DNA from: Marnyiella aurantia
GTDB lineage: Bacteria > Bacteroidota > Bacteroidia > Flavobacteriales > Weeksellaceae
Direction of reading: 5' to 3'
Assembly: GCF_014041915.1 (NCBI RefSeq)
Contig: NZ_CP059472.1
Coordinates: 992,001-1,056,000 of the forward strand
DNA length: 64,000 nt
Shown here in pieces: positions 1 through 64,000 of the stretch (the first letter of the stretch is position 1; every line of letters starts with the position of its first letter). The position numbers were made by a program, and so were the translations under genes. The notes beneath the pieces are model-generated. The model saw only the letters and a program-made list of their open reading frames with translations. It was not told where the DNA came from and ran no database searches.

Positions 1-41
1 ATGTCTTTTCCAATCAAGATTGCCGCTGCCCGCCGTTTCAT
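1..41 (-). CDS. Start of a gene running off the left edge (unknown product)
   Basis: On the minus strand an ATG at 41-39 overlaps the TGA stop of the LTA-synthase-like gene (ATGA overlap). It opens a frame with a basic N-terminus (MKRRAAAILIGKD) that is still open at the window edge. The 4-base overlap suggests translational coupling with the upstream gene. Only 13 residues are visible, so no function can be given. Confidence 0.4.
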   Translation of the reverse strand, partial: MKRRAAAILIGKD

Positions 42-1966
42 TTCAGTTTTCTGTTAATTACGCGGTCCATATAATCCTGGTACCAGCCTTTGACCAGTTT
101 CTCACCGGCAGCCGCTTTACGGTTGTTTACTTTACCCTTCAGATTGTTGTCCATATTCAGATCGTTGATATCATAAATACCGTGCACTTCCTTACCGTCA
201 AATCTGTAGATATAGTCATTGGTCATTATCTGGTTGTTCACAGCATCAGAATTTACGATGAAGGGCTCAAACTTTTGCTCCGACACCAGGCTTCTGCCCC
301 AACTGCGGATTTTTTTGTTATATCCAATCAGGTCGGCCAGGGTGGGGTAAATATCCATCTGTTGTGCCAGCTCCATATTTACTCCTTTCAGATTATACTC
401 CGGATTGGGCGAATAAAAAAGGATAGGTACGGCAAAACGGTTCATCATTTTCTCATACTCGGGATAATGAACTTTATTGGGATGATCTCCGGTTATGACG
501 AAGATAGTATTCTTAAACCAGGGCTTGCTTTTTACTGATTCAAAATATTTGCGGATCGCCATGTCCGTATACTGCATCGGGATGTGCATTTCTACGGAGC
601 CGGGGCGGAATTTACCTATGTATTTTTCCGGAACTGTAAAGGGATGATGTGATGAAGCTGTGAATACTGTAGACATAAACGGTTGCGTCTTGCCGGTATT
701 ATTGGCAAAATACTGCAGAAAAGGCTCGTCCCAGATCGCCCACATACCGTCAAAGTCCGCATCGTTATTGTATTCATTCTTCCCGAAATAATCTTTAAAA
801 CCTAAAATACCTGCAAAACCCTGGAATCCCATCGAGCCGTTAGGAGCCCCGTGATAAAACGATGTGTCGTAACCCAGCTCATTACACACTGAAACTATGC
901 TCTGAATCTTCTGATTGGAATAGGGTGAACTTGTAAACGCATCGGTTAAACTTGGGATTCCGGCAAGTATGCTGCTCATCCCGTGGATAGACTGCCGGCC
1001 ATTCGCATAGGAATTGGGGAAAATAAGACTTTCAGCGGCCAGACTGTCAATGAAAGGAGTGTAAGAAATATAATCATCAATATCCTTATGAGTGTTAAAT
1101 GCGCCGGAATATTCCCTGCCGAAAGATTCTACAATCAGTATCACAACATTAGGCCGGTTGGTCACCTTACGTGTATACTGCTTATAAGGATGGACATTTT
1201 GCTGTATAAATTCGTCATCAACATACTTAACAAGTTCAAAGTTATTGCTTCCGAGCGTACGGAAAAATGAGAAAACACTGTTCAGTACAAGATTAGCCTG
1301 CACCGGGTTTTTCACATGCCGGTTGGCATCTACAAGATTTATTGGACGGGTGGAATGTTTAAAATCTCCGCGTATCCCTCCCACGGCCAGCACTGCTGTT
1401 AAACACAATACAATTACCGACAAAATAAAGTAGGGAATCAACCTAACAGGTTTGCGCGCTTCAACCTTAACTTTACGGTAAAGCCAAACCCATACAGCCA
1501 TAATTACAGCAAACAGGATAAGTACAGAAGGATTCTGAAGTACAGAGACGAAAAACACCTTCATCAGGTTGGTTTCATGCTGCGCTACATGCATAGCTGC
1601 GGTAGTAAGCCTTGCCTGACTGAAACGGTAATAAATAAAATCGCCGAAATTCATTCCGTAAGCAATACCATTGGTAATGAAATAGACCCAGAACAGTATT
1701 TTCTGATAATAACCTTTGGTATTAATGACCAACGGCAGTAAGCTCAGCAGAATAAAGAGCGCATTTACATACAGGATTGCTGTTGTGTCAAAGGCTATGC
1801 CCCTGTAAGCTATATTAAAATAATCCGACAGGCTTTCTACTTTAATAAGATCACTGTTATAAAAATAGAAAAGCAGGCGCGCCACCTGATAAAAGAAATA
1901 CACGAGCAGAAGCCTGTAAGCCAGTACCAGCACTTCCCCGGACCTAAATTCCCTGAAAAAATTCAT
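38..1966 (-). CDS. LTA synthase-like membrane sulfatase-fold protein
   Basis: This 642-residue protein has about five hydrophobic segments in its first 200 residues, followed by an extracytoplasmic alkaline-phosphatase/sulfatase domain. Visible motifs are VESFGRE near residue 280 (metal-binding Glu), NGRQSIHG (likely nucleophile Ser) and ITGDHPNK near the C-terminus (metal-binding Asp-His). The architecture matches the LtaS/MdoB phosphoglycerol or phosphoethanolamine transferase superfamily. Gram-negative Bacteroidota are not known to make classical lipoteichoic acid, so the substrate is probably an envelope glycan or lipid (inference). The ATG sits 5 bases after a TAnnTTTG element. A downstream gene overlaps its stop. 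Confidence 0.88.
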   Translation of the reverse strand: MNFFREFRSGEVLVLAYRLLLVYFFYQVARLLFYFYNSDLIKVESLSDYFNIAYRGIAFDTTAILYVNALFILLSLLPLVINTKGYYQKILFWVYFITNGIAYGMNFGDFIYYRFSQARLTTAAMHVAQHETNLMKVFFVSVLQNPSVLILFAVIMAVWVWLYRKVKVEARKPVRLIPYFILSVIVLCLTAVLAVGGIRGDFKHSTRPINLVDANRHVKNPVQANLVLNSVFSFFRTLGSNNFELVKYVDDEFIQQNVHPYKQYTRKVTNRPNVVILIVESFGREYSGAFNTHKDIDDYISYTPFIDSLAAESLIFPNSYANGRQSIHGMSSILAGIPSLTDAFTSSPYSNQKIQSIVSVCNELGYDTSFYHGAPNGSMGFQGFAGILGFKDYFGKNEYNNDADFDGMWAIWDEPFLQYFANNTGKTQPFMSTVFTASSHHPFTVPEKYIGKFRPGSVEMHIPMQYTDMAIRKYFESVKSKPWFKNTIFVITGDHPNKVHYPEYEKMMNRFAVPILFYSPNPEYNLKGVNMELAQQMDIYPTLADLIGYNKKIRSWGRSLVSEQKFEPFIVNSDAVNNQIMTNDYIYRFDGKEVHGIYDINDLNMDNNLKGKVNNRKAAAGEKLVKGWYQDYMDRVINRKLK

Positions 1967-1971
1967 AGCGG

Positions 1972-1979
1972 CAAATTTA
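1972..1979 (-). promoter_or_regulatory. Bacteroidota -7 promoter element of the LTA-synthase-like gene
   Basis: TAAATTTG on the minus strand fits the Bacteroidota -7 consensus TAnnTTTG. It ends 5 bases before the ATG, which would give a very short or leaderless mRNA. Confidence 0.5.
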
Positions 1980-2023
1980 CATTAAATTAATATCCCGATT
2001 ACATATCAGGCAGCACGCTAAAG

Positions 2024-2052
2024 TTGATAACGGGATAAAAAGCTTATTTTTG
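2024..2052 (+). promoter_or_regulatory. Promoter of pssA (TTG and TATTTTTG)
   Basis: A TTG at 2024-2026 and TATTTTTG at 2045-2052, separated by 18 bases, fit the Bacteroidota -33/-7 promoter pattern. The pssA ATG begins 5 bases after the -7 box, so the transcript would be nearly leaderless. It is divergent from the promoter of the LTA-synthase-like gene. Confidence 0.55.
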
Positions 2053-2057
2053 CTGGT

Positions 2058-2771
2058 ATGGGTTTTCTGAAAACAAATCTCGCTAACATTTTTACGCTGG
2101 GGAATCTTTTTTCCGGCTCAATAGGTGTCATCCAATTACTCGACGGCAATTACGGTACAGCTGCAGTATGTATTATCATAAGCCTGATCCTGGATTTCTT
2201 TGACGGATTCATTGCCAGACTCACCAAAACAGCCTCTAACCTTGGTGGTCAGTTGGACAGCCTTGCAGATATGGTGAGTTTCGGATTACTGCCGGGAGTC
2301 GTGATGTACAAAGCACTGGAACCCTTCGGCTATGATTTCATGGGCATAATGCTGCCGTTCGAAATTAAGTATCTGGCCTTCTTCATCACTGTCTTCTCCT
2401 GTCTGCGACTTGCCATTTTCAATATTGATGATGAGCAGAAATACTATTTTAAAGGCCTAAATACGCCCTCCAACACCGTTTTGATCCTGGGACTTTACTA
2501 TGCTCATATGGAAAACGCAAGTTTCAGTTTCCTCTTTGAAAATCCGATGCTGCTTCTGCTTCTTACGGCGCTGTCCTCGTGGCTGCTTGTCAGTCCTCTG
2601 AAAATGGTTGCCATGAAGTTTAAATCAATGAGACCGGCAGATAATTATCCTAAGATCGCCTTATTAGTTGGTGGCATTCTGCTGCTTGTTATATTTGGAA
2701 CTGTGGGGATTCCTTTGGCAGTAGTTTACTATATGGTTATTTCAGTGATTTTCCGGAAACAGCTCAGATAA
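2058..2771 (+). CDS. pssA: CDP-diacylglycerol--serine O-phosphatidyltransferase
   Basis: This protein of 237 residues transfers phosphatidyl from CDP-diacylglycerol to L-serine, giving phosphatidylserine, the precursor of phosphatidylethanolamine. The CDP-alcohol phosphotransferase signature (D-G-x2-A-R-x8-G-x3-D-x3-D) is seen as DGFIAR...GGQLDSLAD around residues 50-72. The rest is multi-spanning hydrophobic sequence, as expected for an inner-membrane enzyme. Length is normal for the Bacteroidota type. The ATG follows a good promoter. It is followed after 24 bases by an exonuclease gene and may head a short operon. Confidence 0.93.
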   Translation: MGFLKTNLANIFTLGNLFSGSIGVIQLLDGNYGTAAVCIIISLILDFFDGFIARLTKTASNLGGQLDSLADMVSFGLLPGVVMYKALEPFGYDFMGIMLPFEIKYLAFFITVFSCLRLAIFNIDDEQKYYFKGLNTPSNTVLILGLYYAHMENASFSFLFENPMLLLLLTALSSWLLVSPLKMVAMKFKSMRPADNYPKIALLVGGILLLVIFGTVGIPLAVVYYMVISVIFRKQLR

Positions 2772-2795
2772 CGCTTTCTTATTAACAACAATACA

Positions 2796-3560
2796 ATGAA
2801 TTTAAAACTATATAAACCGCTCTGCATCTTCGATCTGGAAACCACCGGAACCAACGTGGCGAAAGACAGGATTGTTGAAATAAGCATACTGAAAGTTCAT
2901 CCTGATGCCTCGCGCGAGAGCCGTACATGGCTCGTAAACCCCGGCATGTACATCCCAAAGGAATCTACTGCCGTACATGGGATCAGTGATGACGATGTAA
3001 AAGATTCACCTAAATTTGCTGAAATCGCACCAAAGGTTATGGAAATGATCACAGGTTGCGACCTGGGAGGCTTTAACTCCAACAGGTTTGATGTTCCGCT
3101 GCTGGCTGAAGAGCTTCTGCGGTCAGGAATTGATTTTGACCTCAGTAAATTCAAACTGGTGGATGCACAGACCATTTTCCACAAAATGGAACCGAGAAAC
3201 CTTACAGCGGCCTATAAGTTTTACTGCCGCAAGGAACTTACGAACGCTCACTCGGCAGAGGCTGATGTACTGGCCACATTTGAAGTGCTTGACGCGCAGG
3301 TGGCCCATTATGAGGAATTGCCAAACGAAATTGCCGGACTGAGTGAATTTTCGCACCATTCAAGATTTGCGGACCTGGCGGGTTTTATCGCTTTTGATGA
3401 GGACGAGAAAGAGATTTTTACCTTCGGAAAATATAAAGGTCAGCGCGTGAAGGATGTTTTCCAGAAAGATCTGGGCTATTACGGCTGGATCCAGAATGCC
3501 GATTTTCCGCTGTATACCAAAAAGGTACTTACCGGCATCCAACTCAGAAGCAAATTTTAG
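2796..3560 (+). CDS. DnaQ-like 3'-5' exonuclease (DEDDh)
   Basis: This 254-residue protein is an RNase T/DNA polymerase III epsilon-type exonuclease. ExoI appears as FDLETTGT near residue 13, ExoII around NSNRFDVP (about residue 94) and ExoIII as HSAEADVLA (about residue 152), giving a DEDDh set. The C-terminal 50 residues carry FTFGKYKGQ, a short extra module common in Bacteroidota exonucleases of this group. No polymerase domain is present, so it may act in proofreading, repair or RNA trimming. The next gene starts 5 bases after its stop, suggesting cotranscription. Confidence 0.9.
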   Translation: MNLKLYKPLCIFDLETTGTNVAKDRIVEISILKVHPDASRESRTWLVNPGMYIPKESTAVHGISDDDVKDSPKFAEIAPKVMEMITGCDLGGFNSNRFDVPLLAEELLRSGIDFDLSKFKLVDAQTIFHKMEPRNLTAAYKFYCRKELTNAHSAEADVLATFEVLDAQVAHYEELPNEIAGLSEFSHHSRFADLAGFIAFDEDEKEIFTFGKYKGQRVKDVFQKDLGYYGWIQNADFPLYTKKVLTGIQLRSKF

Positions 3561-3565
3561 AGATC

Positions 3566-3988
3566 ATGGCTTCTTTGGTTAAATTCAAGTTTTACAGCAA
3601 CAGCATAGAGGCAAACCGCGACAAGCAGATTCTGGCGAATCACGGTATTGAAAGCTTTATTGCCAATGAGCAAACCATTCAGTCAGACTGGCTCCTGTCT
3701 CAGGCGCTGGGTGGCATACAGCTGCAGGTATTTGAAGATCAGAGGGAGAAAGCAGCTGAGATCCTGGAAAATTTCCTGCAGAATGATCAATCACGCCTCG
3801 ATGTGGAACACACTATCCCAAATCCTGAATTCGACATGGTTTGTCCCAAGTGCGGATCCAACCATCTTTACCGGGACGAGAACCCTGGTGGACTGTTCGG
3901 TATTTCGCTGCTTCTTATCGGGCTGCCGCTGAAAGGAAGGAGCAATATTTATCACTGCTATTACTGCGACCACGAATTCAAAGCTTAA
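3566..3988 (+). CDS. DUF2007-type putative signal-transducing protein with Cys pairs
   Basis: This 140-residue protein has an N-terminal half resembling DUF2007 (SNSIEANRDKQILANHGIES, then a segment near QALGGIQLQV). It ends with a zinc-ribbon-like part containing two Cys pairs, CPKCGS near residue 94 and CYYCDHEF at the end. DUF2007 proteins are thought to have a signalling role, but the function is unproven. It lies between an exonuclease and an FAH-family enzyme with gaps of 5 and 15 bases, so it is probably in the same transcript. Confidence 0.75.
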   Translation: MASLVKFKFYSNSIEANRDKQILANHGIESFIANEQTIQSDWLLSQALGGIQLQVFEDQREKAAEILENFLQNDQSRLDVEHTIPNPEFDMVCPKCGSNHLYRDENPGGLFGISLLLIGLPLKGRSNIYHCYYCDHEFKA

Positions 3989-4003
3989 AAACTACAGAAT
4001 ACT

Positions 4004-4612
4004 ATGAAAATCATTTGTATAGGCCGGAACTATGCGGAGCATGCCCGGGAACTTGGCAACGAGGTCCCGGAAAAACCTGTGATCTTTATAAAACCAGATT
4101 CGGCGGTTCTGAAGAAGGGTCTGGATTTTTATATTCCTGAATTCTCCACGGACATTCATTATGAACTGGAGGTTGTGCTTAAAATATCGAAAGTGGGGAA
4201 ATACATTCAGGCTGAAAGGGCCGGGGATTATTTCAGTGAAATTGGTCTGGGAATAGATTTCACTGCCCGCGACCTGCAAAGTGAACTGAAGGCGAAGGGA
4301 CTGCCCTGGGAACTTGCCAAAGGTTTTGACGGTTCCGCAGCACTCTCTAACTTTTATCCCAAAGGTGATTTCGACCTCAAAAACCTGAATTTTTCACTTA
4401 ACAGAAACAAAACCGAGGTACAGGCCGGGAATACCTCGATGATGCTGTTTTCACCGGAAGAAATCATCGCATTCGTTTCAAAGTACTTCACTCTGAAAAA
4501 AGGCGACCTTATTTTTACAGGCACTCCGAAAGGTGTGGGCAAAGTGGAAGAAAATGATATTCTGGAGGCATTTCTGGATGGACAGCGGGTAATGGATCTT
4601 AGAATTCAGTAA
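4004..4612 (+). CDS. Fumarylacetoacetate hydrolase family protein
   Basis: This 202-residue protein has the short single-domain form of the FAH family. Visible motifs are CIGRNYAEHARELGN at the N-terminus, KPDSAV near residue 35, HYELEVVL (metal-binding Glu residues) near residue 51, GIDFTARDLQ near residue 85 and FTGTPKGVG near the C-terminus. The family includes acylpyruvate hydrolases, oxaloacetate decarboxylases/tautomerases and catechol-pathway enzymes. The substrate cannot be decided here. No aromatic-degradation genes are nearby, which favours a housekeeping acylpyruvase or oxaloacetate role (inference). Confidence 0.87.
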   Translation: MKIICIGRNYAEHARELGNEVPEKPVIFIKPDSAVLKKGLDFYIPEFSTDIHYELEVVLKISKVGKYIQAERAGDYFSEIGLGIDFTARDLQSELKAKGLPWELAKGFDGSAALSNFYPKGDFDLKNLNFSLNRNKTEVQAGNTSMMLFSPEEIIAFVSKYFTLKKGDLIFTGTPKGVGKVEENDILEAFLDGQRVMDLRIQ

Positions 4613-4670
4613 TTGGACCTGCATCTTTCGCAAAAATTACTTAACTTTAAACTACAAAATTTTTTGCATC

Positions 4671-5108
4671 ATGGTTAATATCGTTTTACCGATTGATTTT
4701 ACAGAGACAGCAGATGTGCTTATAGCGGGGGCAGTTAAGTTTGCTAAAGAAAACAGAGGGAAAATCTTTCTGATTCATGTGGCTCCATCAGATATTGGTT
4801 TCGCCATCGGTGATATGGGTTTTCAGTATTTTCCCGAAGTAGAGCAGAACGAAATTAATGAGGAACTGAAACAACTGGACCGCATGCAGCAACAGATAAC
4901 ATCCCAGGGTGTGGAGTGTGAACATTTGCTTCGCCAGGGTATTGCCAGAGATATTATTCTGGAATATGCAGCGGAGAAAAATGCTTCATATATTGTAATG
5001 GGTTCGCACGGCCGCAGTGGCATTTATGATGTTTTTGTAGGTAGCCTGACCAAAGACCTGACTAAAAGTTCGCCTGTTCCTGTATTAGTGATTCCCTGTC
5101 ATAAGTAA
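4671..5108 (+). CDS. Universal stress protein (UspA family)
   Basis: This 145-residue single Usp domain starts with VLPIDFTE. It contains the ATP-binding pattern G-2x-G-9x-G-S/T as GSHGRSGIYDVFVGS near residues 110-124, followed by the usual PVPVLVIP tail. Members bind ATP and modulate stress survival. The ATG lies about 30 bases after TAACTTTA, a near-match to the -7 element, and the gene ends at a strong bidirectional terminator. It appears to be a single-gene transcript. Confidence 0.88.
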   Translation: MVNIVLPIDFTETADVLIAGAVKFAKENRGKIFLIHVAPSDIGFAIGDMGFQYFPEVEQNEINEELKQLDRMQQQITSQGVECEHLLRQGIARDIILEYAAEKNASYIVMGSHGRSGIYDVFVGSLTKDLTKSSPVPVLVIPCHK

Positions 5109-5134
5109 GTTAAGCAGATAAACTCAACAAAAAT

Positions 5135-5167
5135 AAAAACCCGCTTTTCCTGGAAAAACGGGTTTTT
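5135..5167. terminator. Bidirectional intrinsic terminator (usp / DUF6341 gene)
   Basis: A 9-bp stem (AAAAACCCG / CGGGTTTTT) has A and T tracts on either side. It lies between the convergent ends of the usp gene and the small DUF6341-like gene and can serve both. Confidence 0.8.
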
Positions 5168-5184
5168 ATCTATAATCAATTTAT

Positions 5185-5415
5185 TTAACCTTTCTTGTAA
5201 ATTTCAGTGTCGTAATAAGGACGTTTTACCTTAGAAGGAGACTTGTAATCCCTGTCTTTGTTATTTCCCAAAGGAACAACAAGCTCCCAGCACCAATAAA
5301 TGAAAATGATTGATGCAACGATGAAAAGTATCCAGTTCAAGACATAACCGAAAGCTTCAAAAAAACCAAAGGCCCAGGTGAAAACATCGCTTAAGAAGAG
5401 GAATATAGACGTCAT
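5185..5415 (-). CDS. Small membrane protein, DUF6341-like
   Basis: This 76-residue protein has two hydrophobic stretches (around residues 5-22 and 25-50) and a charged lysine-rich C-terminal tail containing DYKSPSKVKRP. The start is taken at the ATG ending at 5415 (MTSIFLFLS). An in-frame upstream alternative codon would add ten residues of unlikely sequence. Pairing with a divergent DUF6427-type membrane gene is the usual arrangement in Flavobacteriia. Function is unknown. Confidence 0.72.
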   Translation of the reverse strand: MTSIFLFLSDVFTWAFGFFEAFGYVLNWILFIVASIIFIYWCWELVVPLGNNKDRDYKSPSKVKRPYYDTEIYKKG

Positions 5416-5432
5416 TATTTTCTTTTTTAGAT

Positions 5433-5440
5433 TAACTTTG
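5433..5440 (+). promoter_or_regulatory. -7 promoter element of the DUF6427 gene
   Basis: TAACTTTG matches the Bacteroidota -7 consensus TAnnTTTG and lies 16 bases before the ATG at 5457, in the 41-base space between divergent genes. Confidence 0.45.
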
Positions 5441-5456
5441 CACAAATTTAAGAAAA

Positions 5457-6353
5457 ATGTTCAGATTACTTTCAAAAGAAAGCAATATTTTTTCAATCCC
5501 CGTCTATATTGGTTTCCTGCTTTTGTCTGTAGTTGCATTTAATGTTTTTAGCCTCAACAGTTTATCGCTGATACCCACCCTTATAACAGTTGCAGGAATC
5601 GCGCTGGGATACTTTGGATTCAATACAATCGGTCTGACCTACCAAACCCATCTGCCACTCTTTCTTTACACATTTTTTATTTTTGCGTTCTTCCCCGGCG
5701 GACTGGACATTGGAATTGCGGTAGCACTGTTTACCAACTCGTTCCTTATCCTCATTATGACAAGTATGAATGATGATTTCAGGCGGAAATCCTACCTTAT
5801 TGTGGGCGCTATTCTGGCCGTAAATTATATATTCCTGCCGGCTACATGGCCCATGGCTATATTTGCTCTGTTCCATATTCTTGGAACGTCTAACCGAATC
5901 GGCCTGCATATTTTCCGCCTGATTTACGGAGTGATCCTAATTGCTTTGAGTTACTTCCCGGTTATGAATTTCATGGGCTATCATTCATGGAATGATGCCT
6001 ACTTCCCTTTTACAGCATTTAAATTTCACAGGGAATATGACCAACTTCTTTATCTCCTGCCTGTGATGCTAATGATGGCGTATGCCATTTTTGACCACTT
6101 TATACATTACAACAAGAAAAGCCCGATCAGCAAATTTAAATATTCCTTCATGCTCCTTTTCTTTATCGCACAGCTAATCACCGTTGTGCTTTACATGGGA
6201 AACCACTATGAATACCTTTTGCTGCTGGCGCTGCCGGCAAGCATCATATTAAGCCGTTTTCTGCGTTTCACCAAAAGAGAGTGGCAGAAAGAACTGGGCC
6301 TGTGGATAATCATTGGATGTGTGATTGCCTTTAAAATTGCCGGCTATCAATAA
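5457..6353 (+). CDS. DUF6427-like polytopic membrane protein
   Basis: This 298-residue, very hydrophobic protein has about eight to ten predicted membrane spans and no soluble domain. It resembles the DUF6427 family of Bacteroidota membrane proteins, whose function is unknown. It is divergent from a DUF6341-like gene and followed 11 bases later by the DUF3109 gene, with which it is probably cotranscribed. Confidence 0.75.
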   Translation: MFRLLSKESNIFSIPVYIGFLLLSVVAFNVFSLNSLSLIPTLITVAGIALGYFGFNTIGLTYQTHLPLFLYTFFIFAFFPGGLDIGIAVALFTNSFLILIMTSMNDDFRRKSYLIVGAILAVNYIFLPATWPMAIFALFHILGTSNRIGLHIFRLIYGVILIALSYFPVMNFMGYHSWNDAYFPFTAFKFHREYDQLLYLLPVMLMMAYAIFDHFIHYNKKSPISKFKYSFMLLFFIAQLITVVLYMGNHYEYLLLLALPASIILSRFLRFTKREWQKELGLWIIIGCVIAFKIAGYQ

Positions 6354-6364
6354 ATTTTACGAAC

Positions 6365-6949
6365 ATGATACAGATTGACGATAAATTAATTTCTGAGGAA
6401 ATATTTTCCGAAGAATTTGTTTGCAACTTAACCAAATGTAAGGGTGCCTGCTGCGTAGAAGGCGATGTGGGCGCACCACTGGATAAGGAGGAGACCAAAA
6501 TCCTTGAAGATATTTTTGATAAGGTAAAACCTTACCTGCGCCCCGAAGGTGTAAAAGCACTGGAAGAACAGGGAACCTGGACCATAGATCCGCATGACGG
6601 TGATTATGTAACTCCTATGGTAAACGGTGCCGAATGTGCCTATGTGATCTTTGACGACAGAGGAATTACCAAGTGCGGAATCGAGAAGGCGTATGAGGAC
6701 GGTGCTGTAGTTTGGCAAAAACCGATTTCCTGCCATCTCTACCCGATCCGTGTAACCGAATACTCCACTTTTACGGCGCTGAACTATCACGAATGGCCAA
6801 TTTGCAGTGATGCCTGTGTTTTGGGCAAAGAATTGCAGGTACCTGTTTACAAATTCCTGAAAACACCGTTAATCCGTAAGTATGGTGAAAACTTCTACCT
6901 TACACTTTCGGAAGCTGCGGAAGAATGGAAGAAGGAATTCAGCAGCTGA
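6365..6949 (+). CDS. DUF3109 family protein (Cys-rich)
   Basis: This 194-residue protein has conserved cysteines in CNLTKCKGACCVEG near residue 20, a single Cys in KCGIEKA, CHLYPIR near residue 124 and ICSDACVLG near residue 145. This Cys spacing resembles the YkgJ/Fe-S or zinc-binding type clusters, and the family is DUF3109. It is probably a metal-cofactor protein, but the reaction is unknown. It lies 11 bases after a membrane-protein gene and 22 bases before mgtC. Confidence 0.82.
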   Translation: MIQIDDKLISEEIFSEEFVCNLTKCKGACCVEGDVGAPLDKEETKILEDIFDKVKPYLRPEGVKALEEQGTWTIDPHDGDYVTPMVNGAECAYVIFDDRGITKCGIEKAYEDGAVVWQKPISCHLYPIRVTEYSTFTALNYHEWPICSDACVLGKELQVPVYKFLKTPLIRKYGENFYLTLSEAAEEWKKEFSS

Positions 6950-6971
6950 AGAATTAACTAAATAAGATTTG

Positions 6972-7616
6972 ATGTCTGAACATTTTGAACTCCTTGATGT
7001 ATATAAAGCACTGTTCTCGGTAGCCGCAGGACTGATTTTGGGCTTCGAGCGGGAGATGAAAGACAAGTCTGCAGGACTGAAGACCATTACGGTGATTTGC
7101 CTTGGTTCCACCCTTTTTTCCATCCTTTCCTACAAACTTTCCGGCGTTGGCGACCCAACCAGGATTGCCTCCTACATTGTAAGCGGTATAGGCTTTCTGG
7201 GCGCCGGCGTTATCTTCAAGGAAGGTTTTAATGTGTATGGCCTTACAACAGCCGGTGTAATCTGGATTGCCGCTGCCGTGGGAATGTCTATTGGTTTTGG
7301 TGAAATTTATATGGCTTTCACATTTCTGTTAGCAGCGATGATTGTGATCAACACCGCAAAATATTTCACCAGCAGTTTGATGCCGCAGCATCACAGCAAA
7401 ATTCTGAAACTTAAGATATCCTCAGAAAATTTTTCAGGCAAGTCTGGAATTGTAAGCGAGATTGCAAATATAGCTCGGGAAGCCAACGAAATAGGCCTGG
7501 AAAAAGAAGGGGAAAGCCTGACACTGACACTGGAAATATTTATCTCGGCTAAGGAACTGGGCAGGCTTGAAGACTATCTTGTTAAGAACAGGGATTTGCA
7601 GTATTTCAGTTTCTAA
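6972..7616 (+). CDS. MgtC/SapB family membrane protein
   Basis: This 214-residue protein starts with amphipathic and hydrophobic segments carrying the MgtC/SapB signatures GLILGFEREMKDKSAGLKT and GIGFLGAGVIFKEG, with five or so membrane spans in the first 135 residues. A soluble ACT-like tail follows. The family is linked to magnesium homeostasis and intracellular survival. I choose the ATG at 6972 over the adjacent TTG. The last 122 coding bases plus the terminator are repeated about 5 kb downstream at the far side of an island. Confidence 0.88.
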   Translation: MSEHFELLDVYKALFSVAAGLILGFEREMKDKSAGLKTITVICLGSTLFSILSYKLSGVGDPTRIASYIVSGIGFLGAGVIFKEGFNVYGLTTAGVIWIAAAVGMSIGFGEIYMAFTFLLAAMIVINTAKYFTSSLMPQHHSKILKLKISSENFSGKSGIVSEIANIAREANEIGLEKEGESLTLTLEIFISAKELGRLEDYLVKNRDLQYFSF

Positions 7617-7706
7617 GATAATTGGAAACAGCTGTTTCAAAAACAAAATCCGTCCGGCAGTAAACTGCCGGACGGATTTTTTAAAATAAGCTTTATAGTA
7701 TATTAT
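7495..7706 (+). repeat. Direct repeat copy A: mgtC 3' end, terminator and tig-side spacer
   Basis: This 212-base segment is repeated at 12554-12765. By eye the 122 coding bases are identical and seven mismatches all fall after the mgtC stop. The intervals from the stop to the ATATTAT that ends the repeat are equal in both copies (84 bases). In this copy the sequence is interrupted right after ATATTAT by an IS element. Beyond the IS, the tig-side sequence resumes at 8937. Confidence 0.9.
7645..7682. terminator. Intrinsic terminator after mgtC
   Basis: A perfect 16-bp stem (7645-7660 with 7665-7680) and a 4-base loop (TAAA) are followed by a T tract. The same hairpin is present in the second copy before tig. 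It is symmetrical enough to act on both strands. Confidence 0.88.
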
Positions 7707-7754
7707 AAAATACCTCGACATCACTAGACCACTTTTGATCATTTCTTAGTTGAA

Positions 7755-8578
7755 TCAGGCTGCCGTTTTATACATACTAGCTGGCTTTTTTCTATCAATT
7801 CCCTGATGGGCTTTGTAATGATATTTTTCAATCCATTTTTTAATACCAATAAAAAGGTCAATGCCGGATTCTGCAGGATTTAAATAGATGTGCTGATACT
7901 TATAGTTCGCCAAAATCGTTCGATATAAATGTTGTCCAGCGCGCGTCCTTTGCCATCCATACTTATTTGGATATGCTGGTCTTTGAGATACTCAACGTAC
8001 TCTCTGCAGGTAAATTGGCTGCCCTGATCACTGTTCAGGATCGATGGTTTACCGTGGTCCCGGATCGCATCTTTTACTACCCTTAGAGAGGAATCGGCAT
8101 CGAGCGAGTTACTCAGTCCCCAGCCAACGATATAGCGGCTGTAAACATCGATAATTGCTGTTAGATACATAAATCCCTTTGCCATGGGAATGTAAGTAAT
8201 GTCAATCTCCCAAACCTGATTTTTCTCCGTTATAGCGAGATTCCGAAGCAAATAGGGGTAAATATATTCGTTCTTTTTCCATTGCGTTAAATGCCTGCGG
8301 GGATAGATTGGTTTGATGCTAGCCAATCTCATCAGCCGTCTTACACGCTCATAACCAATGTGGATTCCCCTGTCCTCCAGCATGGATTGCATGGTCAGGA
8401 CTCCGGCAGTGGGTTCTTCCAGGATATGCTTGTCCATGATCTCCATGATTTCCAGATTCACCTGCGGTTCGCCTTTGGGCTCATAGTAAAATCCGGAACG
8501 GTTTATTTCTAGAACCTCACATTGTTTACGGATACTCAGAGCATGTTTGCGGTCAATTAAAAGCTTGGAATCAATCAT
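7755..8578 (-). pseudogene. IS3-family transposase OrfB, frameshifted near its 3' end
   Basis: The frame encodes an HTH_21-type N-terminus and an rve integrase core. DDE residues lie in WEIDITYIP, LNSDQGSQF and IYIERFWRT. The frame then ends early in SISTSI. Reading one base later from about 7900 restores a normal IS3 C-terminus (YQHIYLNPAESGIDL through AHQGIDRKKPA) that stops at 7755. The simplest cause is loss of one A where ATAAAG would be expected. The intact protein would be about 275 residues, the usual OrfB size. The start overlaps the orfA stop (ATGA). Confidence 0.85.
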
Positions 8579-8868
8579 AGACCTAACCTGGATAAACTTT
8601 TTTTTAAAAAGTCTTTCTCCATCTGTAATTCCCCTATCTTGGAATACAGCTTATCCACATCCACATCGTTACCAGAGGTCGATGATTTGGTTTTCTGCTC
8701 AAATACAAGCGAGGAGTTCTCCAAAAACTCCTGCTTCCATTGCGAGATCTGATTGGGATGCAAATCAAACTTAACGGCCAGTTCTGAGAGTGTTTGCCGC
8801 TCTTTCAGTGCCTCAACGGCAACTTGTGCCTTGAAAGAGGAATCGAATTTTCTTCTGCTTCTTTTCAT
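8575..8868 (-). CDS. IS3-family transposase OrfA
   Basis: This 97-residue protein has the start chosen at MKRSRRKF, because the upstream in-frame residues are low-complexity and lie close to the IS end. It has an HTH_Tnp_1 domain (SSFKAQVAVEALKE, DLHPNQISQWKQEF) and a C-terminal leucine-zipper-like segment (LYSKIGELQMEKDFLKKSL). It overlaps orfB by 4 bases. In this family OrfA and OrfB normally cooperate, and the fused OrfAB made by frameshifting is the active transposase. Confidence 0.88.
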   Translation of the reverse strand: MKRSRRKFDSSFKAQVAVEALKERQTLSELAVKFDLHPNQISQWKQEFLENSSLVFEQKTKSSTSGNDVDVDKLYSKIGELQMEKDFLKKSLSRLGL

Positions 8869-8936
8869 AATTTTCACTTGATTAAAATTAAACTTTTTTT
8901 TCAATTAGTCAAGTGGTCCAAATTTGCGGGGGTATT

Positions 8937-9062
8937 ATATTATCCCTGCTTCACCAATTCCATAAGTGGTCGTGCGAAATCACCGTTTGGATTTTGTTGT
9001 TTCTCAAAGATATCAATACAAACTGTAATTTTTCTACCCGATAAAAGTATTGAGTTTTTCAT
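8937..9062 (-). pseudogene. Diverged remnant of a trigger-factor 3' end
   Basis: Minus-strand bases 9062-8940 read as a 40-codon frame with its own ATG that ends MELVKQG. The intact tig protein ends MEMVKQG. The last 30 bases nearly match the intact tig end at 12759-12790, and weaker alignable similarity continues for about 60 bases (IFEK... against ILEK...). I read this as the truncated, diverged 3' end of a second tig-like gene, left at the island edge when the junction was duplicated. Expression as a real small protein is possible but not supported. Confidence 0.6.
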
Positions 9063-9147
9063 GAATGCCGGATTTTAAAGACATTGGCATTTATAAAGAG
9101 ACGTCGCGCATTAAATATCCGCGACACGAAAGCATTTAAATTTAACG

Positions 9148-10137
9148 TTATCTTTTAATAATTCTTGAGGAGGTATTTCCTGAATCTGTTTCCACAACAA
9201 CATTATAAATTCCTTTTGCGACTCCGGACATAGAAATTCTGTCTGTTTTTTTAGTATTGATAATCATCCTTCCTGACATGTCAAAAACGGTAACTGATTT
9301 AATTTTACTACCAGATCTTGGTTTTATATTAAAGCTATCATCTACAATAGTAGGAAAAATTTCTGCCGCCGTGGAAGTGTTTGTTTCATTTGTTGAAAGG
9401 GCGGATGGCGCAAATCTGTAAACAGTACCGCTTGCAGGTGCAGAGGTAACATATACTTCGTAATTTGGCGTGTAAGCAAATGTTGGACTGCTCCCATTGC
9501 CGCTTAATGCATAAGCACTTCCTATAATTTCCCCTGTATTAAAGTCGAATTGGGGATATAAACCGCAGCCAAAACCAGGATCGCCGTCAAAACTTTGCGC
9601 GGGGTTGGAAATATTGCTTGCTCCAAAACGATATTCAATAATATTGGAACCTTCGTATAGCCAAAGCTGTATATTGATAAAATCGGAAGAAACATTATCG
9701 CTGATAATTTCATTATAAAAGCCCATGTTGCTCCATTCAAGTTTAAAAATTCTGCTTCCTACATTTCCTTCCGTTTTGTAGGAAATATTTGATTGTGAAG
9801 TTCCGCTTACGAATCCTCTGTCGGCAGTATCAGCAATTATTGGGGCGAAAATGAAACCGGTATTGGGATTTGGCTGATTTGAAAAGACAACGGTCGGGAC
9901 AAAATTTGTATCAAAGTGCAACGCGTTGGTATTCAGGTTACCATTTGCTACGAAGTTGAAACCAATATTTGCTGTTGCGCTAATTCCTGACCACGAAGTC
10001 CAAACTGTACCGTTTGTAACCGAAGTTGAAGCCGTCAGTGCAACATAAGGTGATGAAAGCAGACTGAAATTGTAGATTTGTGCGTGCATGAACGGCATCA
10101 GCATTACTACAAACAGAGATTGTAAAATTTTTTTCAT
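9148..10137 (-). CDS. Secreted protein with T9SS type A sorting domain
   Basis: This 329-residue protein has an N-terminal signal peptide (MKKILQSLFVVMLMPFMHAQ). The middle is rich in Asn, Ser, Thr and aromatic residues, typical of secreted beta-sandwich proteins. The last 70 residues look like a T9SS type A C-terminal domain (IFPTIVDDSFNIK, VFDMSGRM, GIYNVVVETDSG, then a basic end). It should cross the outer membrane by type IX secretion. The plug protein of that system is also in this window at 44.3 kb. The molecular role is unknown. The gene is AT-rich and lies inside the island. Confidence 0.82.
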   Translation of the reverse strand: MKKILQSLFVVMLMPFMHAQIYNFSLLSSPYVALTASTSVTNGTVWTSWSGISATANIGFNFVANGNLNTNALHFDTNFVPTVVFSNQPNPNTGFIFAPIIADTADRGFVSGTSQSNISYKTEGNVGSRIFKLEWSNMGFYNEIISDNVSSDFINIQLWLYEGSNIIEYRFGASNISNPAQSFDGDPGFGCGLYPQFDFNTGEIIGSAYALSGNGSSPTFAYTPNYEVYVTSAPASGTVYRFAPSALSTNETNTSTAAEIFPTIVDDSFNIKPRSGSKIKSVTVFDMSGRMIINTKKTDRISMSGVAKGIYNVVVETDSGNTSSRIIKR

Positions 10138-10193
10138 ATTATATTTTTTTATAGATTGATAGTGTGAAAATAAAAATTTTTTTTGAAGAATTT

Positions 10194-10216
10194 ACCTCAC
10201 GCTTTAAACGTGAGGT
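10194..10216 (+). terminator. Hairpin between the T9SS cargo and lipoprotein genes
   Basis: ACCTCACG and CGTGAGGT form an 8-bp stem with a 7-base loop. A T tract follows on the plus strand, whereas both flanking genes are on the minus strand, so its role as terminator of the lipoprotein gene is uncertain. Confidence 0.4.
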
Positions 10217-10232
10217 TTTTAAAAAATATTAA

Positions 10233-10691
10233 TTAATAACAGTTTCCACCACAACTTATCGCATTCTGATAGTCTTCCGGAGTTATGATATATGTTACTT
10301 TTAGCTCATTGTTATATATAGGATTATAAATATTCCTAGGCTGGTTAAAGCATTGATTTGATTCTGTACAATCTTGATAAATAACTCTTTTGGAATTATC
10401 AAAAACAACTTCTACATGAGTCAATATACCAGACGTAGGAGTTACAAAAAAACTTGACATTAACAAGCCGTCATTGTAAGGGGGATCAACTTCTTTTTTT
10501 AAAGCAATACTTCCATCCTGCACAATTGAAATTTTTGAGTTATAATTAACTTGACCGTTAAAATAGGGTATTAGGTCAATTTTAGAGTTGGACTTGTTTT
10601 TTATAGAATATTCATAATATTTTGTATCTCCCTGATCTGTTCTACATTGACTCAGCAGCAATATGAAACTTAATAATATAAGTGATTTCAT
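10233..10691 (-). CDS. Hypothetical lipoprotein
   Basis: This 152-residue protein has a lipoprotein signal peptide (MKSLILLSFILLLSQC, lipobox LSQC) and no domain I recognise. Two Cys-containing segments (DCTESNQCF and SCGGNCY at the very end) may form disulfides. It starts 5 bases after the stop of the HExxH lipoprotein gene and is probably cotranscribed with it, so it may be a partner. The sequence is AT-rich compared with the housekeeping genes outside the island. Confidence 0.65.
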   Translation of the reverse strand: MKSLILLSFILLLSQCRTDQGDTKYYEYSIKNKSNSKIDLIPYFNGQVNYNSKISIVQDGSIALKKEVDPPYNDGLLMSSFFVTPTSGILTHVEVVFDNSKRVIYQDCTESNQCFNQPRNIYNPIYNNELKVTYIITPEDYQNAISCGGNCY

Positions 10692-10696
10692 AATAT

Positions 10697-12426
10697 TTAA
10701 TCTTGCCAGTTAGCGAATAATTCGTCAATAAAAGGTCTTGTAGGTTTATTAGGGTACATTGCTTTAACTTTATCCCTGTAGTCATTCCAATACCTTGCTC
10801 CTGACAGAGCATTTTCCAACTCTTTTATAGTATATCCTTTAACTTGATCAATGGGATATTCGGATCCGTAAATTCTTCTTTGATCTATCTCATCCGTCAT
10901 GTCATATATTCCTGATGTATACAAGTTTTCTTCTGAAATTTTTCTTTTCTGATAGTTAATTATTTGATAATTAGAGTAAACGCTGTAATTAGTAATATTA
11001 TACCTTACTTTATACCTTTCTAATGTCATCAAGATTTCCACTGCAGTTGGCCAACTCTCCAATAATCTACGATTCCTTTTTCTCACCTGTGTGTTTCCAG
11101 ATAAAAAAGAGTCTTGTACGATATCGTTATAAGATGATCTATCTTTTACAGAATGCAAAGCATGGCTTAATTCATGAATTGTAGTACCATATACTTGATC
11201 AGATGGTTTTCCATAATCTTTTATATGAACTTGAGCTGATAGTCCAAATGTAATTTCACTTCTTAAATGTGAATAAGAAGAAGTCGGACCAGAGTTGGAT
11301 AATCTACCTGCAATTTTTATCTGGGTCTGTTTTCCAAAATTATAAAAATGATTATTTATTGGAGGTGATATAAGAGCAAATCTATTTCCATAGTAGAAGT
11401 CATGCGCTGCTTGGTGAATTAATGAATGATATTCGTCCTTACCACCACTTATAGTCGTATGCCAGGATTGTTGCTTTACATTCGGCCCGTGTGTTTCTGC
11501 CTGAAAAAAAGATCCATCACGTACACTGTAATTATGTCTTTCCCACTGAATAACATACCGTGCTTTTCCGCGTACGTCCCCTGTGGAAAAATTTCCGTTG
11601 CCGTCAGTAATCCCTTGTCTTACCGTAAACCACTGCCGCATGAGGACCTGTGCACCTGTTACCGGTTTTACTCCTGCCACATCGTCGTTTACTTTTATAT
11701 TCCCGCTGGGGTACCACTTTGTTGCAAATATAGAAAACAGTCCTCTTGCATTGGGTTCAGGTTCTGCTAAAAGCTCTTCCTCGTTTCCGGTTTGGGCAAA
11801 AGCATTGTAGAGCAAATGGTAAAACAAATCGGTGGTGTTATCTACCACATTCGTAATGGGATAACTTTCCATATTTTCCACCGCATCAAAATAGGCATCC
11901 TGCTCGGGGATATAAAGATGACTCAGCACCTCATAATCTACGTTGGGCAAGGCTTTACCTATAGGAACAGCGGTATAATACACCGAAATGGAGTCGGCAT
12001 CAGGAACCCTGTTTTCCAGAAAGCCTTCGGCATATTCGCAATCCATACGGTAATCGAAATAATGAATGGTCGAATCCTGCTTCAACAAGCCTACCTCTTC
12101 CTCCGTGTTAGGTTTAAATTTCAGGTAGCGGTGCGTTTCCTGTATGGCAAAATCGCGGATAGGGAAATCTGGGTTCTCATCTTTTATTTTCTGTAAGGCA
12201 TCTTCCATATTCGTCACCGAATACGGGTTTTGTAAAATCAGAGAGTCGCCGGAAAATGTACGGGCAGTCATGGAAGAAGTAAAGTTTTCCTCGTTTTTAG
12301 CTCTGGGTTCAAAAATTCGTCCTTACAAGAATTAACCAGCAAACTCGTGGCGGCTAAAAATAGAGAACAAACTGCCGTTAGAAGGGAACTGCACACTGCC
12401 TGTTTGTTTGTTTTTTTGTTTATCAT
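10697..12426 (-). pseudogene. HExxH metallopeptidase-like lipoprotein, frameshifted after the signal peptide
   Basis: The long frame (12271 to 10697, 524 residues) has no signal peptide. Upstream, from the ATG at 12426, another frame encodes one (MINKKTNKQ..., lipobox LVNSC) and then continues KDEFLNP. Adding one T to the T5 run at 12311-12315 (A5 on the plus strand) joins the two frames smoothly. Counting from the start of the long frame, it has a transthyretin/carboxypeptidase-regulatory-like segment around residues 195-245, HELSH at 366-370 and a candidate third zinc ligand Glu in LLESW at 405, a gluzincin-like layout. Function is unknown. Either the gene is broken or the base is a sequencing error. 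Confidence 0.7.
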
Positions 12427-12553
12427 TATATTATGTTTTATAACACTAAGCTATTTATTAAAAGCAAACAAAAACTTAAACAAATGTTAAAGTTTTGTTA
12501 AGAATTTACCATTCAAATTGACATCAAAACCTAGCGAGAGACCAACCAATTGA
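12427..12553. other. AT-rich upstream region of the HExxH lipoprotein gene
   Basis: This stretch lies between the lipoprotein start and repeat copy B. It is AT-rich and may hold the promoter for the minus-strand island genes, but I see no clear TAnnTTTG element. It holds no gene. The unique sequence ends abruptly at 12553/12554, where the mgtC-derived repeat begins. Confidence 0.5.
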
Positions 12554-12765
12554 GCCTGGAAAAAGAAGGGGAAAGCCTGACACTGACACTGGAAATATTT
12601 ATCTCGGCTAAGGAACTGGGCAGGCTTGAAGACTATCTTGTTAAGAACAGGGATTTGCAGTATTTCAGTTTCTAAGATAATTATAAACAGCTGTTTTTAA
12701 AATAAAATCCGTCCGGCAGTAAACTGCCGGACGGATTTTTTAAAATAAGCTTTGTAGGATATTAT
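12554..12765 (+). repeat. Direct repeat copy B: truncated mgtC 3' end plus terminator
   Basis: This segment contains the last 122 bases of mgtC with its stop (12673-12675), no start and no upstream gene, then the same spacer and terminator. It runs directly into the stop of the intact tig gene. This is probably the ancestral mgtC-tig junction, with the main part of mgtC now about 5 kb away. The coding part is identical to copy A by eye, which argues for a recent duplication or gene conversion. Confidence 0.9.
12704..12741. terminator. Terminator of tig (duplicate of the mgtC terminator)
   Basis: The same 16-bp stem and TAAA loop occur as at 7645-7680. In this position it lies just beyond the tig stop on the minus strand and would serve tig. 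Confidence 0.82.
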
Positions 12766-14099
12766 CCCTGCTTCACCATTTCCATAAACTCATCATGAGA
12801 AATTGGCGTTTCAGTCTTAGTCGCTTTTTCAAGGATCACATCTTTCAGTTTTGCCATTGCAACTTCTGAAGAAATCTGACGTACCTGCTCCTGGTCTTTC
12901 AGCATTTCTACAGCATATTTCTGTACCTCCTCGTCCGGAAGGTGGTGAATTCCGTAAATCGCCAACTGGTTTCTAACCAACTGTTCAGCCTGAGCCAATA
13001 CATCTTCGTAATCAAGCTTGATCTCGTTGTCATTCATCAGTTTACCTTCAATGATCTGGTGCTTGATGGCAGCTCTTTCATTTTCCAGTACTCCTTTGGC
13101 CTGTTCTTCAGTTTTGATGTTCTCGTTGCTGAATACCAACCACTTTGTAAGGAAAGTTTCAGGTAGCTGAACTTCTTCTTTCTCTGTGATCTGCTCCAGT
13201 ATGTTGTTTACGAAATGAATATCCGCGTTCTGCTGGAAATATTCATCAAGTTCAGACTTTACTTTCTCCTTAAGTTCTTCTTCAGACTTGATGTTTCCTT
13301 CACCGTACACTTTATCAAAAAGTTCCTGGTTCAGTTCGTGATTGTTCAGTCCGTAGAAATCTTTCACTTTCACCTCTACCTCATCGTGGTGCAAATGCTC
13401 AATTTCTGCTTTGCTGAAGCCCAACTGCTTGGCCAGTTCTTCCTTTTCAGTAAGGTCCGCTTTAGAAACCTTTACAGAACCGTCCATTTTCAGGGACTTC
13501 ACCAGGTCAAATGCCTCCTTGCTTTCAGCATTGATGGTAACATTCTTTGGCGGGTGGTTGTGTGCACCTTCAGCATCTTCTTCAACTACCTGAGTGATTT
13601 CAAGTGCGATAAAGCTGTCATCAGTGATGTCATCCTGCGGAACCTGCTCGGCGAAACGCTTCTGCATGTTTTCGATGGACTTTGTAATTTCTTTGTCTGA
13701 AGCCTCTACTTTGTAGTGTGCTGCTTCATATTTGGAAAGGTCAATGGTCATTTCCGGCTCATAACCCACTTCAAAGGCAACTGAAAGCTGTTCAGCAGTG
13801 TGGTCAAAATCGTTTACCGGAAGCGGTACCGGCTGGCCCACCATTTTTAAATTATTTTCGTTGATGTAATTGTTCAGACTGTCGTTAACCAACTTATTGA
13901 TCTCTTCAAAGGCGATAGGAGCTTCATACTGTCTCTTCACCAGGCTCATAGGCACTTTACCTTTTCTGAAACCGGGTACCTGCGCATTTTTCGCGTAATT
14001 GTGAAGTTGTTTTTCTACCTTGTCTTTATAATCTGCTCTGTCTACCGTTACGGTAAGTAAAGCACTAACCTCATCGTGGTTTTTTGCTGTTACATTCAT
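12762..14099 (-). CDS. tig: Trigger factor (ribosome-associated chaperone, peptidyl-prolyl isomerase)
   Basis: This 445-residue protein has the N-terminal ribosome-binding domain with the signature region VPGFRKGKVPMSLVKRQY near residues 38-55, where GFRKGK is the ribosome-contact loop. A diverged middle PPIase domain and a long helical C-terminal chaperone domain follow. The length is normal for Flavobacteriia. It binds nascent chains at the ribosome exit tunnel. A good -7 element lies upstream. Its 3' neighbour was probably mgtC before the island arrived. Confidence 0.93.
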   Translation of the reverse strand: MNVTAKNHDEVSALLTVTVDRADYKDKVEKQLHNYAKNAQVPGFRKGKVPMSLVKRQYEAPIAFEEINKLVNDSLNNYINENNLKMVGQPVPLPVNDFDHTAEQLSVAFEVGYEPEMTIDLSKYEAAHYKVEASDKEITKSIENMQKRFAEQVPQDDITDDSFIALEITQVVEEDAEGAHNHPPKNVTINAESKEAFDLVKSLKMDGSVKVSKADLTEKEELAKQLGFSKAEIEHLHHDEVEVKVKDFYGLNNHELNQELFDKVYGEGNIKSEEELKEKVKSELDEYFQQNADIHFVNNILEQITEKEEVQLPETFLTKWLVFSNENIKTEEQAKGVLENERAAIKHQIIEGKLMNDNEIKLDYEDVLAQAEQLVRNQLAIYGIHHLPDEEVQKYAVEMLKDQEQVRQISSEVAMAKLKDVILEKATKTETPISHDEFMEMVKQG

Positions 14100-14124
14100 T
14101 GTTATATCGAAATTTTTAGAGTTG

Positions 14125-14132
14125 CAAAAGTA
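14125..14132 (-). promoter_or_regulatory. -7 promoter element of tig
   Basis: TACTTTTG on the minus strand fits TAnnTTTG, 25 bases before the tig ATG. Confidence 0.5.
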
Positions 14133-14184
14133 TGAATTTTATTTGATAAAGATTTGGCATATCCATGCTAAAATCTGCTAAAAA

Positions 14185-14730
14185 TCAGTCGGTAATGGAA
14201 AAAACAGCCACCGCGTCCGTTTCGCCACCGGTTACACTTCCCCATGCGGTACCCATCTGATCCTCTGAAACATCAGCGGCATCATGGATCAGGGCCAGAT
14301 TCAGTTTTGGAGTGCTGCCCGTTACAGTGTTGTTAACCTGCCATCTGCTCTTCACGCCAAGACGTTTGCCGTCTGTCCTCAAATCATCATCCAACCTTGT
14401 AAGTGTGATATCTGTATCGGTAAAACCAAAAATCAGAAAATGCTCATCCCTTTCGTCTATAATTTCATCAGTGATATCCTCCGCACCGTTCCGGAAGGCC
14501 ACAGAAACCAAATAGCTTCTGCCATCCTGCAGTAAGATCGCAGGCTGGAAGGCAGAGTTCGCGATATAAGTGTAAGTACTGGAAGCCCCGCTAAGCTCGT
14601 CCACCACAGTAAGTTCAATGGCCGAGATCTCCTCCTGCGTAAAGACGTCTTCATTCTCATCAGCCCGGCTGCACGACTGTAAAAACAAAAGTAAAACAAC
14701 AGGTAAAATATATTTGAGTAAAATTTTCAT
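14185..14730 (-). CDS. Hypothetical lipoprotein paired with a TonB receptor
   Basis: This 181-residue protein starts at MKILLKYILPVVLLLFLQSC, a lipoprotein signal with lipobox LQSC, followed by an acidic stretch. The rest is predicted beta-rich (repeated short hydrophobic strands, EHFLIFGFTDTDITLTRLDD) with no family I can name. It starts 11 bases after the TonB receptor stop and is surely cotranscribed. Surface lipoproteins next to TonB receptors commonly help capture the substrate, so an accessory binding role is plausible (inference). Confidence 0.65.
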   Translation of the reverse strand: MKILLKYILPVVLLLFLQSCSRADENEDVFTQEEISAIELTVVDELSGASSTYTYIANSAFQPAILLQDGRSYLVSVAFRNGAEDITDEIIDERDEHFLIFGFTDTDITLTRLDDDLRTDGKRLGVKSRWQVNNTVTGSTPKLNLALIHDAADVSEDQMGTAWGSVTGGETDAVAVFSITD

Positions 14731-14741
14731 TGGTAACATAA

Positions 14742-17129
14742 TTAAAAATTAAATTTTAGATTCAGGATGATGTTGCGGCCCATTTCCGGCGAAAAATATC
14801 GCATGCGGTTCAGGTAATCCCTGTACGTCACATCAAATAGATTGGTAACGGTAAGACCTGCAGAAAGATTTTTGTGCAGGTTGATGCCCGCCTGCAGACC
14901 CCAGAGCGAATACGCCGGCGGCGGTGTGGAAAGGTCCAGTTCGCGGGTAATTTCAATTCCATCCTCCTGAATGGTGATTTCGGGATTGTATAAGGGAAAT
15001 CTATCCTGTTTTAAAACAGTTTGATTGGATACGCTGATGTAAAAGTTCTGCCATTCCTTATGCCTGAATTCCAGACTGTTTGAGAAGTTGGCCGGCTGCA
15101 TCAGGATCAGCGGCTGAGCGTTGCTTTTATCATCACCATACACATAGGCGAAACTTCCTTTGTACAGAAGATCTTTAGTAATTCCCAACTCCACGTCCAG
15201 GTCTAAACCATACATAACGGCTTTTATCTGTGCATAGGTCCAAACCGGGAAAATACCGCGGATCGTATTCTGAAGTCCTGTGGGAACCTGATTGATGAAG
15301 TTGTTGGAGGTGAACAAATAAGGATTTACAGAAAACTTCAGACCATTTAAAAGATCAAGCTCTGAACTGATATTCAGATTCACCTGATGGCCGGTTTCAT
15401 TTTCGAGACTCATGTCGCCAACTTCAATTACCGCGGCTGAATGGTGCAGTCCGCTGGCAAAAAGTTCCGCAATGTTTGGCGTACGGGCTACTTTAGCATA
15501 ATTTAGCTTAATATTCAGCATTTTGCTTTTGCCAAATTCAAGACCTGCGTTATAAGAGAAGTTTTGGAAATCCAAAACCGGTATCGTGAACGCCCGTCCG
15601 CTTTCACTTTCATACTGGAAAAACTGCGGATAAAGATCTTCAAAACGGTCTTCCCACTCGTGATGGTCATACCACATTTTCACCTTGTAGCGGTTATAGT
15701 CGTAACGCAAACCGGCTTCCAGCCTCAGTGCGGCCGACGCTTTATACTTCATTACTGAATATACCCCGGCTGAGTATCTGTGATAATTAGGCACCAGTCG
15801 TTTCGCCATGGTCTCAGCACTTGAATAGTTATACTGGTACATCAGGTCAATTCCGTTTTCCAGACTCCACTTTTCCCTTTCCAACAGTTGATTCATGTTA
15901 AACTGATTGGTGAACAATTCCAGGTCAAGCGACGGTAAATCAGAAAAAGCTTCGCGGCGGATGTCATATTCCTTTCTTCGGTTATACTGGAAACTGTAAT
16001 CTGCGGAAAGTTTACCTAAATGTTCAAACCTTCTGTACCCGGAAATCCTGGCCAAATGATGCTGGATCTCCTGTTTTGGATAATCAATGTCATAACTGAA
16101 ATCACGCTGATATACAGGTGTGCCACCAGTAATGGCTCTGTAGAAATCTTCCAGATTACCAATGTGAGATCCCCTGTAGATGCCTACTTCCTGATCGGTA
16201 AGAACATAGTTGAGGCTGAAACCCTTCATAAATTCTTCCTTTCCTGCACGTAAATTAAAAGAGCTCGCGACCGTTCCTGTATTCCATAACGGATAATCCG
16301 GACTTTCCAGGTCGCCAAACTTTTTATAACCGCCATTTGCCGCAGCAAACCAACCGTTTTCCCACGTCTTTACAAGCGCAGCATCAAACGCAGCGCCGCG
16401 CCCGTTTGAGATACCGGAGAGGTTCAGATGTCCGCGGAGTGTATCTGCCCGCCGGAAGATTTCAGGTTGAAGCACAATGACACCGCCAATGGCATCGCTC
16501 CCATATTTTAGTGCTGACGCTCCTTTCACCACGTCAATATGATCGAAACCGTTAATATCCACATTGGGAGCATGCTCTACTCCCCATTCCTGCTCGGCCA
16601 TCTTCACGCCATTATTAAGGATGGAGATCCGGCTGCCGTAAAGTCCGTGGATGATGGGTTTACTTACGTTGTTTCCCGTCTTCAGCGCACCCACGCCGGA
16701 GATGCGGCTCAAAACATTCCCCAGGTTTTCACTGGAGTTACGGGTTATCTCTTCCCTTTCCAGCGTTCGCACCACCAAAGAACCTGTGGAACGGTGACCG
16801 CCCTGCAGAACAATCTCTTCAATGATTTCGGCGTGATGCTCCAGATTTATGGTCAGGTGAAGGTCTTTGTTTACCGTAATCTGTTCAGAAAAGAGGTTGC
16901 ATTCAGGATGCGTAACGCTTAGATCGTAGGTTCCTGCCGGAACCGTTTCAAAAATAAATTTGCCCTGCGCATCAGATTGAGCTGTCTGTTTGCCCAGGGT
17001 AATTTTTGCGTTTGCAAGGATTGTTTTGTCATGGAAGTCGAACACAGTTCCCTGTACACGGAAACCGGTTTGTGCGGTATAGAGTGTTAATCCAAAGAAG
17101 ATTAACAACAGATTGATTGTCGTTTTCAT
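14742..17129 (-). CDS. TonB-dependent outer-membrane receptor, possibly for a metal
   Basis: This 795-residue protein has a signal peptide, a carboxypeptidase-regulatory-like domain (about residues 24-95), a plug domain and a 22-strand-type barrel ending in a terminal Phe (LNLKFNF). The plug segment KPIIHGLYGSRISILNNG followed by WGVEHAPNVD resembles plugs of ZnuD-type metal receptors. It sits in a minus-strand operon between a His/Cys-rich exported protein and a lipoprotein. The gene order supports metal (zinc or copper) uptake, but the substrate is inferred, not shown. Confidence 0.85.
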   Translation of the reverse strand: MKTTINLLLIFFGLTLYTAQTGFRVQGTVFDFHDKTILANAKITLGKQTAQSDAQGKFIFETVPAGTYDLSVTHPECNLFSEQITVNKDLHLTINLEHHAEIIEEIVLQGGHRSTGSLVVRTLEREEITRNSSENLGNVLSRISGVGALKTGNNVSKPIIHGLYGSRISILNNGVKMAEQEWGVEHAPNVDINGFDHIDVVKGASALKYGSDAIGGVIVLQPEIFRRADTLRGHLNLSGISNGRGAAFDAALVKTWENGWFAAANGGYKKFGDLESPDYPLWNTGTVASSFNLRAGKEEFMKGFSLNYVLTDQEVGIYRGSHIGNLEDFYRAITGGTPVYQRDFSYDIDYPKQEIQHHLARISGYRRFEHLGKLSADYSFQYNRRKEYDIRREAFSDLPSLDLELFTNQFNMNQLLEREKWSLENGIDLMYQYNYSSAETMAKRLVPNYHRYSAGVYSVMKYKASAALRLEAGLRYDYNRYKVKMWYDHHEWEDRFEDLYPQFFQYESESGRAFTIPVLDFQNFSYNAGLEFGKSKMLNIKLNYAKVARTPNIAELFASGLHHSAAVIEVGDMSLENETGHQVNLNISSELDLLNGLKFSVNPYLFTSNNFINQVPTGLQNTIRGIFPVWTYAQIKAVMYGLDLDVELGITKDLLYKGSFAYVYGDDKSNAQPLILMQPANFSNSLEFRHKEWQNFYISVSNQTVLKQDRFPLYNPEITIQEDGIEITRELDLSTPPPAYSLWGLQAGINLHKNLSAGLTVTNLFDVTYRDYLNRMRYFSPEMGRNIILNLKFNF

Positions 17130-17204
17130 TGTAAATTTTTAAAGTAAGTAATGGATGAATGCATGCCCGGCTCCTGGAGGAGTCTGGGTATACGTTTACT
17201 TTTG

Positions 17205-17561
17205 TTAAATGAAAACAGACGGTGGACCACGCAGTGTAACTACGGCAGTCCATTGCGTTGAAATATCGGAAAAAGCCTGACAGGTCGTTTCCTGAACAGC
17301 TTTTATATTGTAGATATAGAACTGAAATTCCTGTGGAACCAGGTTGCTGCTGTCGTGCAGCAGATGGCACGCCAAACAGTCGCTGTAGTCCAGCACTGCC
17401 CCGGAATCGGTAAGCGAGTCAGCGGCTTTCTGCAACTGGAAGTCGCGGAATTCCAGACTGCTCTTATGCTGATGCAGATGTACGGCAAAAAAAGCCACGA
17501 AAACGTAAACACTCGCGAGGAGTGCCGACATTATGCGTCTGTTTATGCCTGTTAACTTCAC
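17205..17561 (-). CDS. Small exported His/Cys-rich protein
   Basis: This 118-residue protein probably starts at the GTG ending at 17561; an ATG ten codons later is the alternative. A hydrophobic N-terminal helix (SALLASVYVFVAFFAVHL) is followed by a HLHQH metal-binding-like cluster, then CLACHLLHDS near residue 63 and a C-terminal LRGPP. The HLHQH, CxxCH and RGPP features recall small envelope proteins found beside metal-related TonB receptors. It precedes the receptor by 75 bases and follows the ABC-F gene by 17 bases. Role unproven. Confidence 0.6.
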   Translation of the reverse strand: MKLTGINRRIMSALLASVYVFVAFFAVHLHQHKSSLEFRDFQLQKAADSLTDSGAVLDYSDCLACHLLHDSSNLVPQEFQFYIYNIKAVQETTCQAFSDISTQWTAVVTLRGPPSVFI

Positions 17562-17578
17562 AACGTAAAAATAATTAT

Positions 17579-19516
17579 TTATTCTTCAACCTGCAGGGCA
17601 AGTTCTTCCCACAAATCAAGGTTTTCCTGAAGTTCGACCTTCAGTGCTTCATACTTCGCAAGTTCCTGCTCATTGGGATTGCTTTTGGCAAAAATTTCCT
17701 CCAGGTTCTTAATTTCCTTTTCGTAATCACCTATTTTTTCCTCGGTCTTCTTCAGTTTGTTCTGAAGCTGCTTCTGCTCCTTACTCACAAACACGTTAGA
17801 AGGCTGCTGGGCAGCCACTGCTTCAGGTTCGGCGACAGCTTTGGACTTCATTTCCTGATTCTTCACCTCAAGCTTGGCTTTCTCCATAGAAATCTCGCGC
17901 AGACTTTCCTTCTCGCGATAGCTCAGGTACTCATCCACAGAACCCAGAAACTCCTTCATGCGGCCGTCGCGGAATTCAAAAATCTTATCGGCCAGACCCT
18001 GCAGGAATTCACGGTCGTGGGAAATAACGATCAGCGTTCCTTCAAACTTCTGCAAAGCGATTTTAATAATCTCTTTGGACTGGATATCCAGGTGATTGGT
18101 AGGCTCATCCATAATGAGCGTGTTGAAGGGCTTCAGCAACAGTTTACAAAGCGCCAGACGGTTACGTTCGCCCCCGGAAAGGACCTGCGTTTTTTTATCA
18201 ACATCTTCACCGGTAAAAAGGAAACTTCCCAAAAGATCGCGCACGCGCGGCCTGGTTTCTTCGGTAGCCGCATCTTCCGCCTCCTGAAGTACGGTTTTAT
18301 TTGGTGTAAGCACCTCTTCCTGATTTTGGGCAAAGTAGCCAATATTAACATTGTGACCCAATTTCCAGGAGCCGGTATAATCCTTTATATCGCCGGAAAG
18401 TATCTTGGCAAGCGTAGTTTTACCCTGTCCGTTCTGTCCCAGGAGCGCAATCCTGTCGCCGCGTTCTATGAAGAAATCAACTTCATCAAAAATCTGCTTT
18501 TCGCCATAGGCTTTTCCCAGGTTTTCAGCTTCAAAAACGACTTTGCCGGGCACCACCGACTGTACAAAACGGATATTGAATTTGGAAACATCTTCATTGT
18601 CCAGCTCAATACGCTCCAGCTTGTCCAGTCTCTTGATCAGAGACTGCGCGAAGGAAGCTTTGGTAGCGGAAGCCCGGAATTTATTGATGTTGTCCTCCAT
18701 CTGCTTAATCTCAGAATCCTGATTCTTCTTGGCCTGCTCCAGTTTTTCGCGTCTTTCCTTCCTCAGTTCCAGGTATTTGGAATAATTGGCCTTATAATCA
18801 TCTACCTTTCTGTTGTTTACATCAAACGTACGGTTACACACCGAAGTCATAAACTGCTTATCGTGACTTACGAGGACAATGGCGCCGCTGTAATCCGTGA
18901 GGAAATTTTCCAGCCAGATAATGGATTCCATATCCAGGTGGTTGGTAGGCTCATCCAGTAACAGCAGGTCATTATTTTGCAACAGAAGTTTGGCAAGTTC
19001 AATTCTCATTCGCCATCCGCCGGAAAAATGATCGGTCAGGCGGTGAAAGTCATCGGCCCGGAAACCCAGACCCAGCAGGACCTTTTCCATATCGCCTTCC
19101 AGGTTATAGGCATCATGATGATGCAGGATGTCGTTAAGGTCGGTCATGCGGCTTATGAGGTCATGGTACCCATCACTTTCATAATCGGTGCGTGTGGCGA
19201 GCTGGTGGTTCACCTCTTCCAGTTCATTTTTCCAGCTGTTGATCTGCTCAAAAGCCTGCTTGGTCTCTTCCCAAACGGTGCGGCCCTTTACAAATTCAAG
19301 GTCCTGCTTCAGGAAGCCCATGGTAATGTTTCCATCCGGCACTACACTCCCCTCAAAGAAGTTTATTTCTCCTGAAAGTATTTTCAATAAAGTAGATTTA
19401 CCCGCGCCGTTCTTTCCTACCAGGCCAATTTTATCGGCTTTTTTTATGGTAAAGTTGACGTCGCGGAAGAGATAATTTCCTGAATGGTGAAGGCCGAGGC
19501 CCTGAACTGACAGCAT
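17579..19516 (-). CDS. ABC-F family ATPase (translation factor type)
   Basis: This 645-residue soluble protein has two ABC domains and no membrane segment. Walker A motifs are GKNGAGKST near residue 36 and GQNGQGKTT near residue 350. Signatures are FSGGWRMR and LSGGERNRL, and Walker B motifs are LLLLDEPTNHLD and TLIMDEPTNHLD. An interdomain linker and a C-terminal charged coiled coil (residues 560-645) fit the Uup/YheS-like class that acts on the ribosome. An antibiotic-resistance role cannot be assigned. A TACTTTTG element lies at 19554-19561, 38 bases before the start. Confidence 0.9.
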   Translation of the reverse strand: MLSVQGLGLHHSGNYLFRDVNFTIKKADKIGLVGKNGAGKSTLLKILSGEINFFEGSVVPDGNITMGFLKQDLEFVKGRTVWEETKQAFEQINSWKNELEEVNHQLATRTDYESDGYHDLISRMTDLNDILHHHDAYNLEGDMEKVLLGLGFRADDFHRLTDHFSGGWRMRIELAKLLLQNNDLLLLDEPTNHLDMESIIWLENFLTDYSGAIVLVSHDKQFMTSVCNRTFDVNNRKVDDYKANYSKYLELRKERREKLEQAKKNQDSEIKQMEDNINKFRASATKASFAQSLIKRLDKLERIELDNEDVSKFNIRFVQSVVPGKVVFEAENLGKAYGEKQIFDEVDFFIERGDRIALLGQNGQGKTTLAKILSGDIKDYTGSWKLGHNVNIGYFAQNQEEVLTPNKTVLQEAEDAATEETRPRVRDLLGSFLFTGEDVDKKTQVLSGGERNRLALCKLLLKPFNTLIMDEPTNHLDIQSKEIIKIALQKFEGTLIVISHDREFLQGLADKIFEFRDGRMKEFLGSVDEYLSYREKESLREISMEKAKLEVKNQEMKSKAVAEPEAVAAQQPSNVFVSKEQKQLQNKLKKTEEKIGDYEKEIKNLEEIFAKSNPNEQELAKYEALKVELQENLDLWEELALQVEE

Positions 19517-19553
19517 AACTGATGGTGGATTTTAGGGTGAAGTTTGCAGGCTG

Positions 19554-19561
19554 CAAAAGTA
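19554..19561 (-). promoter_or_regulatory. -7 promoter element of the ABC-F gene
   Basis: TACTTTTG on the minus strand matches TAnnTTTG and lies 38 bases before the ABC-F ATG. Confidence 0.45.
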
Positions 19562-19591
19562 GTGATTTTGAAGCACTTTTCGGGCAAAATA

Positions 19592-19617
19592 AAAGCCACC
19601 CGAATTTGGATGGCTTT
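19592..19617 (-). terminator. Terminator-like hairpin in a gene-free stretch
   Basis: AAAGCCACC with a partner in GGATGGCTTT forms an imperfect stem of about 10 bp. A/T-rich flanks could terminate minus-strand transcripts. No annotated gene ends here, which hints at a lost gene or a small RNA upstream (19.62-19.99 kb). Confidence 0.45.
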
Positions 19618-19989
19618 CATACCTGTTTATTTTTTAATGTTTATTTGAGTGAGCAATAATGGCCAACTGGGTTTGCCTTTATTACCTGTGTACAAATTTA
19701 GAAGGTTTGTGCAAAGGTCACTTTATAGATTTCACTGTAAAAATTATAAGAATTTCACATCAAAAAAATGCCTGCAGTCCGGTGGCCGCTTTGGCCACCA
19801 TGTGCATTGCTTCGTCATCCGTCGCGACTTTGGCCAGTACGTCCGCCTCGCAAGGACAGCAAAGTCCTGGAAAAGCGCGCCCCGGCACTGTTCGGATTAC
19901 TATTTTACGGGGAAAAAGTAAGGTACAAGTATTTAGTAACGGATCCTGGCAGGCCTGTTACTATATCAGTTTAAATTAAGAGATATTAA
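19618..19989. other. Gene-free stretch with a GC-rich core and hairpins
   Basis: About 370 bases between the hairpin at 19.6 kb and the DUF4230 gene hold no convincing gene. The core, about 19770-19900, is clearly richer in G+C than ordinary spacers here. It contains a perfect 7-bp hairpin (GGTGGCC 19781-19787, GGCCACC 19793-19799) and a smaller one around AGGAC/GTCCT. Overlapping frames on both strands are open but none looks like a known protein. Confidence 0.4.
19760..19888 (-). pseudogene. Possible remnant of a small Cys-containing gene
   Basis: The minus strand reads 42 residues from a GTG, with CCPCEAD followed by an amphipathic, protein-like segment (VATDDEAMHMVAKAATGL), ending in TGA. 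Upstream the frame stays open for 24 more codons but has no ATG. A terminator-like hairpin lies about 140 bases downstream. The composition looks more coding-like than the plus-strand alternatives, but I recognise no family. Weak call. Confidence 0.2.
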
Positions 19990-20724
19990 TTAAGCCGGTC
20001 CGACACCCGACCCATCTTTTAATGCCAACTGGTTCTTTTTCTCGGTAATGCTGCCGGGATTTTCCAGCAGGAAATTTTTGGAACTTAACAGTTCGGTCAT
20101 CAGCGTACGCATTTGTTCCGCAGCCACTTGCGGCAGGTGCGATTTTTTTGCCGCTTCTATGACCTGATGCTTGCTGTTCTGCTGGATTTTAGCTAAATCT
20201 TCCTTGCTGAAAAGGTTGAAGAACTGCTCCTCCATATTGTAATACTTATAGTCGGTTTCGGTAGAAAGGATTTCCGGTGCCGGAAAATCGACCAGCCTGA
20301 CCTTGCGCGTACCCTCATCAACTTCCCACTTCAGTTTTTCAAAATCATACCCCACCAGAATCTTTGCCTGAACTATTACCAAAGCCTTCTTTTTGGAAGG
20401 GATGAAATTGAGCAGCTTGGTGGTTTCTTCATAATTATAAATTTCCTGAAACTGACCCTCGGCAGAAACAATCTTAAAGACCTTGCGCATGCTTTCGGCA
20501 ATGGTGTGCGAACTTTCGGTAATTACGGGTGGCTGTAAAGTCAGTTTTTTTGAAGCTAAAAAAGCGATGGCTCCGCCCAGAATCAGTCCCAGGAGCAACA
20601 TCAGCAGCGTCATTATGGAGTTTATGGATTCACTTTGGGTAAGTTGGTAAAGAAATATTACGAGAAAAACTGCAGCCAGAATGCCCAGGAACCAAAGGAT
20701 GATCTTAAACTTTTTAGACGTCAT
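19990..20724 (-). CDS. DUF4230 domain protein, membrane-anchored
   Basis: This 244-residue protein has two N-terminal hydrophobic helices (about residues 8-27 and 38-58), then a soluble domain with the DUF4230 pattern (ESMRKVFKIVSAEGQF, followed by an IVQAKILVGYDFEKLKW strand region). The DUF4230 family is widespread and uncharacterised. The C-terminus is helical and basic. Gaps of 80 bases or more on both sides suggest its own transcript. Confidence 0.78.
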   Translation of the reverse strand: MTSKKFKIILWFLGILAAVFLVIFLYQLTQSESINSIMTLLMLLLGLILGGAIAFLASKKLTLQPPVITESSHTIAESMRKVFKIVSAEGQFQEIYNYEETTKLLNFIPSKKKALVIVQAKILVGYDFEKLKWEVDEGTRKVRLVDFPAPEILSTETDYKYYNMEEQFFNLFSKEDLAKIQQNSKHQVIEAAKKSHLPQVAAEQMRTLMTELLSSKNFLLENPGSITEKKNQLALKDGSGVGPA

Positions 20725-20804
20725 TTTTAGTTGTTTAGAAGTAAAGGTAGGATTTTACTCCTGCTTTACATCAAAACCAATGCTACATTTCCGGGATCTG
20801 CTGA

Positions 20805-21344
20805 CTATTTCTTTTGCAGGAAGCCCGGTGGCAGGATAAGTTCTTCCAGCTTACCCTTCGCCTCCAGTTTTTTATAATACAGGTTTCTGGCCATCATCTT
20901 AAGCATAAGGTCTTTATCTACAAGGTTCCAAAATTTTTCCTGATGTACCTGCCGCGGTTTGCGCACCTCATTAAATGTTGTTTCCCATTTGTCGGGATTG
21001 TGATAAAACTCAATGATGCCGCAATGGTCCGGCACCTGGCTGGGGTCAATGAGTCCCATGGGCAGCAGGAAGCTGAACTGATTGCAGATGTAATCGCCAC
21101 AGGAAATCTTGTCGTGTTTCAGGAACTTCTCTTTTGTTTTGGCGTTCTGATAATTCTTCTTGAAATCGTTCCTGAAATCGCTCTTCGAATATTTAATCTC
21201 AAATTCGTGGCTAAAACCTTCGGAATTTACCACTAGGATATCTGCCTCCCAATCGGAGTGGAAATGATTGGTCAGGACCAAATCTTTCTCAAAATCATAA
21301 AACTGAGAAATAAAGTTATAGGTAAGTTCCTCTATTTTAAGCAT
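20805..21344 (-). CDS. MmcB-like / PD-(D/E)XK nuclease-fold protein
   Basis: This 179-residue protein starts at the ATG ending at 21344; an upstream TTG adds two residues. The segment SDWEADILVV followed by HEFEIKYSKSDFRND gives D...E-x-K residues of a restriction-endonuclease-like core near residues 38-60. This resembles MmcB-type putative DNA-repair nucleases. The C-terminal half is helical and basic. It starts 14 bases after the LuxE-like gene stop, so they may be cotranscribed, though no common pathway is evident. Nuclease activity is inferred only. Confidence 0.55.
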   Translation of the reverse strand: MLKIEELTYNFISQFYDFEKDLVLTNHFHSDWEADILVVNSEGFSHEFEIKYSKSDFRNDFKKNYQNAKTKEKFLKHDKISCGDYICNQFSFLLPMGLIDPSQVPDHCGIIEFYHNPDKWETTFNEVRKPRQVHQEKFWNLVDKDLMLKMMARNLYYKKLEAKGKLEELILPPGFLQKK

Positions 21345-21358
21345 GCTCAAATTTAAAA

Positions 21359-22402
21359 TTATGTGATCAATAAGCTGCAGCCACGGATGTCCGAATGGTC
21401 TATGCGGCCCAACACCTGAAATTTGTCATTGCGAAGAGACGGAGTTGATGAAGCCATCTCAAAACCGTTTACGGTTTTGCCCAAATCCTGCGTAGCGATA
21501 AAGCTGCAGGAATGCCGGTTGGCCAGGTCGATGATGTTGAGGGAACCGGTCCTGCCCGCTTCCACATAGGAAAAAGGATCTTCAGTATTCCGCACTAAAA
21601 TCCGCATCCAGGAAGGTGTTCCGTAAATATTTTCACCCAGCGAATACGCCTGGGACAGCAGTTCGGTCATTGAATATTCGGAAAATATCTTATCGGTCCT
21701 GAATCCTTTTTGAAGAATTCTGAGCAACTCGTCTTTCGTCATTTCTTCCTTTCGGCCTTTCATCCCGCCGGTTTCTATTACTGTAAGTGTATTTGAGTTG
21801 TTGAGTATTTGAGTGTTGGAGTGGTTTTGAGGTGGAGTTTTACAGAAATCCAGGAAATCCAACAATGCGAAGGAGACCCCGAAAAGGATTACTTTTTTGT
21901 TTTGAAGAGAAAGCTGTGACAGAAGGTCAAATAATTCCGCGTGATTGTAAAGAAAGTAGCCGTTTTCGGGCTTGCCGGATTTCTTCATCAGGAAATCGAC
22001 CATATAAATCAGTGAGGAATGTGGGTTTTCTGAGTAATTGGGCAGCAGGCCGAGAAAGATATAGTCCTCCGGCGCGCCTATAAATGTGCTGAAACTGCGG
22101 TAAATGCTCTCTTCGTAAAGGTTGAAATCAGCGATATAATGTTTGGAGCGGTTAAGCTGGGTGGTACCTGAACTTTGAAAATACTTTTCTGCAGGCAAGT
22201 TCCTGTCAGTGACCACATGATTTTTAAACATTTCAATGGGCAGGAAGGGGATTTTTTCGACAGCATCTACCGTTTGCGGATCAATGTTTAAGTAACCTAC
22301 AAACTTCCTGTAGATCTCAATGTATTGATATTGATAGCGGAATGTTTCCAGGCAGGCCTGCCGGAATTCGGATTCTGTTTTTATGTTGAAAATATTTTGC
22401 AT
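21359..22402 (-). CDS. LuxE/PaaK-type acyl-adenylate-forming protein
   Basis: This 347-residue protein resembles LuxE acyl-protein synthetase. Visible parts are FLPIEMFKNHVV near residue 50, a phosphate-binding-loop-like FQSSGTTQLNRSKH near residue 75, TGGMKGRKEEM near residue 212 and EYSMTELLSQAYS near residue 240. LuxE enzymes activate fatty acids as acyl-AMP. No luciferase or LuxC-type reductase is adjacent, so this is not a luminescence operon. In Flavobacteriia such genes sit in varied contexts and the substrate is unknown. Confidence 0.8.
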   Translation of the reverse strand: MQNIFNIKTESEFRQACLETFRYQYQYIEIYRKFVGYLNIDPQTVDAVEKIPFLPIEMFKNHVVTDRNLPAEKYFQSSGTTQLNRSKHYIADFNLYEESIYRSFSTFIGAPEDYIFLGLLPNYSENPHSSLIYMVDFLMKKSGKPENGYFLYNHAELFDLLSQLSLQNKKVILFGVSFALLDFLDFCKTPPQNHSNTQILNNSNTLTVIETGGMKGRKEEMTKDELLRILQKGFRTDKIFSEYSMTELLSQAYSLGENIYGTPSWMRILVRNTEDPFSYVEAGRTGSLNIIDLANRHSCSFIATQDLGKTVNGFEMASSTPSLRNDKFQVLGRIDHSDIRGCSLLIT

Positions 22403-22405
22403 GAT

Positions 22406-22535
22406 TTAACCACAAGGTTCACAAAGATTTTACAAAAGGGGCACAGTTAAGGTGTGACATTTTAACCACAGGGTTAACAAGCTTTTTTTCTTTAACCACA
22501 AAGATCACAAGGATTTCACACAGAGGTCACCAAGG
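22406..22535 (+). repeat. Clustered TTAACCACAAAG-type short repeats
   Basis: Three imperfect copies of an AACCACAAAGN(2)CACAAGG-like unit lie at 22406-22447, 22461-22480 and 22491-22535, between the LuxE-like gene and the GxxExxY gene. An inverted relative lies on the other side of that gene (22915-22955), and another is found at 23741-23780. Confidence 0.75.
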
Positions 22536-22536
22536 A

Positions 22537-22917
22537 TTATAAATAGCCATTGATTACTCTTTTGACTCCATTTTTGAACAAAAGTGTATTAAAATTAATA
22601 AGCATTCCCAATTTACAGTTACTTAATTTAAGATAGGTAAGGACCTGAGCTAAATGAACTTCGTTTAAAGCATCTACAGATTTTACTTCGATTACAACTT
22701 TATTTTCAACCACGATGTCGATACGATATCCTACATCCATTTTAACTTCCTCATAAATGAGGGGCATTGGTTTTTGTTTTTCCACGTAAAGACCGGTTTG
22801 TAACAATTCGTAATACAAACATTCTTCATACGCAGACTCAAGCAGACCGGGACCTAAGGCTTTGTGAACCTTAAGCCCTGCATCAAAAATAATTTTTGAA
22901 ATTTCATTTTCGTTCAT
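22537..22917 (-). CDS. GxxExxY family protein
   Basis: This 126-residue protein starts at MNENEIS; an ATG seven codons upstream lies inside the repeat and is less likely. It has the family motif GPGLLESAYEECLYYEL near residues 21-37, a conserved MPLIYEEVKMDVGYRIDIVV and VIEVKSVDALNEVH (PD-(D/E)XK-like, E-x-K), and a C-terminal LGMLINFN. GxxExxY proteins are common in Bacteroidota, often as isolated genes with unknown function. Here it is flanked by inverted TAACCACAAAG repeats, suggesting a small mobile or once-mobile unit (inference). Confidence 0.88.
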   Translation of the reverse strand: MNENEISKIIFDAGLKVHKALGPGLLESAYEECLYYELLQTGLYVEKQKPMPLIYEEVKMDVGYRIDIVVENKVVIEVKSVDALNEVHLAQVLTYLKLSNCKLGMLINFNTLLFKNGVKRVINGYL

Positions 22918-23728
22918 TGTGGTCCTTGTGTAAACCATTGTGGACTTTGTGGTTAGGCTGTTCGAAAGTCTTCAATTTAAACTCATTTTCGAAAACTCCA
23001 TATGTAAAATAAGAGATCCAATCGCCCAGATTCACGTATTTCGCTTTGTTTTCATTGCTGTTTAAATCTATAACCATTGGTAAATGCCGGTGACCATACA
23101 CGAAATAATCAATCTTTTCCGTTCTCAACTTCTCCTTCGAATAGATGATCAGAAACTCCTTATCCTCACCCAGGAATTCCTTGTCCTCCTCGCCCGAGAT
23201 CATTTTGTTTTTTGTTGAAAAATAGATGGCCACCTTCATCGCGATGTCGGGATGCAGCCATTTGAATGCCCACTGCGCAAGAGGATTGGTGAAGAGTTTT
23301 TTCATCCTTTTATAACCTTTGTCGCCAGGTCCCAAGCCATCGCCATGTGCGAGTAGAAAATTGTGACCGTTGATTTCGAAGTATTGCTTATCAAAGAAAA
23401 CCCTGCATCCGATTTCGTCTTCAAAATAATTCTTCATCCACAGATCGTGGTTTCCGACAAACATAAAGAGTTCAATTCCTGAGTCTTTAAGTTCGGCCAA
23501 CTTTCCCAACACCCGCACGTAACCTTTGGGAATCACGTGGTTCCACTCGTGCCAGAAATCGAAAAGGTCGCCCATTAAAAACAGCACCTGCGCATCAGCC
23601 TTAATTTCGTTAAGCCAGCGGATGAATTTCTCTTCGCGCACCTTGCTCTCTTTGGCATTGGGCGCGCCAAAATGCTGGTCGGAGGCAAAGTATATTTTTT
23701 TTCCGGGAAGAAGATCTATTTTATTCAT
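22904..23728 (-). CDS. lpxH: UDP-2,3-diacylglucosamine diphosphatase (LpxH-type)
   Basis: This 274-residue calcineurin-like phosphoesterase cleaves UDP-2,3-diacylglucosamine to lipid X in lipid A synthesis. Metal-binding motifs are SDQHFG near residue 16, GDLFDFWHEW near residue 53, GNHDLW near residue 92, LAHGDG near residue 126 and GHRHLP near residue 213. The core seems to end at about LKTFE. The last 16 residues (from QPNHKVHNG) are encoded by the TAACCACAAAG repeat and overlap the GxxExxY start. The original stop appears to have been lost when the repeat arrived. Confidence 0.88.
   Translation of the reverse strand: MNKIDLLPGKKIYFASDQHFGAPNAKESKVREEKFIRWLNEIKADAQVLFLMGDLFDFWHEWNHVIPKGYVRVLGKLAELKDSGIELFMFVGNHDLWMKNYFEDEIGCRVFFDKQYFEINGHNFLLAHGDGLGPGDKGYKRMKKLFTNPLAQWAFKWLHPDIAMKVAIYFSTKNKMISGEEDKEFLGEDKEFLIIYSKEKLRTEKIDYFVYGHRHLPMVIDLNSNENKAKYVNLGDWISYFTYGVFENEFKLKTFEQPNHKVHNGLHKDHNERK
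22915..22955 (-). repeat. Inverted TAACCACAAAG repeat at the 5' side of the GxxExxY gene
   Basis: On the minus strand this reads TAACCACAAAGTCCACAATG followed by a similar unit. It faces the repeats at 22406-22535 with the GxxExxY gene between them, and it also encodes the C-terminal tail of LpxH. Confidence 0.72.
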
Positions 23729-23740
23729 TTTTTAGTCGCT

Positions 23741-23780
23741 TTAACCACAAAGGCACAAAGGCTTCACAAGGTTCACTAAG
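23741..23780 (+). repeat. Solo TTAACCACAAAG repeat upstream of lpxH
   Basis: TTAACCACAAAGGCACAAAG is followed by TTCACAAGGTTCAC, the same repeat family as around the GxxExxY gene. It lies in the 280-base gap between lpxH and the QueD-like gene. The rest of that gap shows no gene. Confidence 0.7.
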
Positions 23781-24008
23781 TTGATAGCTGCAAACGGTTA
23801 AGCTTTTCAAAACCTTTATCCGTTAATCTAAAGTGCGAAAAATCCCGACGATCACACGGAGATCAGAAAGGTTGTTACTGATCATTAGTCGGTCTCCACG
23901 GTCTGAATTACACCATTACAGTCAAATTTTGCACCTACCACATTTTAATCTGTCCTCATTGTTTACGTGGCATTATTACATGGTTCTTTTTACCTGGCTC
24001 TTTTTACT

Positions 24009-24458
24009 TTACTCGCTCTGATCTTCAGCAAACCATTCGCCATAGGAATTTTCGGTTTCATGAAGTTTAAGATAAGCAAGTGAAACTCCTTCAGGAAGGC
24101 GGCCTTTTACTTTGGCTGCTATTTCGTACAGCATATTTTCGCAGGTAGGCTGGTAATTACAGAATATCACTTTATGCCCTTTCTGCTCCAGATCCTCGCC
24201 CAAATCCCGCTGTGGAGAAGCACCGTTCACGAGCACCGCATGGTCCCAAAGATCAATAATTTCAGATTTTACAATTTTTTTGATGTCGCCAAAATCCACC
24301 ACCATACCATTTTTGGGATGATCTAAATCATTGATTGGATTTCCCTTTACCGTAACAAATAACTTGTAGGAATGGCCATGCATGTTCTTGCATTTACCGT
24401 CATAATTATAAAGGACATGAGCGGTTTCGAAAGTGAATATCTTGGTGATTCTAATCAT
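24009..24458 (-). CDS. queD: 6-carboxytetrahydropterin synthase / 6-pyruvoyl-tetrahydropterin synthase (QueD-like)
   Basis: This 149-residue protein starts at MIRITKIFTFETAHVL. Zinc-binding histidines lie in FETAHVL and NMHGHSYKLF (near residue 27). An active-site Cys is in QPTCENM, and the conserved Glu is in KLHETENS near the C-terminus. It probably converts dihydroneopterin triphosphate to 6-carboxytetrahydropterin in queuosine synthesis, though a pterin role cannot be excluded. A -7 element (TATCTTTG, 24470-24463) ends only 4 bases before the ATG. No other queuosine genes are near. Confidence 0.87.
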   Translation of the reverse strand: MIRITKIFTFETAHVLYNYDGKCKNMHGHSYKLFVTVKGNPINDLDHPKNGMVVDFGDIKKIVKSEIIDLWDHAVLVNGASPQRDLGEDLEQKGHKVIFCNYQPTCENMLYEIAAKVKGRLPEGVSLAYLKLHETENSYGEWFAEDQSE

Positions 24459-24558
24459 GCGGCAAAGATAATGAAAGTTAAAGTACATGCGTTTCAGCAA
24501 AGAGCGCGGGTCCAACGAAAATATTATTTTGTACTTTTAATGGTGAAACTGGCTGAAG

Positions 24559-25212
24559 ATGCTGCCTGACCTGCTTTTTCCCAACCGCTGCCTTCAGTGC
24601 AACAGAATTATTGCTGCACAGGAGCTGGTTTGCGGCATTTGCATAGAGCAGGTAAATTTCACACATCAGGAATTCACAACACCTAATTCCCTCACCGAAA
24701 GATGCAGCCTGCTCTTCCCTGTAAAACATGCTTTCGCCCTGATGCAGTTTGAAGAGGACAGCCTGAGCCGGAAAATCGTACATCAGCTGAAGTATGGCAA
24801 GCGGGAAATAGTAGGAAAAGTTTTAGCCGGCTGGGTGTGTGAACGTCTGGATTTTGCTGATGATGCGCCGGATCTGATCATTACAGTGCCTTTACATCCA
24901 AAAAAACTTCGTGAACGCGGTTATAATCAGCTTCATCTTTTCACCGAGACGCTGGCAGCGCACTTCAACATTGCCTTTGATCATCAACTTGTAAAACGTA
25001 ACCATTACCTTAAGGCTCAGGCCAAAAAAGACAAGTTGCACCGCACCGGCACAGAAGGTTTATTTTCCGTTACGAAAACAATTGAAAACAGACACCTGCT
25101 GATCATTGACGATGTATTTACAACCGGCAATACCATGAGTTCGGTAGCCTGGGAAATCCTGAAAGCCGGTAATAACACCGTTTCAGTTCTTGTAATGGCT
25201 GTTGATGAGTAA
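24559..25212 (+). CDS. ComF family phosphoribosyltransferase-like protein
   Basis: This 217-residue protein has an N-terminal zinc-finger-like pair of Cys motifs (CLQCNR, CGIC), a middle VHQLKYGKRE segment, TVPLHPKKLRERGYNQ near residue 115 and the PRPP-binding motif LIIDDVFTTGNT near residue 185. ComF proteins take part in DNA uptake during competence or in recombination. No com operon surrounds it. It is divergent from the QueD-like gene and convergent with upp. Confidence 0.9.
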   Translation: MLPDLLFPNRCLQCNRIIAAQELVCGICIEQVNFTHQEFTTPNSLTERCSLLFPVKHAFALMQFEEDSLSRKIVHQLKYGKREIVGKVLAGWVCERLDFADDAPDLIITVPLHPKKLRERGYNQLHLFTETLAAHFNIAFDHQLVKRNHYLKAQAKKDKLHRTGTEGLFSVTKTIENRHLLIIDDVFTTGNTMSSVAWEILKAGNNTVSVLVMAVDE

Positions 25213-25228
25213 CGGAAGAATTGAGTAA

Positions 25229-25879
25229 TCAGCGCTGAAGTTTTTCACCATACGAAAGATCTCCGGCATCGCCCAATCCCGGGCTTATATACCCTTTGGG
25301 CGTCAGACTTTCATCAACAACACCCACCCAGATATAAGCGTCCGGATACTCAGCACGGATAGTTTCCATTCCCTGCTTTGAAGCAATAGCTGCTACAATA
25401 TGCAGCTGGGAAGGTTTACCGTGATTGAGCAGATGCTTGATGGCTTCTATAAGACTTGCACCTGTGGCCAACATTGGATCCGCCACGATAAGCGGCCGAC
25501 CGTCAATATTGGGACAGGTTAGATAATCCTGTTTAATTGAAAAATAATCATTCGCGTCATGCTTACGGTACGCGGCCACAAAACCGCAGTCGGCTTTATC
25601 AAAATAATTTAAAATGCCCTGAAACAAAGGTACGCCGGCACGCAAAATGGTTGTAAGCACAGGTTGTACAGCAATTTCCTTTACCCGAATTTTATCCAGA
25701 GGTGTGGTAATTTCAATTTCTTTCTGCGCCAGATGCTTACTTATTTCGAATGCTGCTATCTCGCCAATACGTTCCATATTCCTACGGAACTTCAATCGGT
25801 CATTTTGAACTTCTACGTTGCGGAGCTCATTAATCCAGGTATTAACGAGGGAAAATTGGTGTGATAAAACTGTAGTCAT
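25229..25879 (-). CDS. upp: Uracil phosphoribosyltransferase
   Basis: This 216-residue salvage enzyme makes UMP from uracil and PRPP. The type I PRTase PRPP loop is seen as IVADPMLATGASLIEAI near residue 131. The uracil-binding tail YISPGLGDAGDLSYG is close to the C-terminus, and TTILRAGVPLFQG is near residue 76. Length is normal. It is convergent with the comF-like gene with 16 bases between stops. Upstream lie repeat-like AT-rich sequences. Confidence 0.93.
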   Translation of the reverse strand: MTTVLSHQFSLVNTWINELRNVEVQNDRLKFRRNMERIGEIAAFEISKHLAQKEIEITTPLDKIRVKEIAVQPVLTTILRAGVPLFQGILNYFDKADCGFVAAYRKHDANDYFSIKQDYLTCPNIDGRPLIVADPMLATGASLIEAIKHLLNHGKPSQLHIVAAIASKQGMETIRAEYPDAYIWVGVVDESLTPKGYISPGLGDAGDLSYGEKLQR

Positions 25880-25916
25880 AATGATGTGATGATTTGATAA
25901 TTGGATGATTTGATCA
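25880..25916 (-). repeat. ATCAAATCATC-type repeat, left flank of the S23-like gene
   Basis: The plus strand reads GATGTGATGATTTGATA and then GGATGATTTGATC. The inverted relative (CACATCATCAAATC) lies on the other side of the four-helix-bundle gene at 26327-26340. Confidence 0.6.
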
Positions 25917-25972
25917 TGCGATACAAGTGACTTCCACTCTAAACACCTAAATATCTTTTTTTGAAGTTGATA

Positions 25973-26293
25973 TTATTTTGATAAGAGTTTCTGAATGCTG
26001 AGTAAGTTTATTTGCAAATTTTCAGCAGAAGGTAAACCCGGTGGTTTTTCACAAAGCAAAAGCCAATAGCCAGTCTCCTTTGCCTCCTTATCAGCCACTT
26101 TCATCTTATGAATAAAATCTGCCCTGCTTTCTGCACTTTGTGCCTCATGAACATTTGCTCCGATTGAAGTGCCGGACTTCAGCAGTTGATTTGCAATTAC
26201 ATACTTCTTTTTGATTTCAAGAACGTCAGTGAATGCAATGATGTCTAAAGCGAATCGAACACTCAATTCTAATATTTCATTCCTGGCTTCCAT
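25973..26293 (-). CDS. Four-helix-bundle protein (S23 ribosomal-intervening-sequence type)
   Basis: This 106-residue, mostly helical protein has the family hallmarks KSGTSIGANVHEAQSAES near residue 40 and KMKVADKEAKETGYWLLL near residue 65. Such genes occur in rRNA intervening sequences and, in Bacteroidota, as scattered single genes, possibly as the cargo of small repeat-flanked elements. Here it lies between upp and der, both housekeeping genes, with inverted ATCAAATCATC repeats on its two sides. Function unknown. Confidence 0.87.
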   Translation of the reverse strand: MEARNEILELSVRFALDIIAFTDVLEIKKKYVIANQLLKSGTSIGANVHEAQSAESRADFIHKMKVADKEAKETGYWLLLCEKPPGLPSAENLQINLLSIQKLLSK

Positions 26294-26326
26294 TTGCTGT
26301 CCGTTTTAACAGCACATTACCAAATG

Positions 26327-26342
26327 AACACATCATCAAATC
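26327..26342 (+). repeat. ATCAAATCATC-type repeat, right flank of the S23-like gene
   Basis: CACATCATCAAATC is the inverted counterpart of the sequence at 25880-25916. It lies just before the der stop. A similar sequence, CAAATCATCAAATCAAC, occurs at 38709-38725. Confidence 0.55.
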
Positions 26343-26345
26343 TGC

Positions 26346-27656
26346 CTATTTCTGACGGAAATACACCTCGATTGGTACACCGGTAAATCCAAAATGCTTG
26401 CGAAGCTGGTTTTCAGCAAAACGTTTGTACGGTTCCTTCACATATTGAGGCAGGTTGCAGAAAAATACAAACTGCGGGCTTGGCGTGGGCAACTGTACAC
26501 AATATTTAATTTTAACAAACTTACCTTTGGTTGCCGGTGGCGGAGTATGTTCAAAAACGGGGAGCATCACTTCATTAAGCTTTGAAGTCTTGATTTTCTT
26601 CGCGCGGTTCTCATAAACCTCCATCGCCATCTCCACAGCTTTTAAAATCCTCTGCTTGGTAAGTGCGGATACGAAAAGAATCGGAATATCGGTAAACTGG
26701 CCGATGCGCTCTTTGATCTGATTTTCGAAATCGCGGGTAGTATTGGTACTTTTATCTTCTACCAAATCCCACTTGTTCACCACAATCACAATACCTTTAC
26801 GGTTCTTTTGTGCCAGACCGAAAATGTTCATATCCTGTGATTCCCAACCTAAGGTGGCATCAACCATAATAATGACAACGTCGGAATACTCAATTGAACG
26901 TACAGAACGCATAACCGAGTAAAATTCCAGATCTTCCTTTACCTTCGCTTTACGTCTCATACCTGCCGTATCCACAAGTACGAATTCGTAGCCGAATTTA
27001 TTATAAAGCGTCTGAATGGAGTCTCTGGTAGTACCCGCGATATCGGTAACGATATTTCTCTCCACATCCAGCAATGCGTTTGTAAGGGTCGATTTACCAA
27101 CGTTCGGACGGCCGGCAATCGTAATTTTAGGCAGACCTTCAAACGGGTCCTTATAATCGGTTGTTGGAAATTCCTTCACAATTGCGTCCAGAAGTTCACC
27201 TGTTCCGGAACCTGAAGCCGATGACATTGTGAAATATCTGTCGATACCCAATTGGTAAAATTCTGTGGCCGCCAATTCTTCTTTGGCGGAATCTACTTTA
27301 TTTATGGTGATATAGATCGGTTTGTTGGAACGGCGCAGCATTTCAAAAATTTCCTGGTCGGTATCCGTAAGACCTTCATCCACATTAAGCATGAATATGA
27401 TGGAGGTGGCCTCATCAATTGCCAACTGTACCTGCTTGGAGATTTCTTCCTGAAATACATCTTCCGTATTTACCTCGTAACCACCTGTATCAATAACCGT
27501 AAATTCAACCCCGTTCCAGTCCGACTTTCCGTAATGACGGTCGCGGGTAACTCCGGAAGTAGCATCAACTATGGCTTCTCTTCTTTCCAGTAAACGGTTA
27601 AACAGTGTGGATTTTCCTACGTTGGGGCGCCCAACGATTGCAACTATATTGCTCAT
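26346..27656 (-). CDS. der: Ribosome biogenesis GTPase Der (EngA)
   Basis: This 436-residue protein has two tandem GTPase domains and a C-terminal KH-like domain. G1 motifs are GRPNVGKSTLFNRL near residue 8 and GRPNVGKSTLTNAL near residue 183. G4 motifs are NKVD (about residue 118) and NKWD (about residue 296). DTGG and DTAG are the two G3 motifs. It acts in 50S subunit assembly. Length is normal. The promoter element lies at 27722-27729. Confidence 0.95.
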   Translation of the reverse strand: MSNIVAIVGRPNVGKSTLFNRLLERREAIVDATSGVTRDRHYGKSDWNGVEFTVIDTGGYEVNTEDVFQEEISKQVQLAIDEATSIIFMLNVDEGLTDTDQEIFEMLRRSNKPIYITINKVDSAKEELAATEFYQLGIDRYFTMSSASGSGTGELLDAIVKEFPTTDYKDPFEGLPKITIAGRPNVGKSTLTNALLDVERNIVTDIAGTTRDSIQTLYNKFGYEFVLVDTAGMRRKAKVKEDLEFYSVMRSVRSIEYSDVVIIMVDATLGWESQDMNIFGLAQKNRKGIVIVVNKWDLVEDKSTNTTRDFENQIKERIGQFTDIPILFVSALTKQRILKAVEMAMEVYENRAKKIKTSKLNEVMLPVFEHTPPPATKGKFVKIKYCVQLPTPSPQFVFFCNLPQYVKEPYKRFAENQLRKHFGFTGVPIEVYFRQK

Positions 27657-27721
27657 GAAATTTTGTTTAATAATACAATTATTAATGGGTTACTTCAACT
27701 CTTGAAGCCCAAAAATTTTTG

Positions 27722-27729
27722 CAAAGATA
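27722..27729 (-). promoter_or_regulatory. -7 promoter element of der
   Basis: TATCTTTG on the minus strand fits TAnnTTTG, 65 bases before the der ATG. Confidence 0.45.
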
Positions 27730-27794
27730 GGTTTAAATCGGAATATCCGGTTTTTTACCTTTAAATTCGTAAATTCACCTTAGATTATTTCAAT

Positions 27795-28274
27795 ATGAAA
27801 AAAGTACTTGTTGTCCTTCTGGTTGCCTTTATAATCATTCAGTTTTTTCCGATTGACAGGGAAAATCCTCCTATGAATAAGGGCATGGACTTCCTGACCA
27901 TCAAGAATACGCCTGAAAGCACTGCGGCACTCATCCGCAACGGTTGTTATGACTGCCACTCCAACGAAACTAAATATCCCTGGTATACCAATATTCAGCC
28001 GGTAGCATGGTTTTTGAAGTCGCATATAGACGAGGGCCGTAAAAAACTGAATTTCTCCACCTTTGCCACCTACGAGCCTAAACGCCAGGCACACAAACTT
28101 TATGAAACCGTTGAAATGCTGCAGTCAGGAGAAATGCCGCTGGATTCTTACGTCCTGGGACATCCTGAAGCACAGTTCACTACCGAACAGCGTAACGAAC
28201 TTGTAAAATATTTCAAACTGATGGAAAATGACATCCGGATGCAGAACAACCTGCCACCGGAAGAGATAAAATAA
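27795..28274 (+). CDS. Haem-binding domain protein (exported, CxxCH)
   Basis: This 159-residue protein has an N-terminal hydrophobic anchor or signal (VLVVLLVAFIIIQFF). The domain contains a single CYDCHSNETKYPWY (CxxCH haem c site) near residue 52, followed by WFLKSHIDEGRKKLNF. This matches the haem_bd (PF14376) family of small periplasmic proteins found in Bacteroidota. The partner is unknown. It is followed after 2 bases by a DCC oxidoreductase gene, so the two are probably cotranscribed and redox-related (inference). Confidence 0.85.
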   Translation: MKKVLVVLLVAFIIIQFFPIDRENPPMNKGMDFLTIKNTPESTAALIRNGCYDCHSNETKYPWYTNIQPVAWFLKSHIDEGRKKLNFSTFATYEPKRQAHKLYETVEMLQSGEMPLDSYVLGHPEAQFTTEQRNELVKYFKLMENDIRMQNNLPPEEIK

Positions 28275-28276
28275 TT

Positions 28277-28687
28277 ATGCAAAATACCGATCCAACAAAA
28301 TATTATGTTCTTTATGACGGCGATTGCGGCTTCTGCAATTTTTGGGTTCAGTGGATTCTGGAAAAAGATGAGAAAGACCGCTTTATGTTTGCCTCACTTC
28401 AGTCCCCGTTCGGGCAGGAATTTCTAAAAGAGAGAGGTCTTGAAACTCAGGATTTCAACACACTGTATTTATGGAAGCCACAGGGCTTTTACCTTGTTAA
28501 ATCCAAAGCTGTCGTTGAGATTGCTAAAATCCTTGGCGGTACTTACGGATTCCTGGCCAGGTTAAATTTTCTGCCGGTAGCGCTCACTGATGTTATTTAC
28601 GACAAAATAGCTGCCAACAGGCAGAAACTGGCTACCGAAAGCTGTTTGCTGCCCACGCCCGAACAACGTAAAAAAATCATTTCCTGA
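28277..28687 (+). CDS. Thiol-disulfide oxidoreductase, DCC family
   Basis: This 136-residue protein has the family signature YDGDCGFCNFWVQW near residue 14, where the DGDCGFC motif gives the DCC family (DUF393) its name, and the usual ALTDVIYDKIAANR tail. Such proteins have a thioredoxin-like fold. Physiological substrates are unknown. It follows the haem-binding protein gene with a 2-base gap. Confidence 0.87.
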   Translation: MQNTDPTKYYVLYDGDCGFCNFWVQWILEKDEKDRFMFASLQSPFGQEFLKERGLETQDFNTLYLWKPQGFYLVKSKAVVEIAKILGGTYGFLARLNFLPVALTDVIYDKIAANRQKLATESCLLPTPEQRKKIIS

Positions 28688-28730
28688 TTTTATTGTTTTC
28701 TGCTCCGGAATTTAACTTCCAACAAAACCT

Positions 28731-28738
28731 TATATTTG
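28731..28738 (+). promoter_or_regulatory. -7 promoter element of the DUF4290/murA transcript
   Basis: TATATTTG fits TAnnTTTG and ends 5 bases before the ATG at 28744. This is the same short distance as at the LTA-synthase-like gene and pssA, and it supports this start over an upstream one. Confidence 0.5.
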
Positions 28739-28743
28739 CAGCT

Positions 28744-29394
28744 ATGGAATACAACACCGACCGAACACAACTTCATATGCCGGAATACGGCCGCATTATA
28801 CAACAGCTCGTAGAGCGCTGCAAGGAACTTGAGAACAGAGAAGAGCGCGATGAAATGGCGGTGGCAATCGTGGATTTTATGGGTCAGAGAAACCCCCAGC
28901 TTCGCGATGAAGACAATTACAAACATAAACTTTGGGATCACCTTTTTATTCTGGCAGATTATGACCTGGAAGTAACCTCACCCTACCCTATTCCAACCCG
29001 CGAACAGCTGGCCGAAAAACCAAAGAGGATGGAATATCCAAAGTTGCAGGGCGATTTTAAATTTTACGGCAAAAGCATACTTCAACTGATTGAGAAAGCC
29101 ATTGAACTTGAAGAGGGAGAGGAAAAAGAAGCACTGATTGAAGTCATTGCCAACAATATGAAGAAGTCCTATAACATCTACAACAAAGAACATGTTACGG
29201 ATGATGTGATCTTCAGGCATCTGAAAGAACTTTCGGAAGACAGACTGGATCTGACAGGGCTTGAATCGCTGGAAAAAAGCAAGATTTATCACAGTACCAG
29301 CCGCAATAAAAACCAGAAAGGCCAGGGGCCAACTCAACATTCAAAAAATCCTAACCGTCACCGAAACCAACAGAACCAAAACAGAAGGAAATAA
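28744..29394 (+). CDS. DUF4290 domain protein
   Basis: This 216-residue protein starts at MEYNTDRTQLHMPEYGR. Residues 1-175 are acidic and helical, as in the Bacteroidota DUF4290 family. The C-terminal 35 residues are Asn/Gln/Lys/Arg-rich low complexity (KNQKGQGPTQHSKNPNRH), typical of an RNA-binding-like tail (inference). It overlaps the murA start by one base (TAATG), so translation is coupled. The pairing with murA is conserved in related genomes as far as I recall. Function unknown. Confidence 0.85.
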   Translation: MEYNTDRTQLHMPEYGRIIQQLVERCKELENREERDEMAVAIVDFMGQRNPQLRDEDNYKHKLWDHLFILADYDLEVTSPYPIPTREQLAEKPKRMEYPKLQGDFKFYGKSILQLIEKAIELEEGEEKEALIEVIANNMKKSYNIYNKEHVTDDVIFRHLKELSEDRLDLTGLESLEKSKIYHSTSRNKNQKGQGPTQHSKNPNRHRNQQNQNRRK

Positions 29395-30701
29395 TGAGCG
29401 GAACATTTCAGATACGGGGAGGAAAACAGTTGCAGGGCGAAATTACTCCGCAGGGCGCAAAAAATGAGGCACTACAGATTCTGTGTGCCATTTTGCTTAC
29501 AGAGGAGGAAGTCCGAGTAAAAAACATACCGGACATCCATGATGTAAACCGGCTGATCGAAATCCTGGCCGACTTCGGTGTTAAGATTACTAAGCACGCT
29601 CACGGTGACTACTCATTTAAAGCCGACAGCGTAAACTTTGACTATATTAAATCTGCAGAATTCAAGAAAGACGGCGCAAAACTGCGGGGTTCCATCATGC
29701 TGCTGGGGCCAATGCTGGCCAGATTCGGAGAGGGATATATGCCTACACCTGGTGGAGATAAGATAGGACGCCGGCGTCTGGACACCCACTTTCAGGGTTT
29801 TGTGGAACTGGGAGCAGAGTTCCGTTATGATGAAGAAGAAGCCTGGTACTGCCTGAAAGCCAAGCAGCTTACAGGGAAATTCATCCTGCTGGAAGAAGCG
29901 TCCGTTACAGGTACGGCAAATATCATTATGGCCGCTGTACTCGCTAAAGGCGAGACCAGGATTTACAATGCAGCCTGCGAACCTTACCTGCAGCAACTTT
30001 GCAATATGCTGAACCGTATGGGAGCAAAAATTTCCGGTATAGGCTCCAACTTACTGACTATTGAAGGGGTTAATTATCTTGGTGGTACCGAACATACCAT
30101 GCTGCCTGATATGGTGGAAATAGGTTCGTGGATCGGACTGGCCGCTATGACGAAGTCTGAAATCACCATTAAAAATGTGGAATGGGACCATCTTGGCGTC
30201 ATCCCGAACACCTTCAGAAAACTGGGGATCCAGTTGGACAGATCCGGTGAAGATATTTACATTCCGGCTCAGGAACAGTACAAAATCCAGAAATTTATAG
30301 ACGGTTCCATATTAACTGTTTCAGATGCACCTTGGCCGGGCTTTACGCCTGACTTACTGTCGATAGTTCTGGTAGTTGCCACCCAGGCGCACGGAACTGT
30401 ACTTGTACATCAAAAAATGTTTGAGTCCAGGCTGTTCTTTGTAGATAAACTGATTGATATGGGTGCACAGATTATCCTGTGTGATCCGCACCGTGCTACC
30501 GTAGTAGGACTCAACCATGAATCACCATTGCGCGGAACTTCGATGGTTTCCCCGGATATCAGAGCGGGCAATGCACTTTTGATCGCAGCACTTTCGGCAA
30601 CCGGACAGTCCATCATTCAGAATATTGAGCAGATAGACCGCGGATACGAAAATATAGACGGCCGCCTCAGGGCAATCGGTGCCGATATCATTAGGATTTA
30701 A
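29394..30701 (+). CDS. murA: UDP-N-acetylglucosamine 1-carboxyvinyltransferase
   Basis: This 435-residue enzyme adds enolpyruvate to UDP-GlcNAc, the first committed step of peptidoglycan synthesis. EPSP-synthase-like repeats are seen with QGAKNEALQILCA near residue 18 (active-site Lys-Asn), RGSIMLLGPMLARFG near residue 95, and VHQKMFESRLFFVDKL near residue 338. The usual fosfomycin-target Cys lies in loop 115-ish of E. coli MurA. The loop here reads TPGGDKIGRRRLD with no Cys in GGxxxGxR, so an Asp or other residue may take its place, as in some naturally tolerant types (inference). Confidence 0.94.
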   Translation: MSGTFQIRGGKQLQGEITPQGAKNEALQILCAILLTEEEVRVKNIPDIHDVNRLIEILADFGVKITKHAHGDYSFKADSVNFDYIKSAEFKKDGAKLRGSIMLLGPMLARFGEGYMPTPGGDKIGRRRLDTHFQGFVELGAEFRYDEEEAWYCLKAKQLTGKFILLEEASVTGTANIIMAAVLAKGETRIYNAACEPYLQQLCNMLNRMGAKISGIGSNLLTIEGVNYLGGTEHTMLPDMVEIGSWIGLAAMTKSEITIKNVEWDHLGVIPNTFRKLGIQLDRSGEDIYIPAQEQYKIQKFIDGSILTVSDAPWPGFTPDLLSIVLVVATQAHGTVLVHQKMFESRLFFVDKLIDMGAQIILCDPHRATVVGLNHESPLRGTSMVSPDIRAGNALLIAALSATGQSIIQNIEQIDRGYENIDGRLRAIGADIIRI

Positions 30702-30708
30702 ATTCATC

Positions 30709-30734
30709 AATGCAGCATCAGGCTGCATTTTTTT
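30709..30734 (+). terminator. Intrinsic terminator of murA
   Basis: AATGCAGC and GCTGCATT form an 8-bp stem with loop ATCAG, followed by a T tract. It overlaps the start region of the following gene (ATG at 30739). Confidence 0.8.
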
Positions 30735-30738
30735 GTCA

Positions 30739-31740
30739 ATGGCAAAGACCTCGGAATATTCAGCTTCAAACCTTATTACCAGGCTTACCGCACTTTGGGC
30801 AGTAAGCGAAAGCGGTTTGGGCGGCATATTTCACGCAATGAAACTCCCTTTCAGCGGATTGATTCTGGGCAGTTTTGCGGTGATGATCGTTACTTTTATA
30901 GCGACACACTCCGAAAGAAAGTTCAGGACCATCGTGCAGGCTACCCTAACTGTTGTTCTCATAAAAGCCATTGCCAGTCCGCATTCGCCGTTCACAGCTT
31001 ATGTCGCGGTTCTGTTTCAGGGTCTGGCCGGCGCGCTTATCTACTCGCTTTTCAGGGTGAATTATCTGTCATCTGTTTTCTACGGTATTATTGCGTTAAT
31101 GGAAAGCGCCCTGCAGAAACTTCTGATGCTGATTTTAATTTTCGGTAAAAATCTTTGGGAGGCCTTTCAGGAATTTTTTACTTCACTGGCAAAGCAGTTT
31201 GGGCTTCAGGGCCTGGAACACCTACCCCTTCTTATTGTGGGTGGATACTGTCTGATCTATTTTTGTGGAGGCATCCTAGCTGGAGTATATTCCATATCAT
31301 TTCCCGGTGCCATCCGGACAAGAGCAGAACAGTTGCACACTGAAACTGTAACAGCAACTGCCGCCGAAATTCCAAAACGGCGGAAAAACCCTAAAATGAA
31401 ACTCTTGGGTATTATTTCGATACTTTTTTTCATCGTTATGGTGTTTGCATTTTCAGGTTCGGTTCATAAGGCGGTGTATTCACTTCTGCGCACAGTGGCC
31501 GCGCTGGCACTGATCTATCTGATTATAAACCCGCTGTTTACCTACTTTCTGACGCGGTGGAAAGACAGTACAAAAGAGAAAAGACAGGGAAAACTTCAGG
31601 CTGTACTTGCCTTCGTACCTACCTTCAGGAACCATGCTAAAACAGCTTTATCCTATGCCGAAGCTGAGCGCTCACCTTTCAAAAAGATTAAGATTTTCCT
31701 TCTTACGTGGATGGCACTCGCGCTGTTCGCTGAAGACTGA
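30739..31740 (+). CDS. Hypothetical polytopic membrane protein
   Basis: This 333-residue protein starts at MAKTSEYSASNLITRL; longer upstream starts would lie inside the murA terminator. It has about eight hydrophobic stretches in two groups, residues 25-190 and 215-260, separated by a charged loop (PKRRKNPKM). A basic cytoplasmic tail follows, then a final short hydrophobic segment. I recognise no family. It is followed by a MobA-fusion gene after 20 bases, which places it in a putative molybdenum-cofactor transcript. A transport or assembly role is a guess. Confidence 0.65.
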   Translation: MAKTSEYSASNLITRLTALWAVSESGLGGIFHAMKLPFSGLILGSFAVMIVTFIATHSERKFRTIVQATLTVVLIKAIASPHSPFTAYVAVLFQGLAGALIYSLFRVNYLSSVFYGIIALMESALQKLLMLILIFGKNLWEAFQEFFTSLAKQFGLQGLEHLPLLIVGGYCLIYFCGGILAGVYSISFPGAIRTRAEQLHTETVTATAAEIPKRRKNPKMKLLGIISILFFIVMVFAFSGSVHKAVYSLLRTVAALALIYLIINPLFTYFLTRWKDSTKEKRQGKLQAVLAFVPTFRNHAKTALSYAEAERSPFKKIKIFLLTWMALALFAED

Positions 31741-31760
31741 AAATTCATTATATTTAACTG

Positions 31761-32846
31761 ATGGCTTTCAGTGGCAATATATTTATTTTCTCCGGTGACA
31801 CAGGCTCCGGCAAAACTACTTTGCTGGCCGACTGGGCAAAAAATTCACCCAATGTTGGCGGAATAGTATCTCCGGTAATTAACGGAAAACGACATTTTGT
31901 AAATGTTGGCTCAGGCGACGAGTGCCTGATGGAATCACAGGAAGGTACTCTAAAAGTTGGCCGATTCACGTTTAACGAAGACGCATTTGATTGGGCTGGC
32001 AAATCTGTTCTCAGTCTGTTTCAATCCAACCTTGAGTGGATCATCATTGATGAAACTGGACCGCTTGAGCTGAAGCAGGAAAAGGGTTTTCACCAACTTA
32101 TAACCCAAATTCTTCAGAATAACGGACCACACCGTGCTAAACTCTTGTTCGTAGTCAGAGCCGCCCTCACAGAACAGTTTGTAAATAAATACGGGCTTAA
32201 TAATTCTAAAATCCTTCCGCGATTATTCTTTAACGGAAATAGCTTCCCTCCCCTTGCTGGCATTGTGCTTTGTGGTGGCGAAAGTTCGCGGATGAAAATG
32301 GATAAAGCCGTTTTGCAGTTTGGTGATTTACCGCAATGGAAATTGCTGCATCAAATGCTGAATCTCTTCTGTGATGAAGTTTTGATTTCCGTTAATGAAA
32401 ATCAGGTGGCAAGCTGGCCGGAAAATCATTCAGGTACTCTTGTGACAGATAAGGAAAAATACAGCAGCAAAGGTCCGCTCACCGGTATACTTAGTTGCAT
32501 GGAGGGCCGGGATCAGGGCTGTTTTATAGTGGCAGTAGACTATCCGCTATTGAAAACGGAGCATCTGATCGCGCTGTATAACGCAAGAAACTTCACAGCG
32601 GAAGCAGTTTGTTTCACGATCGAGGGCCGCACAGAGCCTTTGGTTTCTATTCTGGAACCGGCAGCGGTAGCAAAACTGAAAAAATTTACTTCGGGCGGAG
32701 GAAATTCCTTAAACAAATTTCTCAGAGCGATTCGCACTGATAAGGTGGAACTGCCGGATATGAGTTTTATGCTTAACGTAAACACTCAGGATGAATTTCA
32801 AAAGCTAACTTCGCATCTGGAGCATCTCGGTTTAACCGATACGTAA
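31761..32846 (+). CDS. mobA: Fusion of THEP1-like NTPase and MobA molybdenum-cofactor guanylyltransferase
   Basis: This 361-residue two-domain protein has an N-domain (1-160) that is a THEP1-like P-loop NTPase: Walker A SGDTGSGKTT at 11-20 and IIIDETGPLEL at 94-104. The C-domain (from about 165) is MobA: LCGGESSRMKMDKAVL near 170-185, a GPLTGILSCM segment and FIVAVDYPLL (metal-binding Asp). MobA transfers GMP to molybdopterin, giving bis-MGD for DMSO-reductase-type enzymes. The NTPase part may supply or regulate the cofactor (inference). It is followed by fdhD after 13 bases. Confidence 0.83.
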   Translation: MAFSGNIFIFSGDTGSGKTTLLADWAKNSPNVGGIVSPVINGKRHFVNVGSGDECLMESQEGTLKVGRFTFNEDAFDWAGKSVLSLFQSNLEWIIIDETGPLELKQEKGFHQLITQILQNNGPHRAKLLFVVRAALTEQFVNKYGLNNSKILPRLFFNGNSFPPLAGIVLCGGESSRMKMDKAVLQFGDLPQWKLLHQMLNLFCDEVLISVNENQVASWPENHSGTLVTDKEKYSSKGPLTGILSCMEGRDQGCFIVAVDYPLLKTEHLIALYNARNFTAEAVCFTIEGRTEPLVSILEPAAVAKLKKFTSGGGNSLNKFLRAIRTDKVELPDMSFMLNVNTQDEFQKLTSHLEHLGLTDT

Positions 32847-32859
32847 AAAAAAAATAGGC

Positions 32860-33681
32860 ATGACCAAGGACGTAATCATCAGCAAAGTGCAGAATTTCGG
32901 AAAACAAACCGCCTCAGTGAATGATGTGCTGGCAGTGGAAGAACCGCTGGAAATATCGGTAAGCGCAAATGGCGAAACAACGCAGCTTTCTGTTACCATG
33001 AGAACTCCCGGCAATGACGGCGAGCTGGCAACAGGCTTCCTCTTTACCGAAGGCATCATTTTATCAGCTAACGACCTCAATAATCCACCTCACCAAAGCA
33101 TGGGCGAGAATCAGATCACGGTCCGGCTTAAGCCCGGAGCCTCGCACGACCTGCAGAAAGTTAAACGTAACTTTTATACCACCAGCAGCTGCGGTGTTTG
33201 CGGCAAGGAAAGCATTGAGGCCATTATGCAGGTTTGCAGAATAACGGACCGGCGTAAAGATGCAAAAGTCAATATGCAGCACATCTTCACGCTTCCCGAT
33301 AAGTTGCGGGCAGCTCAGGAAACCTTCAATTCTACAGGAGGAATCCACGCCTCTGCCTTATTTGACTTTCAGGGAGAATTGATCTCGCTTCGTGAAGATG
33401 TTGGTAGGCACAACGCTCTGGACAAACTTATTGGTGCTGAGTTGTTGAAATCAGAGGGTGAAACTTTCTTTTTGCAGGACCGGATTCTGCTGCTTAGCGG
33501 CCGGGCGAGTTTTGAACTCATCCAAAAAGCCGCAATGGCTGGGATTCCTGTGGTGTGCGCCATTGGAGCACCCAGCTCACTGGCGGTGGAAACTGCAGAA
33601 AAATTCGGCATCACACTGATCGGATTCCTAAAGAACGGAAACGCAAATATCTATTCAGGGGCTGACCGTGTAAAGTTCTAA
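32860..33681 (+). CDS. fdhD: Formate dehydrogenase accessory sulfurtransferase
   Basis: This 273-residue protein delivers sulfur to bis-MGD of formate dehydrogenase-like enzymes. Motifs are MRTPGNDGELATGFLFTEG near residue 47, the catalytic TTSSCGVCGKES (CxxC) near residue 107, REDVGRHNALDKLIG near residue 178 and SGRASFEL plus AIGAPSSLAVETA toward the end. It sits in a run with mobA (13-base gap) and a DUF7009 gene (16-base gap). The target molybdoenzyme is not in this window. Confidence 0.92.
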   Translation: MTKDVIISKVQNFGKQTASVNDVLAVEEPLEISVSANGETTQLSVTMRTPGNDGELATGFLFTEGIILSANDLNNPPHQSMGENQITVRLKPGASHDLQKVKRNFYTTSSCGVCGKESIEAIMQVCRITDRRKDAKVNMQHIFTLPDKLRAAQETFNSTGGIHASALFDFQGELISLREDVGRHNALDKLIGAELLKSEGETFFLQDRILLLSGRASFELIQKAAMAGIPVVCAIGAPSSLAVETAEKFGITLIGFLKNGNANIYSGADRVKF

Positions 33682-33697
33682 TTCTTATATTTAACTC

Positions 33698-34069
33698 ATG
33701 AAAATAAGAATAAAAGGAAACAGCATTCGGTTACGACTGACTAAAAGAGATGTACAGGCACTCAGGGAAACAGGTAAAGTAACAGAATCAACAGTAGTTT
33801 CACCGCGAAATATCTTCACCTATATCTTACAGAAGAATACAGAAGCGCCAAAGATGCACTGCACATTTGCGGATGGTAACATGACCGTGCATCTGCCACA
33901 TGATAAACTTTGTATCCTGATCTATACAGACGAAATCGGAGTGCAGGATTATGTCGATAACGGTGAAGAAGGCGGACTGTTCCTGCTTGTGGAAAAAGAT
34001 CTTAAGTGTCTGGACACAACTTCTGAAGATCAGTCGGATATGTATGATAATCCAAAAACCTCCTGCTAA
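33698..34069 (+). CDS. DUF7009-like small protein of the molybdenum-cofactor cluster
   Basis: This 123-residue protein begins MKIRIKGNSIRLRLTKRDV, the typical start of the DUF7009 family, which I recall near fdhD/moa genes in Bacteroidota. It is beta-rich, with a Cys in KMHCTFADG, another in DKLCILIYTD and a Cys at the end. It follows fdhD by 16 bases. A role in handling the Mo cofactor or its sulfur is plausible (context inference). It is convergent with a DUF1801 gene. Confidence 0.72.
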   Translation: MKIRIKGNSIRLRLTKRDVQALRETGKVTESTVVSPRNIFTYILQKNTEAPKMHCTFADGNMTVHLPHDKLCILIYTDEIGVQDYVDNGEEGGLFLLVEKDLKCLDTTSEDQSDMYDNPKTSC

Positions 34070-34078
34070 ACTACTCGG

Positions 34079-34534
34079 TTACTTCCGCAATTTTTCTTCA
34101 TAAAGGTCAATCCAGTCCTGAGCAGTCATTTTCTGTACCAGTTGTCCCATAAGTTCAAAAGGAATTTCGTCCGGTTTTTTAAATCTGATGCAGGATTTCC
34201 CCATATCCAGCTTGCGCTTGCAGTGTTTGGGATACTCGGCTACAAACCAGTCGTGGAGTTCGGGATTGGCATACATTCCCATGTGATAAAAAGCAATGAA
34301 ATTCTTTTGGGAGGCTATACCCAGAAACGGCAGAGGTTCGCCGGGAGTGCAGTGATAACCGTTTGGATAAACTGAAAGCGGAACATTCCAACCCATCATC
34401 CCATAACTTACAGCTTCTTCAAAGTCCGGCGGAAGGTTTTCTTTCACAGTTTCATAAAGTTTCTGCATTGCAGGTTTTCTTTCATCCGGTACCTTAGTCA
34501 GATAATCTTCCACACTTACTGATTCTATTCTCAT
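34079..34534 (-). CDS. DUF1801 (YdhG-like) domain protein
   Basis: This 151-residue protein has the DUF1801 layout: RKPAMQKLYETVKENLP, EEAVSYGMMGWNVPLS near residue 39, FYHMGMYANPE near residue 81 and a C-terminal CIRFKKPDEIPFELMGQL. Related proteins (YdhG/Fra) are described as frataxin-like iron chaperones in Bacillus, but the function here is unproven. It stands alone with a 10-base gap to the convergent DUF7009 gene. Confidence 0.83.
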   Translation of the reverse strand: MRIESVSVEDYLTKVPDERKPAMQKLYETVKENLPPDFEEAVSYGMMGWNVPLSVYPNGYHCTPGEPLPFLGIASQKNFIAFYHMGMYANPELHDWFVAEYPKHCKRKLDMGKSCIRFKKPDEIPFELMGQLVQKMTAQDWIDLYEEKLRK

Positions 34535-34608
34535 TGTAAATTTTTATAAAAATAGTTTTTTCTACATTATTATTTATTCTTTCAGGCCACAACATATAAG
34601 GCAGTAAA

Positions 34609-34633
34609 CAAAAAAAGCCCGCTTCAGCGGGCT
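34609..34633 (-). terminator. Intrinsic terminator of the YkvA-like gene
   Basis: A perfect 7-bp stem AGCCCGC/GCGGGCT with loop TTCA is preceded by A8 on the plus strand, a T tract for the minus-strand transcript. It lies 12 bases beyond the ykvA-type stop. Confidence 0.82.
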
Positions 34634-34644
34634 ATATATGGTGA

Positions 34645-34985
34645 TTAGTCTATGATTTCAGCGTCGGATATATTCCTGATATTGCCTATTTTTTCGGCTT
34701 CCCAAAGAAGAAATCTATCTACTTCCTTCAGTAATTTGGGTAGTGCCAATGAGAGAACCGCCAGATCATCGGCCACTCCAAGTACGGGAATAGCGATTTC
34801 TGGCAGAAGGTCAATTGGAGAAATAACATATAAAAGCCCCAACAGCGGTAAAATAATGTCGATTGCATTGACTGGATACTGTCCTTTTCTCCAATAATTA
34901 ACATTCGGATGATGTCCGGAATCTTTTTTATAAAACCTTTGTGCTTAATGGCTTGCTTAGCCAGTTCAATTTTAGAATATTTCAT
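34645..34985 (-). pseudogene. YkvA family (DUF1232) protein, frameshifted
   Basis: The N-terminal half (MKYSKIELAKQAIKHKG through RMLIIGEK) is read in one frame. The DUF1232 core (QYPVNAIDIILPLLGLLYV then ISPIDLLPEIAIPVLGVADD) continues in another frame to the stop at 34645. Adding one A to the A4 run (T4 at 34885-34888 on the plus strand) joins them into a normal 113-residue YkvA protein. The reading is otherwise clean and ends at a strong terminator, so a single-base sequencing error is as likely as a real mutation. Confidence 0.85.
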
Positions 34986-35068
34986 TATTGTGTTATGTAT
35001 TTCTAGGGTACGAAATAAACAATTAACCTGCCAATGGTGGTTTGAAACCTGTTAATAAACTTATAAAA

Positions 35069-35629
35069 TTATTTTTTCGCCGGAATAAATTTATCAATAA
35101 ATGAATGCACAGCCTCTGTATTCCAGTCCTTTGTTGCAGTCTCCCTTTGAAGTATGCGGCCGTTAGAATCCAGGATAAATGTGGTGGGAAATACTTTTGG
35201 AAGGATCTTTCCGTTAATTGGGCTTTCGGCTATGTACACAGGGACCGTATAATTATTTTCCTGAAGGAATTTCCGCACATCTTCTTCCTTATCCATCATG
35301 GCAATCAGCACGAAATCCATGTCATCTTTTTTGGAGTCGTAAAGTTTCTGTATAGAGGGCCATTCCTCGCGGCAAGGTTTACACCAGGTGCCCCAAAAAT
35401 TAAGGAAAACCAACTTTTCCCCTTTGAAATTCTTCAGGTTGGTGCTGGTTGTGTTTATTCCCTTCAGTTTTACGTCATAGTCAGCATCATCTACAGTTAC
35501 TGCCTCCTGAACGGTTGCGACCGGAATAAACTGTTCCTGGATGTAATTGCGTACGTTGGGTACAGCAACAGCAATTCCTGCAACAACAAGGAGTATAATA
35601 AAAATTAAATTCTTTCGTAAAAATTTCAT
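35069..35629 (-). CDS. TlpA-like thiol-disulfide oxidoreductase
   Basis: This 186-residue protein starts at the ATG ending at 35629; a TTG two codons upstream would overlap the previous gene. An N-terminal membrane anchor (NLIFIILLVVAGIAVAV) is followed by a thioredoxin domain with WGTWCKPCREEWPS (CxPC) near residue 91. An inserted segment and the cis-Pro (VFPTTFIL) near residue 150 follow. It reduces disulfides or handles cytochrome c maturation in the periplasm. It starts 2 bases after the preceding thioredoxin-like gene stop. Confidence 0.87.
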   Translation of the reverse strand: MKFLRKNLIFIILLVVAGIAVAVPNVRNYIQEQFIPVATVQEAVTVDDADYDVKLKGINTTSTNLKNFKGEKLVFLNFWGTWCKPCREEWPSIQKLYDSKKDDMDFVLIAMMDKEEDVRKFLQENNYTVPVYIAESPINGKILPKVFPTTFILDSNGRILQRETATKDWNTEAVHSFIDKFIPAKK

Positions 35630-35631
35630 TT

Positions 35632-36195
35632 TCAAATCAGTTTTAAAATTTCATCAATGACATCCGTGCCCCGGTTCTTGGCATAATATACCTGAAGGTC
35701 ATTATAAAACTCTTCCCGTGGATAGGTGTCTGGCTGAGTTTTAAATTTTTTAAGAAGCTCATTGCCGAAGGCTGGGCGTGGTCCCCAGACTGCCTTTACA
35801 GAGAAATCTTCGTTTAGAATTAAAATTTTCGGGATGGATTGGGTTCCGGCTGTGAGGAACTGATTAATTAATGAGGGGTCGCTGTCACGCAGGAAAATCC
35901 TTACCTCATTATAACCTTCAAAAAACCGTACCACGGCCGGCACAGTAGCACTTGCATCACCACACCAGGCTTCGGAGATAATCAGAATTCTTCCCTGAAA
36001 ATTCTTTTCGCGTAATGTTTCGTACTGAAGTGGGTCAAAATGAAGTGTTTTCAAAGTTCTGTTCATTCGCTGGAGACCCAGTTTATAGTACTCCATCATT
36101 TCATGATCCGCCTCTGTCTTAGGCACTTCTACTCTCTCCTCTGCGATTTTTAAGTATTCTTCAAACGAAATGCCCGCTTTCCAGTATTCTTCCAT
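35632..36195 (-). CDS. Thioredoxin-fold protein with a single active-site Cys
   Basis: This 187-residue protein has an N-terminal helical region (about 50 residues), then a thioredoxin-like core with SEAWCGDASATVP near residue 76. The second Cys of CxxC is replaced (CGDA). The cis-Pro is seen in TQSIPKILIL. The absence of a resolving Cys suggests it is not a classical reductase. It is followed by tlpA (2 bases) and preceded by aroC (1 base), so it lies in one transcript aroC, this gene, tlpA. Confidence 0.8.
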   Translation of the reverse strand: MEEYWKAGISFEEYLKIAEERVEVPKTEADHEMMEYYKLGLQRMNRTLKTLHFDPLQYETLREKNFQGRILIISEAWCGDASATVPAVVRFFEGYNEVRIFLRDSDPSLINQFLTAGTQSIPKILILNEDFSVKAVWGPRPAFGNELLKKFKTQPDTYPREEFYNDLQVYYAKNRGTDVIDEILKLI

Positions 36196-36196
36196 A

Positions 36197-37288
36197 TTAA
36201 ATTCTATTATTTTCAGACTGTTGATTATTGAATTTCCTCAGCTTGTTGATTAAAAAAAGATCTGCAAGCACGAAAGCCGCCAGATTTTCCACCACTGGCA
36301 CCGCTCTGGGTAAAACGCAGGCATCGTGCCGACCTTTTCCTGCGACAGTAACGGTACTACCGGAACTGTTCACGCTTTGCTGGTCGCGTAACACTGTCGC
36401 AACCGGCTTAAAGGCTACACGGAAATAAATATCCATCCCATTGGATATTCCACCCTGAATACCGCCTGAAAGATTACTTTTAGTAGTGAAATCTTCGTTA
36501 AACAAATCGTTGTGATCCATACCGGTCATTCTGGCACCGCAAAAACCGCTTCCGTATTCAAAGCCTTTGGCGGCATTGATGTTCAGCATCGCTTTTGCAA
36601 GTTCGGCCTGGAGTTTACCAAATACCGGCTCGCCAACACCTGCGGGCAGGTTTTTAATCACACAGGTAATGGTCCCTCCGATCGTGTTGCCTTCTTTTTT
36701 AATCTCCTTAATCCTTGTAATCATTCTTTCTGCAGTGGCTGGATCAGGACAGCGGACATCATTGTCATCTGTTTTAGACAAATCCAGATCCTGATAGGGT
36801 TTTTCGCAGAAAATCTCACCAACTGACGATACGTAGGCCTGAATCTGGACATCAGACGGCAGAATTTGCCGGGCCAGACTACCTGCCACTACCCAATTCA
36901 CAGTTTCTCGGGCTGATGATTTGCCTCCGCCACGATAATCCCTTATGCCAAATTTACGGTCGTAAGTAAAATCGGCATGGCTTGGTCGGTAGACATTTGC
37001 CAGATGATCGTAATCCTGACTCTTTTGATTTTCATTTTCGATGATAAAACCTATGGGCGTACCCGTTGTAGTTCCATTAAATACACCCGAGAGAAATTTC
37101 ACCGAATCATTTTCTTTCCGCTGCGTTACAATCGTGGACTGTCCCGGTCGTCTGCGGTCCAACTGACGCTGTATTTCCTGGAAATCAGGCTTAAGTCCGG
37201 CAGGAAAATTAGTAATCACTCCACCATAGGCAGTACCGTGACTCTCACCAAATGTAGACAGGGTTAGAAAATTTCCGAGATTGATCAT
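36197..37288 (-). CDS. aroC: Chorismate synthase
   Basis: This 363-residue enzyme is the last of the shikimate pathway (EPSP to chorismate, FMN-dependent). Signatures are [14 protein letters not shown] at the N-terminus, [13 protein letters not shown] near residue 48, [14 protein letters not shown] near residue 103 and [14 protein letters not shown] near residue 119. The C-terminal [14 protein letters not shown] near residue 321 completes the set. It heads a run of three close-packed minus-strand genes. Confidence 0.96.
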
Positions 37289-37357
37289 AGCACAAAGTTA
37301 ATGAAAAGCCCTGAGTTGCCCTGCATAGAATGAATGGGTATATGTAGATGCCCCGCC

Positions 37358-37382
37358 AAAAAAAAAGCCGCAAAAAGCGGCT
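37358..37382 (-). terminator. Intrinsic terminator of the glycine-zipper lipoprotein gene
   Basis: AGCCGC and GCGGCT form a 6-bp stem with an A5 loop. A9 precedes the stem on the plus strand, a T tract for minus-strand transcription. Confidence 0.75.
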
Positions 37383-37404
37383 TTCACTATTAAATCTACA
37401 TAAT

Positions 37405-37944
37405 TTATTGAGGGATACGTCCCTGCTTTTTATCTACCTGACGTCCGATCACATAACCACTGGCACCACCGATAATACCACCTACAACGGCACCACCACC
37501 TCTGTTCTTCTTGTTAAGCAATGCACCTGCAGCAGCACCTGTAACAGCACCTACAACAGTACCTTTAGCGGTATGGCTGATCCCCTGTTTCTGGGGAGCC
37601 TGCTGAACGGCACCGGAATTACCGGATGAGGATCCACTGTTATTGGAATAACGTGGTGTGTTGTCCACGTAAACTGTACGCGTTTCGCGCACTACATTTG
37701 TTTTAGCAGAGGCGGCCGAAGCCTGACGGGCCTGTTGCACTTGTGCAACACTGTCTGCTTTTTTTTGAGTTTCATAAGCCATTCTTTCTTTTTCAATAGC
37801 TAATTTCTGCTTTTCGATCTCTAACTGACGCTGCTGAAATTCAATTTTCTGCTGTTCAACTGATTTTTCGGCTAATTTATCATCTTTTTGACAGGCCGTC
37901 AGCATCATAAGGGATACTGCACCTGCTGCAATTATATTTTTCAT
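37405..37944 (-). CDS. Glycine-zipper lipoprotein
   Basis: This 179-residue protein has the lipoprotein signal MKNIIAAGAVSLMMLTAC (lipobox LTAC), then a coiled-coil-like region rich in Gln/Lys/Glu (QRQLEIEKQKLAIEKERM). A Ser/Ala/Asn linker and a C-terminal glycine zipper (VVGAVTGAAAGALL, VVGGIIGGASGYVIG) follow. YMGG/OmpA-like glycine-zipper proteins associate with membranes; the precise function is unknown. It has its own terminator and no close operon partner. Confidence 0.82.
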   Translation of the reverse strand: MKNIIAAGAVSLMMLTACQKDDKLAEKSVEQQKIEFQQRQLEIEKQKLAIEKERMAYETQKKADSVAQVQQARQASAASAKTNVVRETRTVYVDNTPRYSNNSGSSSGNSGAVQQAPQKQGISHTAKGTVVGAVTGAAAGALLNKKNRGGGAVVGGIIGGASGYVIGRQVDKKQGRIPQ

Positions 37945-38047
37945 AACTCAATTTTTTAATTCAACTTCTTCTTCGGCCATACCATGCCAAATGTAGCACC
38001 AAAGCACTGTTAAGGAAATGTTAAATAGTTTAAATGTTCCTAAAAGC

Positions 38048-38076
38048 AAAAAACCAGCAGTGAAATCTGCTGGTTT
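38048..38076 (-). terminator. Intrinsic terminator of tRNA-Cys
   Basis: A perfect 10-bp stem AAACCAGCAG/CTGCTGGTTT with loop TGAAAT lies directly downstream of the tRNA. A-rich sequence on the plus strand gives a T tract for minus-strand transcription. Confidence 0.82.
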
Positions 38077-38078
38077 GG

Positions 38079-38149
38079 AGGTTCCTAGCGGATTCGAACC
38101 GCTGTACGTGGTGTTGCAGACCACTGCCTAGCCACTCGGCCAAAGAACC
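38079..38149 (-). tRNA. tRNA-Cys (anticodon GCA)
   Basis: This 71-base tRNA has an acceptor stem GGTTCTT pairing with AGGAACC, discriminator T and no encoded CCA. The anticodon loop is CTGCAAC with anticodon GCA at 38115-38117 on the minus strand. The T-arm contains GGTTCGAATCC. It stands alone between a lipoprotein gene and folB, with a strong terminator. Confidence 0.95.
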
Positions 38150-38251
38150 ATTTGGGTGTGCAAATATAGCCTTTTATTTAATTTTAAAAAATTATTTCTG
38201 AAAATATCTCGTAAAAGCACTTCTGTACCACGTATTCGACAGCTGACAGAT

Positions 38252-38614
38252 TTAGATGAAACTCTTTTCCATCTCCACGCTTACTCCATCCATCTCACCC
38301 TGCATAGGCGGGTTAGTTTTGGTAAGCTTAACTCGAACATAAGTGAGTTGTTGATACTTCCGCTCCAGTCTGCCGATAATCCGTCCGATTACGTGTTCCA
38401 GCAGTTTGGAAGGAACCATCATCTCTTCATGGATAATGGAGTTTATTTCAGCGTAATTAATGGTATCCAAAAGGTCATCGCTTTCTGAAGCCTTCCAGAG
38501 ATCGGCATGCAGTTCAACATTAAGCAAATAATAGGTTCCGGTAAGCGTTTCTTCCGGAAGTACGCCATGGTAAGCGTATATCTTCAGATTTTCCAGCAGT
38601 ATTTTTGAGCTCAT
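38252..38614 (-). CDS. folB: Dihydroneopterin aldolase
   Basis: This 120-residue folate-pathway enzyme starts with ILLENLKIYAYHGVLPEE, where YHGV is the usual signature, followed by YLLNVELHAD. The DTINYAEINSIIHEEM segment near residue 49 and VRVKLTKTNPPM near the C-terminus also fit the family. It makes 6-hydroxymethyl-dihydropterin, the substrate of FolK, which is encoded at 59.4 kb in this window. It stands between tRNA-Cys and nadA. Confidence 0.92.
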   Translation of the reverse strand: MSSKILLENLKIYAYHGVLPEETLTGTYYLLNVELHADLWKASESDDLLDTINYAEINSIIHEEMMVPSKLLEHVIGRIIGRLERKYQQLTYVRVKLTKTNPPMQGEMDGVSVEMEKSFI

Positions 38615-38708
38615 TTCCTTATTCTTATGATTGATTAATATTTGATGAACTTTTTTAAGCTGGTGGTTTCTGTCATCAGATCAGGTTGCCTTAACACCCC
38701 GACCTCAG

Positions 38709-38726
38709 CAAATCATCAAATCAACA
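38709..38726 (+). repeat. Solo ATCAAATCATC-type repeat
   Basis: CAAATCATCAAATCAAC resembles the repeats flanking the S23-like gene at 26 kb. A partly inverted relative (TTGATTAATATTTGATGAAC) lies at 38631-38650. No small gene lies between them here, so it could be an empty or decayed element. Confidence 0.45.
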
Positions 38727-38728
38727 TA

Positions 38729-39748
38729 TTACTTTATCGTCTTACTCATTTCAAGCATAGCCTCGATAGGTCTTAATGCCTTCAGGCGCAACTCTTCGTC
38801 AATCAGGATTTCAGGTAATTCATACTTCATGCACAGATAAAGTTTTTCCATCGTGTTCCGCTTCATATAAAAACATTCGGAGCAGTTACAGCTTTCATCA
38901 AAAACCAATGCAGGAATCAGTTCTTTGTGTGGAGCACGCTTTTTCATCTCATGCAGAATTCCTTCTTCGGTTGCTACAATAAACTTCTGGCTGTCGTCTT
39001 TTTCAACATAATTAAGCAACGCTGAGGTGGAACCGATGAAATGAGCCAAATCCAATACTGCGGATTCACTTTCCGGATGTGCGATAAGTTTAGCGTCCGG
39101 ATTCTGAGCAAGTTGGGTAGCAATCCTTTCCATGGAGAACGCTTCGTGCACGATACAGCTACCGTCCCATAGAATCATATCACGACCGGTTTTCTTGGTT
39201 AGCCATGCACCCAGATTTTTATCGGGAGCAAAGATGATGGGTCTGTCCGCAGGAAGTGACCTGATAATGGTTTCCGCATTGGAACTTGTAACTATGATGT
39301 CAGATTCGGCTTTTGTTTCAGCATTACAGTTTATGTAAGTTGCGATAAGGGCATTAGGGTGTTTGGCACGCATAGCACGTAGACCTTCGCCGCTGCAGCC
39401 ATCAGCCAGTGAGCAGCCTGCCTGAGTATCGGGAAGTACTACTTTTTTGGTTGGGTTCAGGATTTTGGCAGCTTCGGCCATGAAATGTACACCGCAGAAA
39501 GCGATCATATCTGCATCAGTATCCTTTGCCTGACGGGCCAACTGCAGAGAGTCACCCAGAAAATCGGCGATATCCTGGATAGCAGGTGGCTGGTAGTAAT
39601 GCGCAAGAATTACGGCATTTTTTTCCTTTTTAAGGTCCAGAATGGCCTGCACCAAAGCTTCGCCCTGTGGAATGACTACATTTTCAATATTAAGGAATCC
39701 CCTAACAGGAAGATTTGCTTTTGCTTTATCTAAAAATTCGGTACTCAT
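38729..39748 (-). CDS. nadA: Quinolinate synthase
   Basis: This 339-residue enzyme uses a [4Fe-4S] cluster to condense iminoaspartate and DHAP to quinolinate in NAD synthesis. Cluster cysteines are expected in [10 protein letters not shown] (near residue 111), around MNCNAETK and in [12 protein letters not shown] near the C-terminus. [18 protein letters not shown] near residue 49 is a typical substrate-binding segment. It starts 1 base after the neighbouring Rossmann-fold gene stop, so they are cotranscribed. No nadB or nadC is nearby. Confidence 0.95.
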
Positions 39749-39749
39749 A

Positions 39750-40481
39750 CTAGAAATATTTAGGATTGGGATGTTTAAATTTAAAATTAAAATCGCTGAT
39801 CAGCTTTTGAGAGCTTATGATTCGTTGCCCGTTATCATATGAATCTGCTGATGTAGTATCTGATCCAGTTTTTAAAATTTCTCCAAGCGTGGGATGCTCG
39901 GGAGCAACCAGATTATAGGTCTCGCCGCCGCGCGGGCTGGTGATGAGAACATCGATGGCCTGAAGTATATCCTCAAAATGGATATGGTTCGCTTTCTTTT
40001 CAGGATTCGCCGGGGATTTAGTTCGGTAGAAATTCTGCAGGGATCTTTCGTCTCCCATTATTCCGCCCAAACGGAGAACTATGGTTTGCGGAAATTTCGC
40101 CAGTACCGTTTCTTCGGCTTTTACAATATCTTCTCTCAGATTTTCAGTATGATCTTCGGTGAATACACCATTTTGCTGAGGATAAACGCCGGTAGAACTA
40201 AAAAAGACGGTTTGTTTTGTATTAAACTTCGATTTCCTGAAGCCTTCAAGCCAACTGTCTTTTGCCACCGGCATGCTGAAAATCACCAGATCTGCAGCGT
40301 TAAGTTCCGGAACTTCCTGAGGATTAGTAAAATCAAATAGATAAGCTTCCGGGGCTACCAACCTTAGATACTCTAATTTATCCGTTGTGGTAGTGGTCAC
40401 AATGACCTGATGATTTTTTTCCTTCAAAAAAGCAGCCAGCCGAACCCCTACCCAACCGCAACCCACGATGGCAATTTTCAT
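39750..40481 (-). CDS. NAD(P)-binding Rossmann-fold protein (YeeZ-like)
   Basis: This 243-residue protein starts with the nucleotide-binding motif [17 protein letters not shown]. It has [14 protein letters not shown] near residue 93 and lacks a clear YxxxK of classical SDRs. It resembles YeeZ/atypical extended SDR proteins. The substrate is unknown. It overlaps the gmk stop by 4 bases (ATGA) and is followed by nadA after 1 base, so gmk, this gene and nadA form a transcript. Confidence 0.8.
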
Positions 40482-41041
40482 GAGGCCAGGAAATTTTCAA
40501 TCACCTTTACTACGGCATCTTTGGCAACCTGCAGATCGTCATTGACCAAAATCTCATCAAAGTGATCTTTATACGTCATTTCTTCTCCTGCTTTCGCCAA
40601 ACGGCTCACAATAGTTTCAGCATCATCGGTAGCACGCAGATTGAGTCTCCTTTCCAGCTCTTCAATAGACGGAGGCATAATGAAAATTGATATTGCCTTA
40701 TCATCAAAGTATTTTTTAAGGGAGATGCCACCTTTAACATCAACATCAAAAATGACAATCTTTTTTTCGTCCCAAATGCGCTCCACTTCAGATTTCAGGG
40801 TGCCGTAATATTTGTCCTCATACACTTCCTCGAACTCCACAAAAGCATTTTCGGCTATGCGTGCACGGAAATCGTCGGGTGTAAGGAAATGATAATCCAC
40901 ACCGTCTTTCTCCTCGCCTCGCGGACGGCGCGTGGTACAGGAAACTGAGAATGACAGTTGCGGAAAAGTTTCCAGGCAATGCTTTACCAAAGTCGTTTTA
41001 CCGCTGCCGGAAGGTGCTGAGAATATGATAACTTTTTGCAT
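40478..41041 (-). CDS. gmk: Guanylate kinase
   Basis: This 187-residue enzyme converts GMP to GDP. The P-loop is FSAPSGSGKTTLVKH near residue 7, followed by SVSCTTRRPRGEEKDGVDYHF (conserved GMP-binding Arg and Tyr) and IFIMPPSIEELERRL near residue 122. The length is normal. It follows yicC by 21 bases and overlaps the next gene (ATGA), consistent with the common yicC-gmk operon arrangement. Confidence 0.95.
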   Translation of the reverse strand: MQKVIIFSAPSGSGKTTLVKHCLETFPQLSFSVSCTTRRPRGEEKDGVDYHFLTPDDFRARIAENAFVEFEEVYEDKYYGTLKSEVERIWDEKKIVIFDVDVKGGISLKKYFDDKAISIFIMPPSIEELERRLNLRATDDAETIVSRLAKAGEEMTYKDHFDEILVNDDLQVAKDAVVKVIENFLAS

Positions 41042-41062
41042 CTGATTGCGATAAGTATTTTT

Positions 41063-41920
41063 TTATAAAACGTTTAAGGTCTGCTCTTTAATCTTCTCCA
41101 GGTCATCTTTCATCATAACGACCAGTTTCTGGATTTCTGCATGGTTTGCCTTGGAACCCAGCGTATTGATCTCGCGTCCGATTTCTTGAGAGATGAAACC
41201 TAACTTTTTACCGTTCAGGTTTTCGTTCTTCATTACTTCGGTGTAATACTTCAGGTGCTGCACCAGGCGCACTTTTTCTTCGGAAATATCAAGTTTCTCA
41301 GTGTAATAGGCCAATTCCTGATAAAAACGCGTCTCATCTATATTTCCGAACTCCTTAAGCGTGTTCTGATACCGCTCCTTCACGGCTTCCAGACGGATTC
41401 CTTCGTAAGGCACCACCATGGAAAGATAGGTTTCTATATTATGAATGTTCCGTTTAAGCTCTTCGTGCAGAATATCGCCTTCGGTCTTACGGAATTCTTC
41501 GAATTTTGTTAAAGCCTGGTCTACAAGCTGATTAATCAATACCCATTCACTGTCATCAACCTCGTCATTCTTTGCTGTGGTAGCATCGGGCATTCTGATG
41601 GCCATCTTAAGATATTCAAAATCAGGTCCATCGCCTGCAACTGCTTTCAGTTGGGACATATATGATTTTACAAGTTCAGAATTGATACTTGTATCTCCGG
41701 ACGTGTTTGTAGTTTCCAGATTGATATAACAGTCTACCTTACCACGCATAATACGGTCATTCAGTACCTTACGAATTTCGAACTCCTTTTCTTTATAGCG
41801 CTGCGGCATCTTGATATTCAGATCAAAAGACTTACTGTTCAGAGATTTGATATCAACTGTTATTTTCTTGCCTTCTAAGACCCCTTCGCTTCTGCCGAAG
41901 CCGGTCATGGATAAAATCAT
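41063..41920 (-). CDS. yicC: YicC family endoribonuclease-like protein
   Basis: This 285-residue protein has the conserved N-terminal MTGFGRSEG, LNSKSFDLNIKMP near residue 27 and a C-terminal GKKLGFISQEIGREINTLGS. YicC/YloC proteins are ribonucleases, and the gene commonly precedes gmk, as here. A TATCTTTG -7 element lies at 41938-41945, 17 bases before the ATG. It is divergent from miaA. Confidence 0.92.
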   Translation of the reverse strand: MILSMTGFGRSEGVLEGKKITVDIKSLNSKSFDLNIKMPQRYKEKEFEIRKVLNDRIMRGKVDCYINLETTNTSGDTSINSELVKSYMSQLKAVAGDGPDFEYLKMAIRMPDATTAKNDEVDDSEWVLINQLVDQALTKFEEFRKTEGDILHEELKRNIHNIETYLSMVVPYEGIRLEAVKERYQNTLKEFGNIDETRFYQELAYYTEKLDISEEKVRLVQHLKYYTEVMKNENLNGKKLGFISQEIGREINTLGSKANHAEIQKLVVMMKDDLEKIKEQTLNVL

Positions 41921-42027
41921 AGAATAGAATTAGGTAACAAAGATAAAGATTATTGAGGGAAACTGCGGACTCGGCGCGGCTAATTCGGGACCGTGCATTT
42001 CTGAAAAAAATTAAGGAAATTTGCAGT

Positions 42028-42942
42028 GTGAAAAAGTTAATTTCCATTGTAGGCACTACTGGTATAGGAAAAACCGCGCTTGCGATAAATATTGCAAAAC
42101 ATTTCGGCACTGAAATTATCTCCTGCGACTCACGGCAGTTCTTCCGTGAAATGCCCATTGGCACGGCCGCGCCTTCTGCTGAAGAGTTAGCAGCGGTACC
42201 TCATCATTTTATAGGCAACCTTTCCGTGCAGGATTATTATTCCATTGGTCAGTACGAACGGGACGCGCTCCAACGGATTTCTGAACTTTTCAGAAAACAT
42301 GAGGTTGCCGTTCTTGTGGGCGGCAGCATGATGTACGAAAAAGCCGTAATTGAAGGCCTGAACAGTCTGCCTGAGGCTAATGCGGAAAATCAGCAGAAAC
42401 TTGAAGCGATTTTTAAAGAACACGGTATTGAAGCATTACAGGATTTACTTCAAAAAGAGGATCCGGCCTACTTTGAGGTCGTGGACAGAGATAATCACCG
42501 CCGGCTGTTCCGGGCTTTGGATGTGATTTGGCAGACGGGGAAAACCTATACTGAAAATATTGCAGAGCCACCAGAGCCACGCGGTTTTGAAATGATCCGC
42601 ATCGGCATTGGAGCGCCGCGGGAAATCATTTACGAGCGCATTAACGAAAGAGTTACACTGATGATGGAAAAAGGCCTGCTGAAGGAAGTTCAGTCACTTC
42701 TTCCCTACCGCGACCTCACCGCACTGCAAACTGTTGGTTACACAGAGCTTTTCAAACATTTAGATGGCCAGTGGACGCTTGATTTCGCTCTGGACGAAGT
42801 AAGGAAAAATTCCAGGAGGTTTGCAAAAAGGCAGCTTACCTGGTACCGGAAGGAAGAGGATATCCAATGGGTAAACTACGAAAATTCACTGCAGGAATCC
42901 TTATCTTTGCTTCTGAATCACAATATCAAACCAAAAAACTGA
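42028..42942 (+). CDS. miaA: tRNA dimethylallyltransferase
   Basis: This 304-residue enzyme prenylates A37 of UNN-decoding tRNAs. I choose a GTG at 42028 (KKLISIVGTTGIGKT), because the upstream in-frame sequence up to a TTG is not MiaA-like and the GTG version has the family length. Motifs are the P-loop GTTGIGKTALA, ISCDSRQFFREM near residue 32, VGGSMMYEKAVIEGL near residue 94 and QTVGYTELFKHL near residue 235. It is followed 5 bases later by a redoxin gene. Confidence 0.9.
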   Translation: MKKLISIVGTTGIGKTALAINIAKHFGTEIISCDSRQFFREMPIGTAAPSAEELAAVPHHFIGNLSVQDYYSIGQYERDALQRISELFRKHEVAVLVGGSMMYEKAVIEGLNSLPEANAENQQKLEAIFKEHGIEALQDLLQKEDPAYFEVVDRDNHRRLFRALDVIWQTGKTYTENIAEPPEPRGFEMIRIGIGAPREIIYERINERVTLMMEKGLLKEVQSLLPYRDLTALQTVGYTELFKHLDGQWTLDFALDEVRKNSRRFAKRQLTWYRKEEDIQWVNYENSLQESLSLLLNHNIKPKN

Positions 42943-42947
42943 AAGTA

Positions 42948-43505
42948 ATGGCAAATACACCTTCCAATATGCTTGAGCTGGGGACTAAGGCTCCCTTCTT
43001 CGAACTTCCTAACCCATCACACTCCAATGAACTTCAGTCTCTGGAGGAACTGAAAGGTGAAAAAGGAACCCTTGTAATTTTTATGTGCAATCACTGCCCT
43101 TTTGTACTTCATGTGATTGACAAGCTGGCGGAACTCTATGAAGATTACAATGATAAAGGAATTGAGTTCATTGCGATCAATGCGAATGATGCTGAAAAGT
43201 ATCCGGCAGATGCACCGGAGAAGATGGCGGAGTTTCAGGTGGAGAGAAAATTCGACTTTCCATATCTGTACGACGAGAGCCAGGCAATTGCAAAAGCGTA
43301 CGATGCCGCCTGTACACCGGATTTCTTCTTTTTTGATGACAAACTGGATCTTGTTTACCGTGGTCAGATGGACGACAGCAGGCCGGGTAATCAGAAGGAA
43401 ATCACCGGTGAAGATTTGATCGTAGCTTTCGAAAATCTTCTTGCGGGCGCACCTCAGGAAGAAATGCAGCGGCCGAGTATGGGCTGCAACATCAAATGGA
43501 AATAA
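42948..43505 (+). CDS. Thioredoxin-family redoxin (AhpC/TSA-like)
   Basis: This 185-residue protein starts at MANTPSNMLELG; the longer frame overlaps miaA. The redoxin core has a MCNHCPFVLHVID motif (CxxC) near residue 45, TPDFFFFD near residue 123 (cis-Pro) and a late Cys in SMGCNIKWK. It resembles the ahpC/TSA/thioredoxin-like group seen near Bacteroidota stress genes. The redox partner is unknown. It follows miaA by 5 bases and ends at a terminator shared with the MBL gene. Confidence 0.8.
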   Translation: MANTPSNMLELGTKAPFFELPNPSHSNELQSLEELKGEKGTLVIFMCNHCPFVLHVIDKLAELYEDYNDKGIEFIAINANDAEKYPADAPEKMAEFQVERKFDFPYLYDESQAIAKAYDAACTPDFFFFDDKLDLVYRGQMDDSRPGNQKEITGEDLIVAFENLLAGAPQEEMQRPSMGCNIKWK

Positions 43506-43511
43506 AAACCG

Positions 43512-43537
43512 AACGCACCTGATTAGGTGCGTTTATT
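43512..43537. terminator. Terminator between the redoxin and MBL genes
   Basis: AACGCACCT/AGGTGCGTT is a perfect 9-bp stem with loop GATT and T/A-rich flanks, between two convergent genes. Confidence 0.82.
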
Positions 43538-44176
43538 TTATCTGAAGAAAGGATTATACTGCTTTTCAAATCCTATCGTGGTTGGATTACCGTGACCGCT
43601 GTACACCTTGGTTTCATCGGGCAGTGTAAAAAGCTTTTCGCTCACACTGGCGATAAGCTGCTCGTGATTGCCTTTATATAAATCTGTGCGTCCAATACTT
43701 CCTTCGAACAGAACATCGCCGGAAACAGTCAGACTGCTTTCTTTAGAGTAATAGGCCATACTTCCCGGCGAATGTCCAGGCACATGTATTAGCTGAAGCT
43801 GATCATCGCCAAGAGAAATGACCTCGTTTTCTTTCAGGAATACCAGTTCGCCGCTGAAAGGTTTAAAAAAGAAACCAAACCGGTTGGCATCCATCGGATT
43901 GCGGTCCAGGATCTCTTTCTCAATTTCGTGAATCATCACGGGAACTTTATACGTATCGTGCGACCACTGCAAACCCAATACATGGTCGATATGCGCATGG
44001 GTTAGCAGTATATTCCGGACTGTTAACTTATTTTCTGATATAAAATTCTGAAGCTGATCTGTTTCCGCATCGCTGAAATTACCGGGATCTACAATAAACG
44101 CCAGACGTTCATCATTGTAAATGACATACGTATTTTCGGAAAACGGATTAAAGGCGAAAGATTTTATATGAAGCAT
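43538..44176 (-). CDS. MBL-fold metallohydrolase (glyoxalase II-like)
   Basis: This 212-residue protein carries the metallo-beta-lactamase motif THAHIDHVLG (HxHxDH) near residue 59, HVPGHSPGSM near residue 131, SGDVLFEGSIGRTDL near residue 152 and a final GHGNPTTIG. The layout is that of hydroxyacylglutathione hydrolase-like or persulfide dioxygenase-like enzymes. The substrate is unknown. A -7 element TACTTTTG lies at 44196-44203, 19 bases before the start, divergent from the T9SS plug gene. Confidence 0.87.
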   Translation of the reverse strand: MLHIKSFAFNPFSENTYVIYNDERLAFIVDPGNFSDAETDQLQNFISENKLTVRNILLTHAHIDHVLGLQWSHDTYKVPVMIHEIEKEILDRNPMDANRFGFFFKPFSGELVFLKENEVISLGDDQLQLIHVPGHSPGSMAYYSKESSLTVSGDVLFEGSIGRTDLYKGNHEQLIASVSEKLFTLPDETKVYSGHGNPTTIGFEKQYNPFFR

Positions 44177-44269
44177 TGTGTTATTTTATAAAAAGCAAAA
44201 GTACAAATTCCCTTACTAGCGCCGAACCGGCTTTCAGCGGTTGGTGTAATTTTCGTTATCTTCGTGGGG

Positions 44270-45475
44270 ATGAAATCATTAACTTTAACATTTATGTTTC
44301 TGTCTGCTTTCCTTTTCGGGCAGGACATCCGCGGCATACAGCTTTTCAATCCTCAGACCAATGATGAGACGCCGGTAATCGGTTTTAATGACAGGCTCAT
44401 ACTCAAGTTTGACGATTTTTCCAATTCAAGCACTCCATACAGATACACGATCCGGCATCTGGACCGCAATTGGCAGGAAGACGGACTATTTTTTACCGAA
44501 TATGCGAACGGAAGCCTGAACGCGCTGATAGATCAGTTTAAATACTCATTCAACACTTTACAGAAGTATACAAACTATACGCTGACGTTTCCAAATGAAA
44601 AAATTCAACCTAAAATATCAGGAAATTTTGAGCTGATTGTTTATAGAGACAGTGCCAGCCGACCGGTTTTTACAAAAAGATTTTCTGTGGTGGAAGCAGC
44701 TGCAGAAGTGGGAGTGATTGTAAGCAGAACAACCGACGTCAGAAACCCCCACGTTAATCAGAGAGTTGAGGTTCAGGCCAGCGGACCGGCACTGCTTCAA
44801 AATATAAATTCCGTAAGTCTTTCGGTGGTTCAAAACAACAATTCAAATATGTCTCTCCATAATCTGCGACCTACTACAACTTTGGGAAACCGGATTATGT
44901 TTCAGCAAATGAATCTTGCGTTTCCGGGAAATATGGAGTTTTATTATTTCGACAACAAGATTATAGATCAGGCGATAGATATGGTATCGGGTACGGAGCA
45001 GATAGAGGGCACCAACTATACCTATCTTTATCCGGTTTGGGCCTACCCAGAAAACTACCAATACCAGCCCGATGTGAACGGCGCCTTTTATTTCCGCAGA
45101 AATGATGTGGGAATAGAACGGAATGCTGATAACGAAGCCGATTATTCCTGGGTACATTTCACCCTGGAATCACACAAGATGGACAGGGAAATCTATGTAT
45201 TAGGTGCCTTCAATGATTTTACGGCCGGCAAAGAGAGCCAGATGGTTTACGATGAAAGCAGAGGAATGTATGTTGCAAAAATATACCTGAAACAGGGATT
45301 CTACAACTATATTCTGGCAACAAAGGCGCCCGGCGGGCAGTTAAACTTTGGCGAGATCAACGGTAACTTCTGGCAAACCGAAAACCTTTATCAGGCCTAT
45401 CTGTACTATACGCCGTTCGGCCGCAACTATGACGGCCTGATGGGTTACGGCGAATTCCGGACACCGGTAAGGTAG
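44270..45475 (+). CDS. Type IX secretion system plug protein (DUF5103)
   Basis: This 401-residue protein starts at MKSLTLTFMFLSAFLFGQ, a signal peptide. The mature protein is beta-rich with IRGIQLFNPQTNDETP at the start. It carries YRYTIRHLDRNWQEDG near residue 55 and a C-terminal NLYQAYLYYTPFGRNYDGLMG. These match DUF5103, shown to plug the lateral opening of the SprA (Sov) translocon in T9SS. The system secretes cargo such as the 9.1-10.1 kb protein. Confidence 0.88.
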   Translation: MKSLTLTFMFLSAFLFGQDIRGIQLFNPQTNDETPVIGFNDRLILKFDDFSNSSTPYRYTIRHLDRNWQEDGLFFTEYANGSLNALIDQFKYSFNTLQKYTNYTLTFPNEKIQPKISGNFELIVYRDSASRPVFTKRFSVVEAAAEVGVIVSRTTDVRNPHVNQRVEVQASGPALLQNINSVSLSVVQNNNSNMSLHNLRPTTTLGNRIMFQQMNLAFPGNMEFYYFDNKIIDQAIDMVSGTEQIEGTNYTYLYPVWAYPENYQYQPDVNGAFYFRRNDVGIERNADNEADYSWVHFTLESHKMDREIYVLGAFNDFTAGKESQMVYDESRGMYVAKIYLKQGFYNYILATKAPGGQLNFGEINGNFWQTENLYQAYLYYTPFGRNYDGLMGYGEFRTPVR

Positions 45476-45476
45476 T

Positions 45477-46508
45477 TTAAACCAGGAAAAAATCGTCCAG
45501 TCGCTCTTCGCAAAGGGTCTTCACCACCTCAATCCACCGGTCTTCATCATTGAGACAGGGTATGTAGTGGAAATTCTCGCCGCCGGCATGCATGAATTCT
45601 TCCTTCCCTTCAACAGAGATTTCCTCCAGGGTTTCCAGGCAGTCGGAAACAAAGGCAGGACACACAATGGCCAGATTCTTTACGCCTTTCTTTGGTAAAT
45701 TTTCGAGGGTCTCGTCAGTATACGGTTCAATCCATTTGTCATTGCCCAGTCTGGACTGGAAAGTCACTATGGTCTTTTCTTTTGGTATATTCAGTTTTTG
45801 GATGACAGTCTCGGTGGTTTTAAAACACTGATGTCTGTAGCAGAACTGATGACTCGGGTTGCTTTCCCGCGAACAGCAGTCGTTCAGGTTACAGGTTTTT
45901 GTAGGATCTGTCTTGTAAATGTGCCTCTCCGGAACCCCGTGATAAGAAAACTGAAGGGCATCGTAATTTTCCGGCAGTTTTTCGCGGATGCTTTCGGCCA
46001 GGCATTCTATATAAATATCTCGGTTATAAAAAGGCTGCACATAGTTTATCCTGATTCCCGGGAAAAACTTTTTTCGTACTTCATCGGCCTTTTCAACAAC
46101 AGTTTCAGTAGTACTCATGGCATACTGAGGGTAAAGCGGAAAAAGCACAATATCAGTAACACCCTGTTGAGTAAGTTTGCGGATACCGTTTTCAATGCTG
46201 GGTTCGGCATACCTCATCCCTATTTCCACGGGTACATCTACAAGCTTCTGTAATTTTGCCTGAATCTGTTTGGTGATCACAATCAGCGGCGAACCTTCCG
46301 GCGTCCAGACGGTCTTGTATGCTTCAGCCGATTTTGGAGGTCTTGTGCGCAGGATAATCCCCTGAACGAGCAGACTCCTGAAAAACCATCTGTAATCAAT
46401 GACCCTTTCATCCATCAGAAATTCGTCCAGATACTCTTTTACGTCATTTACCTCTGTAGATTTTGGCGAGCCCAGATTGACAAGTAAAATACCTTTGCGT
46501 GTAGGCAT
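45477..46508 (-). CDS. hemH: Ferrochelatase
   Basis: This 343-residue protein starts at MPTRKGILLVNLGSP; a TTG ten codons upstream is less likely. Ferrochelatase inserts Fe2+ into protoporphyrin IX. FSYHGVPERH near residue 180 holds the catalytic His, and VCPAFVSDCLETLEEI near residue 290 holds the conserved Glu. CNLNDCCSRE and CFKTTE are Cys-containing segments, and four Cys occur near the substrate-cleft region; a cluster cannot be confirmed from sequence. It is convergent with the T9SS plug gene with 1 base between stops. Confidence 0.94.
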   Translation of the reverse strand: MPTRKGILLVNLGSPKSTEVNDVKEYLDEFLMDERVIDYRWFFRSLLVQGIILRTRPPKSAEAYKTVWTPEGSPLIVITKQIQAKLQKLVDVPVEIGMRYAEPSIENGIRKLTQQGVTDIVLFPLYPQYAMSTTETVVEKADEVRKKFFPGIRINYVQPFYNRDIYIECLAESIREKLPENYDALQFSYHGVPERHIYKTDPTKTCNLNDCCSRESNPSHQFCYRHQCFKTTETVIQKLNIPKEKTIVTFQSRLGNDKWIEPYTDETLENLPKKGVKNLAIVCPAFVSDCLETLEEISVEGKEEFMHAGGENFHYIPCLNDEDRWIEVVKTLCEERLDDFFLV

Positions 46509-46651
46509 CCCCGACGCCTGACTGTTGATATCCTGCAATTTTTTATAATTTAATATTTTTGTGGAAAGCTTGATCTTCTAAGTGTGGGGTGCGTACCTAA
46601 TGAACTGCAGTAACACCCCTGAAAATCAAAAAATAGTAAGATGAATTCTAA

Positions 46652-47530
46652 TTATCCGTTTACCGCTTCAACCTGTTCTACAAGTTCGGGTACAAACTGT
46701 TTCAGCAGATTCTCAATTCCGCCTTTCAGCGTCGCCGTAGAGCTTGGACATCCCGAGCAGGCACCCTGCAATAACATTTTGGCAGTCTTTGTATCCGCAT
46801 CGTATTCCAGCAGAGAAATCTTACCGCCGTCATTCTCTACAGCAGGTGCTACATATTCATTCAGGATATCGGAAATCTTTTGCTCGTTGTCGGTATATTC
46901 TCTGTTGATGATATTTTCAACCGGACTCTCATGCTTTTGCGCGGTGATATTGGAGATTCCGCCACCATTCTGAAGATATTCCGCGATAAAAGCGCGTACC
47001 GCCACCATCACTTCGTGCCACTGTACAGACTCGTCCCTTGTAACTGCCACAAAATTATCGGAAATGAAAACTTCCTTCGCAAAATCAAACTCCTTAAATA
47101 CGGCATTAGCCAAAGGAACATCTAAATCCTGCTCCCTGCTTTTCACCTCAACGAAACCATCCAGAAGCAATCGGCTGGATACAAATTTCATCACGTTTGG
47201 ATTGGGAGTCATCTCAGCATAGATCTGATACATCTCCTTTCTTTTCTGAAGGTAGATCCGCGGATTGGCCAGAAGCTCATCCTCAATAACATTCTTAAGG
47301 CTTTCGGCAACCATTTCCCATTCCACACTGTCCTGTTTTGCCACCGCAATAAAGTTAGCCGTTATGAAAATCCGGTCTACAAAGGGGTAATTGAAAAGTT
47401 CCTGCGCCAGCGGGATTTCTGATATATCTGAAGACCTGTCCAGTTCCAGCGAACCCGGAATCAGGTTGTAGTCGGCTACAAACTTCATCACTTTCGGGTT
47501 TTCGGTAGGTTCTATAATTATTTGTCTCAT
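46652..47530 (-). CDS. NifU family iron-sulfur scaffold with a duplicated N-terminal domain
   Basis: This 292-residue protein starts at MRQIIIEPTENPKVMKFV. Two consecutive Nfu_N-like domains are visible: ENPKVMKFVADYNLIPGS near residue 10 and TPNPNVMKFVSSRLLLDG near residue 103, each followed by VDRIFITANFIAV- and KEVFISDNFVAV-type strands. The NifU C-domain carries LLQGACSGCPSSTATLKG near residue 260, the CxxC cluster ligands. It probably holds and passes on [4Fe-4S] clusters. The duplication is unusual. Confidence 0.9.
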   Translation of the reverse strand: MRQIIIEPTENPKVMKFVADYNLIPGSLELDRSSDISEIPLAQELFNYPFVDRIFITANFIAVAKQDSVEWEMVAESLKNVIEDELLANPRIYLQKRKEMYQIYAEMTPNPNVMKFVSSRLLLDGFVEVKSREQDLDVPLANAVFKEFDFAKEVFISDNFVAVTRDESVQWHEVMVAVRAFIAEYLQNGGGISNITAQKHESPVENIINREYTDNEQKISDILNEYVAPAVENDGGKISLLEYDADTKTAKMLLQGACSGCPSSTATLKGGIENLLKQFVPELVEQVEAVNG

Positions 47531-47645
47531 TTTATTCTTTAAATTTGAATGTACAAAAATACAGATTATAAAACGGCTTACAGAATCCGGCATTTAGATA
47601 TTTTCAATCCTTCCGTAACCTATATTCAATTAACAAAAATTCATA

Positions 47646-48170
47646 ATGGCTTTAGTAAAAGAACTTTTGGGTAAGCGCCCACAAATAGGCGATAATACAT
47701 TTCTGGCAGAAACCGCAACTATCATTGGCGATGTTACCATGGGAAAAGACTGCAGTATTTGGTACAATGCCGTAATCCGCGGCGATGTTCATTATATAAC
47801 AATGGGCGATAAGGTAAATGTGCAGGACAATGCCATGCTTCACTGCACTTACGAGAAATACCCGCTGATCATTGGTAACAACGTGTCTATAGGCCATAAC
47901 GCAATTGTTCACGGCTGTCATATTAAGGATAATGTGCTGATCGGGATGGGCGCCATCGTTATGGACGACTGTACGGTGGAAAGCAATTCCATAGTAGGAG
48001 CAGGATCTGTGGTAACGCAGGGCACCCATATCAAATCCGGTGAGGTCTGGGGTGGAATCCCAGCCAGGAAAATTAAGGATATCTCTTCTGAACTTTTAGA
48101 AGGTGAGGTAAACCGCATTGCCAACAATTACGTAAAATACTCCGGGTGGTATAACGATAATGCGGTTTGA
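47646..48170 (+). CDS. Gamma-carbonic anhydrase-like hexapeptide protein
   Basis: This 174-residue left-handed beta-helix protein has metal-binding histidines in CTYEKYPLI-adjacent LHC, IGHNAIVHGCHI and the region before. Repeats such as IIGDVTMGKDCSIWYNAVI fit the hexapeptide pattern. It resembles YrdA/PaaY/gamma-class anhydrases; catalytic activity is uncertain for many members. The next gene (GNAT) has an upstream in-frame TTG that overlaps this stop, but I use its ATG 44 bases later. Confidence 0.9.
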   Translation: MALVKELLGKRPQIGDNTFLAETATIIGDVTMGKDCSIWYNAVIRGDVHYITMGDKVNVQDNAMLHCTYEKYPLIIGNNVSIGHNAIVHGCHIKDNVLIGMGAIVMDDCTVESNSIVGAGSVVTQGTHIKSGEVWGGIPARKIKDISSELLEGEVNRIANNYVKYSGWYNDNAV

Positions 48171-48214
48171 ATTACAACGTGAACACTTCGGCAGAATTAA
48201 AAAGATGCCTTTCT

Positions 48215-48784
48215 ATGTTTCCCTATCCTGAACTTCGTACATCGCGGTTGCTGCTGGTCCCGCCTGCCGAAACTGATTTAGACGACATTACTGCGCAGAT
48301 AAATTCAACAGAAGAAATTCCACGGAATATCTTCAATATTCCCAATCCCTATACCCTTGCAGATGCTGAAAATTGGTTGGCAATCTGCCACGAAGGCTGG
48401 AAAAGCGGATCTGCGTTCAGATTCGCATTAAGAGACAAGAGGTCAGGCCGATTTATTGGTATGATAGGGCTTCATCCAGTGAATGAGCATCGTAAAGCCG
48501 AGGTCGGCTACTGGTTAGGAAAGGAATTCCATGGTCGGGGATATGCTGGTGAAGCCTTGATGGCAGTACTTCGATTTGGATTTGAAACCCTGGACCTTAA
48601 TAAGATTTTTGCGACTCATTTCACACAAAATCCCGCTTCAGGAAAGGTGATGGAGAAGGCTGGAATGAAGCATGAAGGATTTCTTAAGCAGGAGTACTAT
48701 CACCAAAACGAATTTCAGGATGTCCACAGATATTGCATACTCAAAAGCCAATGGCAACCAGTTTCCTTAAAGGGAAAGGACTGA
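48215..48784 (+). CDS. GNAT family N-acetyltransferase (RimJ/RimL-like)
   Basis: This 189-residue protein starts at MFPYPELRTSRLLLVPP; a TTG 16 codons upstream is unlikely. It has the typical order LRTSRLLL, GMIGLHPVNEHRKAEVGYWL, the acetyl-CoA loop GKEFHGRGYAGEAL near residue 108 and NPASGKVMEKAGMKHEG near residue 144. The family acetylates N-terminal residues of ribosomal proteins or small molecules; the substrate is unknown. It is followed by the YihY gene after 39 bases. Confidence 0.87.
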   Translation: MFPYPELRTSRLLLVPPAETDLDDITAQINSTEEIPRNIFNIPNPYTLADAENWLAICHEGWKSGSAFRFALRDKRSGRFIGMIGLHPVNEHRKAEVGYWLGKEFHGRGYAGEALMAVLRFGFETLDLNKIFATHFTQNPASGKVMEKAGMKHEGFLKQEYYHQNEFQDVHRYCILKSQWQPVSLKGKD

Positions 48785-48823
48785 AAGGCATTAAAATTGG
48801 ATTCGGTTCCGGCAAATGGAACT

Positions 48824-49798
48824 ATGAAAAAATTAAAAGAATTTTGGGACATTCTTGTAGCTACTTTTAAAGACTGGAGCGCACGTGATCTTGGTACCGA
48901 CGCCGCTAGTCTGGCATACAGTGCTATTTTTTCCGTACCCGGTCTGCTCATTATCATAATTTGGGTCGCAGGTATATTCTTTGGCGCAGAAGCTGTCCGT
49001 GGCGAGATTACACAGTTCATTGGCAGCATGATGGGGCAGAATGTGGGCAAACAGGTGGAAGAGATGGTCGTAAGCGGCATGGTAGACAAAGAAAACATTT
49101 GGATGAAAGCTTTTGGGGTAGGCACATTGGTTTTCGGTGCTACCTCGCTTTTCTTCCAGCTACAAAAGTCTCTGAATAAATTATGGGATGTGGAACCTGC
49201 TCCAAAAAAAGCGTGGCAAAAATTTATCCTGGACCGTGCCAACTCTCTGGGACTTATCCTCGTGATTGCTTTTCTTTTGTTGATAACCCTGCTGCTTTCA
49301 TCATTTATCGGCATGGCCAATGACTGGATAGTGGCACATTTCAGTGTAGAAACTTATTTCCTTGTACAACTGCTAAATATAGGCGTGGGCTTCATGATTA
49401 CAATGGTTCTTTTTGGATTTATGTTTAAAGTCCTTCCCGATGTGGAATTACCGTGGAAATCCGTTTGGACAGGCGCCTTTGCCACTACCCTGCTTTTTAC
49501 CATTGGTAAATACCTGATCACTTACTACTTTGAAAACTTTAATCCTACATCTGCCTTTGGTGCAGCTGGAACCGTCATTCTTCTGATGCTTTGGGTAAAT
49601 TATACCTGCCAGCTGATTTTCTTGGGTGCCGAATTCACAAAAGTGTATTCACAAAAGAAAGGGCTGAATGTTAAACCGTCCAAGCATGCAAAATGGAATC
49701 CCCAAATGATTGCGGAGGATAAGAAATCCGAGATCGTCTGTATGGTAGATTGTGATGTACAAAGTGACAGTAAAACACCGGACGATACAATGATTTAA
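48824..49798 (+). CDS. YihY/BrkB family membrane protein
   Basis: This 324-residue protein starts at MKKLKEFWDILVATF. It has six or so membrane spans, with typical AASLAYSAIFSVPGLLIIII near residue 25 and the ATTLLFTIGKYLITYYF and AAGTVILLMLWVNYTCQL segments in the C-terminal half. A charged tail ends it. YihY proteins were once called tRNA-processing RNase BN by mistake and are of unknown function. The last 4 bases overlap the convergent lipoprotein gene. Confidence 0.9.
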   Translation: MKKLKEFWDILVATFKDWSARDLGTDAASLAYSAIFSVPGLLIIIIWVAGIFFGAEAVRGEITQFIGSMMGQNVGKQVEEMVVSGMVDKENIWMKAFGVGTLVFGATSLFFQLQKSLNKLWDVEPAPKKAWQKFILDRANSLGLILVIAFLLLITLLLSSFIGMANDWIVAHFSVETYFLVQLLNIGVGFMITMVLFGFMFKVLPDVELPWKSVWTGAFATTLLFTIGKYLITYYFENFNPTSAFGAAGTVILLMLWVNYTCQLIFLGAEFTKVYSQKKGLNVKPSKHAKWNPQMIAEDKKSEIVCMVDCDVQSDSKTPDDTMI

Positions 49799-50271
49799 TC
49801 AGCGTTTAAAGACTGACTATCATCACTAAAAATCAAAACAGGTTTACCGGACTCACACTTAATTCCCGTAGGTTGGGGCTCAACCTTACAATCGGAAAAA
49901 AGATTTCTACGGCTGTTGTAAGCAGCTTGGCGTCTTGTAAACTCCTGTATTCTGGGCAGGATTTCAGATTCAACCTCTTTATTATAGGCGATATAAGCTG
50001 CAGGACCTCCACAAGGTTTGGAGCCGAGCGGTGAGATGCGCCAGTCTCCGGTCCCGCTGCATGTATGTGAATCGCGCAGTGAATCTATGGATGCCCTCAT
50101 TACACGGATATTTTCTCTTTCCTGCAGTAACACTTCATCTTCCGTTTCAGCCTCGCGAACAGGCTTTAACGCCACGTCCTTTGGAAGCGTATTTACATCA
50201 GTTACAGGTTTTTTGGACGAACAGGCAGCTGCCGTTAGTATAGCTGTGAGGATCACAAGTGCTTTCTTCAT
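49795..50271 (-). CDS. Hypothetical lipoprotein
   Basis: This 158-residue protein has the lipoprotein signal MKKALVILTAILTAAAC (lipobox TAAC). The remaining sequence contains four more Cys residues, in SHTCSGTGDWR, SKPCGGPAAYI, FSDCKVEPQ and IKCESGKP, that may form two disulfides. No domain is recognised. It is convergent with YihY (4-base overlap) and divergent from the Pif1-like helicase. Function unknown. Confidence 0.7.
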   Translation of the reverse strand: MKKALVILTAILTAAACSSKKPVTDVNTLPKDVALKPVREAETEDEVLLQERENIRVMRASIDSLRDSHTCSGTGDWRISPLGSKPCGGPAAYIAYNKEVESEILPRIQEFTRRQAAYNSRRNLFSDCKVEPQPTGIKCESGKPVLIFSDDSQSLNAD

Positions 50272-50372
50272 AGTTGATTATAGTGATGTTGTCGCCAAAT
50301 TTAGCCAAAAAAATTGGGCAGTGTGAAATTAACCCAGTTTTGTTTGACCTTAATTTTACCTAATTTTACCTC

Positions 50373-52508
50373 ATGAATCAGCAGCTTTTTGACCTCGCAG
50401 AGAATACAAGCAGAAGCATCTTTCTCACCGGAAAAGCCGGCACAGGTAAGACCACTTTCCTAAGCGAGTTTGTGAGGAAAACCACCAAAAAACATATTGT
50501 TCTGGCTCCAACCGGAATTGCTGCAATTAATGCGGGAGGTGTCACAATACATTCCATGTTCGGACTGCCGCCCCGCACGTTTTTGCCCACGTACGAACGC
50601 ATTGACGGTAACATTGCCCTGAACATCGCCGACCTGATGCTCCATTTTAAGTACCGTAAGGAAAAACTGAAACTTTTACGCGAAATTGAACTGATCATCA
50701 TTGACGAAGTTTCCATGCTCCGTGCCGATGTACTGGACATGATGGATCATTCCCTGCGCTTCGTACGCAGGAGCGACAAGAGGTTTGGTGGGGTCCAGAT
50801 GCTTTTCATTGGCGACCTTTATCAGTTACCCCCGGTTGTACGGGACGAGCATGTATTAAAAAGATACTACAACTCTCCGTTTTTCTTCGAAAGCCATGCG
50901 CTGAAAGAAGTACCGCTGATCACTATTGAACTTACCACAGTTTACCGCCAGACCGATGAAACATTTCTGGAAATCCTGAATGACATACGCGAAGGTGTAG
51001 TTGGTGATATTGATTTTGAGATGCTTAACCGGCGGTATATCCCTGATTTTGAACCGGGGGATGAACCTTATGTTTATCTGACCTCACACAACCGCATGGC
51101 CGACGAAATCAACCGGAAACGGCTGGCAGAACTGCCGGGGAAATCACGTATGTATGCCGCGGATATTGAAGGGACCTTCAGCGAAAACCAATTTCCCAAT
51201 GATGAGGTGCTGGAATTGAAGCCCGGTTGTCAGGTAATGTTTATCCGGAATGACGCAAGCGGCGAGAAAAAGTATTTTAACGGTAAGCTGGCTGAAGTGC
51301 TGGAGGTTGAGGAGAAGGAAATTGTTGTTCAGATTGATGGCAGCGATGAAACCTACATTCTTAAAAAGGAAACGTGGGAGCAGAAAAAATACTCACTGGC
51401 TTCGGATAAAACGATAAAGGAGGAGGTACTGGGGAGTTTTAACCAATACCCCATCCGGCTGGCATGGGCAGTTACCATCCATAAATCGCAGGGGCTCACC
51501 TTTGACCGACTTATAGTTGATGCCGGACAGTCATTTGCTTCGGGTCAGGTTTATGTGGCACTCTCGCGCTGCCGGACTTTGGAAGGCATTGTCCTGAAAT
51601 CGAAGATCACCCCCGAGGTTATTATAACAGACAGACGGGTAGCACAGTTCCAGGATGAAACCCAGGCCAACGACCGGCTGGAGGAGATCCTCAATTCCGA
51701 AAAATATGATTACAGTATCCATAAAATTGTAAACCGCCTGGATTGCCGCTGGATACTTCCTGCCCTGCAGTCGTGGCATAATACAGCAAACAGCAGCAAA
51801 TTTATAGACAGGGATAAAGTGAAATTCCTGTACGAATCCATTAAGCCTGAAGCTGAAAACTTCAACACAATTTTCCGGAAGTTTGAGAAGATAATGCATC
51901 AGAAAACCCAAAGCTTCATCTCCGGCAAAGAAGACTGGAAGGAGGTTGAAGCCAAGGCTAAAGGTGCAGTCAACTTTTTTTTCAACCAGATCAATGCTAA
52001 AGCCTTCTCACCGCTTAAAGAGTTTTATGCTGAAAATAAAGCTGCAAAGGGACTTAAACAGTACAATGAGGATTTCCGGGTTCTGCTGGACGATCTGGAA
52101 GATTACCTAAACAGTCTGAAGTTGCTTCAACTACTGGACATACCACTTTTTGACAAGGCAAATGATGTTGCGGTAACGTCTAAAATAGCTAAGGTACCAT
52201 CGCATATCCTAACCTTCCAGCTTTTTGAAAACGGAAAAACTATTCCTGAAATCTCCCGCGAAAGAGGTCTTGTAGTTGAAACTATTTACGGGCATCTGGC
52301 CAAATTTGCAGAGCGTGGTCTGCTGGAACTGGAGAGGGTATTTGCGAAGGAAAAGATTAAGACATTTGAAAAGGAATTCCGCGAAAAAACCCATGAAAAT
52401 CTTACCGACTGGAAAAAAGCGTTGCCTAATGATTTTGAATTTAACGAAATACGGATTCTGCTGAATCACTACAACTATCAGAAGGAGAAAAATGAAGACG
52501 CTGAATAA
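50373..52508 (+). CDS. Pif1/RecD2-like helicase with C-terminal HTH
   Basis: This 711-residue SF1 helicase has Walker A LTGKAGTGKTTFLSEF near residue 18, LIIIDEVSMLRADVLD (Walker B) near residue 108, GDLYQLPPVV near residue 147 and WAVTIHKSQGLTFDRL near residue 370 (UvrD_C-like motif). FASGQVYVALSRCRTLEG follows. The C-terminal domain has HILTFQLFENGKTIPEIS then RERGLVVETIYGHLAKFAERG, a winged HTH-like segment (HTH_40). The helicase-HTH fusion is a known Bacteroidota arrangement; a role in recombination or replication repair is likely. Confidence 0.88.
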   Translation: MNQQLFDLAENTSRSIFLTGKAGTGKTTFLSEFVRKTTKKHIVLAPTGIAAINAGGVTIHSMFGLPPRTFLPTYERIDGNIALNIADLMLHFKYRKEKLKLLREIELIIIDEVSMLRADVLDMMDHSLRFVRRSDKRFGGVQMLFIGDLYQLPPVVRDEHVLKRYYNSPFFFESHALKEVPLITIELTTVYRQTDETFLEILNDIREGVVGDIDFEMLNRRYIPDFEPGDEPYVYLTSHNRMADEINRKRLAELPGKSRMYAADIEGTFSENQFPNDEVLELKPGCQVMFIRNDASGEKKYFNGKLAEVLEVEEKEIVVQIDGSDETYILKKETWEQKKYSLASDKTIKEEVLGSFNQYPIRLAWAVTIHKSQGLTFDRLIVDAGQSFASGQVYVALSRCRTLEGIVLKSKITPEVIITDRRVAQFQDETQANDRLEEILNSEKYDYSIHKIVNRLDCRWILPALQSWHNTANSSKFIDRDKVKFLYESIKPEAENFNTIFRKFEKIMHQKTQSFISGKEDWKEVEAKAKGAVNFFFNQINAKAFSPLKEFYAENKAAKGLKQYNEDFRVLLDDLEDYLNSLKLLQLLDIPLFDKANDVAVTSKIAKVPSHILTFQLFENGKTIPEISRERGLVVETIYGHLAKFAERGLLELERVFAKEKIKTFEKEFREKTHENLTDWKKALPNDFEFNEIRILLNHYNYQKEKNEDAE

Positions 52509-52540
52509 CTGATCTAAACGTACGAAAACGCAGGTTTCTG

Positions 52541-53095
52541 TTAATAGTAATTGGTATTGCGCAGAATATTTTGATAATTGGAATCTGAAAGTTTTCCTTT
52601 CTGGTGCCAGACAGCAAGAATTTCTTTTCTGTCCAAAAGTTTATTGGCTGAAGTCTGTTCAAAAATAAGTTCCGAAACGGTTCCGTCGGTTTGGGTAATG
52701 ACCATCTGGTTACGGATTCCTTTCGAAATAAATCCGCGGAAATCTCCTTTAACATCGTTGCCAATGAGCCTTAGCTTTTCCACTTCAGCTATCGGAATTA
52801 TTTCTTCATCAACCACAATCCTGTCTTCAAGGATTTCTACCTGCCCTACAGGCCTGGACCGGTTGCGCCCGCTGAAAATCACATAATTCAACGCTGCAAG
52901 AAGGAAAATTCCAACCAAAACCATATTGAGGGTAAAAGTACTCTCCAGGAAAAAATCTTTCTTACGGTAAAATTGAGGAAACAGGCTTAAAGTAAGCAGT
53001 CCTACAATGATGAGTATGTCAACAGCCATCAGAATAACAAGAAACTTTCCTACTGTAAATTTCTTCTCTGCAACTTTACTGAATGTTCTGAACAT
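52541..53095 (-). CDS. Hypothetical membrane protein
   Basis: This 184-residue protein has two hydrophobic helices (around residues 17-40 and 53-70), then a soluble C-terminal domain with short strands (GQVEILEDRIVVDEEIIPIA) that looks PH-like. No family is recognised. It is convergent with the helicase gene (32 bases between stops) and stands alone. Confidence 0.65.
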   Translation of the reverse strand: MFRTFSKVAEKKFTVGKFLVILMAVDILIIVGLLTLSLFPQFYRKKDFFLESTFTLNMVLVGIFLLAALNYVIFSGRNRSRPVGQVEILEDRIVVDEEIIPIAEVEKLRLIGNDVKGDFRGFISKGIRNQMVITQTDGTVSELIFEQTSANKLLDRKEILAVWHQKGKLSDSNYQNILRNTNYY

Positions 53096-53203
53096 GAATA
53101 TTTATGTTGAAGTGGTGATGGATAGTGATCAATCGGTAAGGAAACCCTCCATAACCGACCATCTTAAGTAGACAATATACTGCAAAAGATCCGGAAAAAC
53201 GGA

Positions 53204-53536
53204 TTACGCCTTTTTTACAAATTCGGATTTCAGGGCCATTGAACCGAAACCGTCGATTTTACAGTCGATATTATGGTCAGAATCCGGACGCAGGCGAATA
53301 TTCTTCACCTTAGTTCCCGCTTTCACAGGTTTAGGTGCTCCTTTTACGGGAAGATCTTTTATCACTACTACGCTGTCGCCATCGCGAAGTTCGTTACCGT
53401 TACTGTCCAGAATTTTACTTGCGGCATCAGTCTCTGCCGGATCCCACTCATGAAAGCATTGCGAACAGACCTGTAAATTGTCCTGTTCATAGGTAAATTC
53501 GGAGTTGCATTTCGGGCAAATAATTACGTCTGTCAT
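53204..53536 (-). CDS. YjdM/PhnA-type zinc-ribbon protein
   Basis: This 110-residue protein has an N-terminal zinc ribbon with [10 protein letters not shown] near residue 8 and [10 protein letters not shown] near residue 28. A PhnA-type beta-barrel domain follows with [15 protein letters not shown] near residue 57 and [18 protein letters not shown] at the C-terminus. This matches YjdM (alkylphosphonate utilisation operon protein PhnA, a historical name not tied to phosphonate breakdown). It is a single gene with no other phn genes nearby. Confidence 0.92.
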
Positions 53537-53670
53537 GGTATCAGTTTATCTGCCCAAAGATACGGATTTTATTGAAAACGCCTGTTTCAGCCTCCGGCCA
53601 GCGCACGAAATCGTTTTAAAAGATTAAATTTGAACTCTTCTATACTGAAGTTCACTTCAAAGTCCGAATA

Positions 53671-55320
53671 ATGAAATATATAGTTCTCTCCCTCATATCA
53701 GCGCTACTGTTAAGTATATCCTGGCCTACCTACGGTGTGCCCTTCTTTATCCTTATCGCACTCGTCCCGCTGCTGATAATGGAACATGATATAACTAAAT
53801 TCTCGAAAATAAAACACAAGACCGCTGTGGTCTTTGGACTCTCCTATCTGGCATTCGTCATCTGGAACATAGTGACAACAGGCTGGCTGTATGGAGCCAA
53901 AAACCCGGACGGCTCCAATTCGGCATTTGCGGTGGTGGTGCCAGTGCTCACCAATTCACTTCTTTACACTATTGTCTTCACTCTGTATCACCGTTACAAA
54001 TCGGTACAGGGAACTTATTGGGGTCTTGCTTTCCTGGTAGCCCTCTGGATGGCTTTTGAAAAATTCCACCTGGAGTGGGAACTCACCTGGCCCTGGCTAA
54101 ATCTGGGTAATGCCTTTGCTGATTATCCCAAACTTATACAGTGGTATGACACATTGGGAGCCACCGGAGGCAGTTTTTGGATTCTGCTTGTTAACGTGTA
54201 TGCATTTTATACGTTAAGAATTTGGGAAGCCGCACGGAAAAGACAGGCACTAATAAAAAACACGGCGATTCTGGCGGCAGGAGCACTCCTGCCCATGCTC
54301 ATTTCGTACTTCCAGTACACTACCTTCGACGAAAAACCTGTCGGGGAAGTTAATGTATTAATGCTGCAACCCGACCTGGACCCGTATACAGAGAAATACT
54401 CCAAAGACAGCCTTCAGATCTTAGATGAACTGCTGTCTCTGGCAGAACAGGGCTCCGGCGGAAAGATTGATTACTATATCGCGCCCGAAACGGCACTTCC
54501 GGGATACGGATCTATTTCCGAAGGGGGCATTGAACACAGTGCTTTACTCAACGGTCTGAAAAGCTATGCGGCGGGAAAACCGGGCGCTGTATTTGCAACA
54601 GGAATATCTTCACACCGTATCTTCACCAAAGAAGAGGACGCGCCGAAGAATGCCTATCAAAGCAGGCAAGGCATGTGGGTAGAGAGCTACAATACAGCGG
54701 TGCAGGTTACGCCAGCACAAAAAACGCAGGTATATCATAAAGGCAAACTGGTGCCGGGCGTGGAGATATTTCCCTACATTGGAACACTGAAACCCATTCT
54801 GGGTGACGCGATGCTGAATCTGGGTGGAACCGTAGCCTCATTGGGAATTGATGAGGAGCGCAAGGTTTTCAGCAACCCTTACAATTCAGGCAAACTGGCA
54901 CCGGTAATCTGCTACGAAAGTATTTACGGCGAGTTTACGGGAGAATACATTAAAAAAGGTGCGAATTTCCTTGCCATTATGACCAACGACAGCTGGTGGG
55001 GCGTAAGCCAGGGACATAAACAACTGCTGTGTTATGCACGGTTACGGGCAATAGAGACCAGACGCGAGATCGCACGTGCGGCAAACAGCGGTATATCGGC
55101 ACATATAAATGCACGGGGTGATATTGAAGCCGACACCTTTTACGGTGACCAAACTATCCTGTTTGGAAAAATTAAACTTTATGAAGGGCAAACAATTTAC
55201 ACCAGAACCGGTGATCTTCTGTCGCGAATCTGTATCTTTGCCCTCGGATTCCTTCTGTTTTACCCCATCCTGAAGAAACTTCAGGTTATGAAAGAAACAT
55301 TTGGGAAGAAAAAGATATGA
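53671..55320 (+). CDS. lnt: Apolipoprotein N-acyltransferase
   Basis: This 549-residue protein has about six N-terminal membrane spans (residues 1-210) and a CN-hydrolase domain. Catalytic residues are Glu in IAPETALPG (about 267), Lys in VYHKGKLVPG near residue 365 and Cys in PVICYESIYG near residue 420. It acylates the amino group of diacylglyceryl-Cys on lipoproteins, several of which are encoded in this window. It is preceded by a 130-base gap and not clearly linked to the ribosomal genes downstream (95 bases). Confidence 0.92.
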   Translation: MKYIVLSLISALLLSISWPTYGVPFFILIALVPLLIMEHDITKFSKIKHKTAVVFGLSYLAFVIWNIVTTGWLYGAKNPDGSNSAFAVVVPVLTNSLLYTIVFTLYHRYKSVQGTYWGLAFLVALWMAFEKFHLEWELTWPWLNLGNAFADYPKLIQWYDTLGATGGSFWILLVNVYAFYTLRIWEAARKRQALIKNTAILAAGALLPMLISYFQYTTFDEKPVGEVNVLMLQPDLDPYTEKYSKDSLQILDELLSLAEQGSGGKIDYYIAPETALPGYGSISEGGIEHSALLNGLKSYAAGKPGAVFATGISSHRIFTKEEDAPKNAYQSRQGMWVESYNTAVQVTPAQKTQVYHKGKLVPGVEIFPYIGTLKPILGDAMLNLGGTVASLGIDEERKVFSNPYNSGKLAPVICYESIYGEFTGEYIKKGANFLAIMTNDSWWGVSQGHKQLLCYARLRAIETRREIARAANSGISAHINARGDIEADTFYGDQTILFGKIKLYEGQTIYTRTGDLLSRICIFALGFLLFYPILKKLQVMKETFGKKKI

Positions 55321-55345
55321 TTTGCAGTTATTTAATTTACAAATA

Positions 55346-55377
55346 TTTGCCTAAGTAATATTTTCTTCATAGTTTTG
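55346..55377 (+). promoter_or_regulatory. Promoter of the rpmB-rpmG operon
   Basis: TTTG at 55346-55349 and TAGTTTTG at 55370-55377, with 20 bases between them, match the Bacteroidota -33 and -7 elements. The rpmB ATG is 38 bases further on, so a short leader is expected. Confidence 0.6.
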
Positions 55378-55415
55378 CAAACTCAAATAATTAAGTCAAA
55401 AAAGAACATCGAGAT

Positions 55416-55652
55416 ATGTCAAGAATTTGCCAAATAACAGGAAAGCGTGCAATGGTTGGTAACAACGTTTCCCACGCTAACAACAAAACGAAGCGTCGTT
55501 TTGAAATTAATTTGTTGGAAAAGAAATTTTACATTCCGGAAACAGAAGAGAACATTACACTGAAGGTTTCTGCTCACGGATTGAGGATCATCAATAAAGT
55601 TGGGATCGAGGAAGCAGTTCAGAGAGGAAAAAGAAACGGATTTATTAAATAA
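55416..55652 (+). CDS. rpmB: 50S ribosomal protein L28
   Basis: This 78-residue protein begins [20 protein letters not shown] and continues [19 protein letters not shown], the L28 pattern. It is preceded by its promoter and followed by rpmG after 9 bases. Confidence 0.96.
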
Positions 55653-55661
55653 TTAGTAATC

Positions 55662-55844
55662 ATGGCAAAAAAAGGTAACAGAGTTCAGGTAATCCTGGAA
55701 TGCACCGAGCATAAGGAAACAGGGATGGCCGGAATGAGCAGATACATCACCACCAAGAACAAGAAAAATACTACTGAAAGACTGGAGCTTAAGAAATACA
55801 ATCCTGTTTTGAAGAAGTATACCCTTCACAAAGAAATTAAGTAA
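55662..55844 (+). CDS. rpmG: 50S ribosomal protein L33
   Basis: This 60-residue protein contains [27 protein letters not shown] and the C-terminal [15 protein letters not shown]. It has no CxxC zinc pair (a Cys remains in LECTE), a zinc-independent type. It is followed 21 bases later by the small DUF4295 gene in the usual Bacteroidota order. Confidence 0.96.
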
Positions 55845-55865
55845 TCTTTATAAAGAAATAGTACA

Positions 55866-56018
55866 ATGGCAAAGAAAGTTGTAGCAACCCTGAAAGACGC
55901 CAGCTCTAAAAAGATGGCAAAAGTGGTAAAGATGAACAAATCTCCTAAAAGCGGAGCGTACATTTTTGAAGAAAAAGTAATGAACGCTGATGATGTTGAT
56001 GCTTTCCTAAAGAAATAA
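55866..56018 (+). CDS. DUF4295 small protein (possible ribosomal component)
   Basis: This 50-residue protein, MAKKVVATLKDASSKKMAKV through VDAFLKK, is short and basic. The DUF4295 family occurs directly downstream of rpmB-rpmG in Bacteroidota, where it has been proposed as a ribosome-associated protein. Here it lies 21 bases after rpmG and is followed by a terminator before ftsY. Confidence 0.9.
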   Translation: MAKKVVATLKDASSKKMAKVVKMNKSPKSGAYIFEEKVMNADDVDAFLKK

Positions 56019-56044
56019 TCTACATTACAACGTAATGATATTGG

Positions 56045-56072
56045 ACTACTCAAATTATTGGGTAGTTTTTTT
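56045..56072 (+). terminator. Terminator of the rpmB-rpmG-DUF4295 operon
   Basis: ACTACTCAA pairs with TTGGGTAGT (8 Watson-Crick pairs and one G-T) around a short loop, followed by T7. Confidence 0.75.
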
Positions 56073-56182
56073 ATTTATCTTTGTATTGGCAGCTTACAGA
56101 GCTTAAATTCTTCTAAATTGTGCTGCTGTGTGCCTTAAAATATAACCGGACCTTTGCTGTCTGAAATCTGATATCTCCCCAT

Positions 56183-57136
56183 ATGAGTTGGTTTAAAAAA
56201 ATATTCAATAAACAGGAAAAAGAAACACTAAACCAGGGTCTGGAAAAGTCCAGCCAGGGATTTTTTGATAAAGTATCCAAAGCGGTAGTAGGAAAAAGCA
56301 AAGTAGATGAAGATGTACTGGATGACCTGGAAGAAATCCTGATCCGTTCGGATGTGGGTGCTGCCACAACTGTAAAGATTATTGAAAGGATTGAAAAACG
56401 TGTAGCACGGGACAAATATGTAGGAACTGAAGAGCTGGACACGATTCTTAGAGAAGAGATTACCGGACTGCTGCTGGAAAACCCGCATGCCTCCACACAG
56501 AATATTGACGTCAGCAAGAAACCCTATGTTATTATGGTGGTGGGCGTAAACGGCGTTGGTAAAACTACAACCATTGGCAAGTTGGCTCATCAGTTTAAAT
56601 CCGAAGGAAAAAAAGTGGTGCTTGGTGCTGCGGATACCTTCCGCGCAGCAGCTGTAGAGCAGCTCGTGATCTGGAGCGAACGTGTAGGTGTGCCGATCGT
56701 AAAGCAGGGCATGGGATCCGATCCGGCATCAGTGGCTTTTGATACAGTACAAAGCGGCGTGGCACAGGGTGCAGATGTGATCATTATTGATACAGCTGGA
56801 AGGCTTCACAATAAAGTGAACCTAATGAATGAGCTGACCAAGATTAAGAAGGTCATGCAAAAAGTTATTCCTGATGCGCCTCATGAGATCCTTTTAGTAT
56901 TGGATGGATCAACAGGTCAGAACGCTTTTGAGCAGGCCAGGCAGTTCACGGCAGCTACTGAAGTGAGCGCTCTGGCAGTGACCAAACTGGACGGTACGGC
57001 TAAAGGTGGTGTAGTGATAGGAATCTCGGATCAGTTTCAGATACCCGTAAAATATATTGGGGTTGGAGAGAAAATGAACGATCTGCAATTGTTTAACGGT
57101 GCTGAGTTCGTGGACTCCTTTTTCAGACGCAGCTAG
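56183..57136 (+). CDS. ftsY: Signal recognition particle receptor FtsY
   Basis: This 317-residue NG-domain GTPase lacks a long acidic A domain; the N-terminus is short and charged. Motifs are GVNGVGKTTTIGKLAHQF near residue 119, AADTFRAAAVEQL near residue 148, DTAGRLHNKVNLMNEL near residue 204 and TKLDGTAKGGVVIG near residue 269. It docks the SRP-ribosome complex at the membrane. It lies after the ribosomal-protein genes, as in many Bacteroidota. Confidence 0.95.
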   Translation: MSWFKKIFNKQEKETLNQGLEKSSQGFFDKVSKAVVGKSKVDEDVLDDLEEILIRSDVGAATTVKIIERIEKRVARDKYVGTEELDTILREEITGLLLENPHASTQNIDVSKKPYVIMVVGVNGVGKTTTIGKLAHQFKSEGKKVVLGAADTFRAAAVEQLVIWSERVGVPIVKQGMGSDPASVAFDTVQSGVAQGADVIIIDTAGRLHNKVNLMNELTKIKKVMQKVIPDAPHEILLVLDGSTGQNAFEQARQFTAATEVSALAVTKLDGTAKGGVVIGISDQFQIPVKYIGVGEKMNDLQLFNGAEFVDSFFRRS

Positions 57137-57261
57137 TCTTTTAAAATTTTAGTGTTTTTTTATATCATTTCAATAATTATATAGTCTTACTTCAAAAAGG
57201 TCCAACTTTAGCTTAGAGAAAGTAAATCAATAATAATTATTAACATTAAAATTTTAAAACT

Positions 57262-57516
57262 ATGGGTATTTTAACTTGGATCATTTTTGGTCTTATCGCA
57301 GGAGCAATCGCAAAATTCATTATGCCGGGTAATCAGGGTATGGGTTGGTTAATGACTATCATTCTCGGTATCGTAGGCGCATTTGTTGGAGGCTGGATCG
57401 GAAGTATGTTCGGCTGGGGAACAGTAGATGATTTTGATTTCAGAAGCATTATCCTTGCAGTTGTGGGCGCCCTGTTAGTCCTCTGGATTTACGGTATGGC
57501 TACCAGACGTGGATAA
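57262..57516 (+). CDS. GlsB/YeaQ/YmgE family stress membrane protein
   Basis: This 84-residue protein has three hydrophobic stretches with the repeated G-rich family pattern ILTWIIFGLIAGAIAKFI, GWLMTIILGIVGAFVGGWIG and AVVGALLVLWIYGM. These transglycosylase-associated proteins are linked to osmotic or general stress. The gene stands alone and ends at a strong terminator. Confidence 0.92.
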   Translation: MGILTWIIFGLIAGAIAKFIMPGNQGMGWLMTIILGIVGAFVGGWIGSMFGWGTVDDFDFRSIILAVVGALLVLWIYGMATRRG

Positions 57517-57538
57517 TCATTAAAAAAACAAAAAACAG

Positions 57539-57573
57539 ATCCCTCACCAATAAAGGCGAGGGATTTATTTTTT
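57539..57573 (+). terminator. Intrinsic terminator of the GlsB-type gene
   Basis: ATCCCTC and GAGGGAT form a 7-bp stem with a 12-base loop, followed by a T-rich tract. The plus-strand orientation fits the preceding gene. Confidence 0.68.
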
Positions 57574-57589
57574 TTACCTGCAAGAGTTG

Positions 57590-59347
57590 CTACTGAAGTC
57601 TTATTGTATATGGCATACCCATAATAATACCTGACTGTAGTTTGGGATTTGTTATCTGCTCAAAAAGCTGATAGTTCTCCTTACCAATTTTATTCTTGAT
57701 GAATCGTGCAGAAATTTCATTCTCATTGAAATCTTGAAAAAACTGCTCCCATTGCGAGCGCTTTTTAGGATATTCGGCCACACTGTAATCTTTCACATTA
57801 GCTTTCTTGGCAGCAAATGCCAATGCATCTTTTAAGGATCCAAGTTCATCTACCAACCCATTTTGCTTCGCACGGGTACCGGACCAAACCCGGCCGCCAC
57901 CAAGTTCATCAATCTGTGTATAGGACATTTTACGGTTTTGAGTAACAAAATGAACAAACCGTTTGTAGGTACCTTCTACGCTTTTGGTCATTACCCTCAC
58001 TGTTCCCGGGGACACGCCGTTTATAAGGGAAAAGTTATTGGAATTGGCATTAGTTGTTACGCCATGCGCATAAATGCCGTTTCTGTTTGCCATCTCTTTG
58101 GCATAAGGTATCATTCCGAATACACCGATAGAACCTGTTATCGTATTTTGCTCAGAGTAAATTCTGTCCGCAGCCATTGCAATATAATATCCACCGGAAG
58201 CAGCATAATCGCCAAAGGAGACAACAAGTGGTTTTTTCTTTTTCAGTTGCTGCAGTTCAAATAATATCTCATCGGACGCATTTGCGCTTCCGCCCGGTGA
58301 ATTAACCCTAAGGACTACCGCTTTCACATCTTCATCGTCTGTGAGTTTCTTAATATCTTTTACAAAATTCTGCGCATAGATATCTTTTGTTCCTTCACCG
58401 TTATAGATGGCGCCTGATGCATAAAGGACAGCTACTTTATTTTTGTCCGATTTGTCATCATCTTTATAAGAACGGATATATTTTGATAAACTAATCCGGT
58501 TAATATCATCCTTTTCCTTCAGTTTTAATTTTGATTTTAAGATGTCATCGTACTGGGATTTCTGAAGAAGTTTATCTGCAAGTCTGTGCTGCACGGTCAG
58601 TTCAGGAATAACTCCGTAAAGGCTGTCCACTACCATTGTTAGTTGTGCAGGGGAGATTTTTCTGGAAGCAGCTATTTTTGTAGAATTTACACTCCAGATA
58701 TCAGTAAGGAGTGTGCTTAGCTGTTCGCGGTTTTCATCAGACATATCATCACGCATATATGGCTCTACCGCTGCCTTATATTTCCCGTGACGTATAACTT
58801 CAAGCCCAATCCCGTATTTTTCGGCAAAACTTTTCATGTACATCACTTCGGTACCCAGTCCTTTCAACTCAATTCCGCCGGAAGGATTTAAGTAATACTG
58901 ATCTGCGACAGAGCCCAGGTAGTAGGCAGGCTGGGATACGGTATTTCCATATGCAAGAACAAACTTGCCGGATTTCCGGAAATCCTGCAGAGCATTCCGG
59001 ATTTCATCCAACTGAGTCATTCCTGCACTGATGAAATCGGTTTCAATACTTATCCCTTCAATCTTAGAGTCAGATTTAGCTTTGTTGATTGCGTTTACTG
59101 CATCATAAACCAATACATTTTTGGAAGGACTGTTAAAAGCGAAAAGATCACCCTGATCTTCAGTGGGACTGTCAATAATATTGGTTTTCATATCGAGGGT
59201 GAGTACCGAGTTCTTTTTAACCTGCGTTTTGTTGTCGCCTGCAGCTGCACTCACAGCCATCATCAATATAAAAAAAACTGTAAATACGCCACCAATCAAC
59301 AGGATTGCGACTATATTTGCAAGAACATTTCTGAAAAAACTTTTCAT
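57590..59347 (-). CDS. sppA: Signal peptide peptidase SppA (67-kDa type)
   Basis: This 585-residue protein has an N-terminal membrane anchor (NIVAILLIGGVFTVFFILMM). The two-domain long form is expected, with the catalytic Lys in VIRHGKYKAAVEPYMRDDM (near residue 184) in the first domain. The nucleophile Ser lies in FGDYAASGGYYIAMAAD near residue 380 in the second. It digests leftover signal peptides. The promoter region is divergent from folK, with 22 bases between the two starts. Confidence 0.92.
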   Translation of the reverse strand: MKSFFRNVLANIVAILLIGGVFTVFFILMMAVSAAAGDNKTQVKKNSVLTLDMKTNIIDSPTEDQGDLFAFNSPSKNVLVYDAVNAINKAKSDSKIEGISIETDFISAGMTQLDEIRNALQDFRKSGKFVLAYGNTVSQPAYYLGSVADQYYLNPSGGIELKGLGTEVMYMKSFAEKYGIGLEVIRHGKYKAAVEPYMRDDMSDENREQLSTLLTDIWSVNSTKIAASRKISPAQLTMVVDSLYGVIPELTVQHRLADKLLQKSQYDDILKSKLKLKEKDDINRISLSKYIRSYKDDDKSDKNKVAVLYASGAIYNGEGTKDIYAQNFVKDIKKLTDDEDVKAVVLRVNSPGGSANASDEILFELQQLKKKKPLVVSFGDYAASGGYYIAMAADRIYSEQNTITGSIGVFGMIPYAKEMANRNGIYAHGVTTNANSNNFSLINGVSPGTVRVMTKSVEGTYKRFVHFVTQNRKMSYTQIDELGGGRVWSGTRAKQNGLVDELGSLKDALAFAAKKANVKDYSVAEYPKKRSQWEQFFQDFNENEISARFIKNKIGKENYQLFEQITNPKLQSGIIMGMPYTIRLQ

Positions 59348-59369
59348 AATAATTATAGAATTTCAAGAT

Positions 59370-59798
59370 ATGTCGCACAATGAAGCCATTTTGTTACTGG
59401 GAAGCAACCTGGGAAGCACTGAAAAAAATATAAAAATGGCATTAGAGTTGCTAGAGAAGAGTAACTGCGTAATAAAACGTAAAAGTAAGGTACTGTTAAC
59501 TGAACCTGTTGAGTTCAAATCTGAACATATATTTTGTAATATTGCAGTATTGATCAGTACAAATCTGTCGCCTGTATGTTTACTCAAGGAGGTAAAAAAA
59601 ATTGAAAAGGAAATGGGACGCATGCAGGACAGCGGAGATGGCAGAGGATATATGGATCGGATAATTGATATAGACATTGTTACATTTAACGGAATACTTT
59701 TTATATCCGCATACCTTCAGATACCACATGTAAAACATTTGCATGGCCGGGATTTCTCAAAGGAACTGATTGCTGATCTACGTAGTGAAATTAACTAG
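59370..59798 (+). CDS. folK: 2-amino-4-hydroxy-6-hydroxymethyldihydropteridine diphosphokinase
   Basis: This 142-residue protein starts at MSHNEAILLLGSNLGS; a longer in-frame read-through from inside sppA is not a credible start. HPPK motifs are LLGSNLGS and MDRIIDIDIVTFNG near residue 102 (normally RxxDLDIL). LQIPHVKHLHGRDF near the C-terminus replaces PHPRxxxRxF. It pyrophosphorylates the pterin alcohol made by FolB (38.4 kb). It is divergent from sppA. Confidence 0.9.
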   Translation: MSHNEAILLLGSNLGSTEKNIKMALELLEKSNCVIKRKSKVLLTEPVEFKSEHIFCNIAVLISTNLSPVCLLKEVKKIEKEMGRMQDSGDGRGYMDRIIDIDIVTFNGILFISAYLQIPHVKHLHGRDFSKELIADLRSEIN

Positions 59799-59911
59799 AA
59801 CAACAGCTTAAGGATAGAAGTTTTAAATGGTAAGGGATTTCATTTTGCTTCTCTGAATCAATATGCTGTTAAAGATAAAAAATCAATTATTAACATTAAA
59901 AATAATAAATT

Positions 59912-61342
59912 ATGAAAGTAACTACCGCCGTACTTGCATTGTCGCTGGCTCTACCGTTTGCCGCGTCTGCGCAGGACTCTATCGCAGTAATGAGTAATGA
60001 ATACCCAAATACGTATTCGTCAGGTTCTGCCAATGTTTATCCTTTTACACAGGATTCAAAAAGATTTAACGACTGGGCAATTTCTGCCGGTGTAGGTGTT
60101 CCGTTGGTACAAACTGCAGAACTCAATTCTATAAAATTCACAGAGAATGGAGGAAAAACAGTCTTTGGATACTCTGCGTATTTAAGCATTGACAAAGCTA
60201 TTACTCATGCTTTTGGTTTAAAATTGCAGTACGATAGGGGTGAAACCAGACAAGGATGGTTTAATACAAAAAATGCAGATGCTACAGCTGCCGCACCAAT
60301 TGGTGGACGCACCCAGTACGATGCCCTTTCGCTTTTAGGAGACATAAACCTTTCAAACCTTCTTAGACGCGTTGATAACAAATCACCATACAGATGGGCG
60401 CTTCATGCCTATGCGGGTATTGGTACGCTTGGTTTCAGAAATTATATTGAGGATGAAAACGGTCAACGACTAACAGGTGAAGTTGATCCTCTTACATTAG
60501 GTTCATTTATGTTTCAGGGAGGTACCGGTTTAAAATACAGACTGAATAACAGATTAGATGCTGAAGCAAGATTGATGTATATTTATACAGGAGATGACGA
60601 GTTTGATGGTATTGTACAACCATCGGACAAATCAGATAATTTCTTCAACGCCACTTTAGGTCTTACTTATAACATCGGTAAACACCAGTCCCACCTTTTC
60701 TGGCATGATCCTTTGCAGGAAATCTACTACAAATTAGATGTCCTTGCTGAAAAAAATCAGGATATTGAAGTTTGTAAAGCTGGTGACAACGATAATGACG
60801 GCGTTTGCGATGATTGGGACAGACAGCTCGATACTCCTGCAGGAGCACGCGTTGACGGTGCTGGTGTAGCATTGGATACTGACCTGGATGGCGTAATTGA
60901 CCTATATGACAAGTGTGTTACTGTACCGGGACCGGTTGAAAATGACGGATGCCCAACATCAGGACCAATGAATGGCGGTGTTGTTACTGATGATACCAGA
61001 ACCCTTGAAGGGATTGAGTTCGATCTTAACTCCGACAGAATTCTGCCATCAAACACTCCAATCCTTAACAACGCGATTAATTATATTAACTCTACTCCGG
61101 GAGCCTATAGAGTTGTTGGAGGAACGGATACAAGAGCAAGTGATGCTTATAACCAAAATCTTTCTCAAAGAAGAGCCAACACTGTTAAAAACTATTTGGT
61201 ACAGAAAGGTGTAAGCAGCGGAAAACTTGAAGCTGTAGGCCGTGGTGAAAAAGATTTGAAATACGCAGAATGTGATCCTGCTACAAAATGTCCTGAATGG
61301 AAAAACAGAGCAAACAGACGCGTATATTTTGAAGCTAAATAA
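59912..61342 (+). CDS. OmpA-family outer-membrane protein with TSP3-like calcium repeats
   Basis: This 476-residue protein has a signal peptide, then an eight-stranded-like N-terminal barrel region (residues 25-270). A Ca-binding-type segment (DNDNDGVCDDWD, then DTDLDGVIDLYDKC, and VENDGCPTSG) leads to the C-terminal peptidoglycan-binding OmpA domain (about 365-476, SQRRANTVKNYLVQKG and ANRRVYFEAK). It anchors the outer membrane to peptidoglycan. Highly expressed OmpA/OmpW-like proteins of Flavobacteriia have this plan. It ends at a strong terminator. Confidence 0.92.
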   Translation: MKVTTAVLALSLALPFAASAQDSIAVMSNEYPNTYSSGSANVYPFTQDSKRFNDWAISAGVGVPLVQTAELNSIKFTENGGKTVFGYSAYLSIDKAITHAFGLKLQYDRGETRQGWFNTKNADATAAAPIGGRTQYDALSLLGDINLSNLLRRVDNKSPYRWALHAYAGIGTLGFRNYIEDENGQRLTGEVDPLTLGSFMFQGGTGLKYRLNNRLDAEARLMYIYTGDDEFDGIVQPSDKSDNFFNATLGLTYNIGKHQSHLFWHDPLQEIYYKLDVLAEKNQDIEVCKAGDNDNDGVCDDWDRQLDTPAGARVDGAGVALDTDLDGVIDLYDKCVTVPGPVENDGCPTSGPMNGGVVTDDTRTLEGIEFDLNSDRILPSNTPILNNAINYINSTPGAYRVVGGTDTRASDAYNQNLSQRRANTVKNYLVQKGVSSGKLEAVGRGEKDLKYAECDPATKCPEWKNRANRRVYFEAK

Positions 61343-61366
61343 TTAGTTTTTCAGTATATTTTAAGA

Positions 61367-61392
61367 AGCCACGCATTGCGTGGCTTTTTTTA
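61367..61392 (+). terminator. Intrinsic terminator of the OmpA-family gene
   Basis: AGCCACGC and GCGTGGCT form a perfect 8-bp stem with a 3-base loop (ATT), followed by T7. Confidence 0.88.
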
Positions 61393-61424
61393 TGATTATG
61401 GATTAGATTCCTTATTTTTACGGG

Positions 61425-63323
61425 ATGATTTCCACAAGCGATTTTCATGAACTGAAGTTGAAGACCCTAAAACATTTTTGGGGCCACACAACATTCAGGG
61501 AGCAACAGGAGGCAATCATCGATGATGTTTTGTCCGGCCACGATGTGGTTGCGCTGCTGCCCACCGGTGGTGGGAAATCGCTTTGTTACCAATTGCCTGC
61601 ACTCTTATTACAGGGCACCTGTCTGGTAATATCTCCGCTGCTCGCACTTATGCGGGACCAGGTTACCCAACTTAAAGCTAACGGTATTGAAGCAGAATAT
61701 CTGTCTTCCGAACTGGAGGATTTTCAGACTGAAATAATTTTCAGCCGCTGTCGCGACGGGCTGACCAGGTTGCTTTACGTATCACCGGAACGTCTTAACA
61801 ATCCGGTATTCCTGGACAATATCCGTGACATTGAACTGTCCTTCATAGCAGTAGATGAAGCACACTGTATTTCGGAATGGGGCCAGGATTTCCGCCCAAG
61901 CTACCAAAACATTAAAGCTTTCCGCAATGAATATCCCGGGTTGTCCTGCCTGGCACTTACTGCAACCGCTACTCCGAAGGTCTTAGACGAAATCACAAAC
62001 AGATTGGAACTGAGAAATCCTGTAATCTATCAGATGAGTTTCAAACGCGGTAATATAAAGGTTTTTACCGATCAAATAGCGGACAAGTACCAGAGGATAC
62101 ATGACCTTTTAAGGTACACTAAGAACGCAGGGATCATTTACACACGAACGCGAAGGGAAGCCGAAGAATTAACAAGATTCCTGAAGAGTAAAAATATCAC
62201 ACACGTAGATTACTATCATGCGGGCCTCACCTTAAAGGAAAAGCGACAGCGACAGCAACACTGGCTCCAGTTCCGGGATCAGGTGCTGATATCTACAAAT
62301 GCATTCGGGATGGGTATCGACAAAGAAAATGTGCGGTTTGTGATTCACTATTCATGTCCCGCCAGTCTTGAGAATTATTATCAGGAAATTGGACGGGCCG
62401 GTCGCGACGGTGATGAAAGTTATGCATTTCTCCTTTGGAACGAACAGGAACTGCAAGCCTTTGATCAGTTGCTGAAATACCAGACACCGGATAAACGTGA
62501 ATTCAATGTAATTATAACCTACCTCTATTCGCTGTTTCAAATCGCTGACACAGACCTTCCGGAAAAAACCCTTCAGCTGCATATCGACACCTTAAGGAGA
62601 TTAAGCAAGTCATCCACGGGAAAGATCAAAAATATCCTGAACTTCATGCATAATCAGGAACTTATTTATGTGAACAGTCATAAAAGCCTGTCGTCACTGG
62701 AACTTAAACTCTTGCCTGACGAAATAGACCAACTCCCAAAAAAAGATGCCTACTTCCTGGAACTCCTGCTTCGTAACCTGGCAGGAATTTCTGCCCGGAA
62801 AGTAATGTTCAGCGAAGTTAATCTTAGTACGAAAATCGGCGTAGACGTTCTTTTGCTGAAGGAGCGAATCCGCGAACTGCAGGCTAATGGTCATCTGGAA
62901 TATATTGACGGTGCACTTTCCAGCATAAAATTTCTTCAGCCACGAAATGACCGGGTACTGAGCTCAAAATACTGGAATCTTTTTTATCAGATCCAGAGAA
63001 ACAAACTGCAGAAATGGGAGGAAATGAAATTTTATGTACGCAACAGGGACCACTGTAAGATGAGGATGATCCTATCCTATTTCGGCGAAAAAAATTCGAA
63101 GGACTGTGGGCAGTGTGTAGTGTGCAATTCCAGGAAAGGACATTCTGCCAAATCAATCACCGGCGAAATTGAAAATGTGCTTAGCCGCAATGCCTGTACG
63201 GCAGATGAAATTGCCATCCAGCTTAACTATTACGAAAAAGAGAAGATCCTGGAGCACCTTATTCTGTTACTGGACGCCGGCAAGGTTAAAATGCTTAATT
63301 TCCGAACCTACGCCCTGGCATAA
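61425..63323 (+). CDS. recQ: RecQ family ATP-dependent DNA helicase
   Basis: This 632-residue SF2 helicase has LPTGGGKSLCYQLPAL near residue 46, DEAHCISEWGQDFRPSYQ near residue 146, SLALTATATPKVL-like TATATP near residue 184, NAFGMGIDKENVRFVIH near residue 289 and YYQEIGRAGRDGDES near residue 318. The RQC zinc region is at CKMR...CGQCVVC near residue 547. It acts in recombination repair and fork restart. The HRDC domain is absent or short, as in the second RecQ type of Bacteroidota. Confidence 0.93.
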   Translation: MISTSDFHELKLKTLKHFWGHTTFREQQEAIIDDVLSGHDVVALLPTGGGKSLCYQLPALLLQGTCLVISPLLALMRDQVTQLKANGIEAEYLSSELEDFQTEIIFSRCRDGLTRLLYVSPERLNNPVFLDNIRDIELSFIAVDEAHCISEWGQDFRPSYQNIKAFRNEYPGLSCLALTATATPKVLDEITNRLELRNPVIYQMSFKRGNIKVFTDQIADKYQRIHDLLRYTKNAGIIYTRTRREAEELTRFLKSKNITHVDYYHAGLTLKEKRQRQQHWLQFRDQVLISTNAFGMGIDKENVRFVIHYSCPASLENYYQEIGRAGRDGDESYAFLLWNEQELQAFDQLLKYQTPDKREFNVIITYLYSLFQIADTDLPEKTLQLHIDTLRRLSKSSTGKIKNILNFMHNQELIYVNSHKSLSSLELKLLPDEIDQLPKKDAYFLELLLRNLAGISARKVMFSEVNLSTKIGVDVLLLKERIRELQANGHLEYIDGALSSIKFLQPRNDRVLSSKYWNLFYQIQRNKLQKWEEMKFYVRNRDHCKMRMILSYFGEKNSKDCGQCVVCNSRKGHSAKSITGEIENVLSRNACTADEIAIQLNYYEKEKILEHLILLLDAGKVKMLNFRTYALA

Positions 63324-63340
63324 TCAGCACATTCTAAACT

Positions 63341-64000
63341 ATGAAAATGAATATGAAACCCTTAAGAACCGTATTTTTCGGCACTCCCGAATTTGCAGCC
63401 AGCAGCCTGAAGGCAATTCATGACTCAGCACATCAAATCGTTGGCGTGGTGACTGTTCCGGACAAGGCAAGCGGCCGCGGTCAGAAAATTAATGAATCAC
63501 CCGTAAAAAAGTATGCTGCCGAACATAATCTCCCGGTGTTTCAACCGGAAAAACTTAGAAACAGTGAGTTTCTGGAGCAGATGAAAAGCCTGGACGCTGA
63601 CGTGTTCGTAGTTGTGGCTTTCCGGATGATGCCCAAGGTACTTTTTGAGCTGCCGAAACTGGGCACCTTCAACTTACATGCATCATTGCTGCCGGATTAC
63701 CGTGGCGCCGCACCTATTAACTATGCCATCATCAACGGCGAGACAAAAACGGGAATAACCACTTTTTTCATTAACGAAAAAATAGACGAGGGTCATATCC
63801 TGCTGCAGCATGAGGTGGAAATAACTCCTGACGACAATGCCGGCACACTACATGACCGGTTAATGGAGAAAGGCGCTCAGCTGGTGGTAAAGACACTGGA
63901 TGGCCTTGCGCATGAAAACTTAGCTGAAACACCTCAGCAGGAAAAAGAACAGGTTAAGAACGCCTTTAAAATCTACAGGGAGGACACCCGGATAAACTGG
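63341..64000 (+). CDS. fmt: Methionyl-tRNA formyltransferase, 5' part
   Basis: The gene runs off the right edge; 220 codons are visible. Three in-frame ATGs (63341, 63347, 63353) precede PLRTVFFGTPEFAASSLKAI. The family motif HASLLPDYRGAAPINYAIIN, with the catalytic His and the LPxxRG signature, and TTFFINEKIDEGHILLQ are seen near residues 110-155. It formylates initiator Met-tRNA. It follows recQ after 17 bases, so cotranscription is possible. Confidence 0.93.
   Translation, partial: MKMNMKPLRTVFFGTPEFAASSLKAIHDSAHQIVGVVTVPDKASGRGQKINESPVKKYAAEHNLPVFQPEKLRNSEFLEQMKSLDADVFVVVAFRMMPKVLFELPKLGTFNLHASLLPDYRGAAPINYAIINGETKTGITTFFINEKIDEGHILLQHEVEITPDDNAGTLHDRLMEKGAQLVVKTLDGLAHENLAETPQQEKEQVKNAFKIYREDTRINW

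Follow-up and report, generated by a model that had tools for sequence, protein, structure and literature searches.

The window, by which we mean the whole analysed stretch of 64,000 nucleotides from Marnyiella aurantia, contains an island of about 5 kb between the convergent genes mgtC and tig. The left neighbour, mgtC (6972-7616, plus strand), is complete with 214 aa, matches the MgtC family PF02308 with 110.9 bits (cutoff 31.4) and has 92% amino acid identity to its counterpart in the congener G001. The right neighbour, the trigger factor gene tig (12762-14099, minus strand), is likewise complete with 445 aa, and shows 121.8 bits for PF05697 and 99% amino acid identity to the same congener. 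Both genes have complete 3' ends at the island, accompanied by the same terminator-like hairpin. The organism is a relative of Chryseobacterium; the module between the two genes is accessory, and its neighbours are housekeeping genes.

The junction of the two genes is present twice. Copy A begins on the plus strand with the 3' end of mgtC, followed by the stop codon, the hairpin and a spacer (7495-7706), while copy B (12554-12787, plus strand) consists of a headless mgtC 3' end, the hairpin and the 3' end of tig. A base-by-base alignment at an offset of 5059 pairs 7495-7706 with 12554-12765 as a direct repeat of 212 bp with seven mismatches (7624, 7625, 7638, 7639, 7644, 7695, and 7699 in copy A), all of them 3' of the mgtC stop. 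This bears out the original prediction, according to which the mgtC end and its terminator occur twice, with an identical coding part and seven differences, all after the stop. Identity is complete over 7495-7623 (129 bp), mgtC itself ending at 7616. Copy A is broken at 7706/7707 by an insertion sequence and resumes beyond it with the last tig codons (8944-8965), where 21 of 22 bases equal those of 12766-12787; with the insertion sequence left out, the near-identical repeat measures 234 bp with eight mismatches. By segment, the copies differ at 0/129, 7/83 and 1/22 positions, and then at 31/61. A 231-bp repeat query found two long places in the organism's own genome (one contig, 2,613,493 bp), of 231 and 224 bases, and its two remaining matches are the hairpin against its own opposite strand. 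Self-comparison of the surrounding 94 kb (blastn, E 1e-6, at least 40 bp, at least 85% identity, low-complexity filter on) revealed no further repeats, and chance is therefore ruled out as the origin of the junction repeat. The hairpin, found at 7645-7680 in copy A and in the same form at 12704-12739 in copy B, folds on both strands with about -29 kcal/mol. It is labelled a terminator because of this fold and its location between convergent genes; a consensus terminator scan of 6900-14200 gave four terminator-like sites, against 5.3 in shuffles, and called one of the two junction hairpins, that of copy A on the minus strand.

The sequence that interrupts copy A (7707-8938, minus strand) belongs to the IS3 family. 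It has both OrfA and OrfB of the IS3 type, with 193.9 bits for the transposase model NF033516 (cutoff 160) and with HTH_Tnp_1 and rve above cutoff, and is bounded on both sides by ATTAT (7702-7706 and 8939-8943). The remainder of orfB appears to continue in another frame, and because the OrfB end is thus out of frame the element is probably inactive. It occurs in one place in its own genome and nowhere in three congeners, and it entered copy A independently of the three-gene cargo.

Beyond the near-identical repeat, copy A continues into a decayed, diverged tig tail followed by a short stretch (8966-9022). A diverged tig remnant had been predicted over 8937-9062; it is near-identical up to 8965 and diverged over 8969-9012, and the part from 9023 onwards belongs to the cargo. 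When a profile built from 18 tig tails was run with nhmmer, this segment scored 15.3 bits, a value reached by none of 5000 dinucleotide shuffles and one of 5000 random window segments. The tail equals the resident tig at 30 of 61 aligned bases and the tig of Chryseobacterium sp. SNU WT7 at 29 of 61, neither being closer than other species (27 to 34 of 61). A query of 8960-9150 had matches in eight genomes of the family besides G000 and G001, and the six of these that were compared align to different parts of the query, on both strands. At the opposite edge, 52 bp (12502-12553) separate the end of cargo homology to the plasmid of SNU WT7, at 12501, from copy B; this stretch has no match in three congeners, and the mgtC profile gave no hit upstream of 12554. 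In frame, 12535-12555 reads RETNQLS where mgtC has REANEIG, a weak similarity that might go back to a diverged donor mgtC. Anchored extension to the left of copy B gave P 0.0074 (5000 trials), and P 0.006 to 0.01 when three further score sets were applied (2000 trials each); local scores there against 18 mgtC ends were ordinary, with P 0.10 for their mean and 0.74 for their maximum in a comparison with 400 random segments.

The cargo proper (9023-12501) comprises three genes, all on the minus strand. The first (9148-10137) encodes a protein of 329 aa with a T9SS C-terminal sorting domain (PF18962 and TIGR04183 above cutoff) and 94.5% amino acid identity to its homologue on NZ_CP044508.1; the second (10233-10691) encodes a small putative lipoprotein of 152 aa, judged so by eye, which has no family match and is 43% identical to the plasmid version and 71% to that of G215. 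The third (10697-12427) is a frameshifted gene for an HExxH putative lipoprotein, zincin-like by its motif, in which 524 aa are open from 12271, the stretch up to 12427 encodes the signal peptide in another frame, and the motif HELSH follows residue 365; it had no match in Pfam, NCBIfam, or PADLOC, and the plasmid version has 579 aa. The best DNA match of the cargo, in the same gene order, lies on the 67-kb plasmid NZ_CP044508.1 of SNU WT7, which supports the view that the cargo is foreign DNA. This plasmid is mobilizable. Fourfold-site identity of the T9SS gene to SNU WT7 is 0.90, against 0.42-0.80 for ten backbone genes, and upstream DNA is 97.3% identical over 74 bp, an argument for horizontal transfer. 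The small lipoprotein gene (0.29) and the HExxH gene (0.65) both lie below the T9SS gene in fourfold-site identity to the plasmid. In three other genomes, G129 (with two copies), G287 and G291, a Tn3-family transposon of 7.2 kb carries a related module as its passenger, and the HExxH protein of the window is a chimera of the plasmid version and the Tn3-transposon version. Within the Chryseobacterium group, versions of this three-gene secreted-protein module occur in chromosomes as well as on a mobilizable plasmid and inside Tn3-family transposons, and they recombine internally. A phage origin of the cargo was rejected, tblastn with the HExxH protein having given no match in 50,697 phage records and IMG/VR contigs no confirmed relative; a defence role was likewise rejected, as the three cargo proteins have no PADLOC match.

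In the congeners G001 and G002 mgtC and tig are adjacent with a short spacer, so that the site is empty there; in a third (G003) the two matches lie on separate contigs and say nothing about spacing. Among 20 records with mgtC, tig lies inside the fetched stretch in 16 and outside it in four, and the spacer measures 66-432 bp in 14 of the 16. One of these 14 (L062) is the contig of G002 again, so that the genes are nearly adjacent in 13 of 15 further records having both within reach. The predicted ancestral order, mgtC followed by the terminator-bearing spacer and tig, is therefore supported by gene order in the relatives. The site is filled in two relatives (L075 and L077), in each case by one other gene, of 1140 and 1162 aa respectively, whose product has an HxxEH motif and is presumably an M16-type peptidase. 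Since these two sites hold a single different gene and lack duplicated ends, the notion of the site as an island hotspot was rejected.

The original prediction named homologous recombination between junctions or a tandem duplication as the simplest history. We favour the former, with about even confidence; tandem duplication alone would leave the foreign cargo unexplained. According to this reading, homology-driven recombination, with no integrase involved, placed a mobile accessory module between the convergent mgtC and tig. The incoming DNA would have carried a short copy of the junction (mgtC end, hairpin and tig tail) adjoining the module. It would have been integrated when the resident and the incoming junction underwent a RecA-type crossover within the identical 129 bp of the mgtC end or close to them. 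Copy A would then consist of a resident left part and an incoming right part, the latter with the spacer differences and the decayed tig tail; copy B would represent the resident junction on its right side. In a one-sided variant, homology at the spacer or tig side would be combined with an illegitimate join at 12553/12554 on the sister chromosome, which would yield two identical mgtC ends directly. The IS3-family element would have entered copy A later, and recombination between the copies could still loop the island out. Since the duplication includes the ends of both genes along with their shared hairpin, both neighbours have stayed whole.

This proposal is supported by the direct duplication of about 234 bp of junction. 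As had been predicted, a scan of the cargo and IS proteins, covering ORFs of 80 aa or more other than overlapping antisense ones, found no tyrosine or serine integrase; the three cargo proteins include no mobility gene of their own, and the sole transposase among the island proteins scanned is that of the single-copy IS inside one repeat. Against it, a donor spacer 92% like the resident one should not be paired with a tig tail that is only about half identical, unless the tail had already decayed. The missing profile hit to mgtC upstream of 12554, the lack of any special closeness of the tail to the resident tig or to SNU WT7, and the lower likeness of the small lipoprotein and HExxH genes to the plasmid also count against it. 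The asymmetry of the copies, with identical mgtC ends, a spacer different at 7/83 positions and a tig tail about half identical, had been ascribed to gene conversion or separate origins; it fits a crossover near the mgtC end and also a later gene conversion. Conversion can likewise make the mgtC ends identical, and drift can account for the differences in the spacer. The search for a donor that carries the module beside an mgtC/tig junction found none: there was no mgtC or tig match around the relatives of the module (11 places in 10 other genomes), nor in the remainder of the 67-kb contig of G001 (stretches L019 and L048-L060). A bolder version, which we regard as improbable, would make the island a homology-addressed mobile unit whose address is its own copy of a housekeeping junction. 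It would be excised as a circle when copies A and B recombine, and could enter the same junction in any relative without an integrase, restoring neighbours and hairpin each time.

Less probable than homology-driven entry, though a possible course, is a duplication in situ, in which a break or replication event doubled the junction and the module was joined by end-joining, after which the tig tail of copy A drifted and gene conversion between the copies kept the mgtC ends identical. In its favour, the strongly diverged portion of copy A is non-functional and the functional halves are conserved, the fragment in copy B begins sharply at 12554 with no mgtC-like DNA found beyond it by profile, and the tail is equally distant from the resident tig and from the tails of other species. 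Set against this, the cargo looks partly recent, as judged from the T9SS gene and the 74 bp upstream, which leaves little time for the tail to decay to about half identity, an argument weakened in turn if the plasmid obtained its module from the lineage of the window. The paired spacer differences (7624-7625 and 7638-7639) also resemble divergent alleles more than recent drift.

Arrival of the module as a passenger of a Tn3-family or IS3-family element is improbable, despite the Tn3-family transposons that carry a related module and the IS3-family element near the left border. The Tn3 terminal repeat (20 bases, up to three mismatches) has no match in the window, Tn3 transposase is absent among the island ORFs, and the IS lies inside repeat A, is single in the genome and has its own ATTAT direct repeat. 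Both types of element make target duplications of a few bases, against 234 bp here. Site-specific integration of a genomic island into the 3' end of mgtC, through a long attachment repeat and by an integrase lost or acting in trans, is very improbable: many integrative elements do border, like this island, on the 3' end of an intact gene, but usual attachment cores are shorter than the present repeat, which spans two gene ends and a hairpin, the island proteins scanned include no integrase, and the two filled sites in relatives lack duplicated ends. An assembly artefact is hardly credible, as the copies differ at eight positions, their outer flanks are unlike and the genome is one contig.

The pattern resembles the outcome of ordinary recombination in which no dedicated integrase took part. 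The locus would thereby illustrate clearly, in a natural setting, that a chromosome can receive a gene module between convergent genes with neither of them broken. It resembles the minimal mobile element, a region between two conserved genes whose content varies between genomes and for which homologous recombination is the sole transfer mechanism (Saunders and Snyder, 2002, in the form quoted in PMC8627216), in that the island lies between two genes conserved and adjacent in relatives and its cargo has no mobility gene; it differs in that the flanking junction itself is doubled around the insert. Among the relatives compared, the site is empty in two congeners and holds another gene in L075 and L077. 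A precedent comes from E. coli (PMC3240628), where the insertion of circles with a short homology arm duplicated the target over 109-950 bp, as seen in 14 sequenced clones; our insert is likewise flanked by a direct target duplication, of 234 bp, but is a natural one with unevenly differing copies and no donor found, unlike that experimental plasmid. For Streptococcus pneumoniae merodiploids, PMC3784515 describes transformation-induced duplications through pairing of donor DNA across sister chromatids, similar in proceeding without active transposases; they differ in that they are tandem, arise between repeats already present and measure about 100 to 900 kb. The Tn3-family transposons share the order HExxH lipoprotein, small lipoprotein and T9SS-sorted protein, whereas the window copy lacks Tn3 transposase, resolvase and terminal repeats, and its T9SS-sorted protein, third in this order, is a different protein with only the sorting domain in common (31% over 83 aa). 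Unlike an integrase-type genomic island, the window island has no integrase among the scanned proteins and, unlike a composite transposon, its IS occurs once in the genome instead of in two copies flanking the cargo. Literature searches combining mgtC, trigger factor, Chryseobacterium and insertion found nothing, and those on integrase-less islands with trigger factor nothing related. Natural competence is reported for Riemerella, a relative. To the right of the island, fourfold-site identity to SNU WT7 is 0.80 in tig, 0.75 in the gene of a TonB-type receptor and 0.62 in that of an ABC protein, and to the left it is 0.42-0.62 in seven genes; the idea that a donor resembling SNU WT7 supplied the right flank was considered and dropped, since 500-bp bins over the 94 kb vary as much elsewhere.

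The genome that holds the window is a single contig of 2.61 Mb, and three congeners were compared with it, of which G001, taken to be strain SNU WT7 with the proposed name Chryseobacterium siluri (PMC7036476), is the nearest. In the window, mgtC (6972-7616, +) and the trigger factor gene tig (12762-14099, -) are separated by an island, and in G001 and G002 they are convergent and adjacent with a hairpin in the spacer; in G003 an mgtC-like match (53% identity) and tig lie on separate contigs, which leaves this genome uninformative on gene order. Of 20 mgtC records from GTDB genomes, 16 include tig inside the fetched stretch, and the spacer is 66-432 bp in 14 of these; since L062, counted among the 14, repeats the G002 contig, a short spacer is found in 13 of 15 further records. 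The other two, from Kaistella antarctica and a MAG, have one large gene between mgtC and tig (L075:10829-14251 and L077:10705-14193), which from its motif we take to be an M16-type peptidase, and no duplicated ends. Given the short spacers in the congeners and in these 13 records, the insertion would most simply be a derived state in the window's lineage. The history put forward in the original prediction, an ancestral mgtC-terminator-tig order and a later insertion, was right in its main line.

The predicted duplication of the mgtC/tig junction was borne out exactly: copy A (7495-7706) and the first part of copy B (12554-12765) agree over 129 identical bases and then over 83 with seven mismatches. 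Copy A is split by an IS3-family element (7707-8938) with a copy of ATTAT on each side, and restarts at 8944 with 22 bases that match the rest of copy B (to 12787) with one mismatch. Past 8965 about half of the bases are shared with tig tails, namely 30 of 61 aligned bases with the resident tig and 27 to 34 of 61 with the tails of 17 other loci. A profile of 18 tig tails gave 15.3 bits, a score reached by none of 5000 dinucleotide shuffles and by one of 5000 random segments of the window, which itself holds tig. Anchored extension gave a P of 0.0006, and the local scores against 18 tails were matched by none of 400 random segments. By these scores the stretch past 8965 reads as a still recognisable tig tail.

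The cargo consists of three genes on the reverse strand, encoding a T9SS-sorted protein (9148-10137), a small putative lipoprotein (10233-10691) and an HExxH putative lipoprotein (10697-12427). The stretch 9023-12501 is collinear, in the same order and orientation, with a 3.5-kb part of plasmid NZ_CP044508.1 of SNU WT7, to which the 67,029-bp second contig of G001 corresponds in length and in the position of this match; PLSDB types the plasmid as mobilizable, MOBB. With 8880-12560 as query, 76% is covered at 87.3% identity, and amino acid identities are 94.5% (T9SS-sorted protein), 43% (small lipoprotein) and 74% (HExxH lipoprotein). Fourfold-site similarity to SNU WT7 is 0.90 for the T9SS gene, compared with 0.42-0.80 for ten chromosomal genes, and lower for the remaining two cargo genes (0.29 and 0.65).

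The HExxH protein has matches at E 0.001 or better in 24 of 296 family genomes and at 66% or better in nine, the window's own counted in both. In three of the nine (G129, G287, G291) the module lies within a 7.2-kb Tn3-family transposon with inverted ends of 55-58 bp, a Tn3 transposase and a resolvase (Pfam was applied to the G129 proteins only), and with the HExxH lipoprotein, small lipoprotein and T9SS-sorted protein as passengers. It is present in G129 as two identical copies 15 kb apart (L050:7617-14831 and L051:7076-14290), whose flanks seem by eye to be exchanged between copies, in G287 (L048:5040-12254), where a stop interrupts the HExxH gene, and in G291 (L049:3049-10265). The inverted ends were sought in the window and none were found. 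Neither mgtC nor tig was detected around relatives of the module at 11 places in 10 other genomes (L019, L048-L057) or in the rest of the 67-kb contig of G001 (L058-L060), and therefore no donor having module and junction together was found among the stretches searched. A lone HExxH lipoprotein gene also occurs in G135 and G194, where a 53-55 bp stretch that includes a terminator-like hairpin is found on each side of it in direct orientation (L054:7070-7124 and 8970-9022; L055:7824-7875 and 9726-9778), a further case of genes between duplicated hairpins.

Taken 50 residues at a time, the HExxH protein of the window resembles the SNU WT7 version at 76-98% through residue 300 and at 54-61% beyond, and the transposon version (G291, G129) at 56-78% through residue 200 and at 77-100% beyond. 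These opposite gradients mark it as a chimera of the plasmid and transposon versions. Its signal-peptide part is out of frame with the remainder, which probably means a disrupted gene in this copy; there are intact relatives. The small lipoprotein gene follows the HExxH gene (together 10233-12271); no other gene of the module varies as much, and G215 has two successive copies of it. A chimeric HExxH protein with a variable next gene would resemble the pattern of toxin-immunity modules.

Any mechanism has to account for three facts: the cargo is foreign, a two-gene junction is directly duplicated over 234 bp, and the differences are unevenly distributed. If the incoming tig tail had already decayed, all three would follow from a crossover of the resident junction with one borne by incoming DNA. 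Alternatively, homologous recombination on one side only, combined with an illegitimate join at 12553/12554, would most simply account for the identical mgtC ends, both then being resident, and for the profile search left of 12554, which detected no mgtC-like DNA. Both routes would be homology-driven and integrase-free. In an E. coli study, a PCR test was positive for duplication in 56 of 60 clones, and the 14 sequenced clones had duplications of 109-950 bp, which the authors attributed to a circular molecule entering by single crossovers (PMC3240628). The main rival, a local duplication with later gene conversion, requires that the tig tail had time to decay, a condition not favoured by the high similarity of cargo and plasmid in parts, an objection that would be eased if the module had passed from the window's lineage to the plasmid. 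The island is best read as a further instance of a familiar class, in which DNA enters between conserved genes without an integrase and the junction is duplicated, the mechanism suggested in the original prediction being unproven.

As mgtC and tig each retain a full end and a hairpin, the insertion should, judging from the anatomy of the site, be nearly neutral for both. The hairpins of the two copies share one sequence, which folds as well on one strand as on the other, though a consensus scan marked only one of the four hairpin/strand cases as terminator-like. A simple sigma-70 scan, which is ill-suited to the window's phylum, found no promoter excess (20 against 20.8 expected). Elsewhere, at 19806, the window wholly lacks about 4.5 kb that SNU WT7 has on its contig C1 (about 2082282-2086803; L098, L099); this extra stretch encodes two related large proteins, T9SS-sorted in appearance by eye, and has internal repeats (60 bp at 98%).
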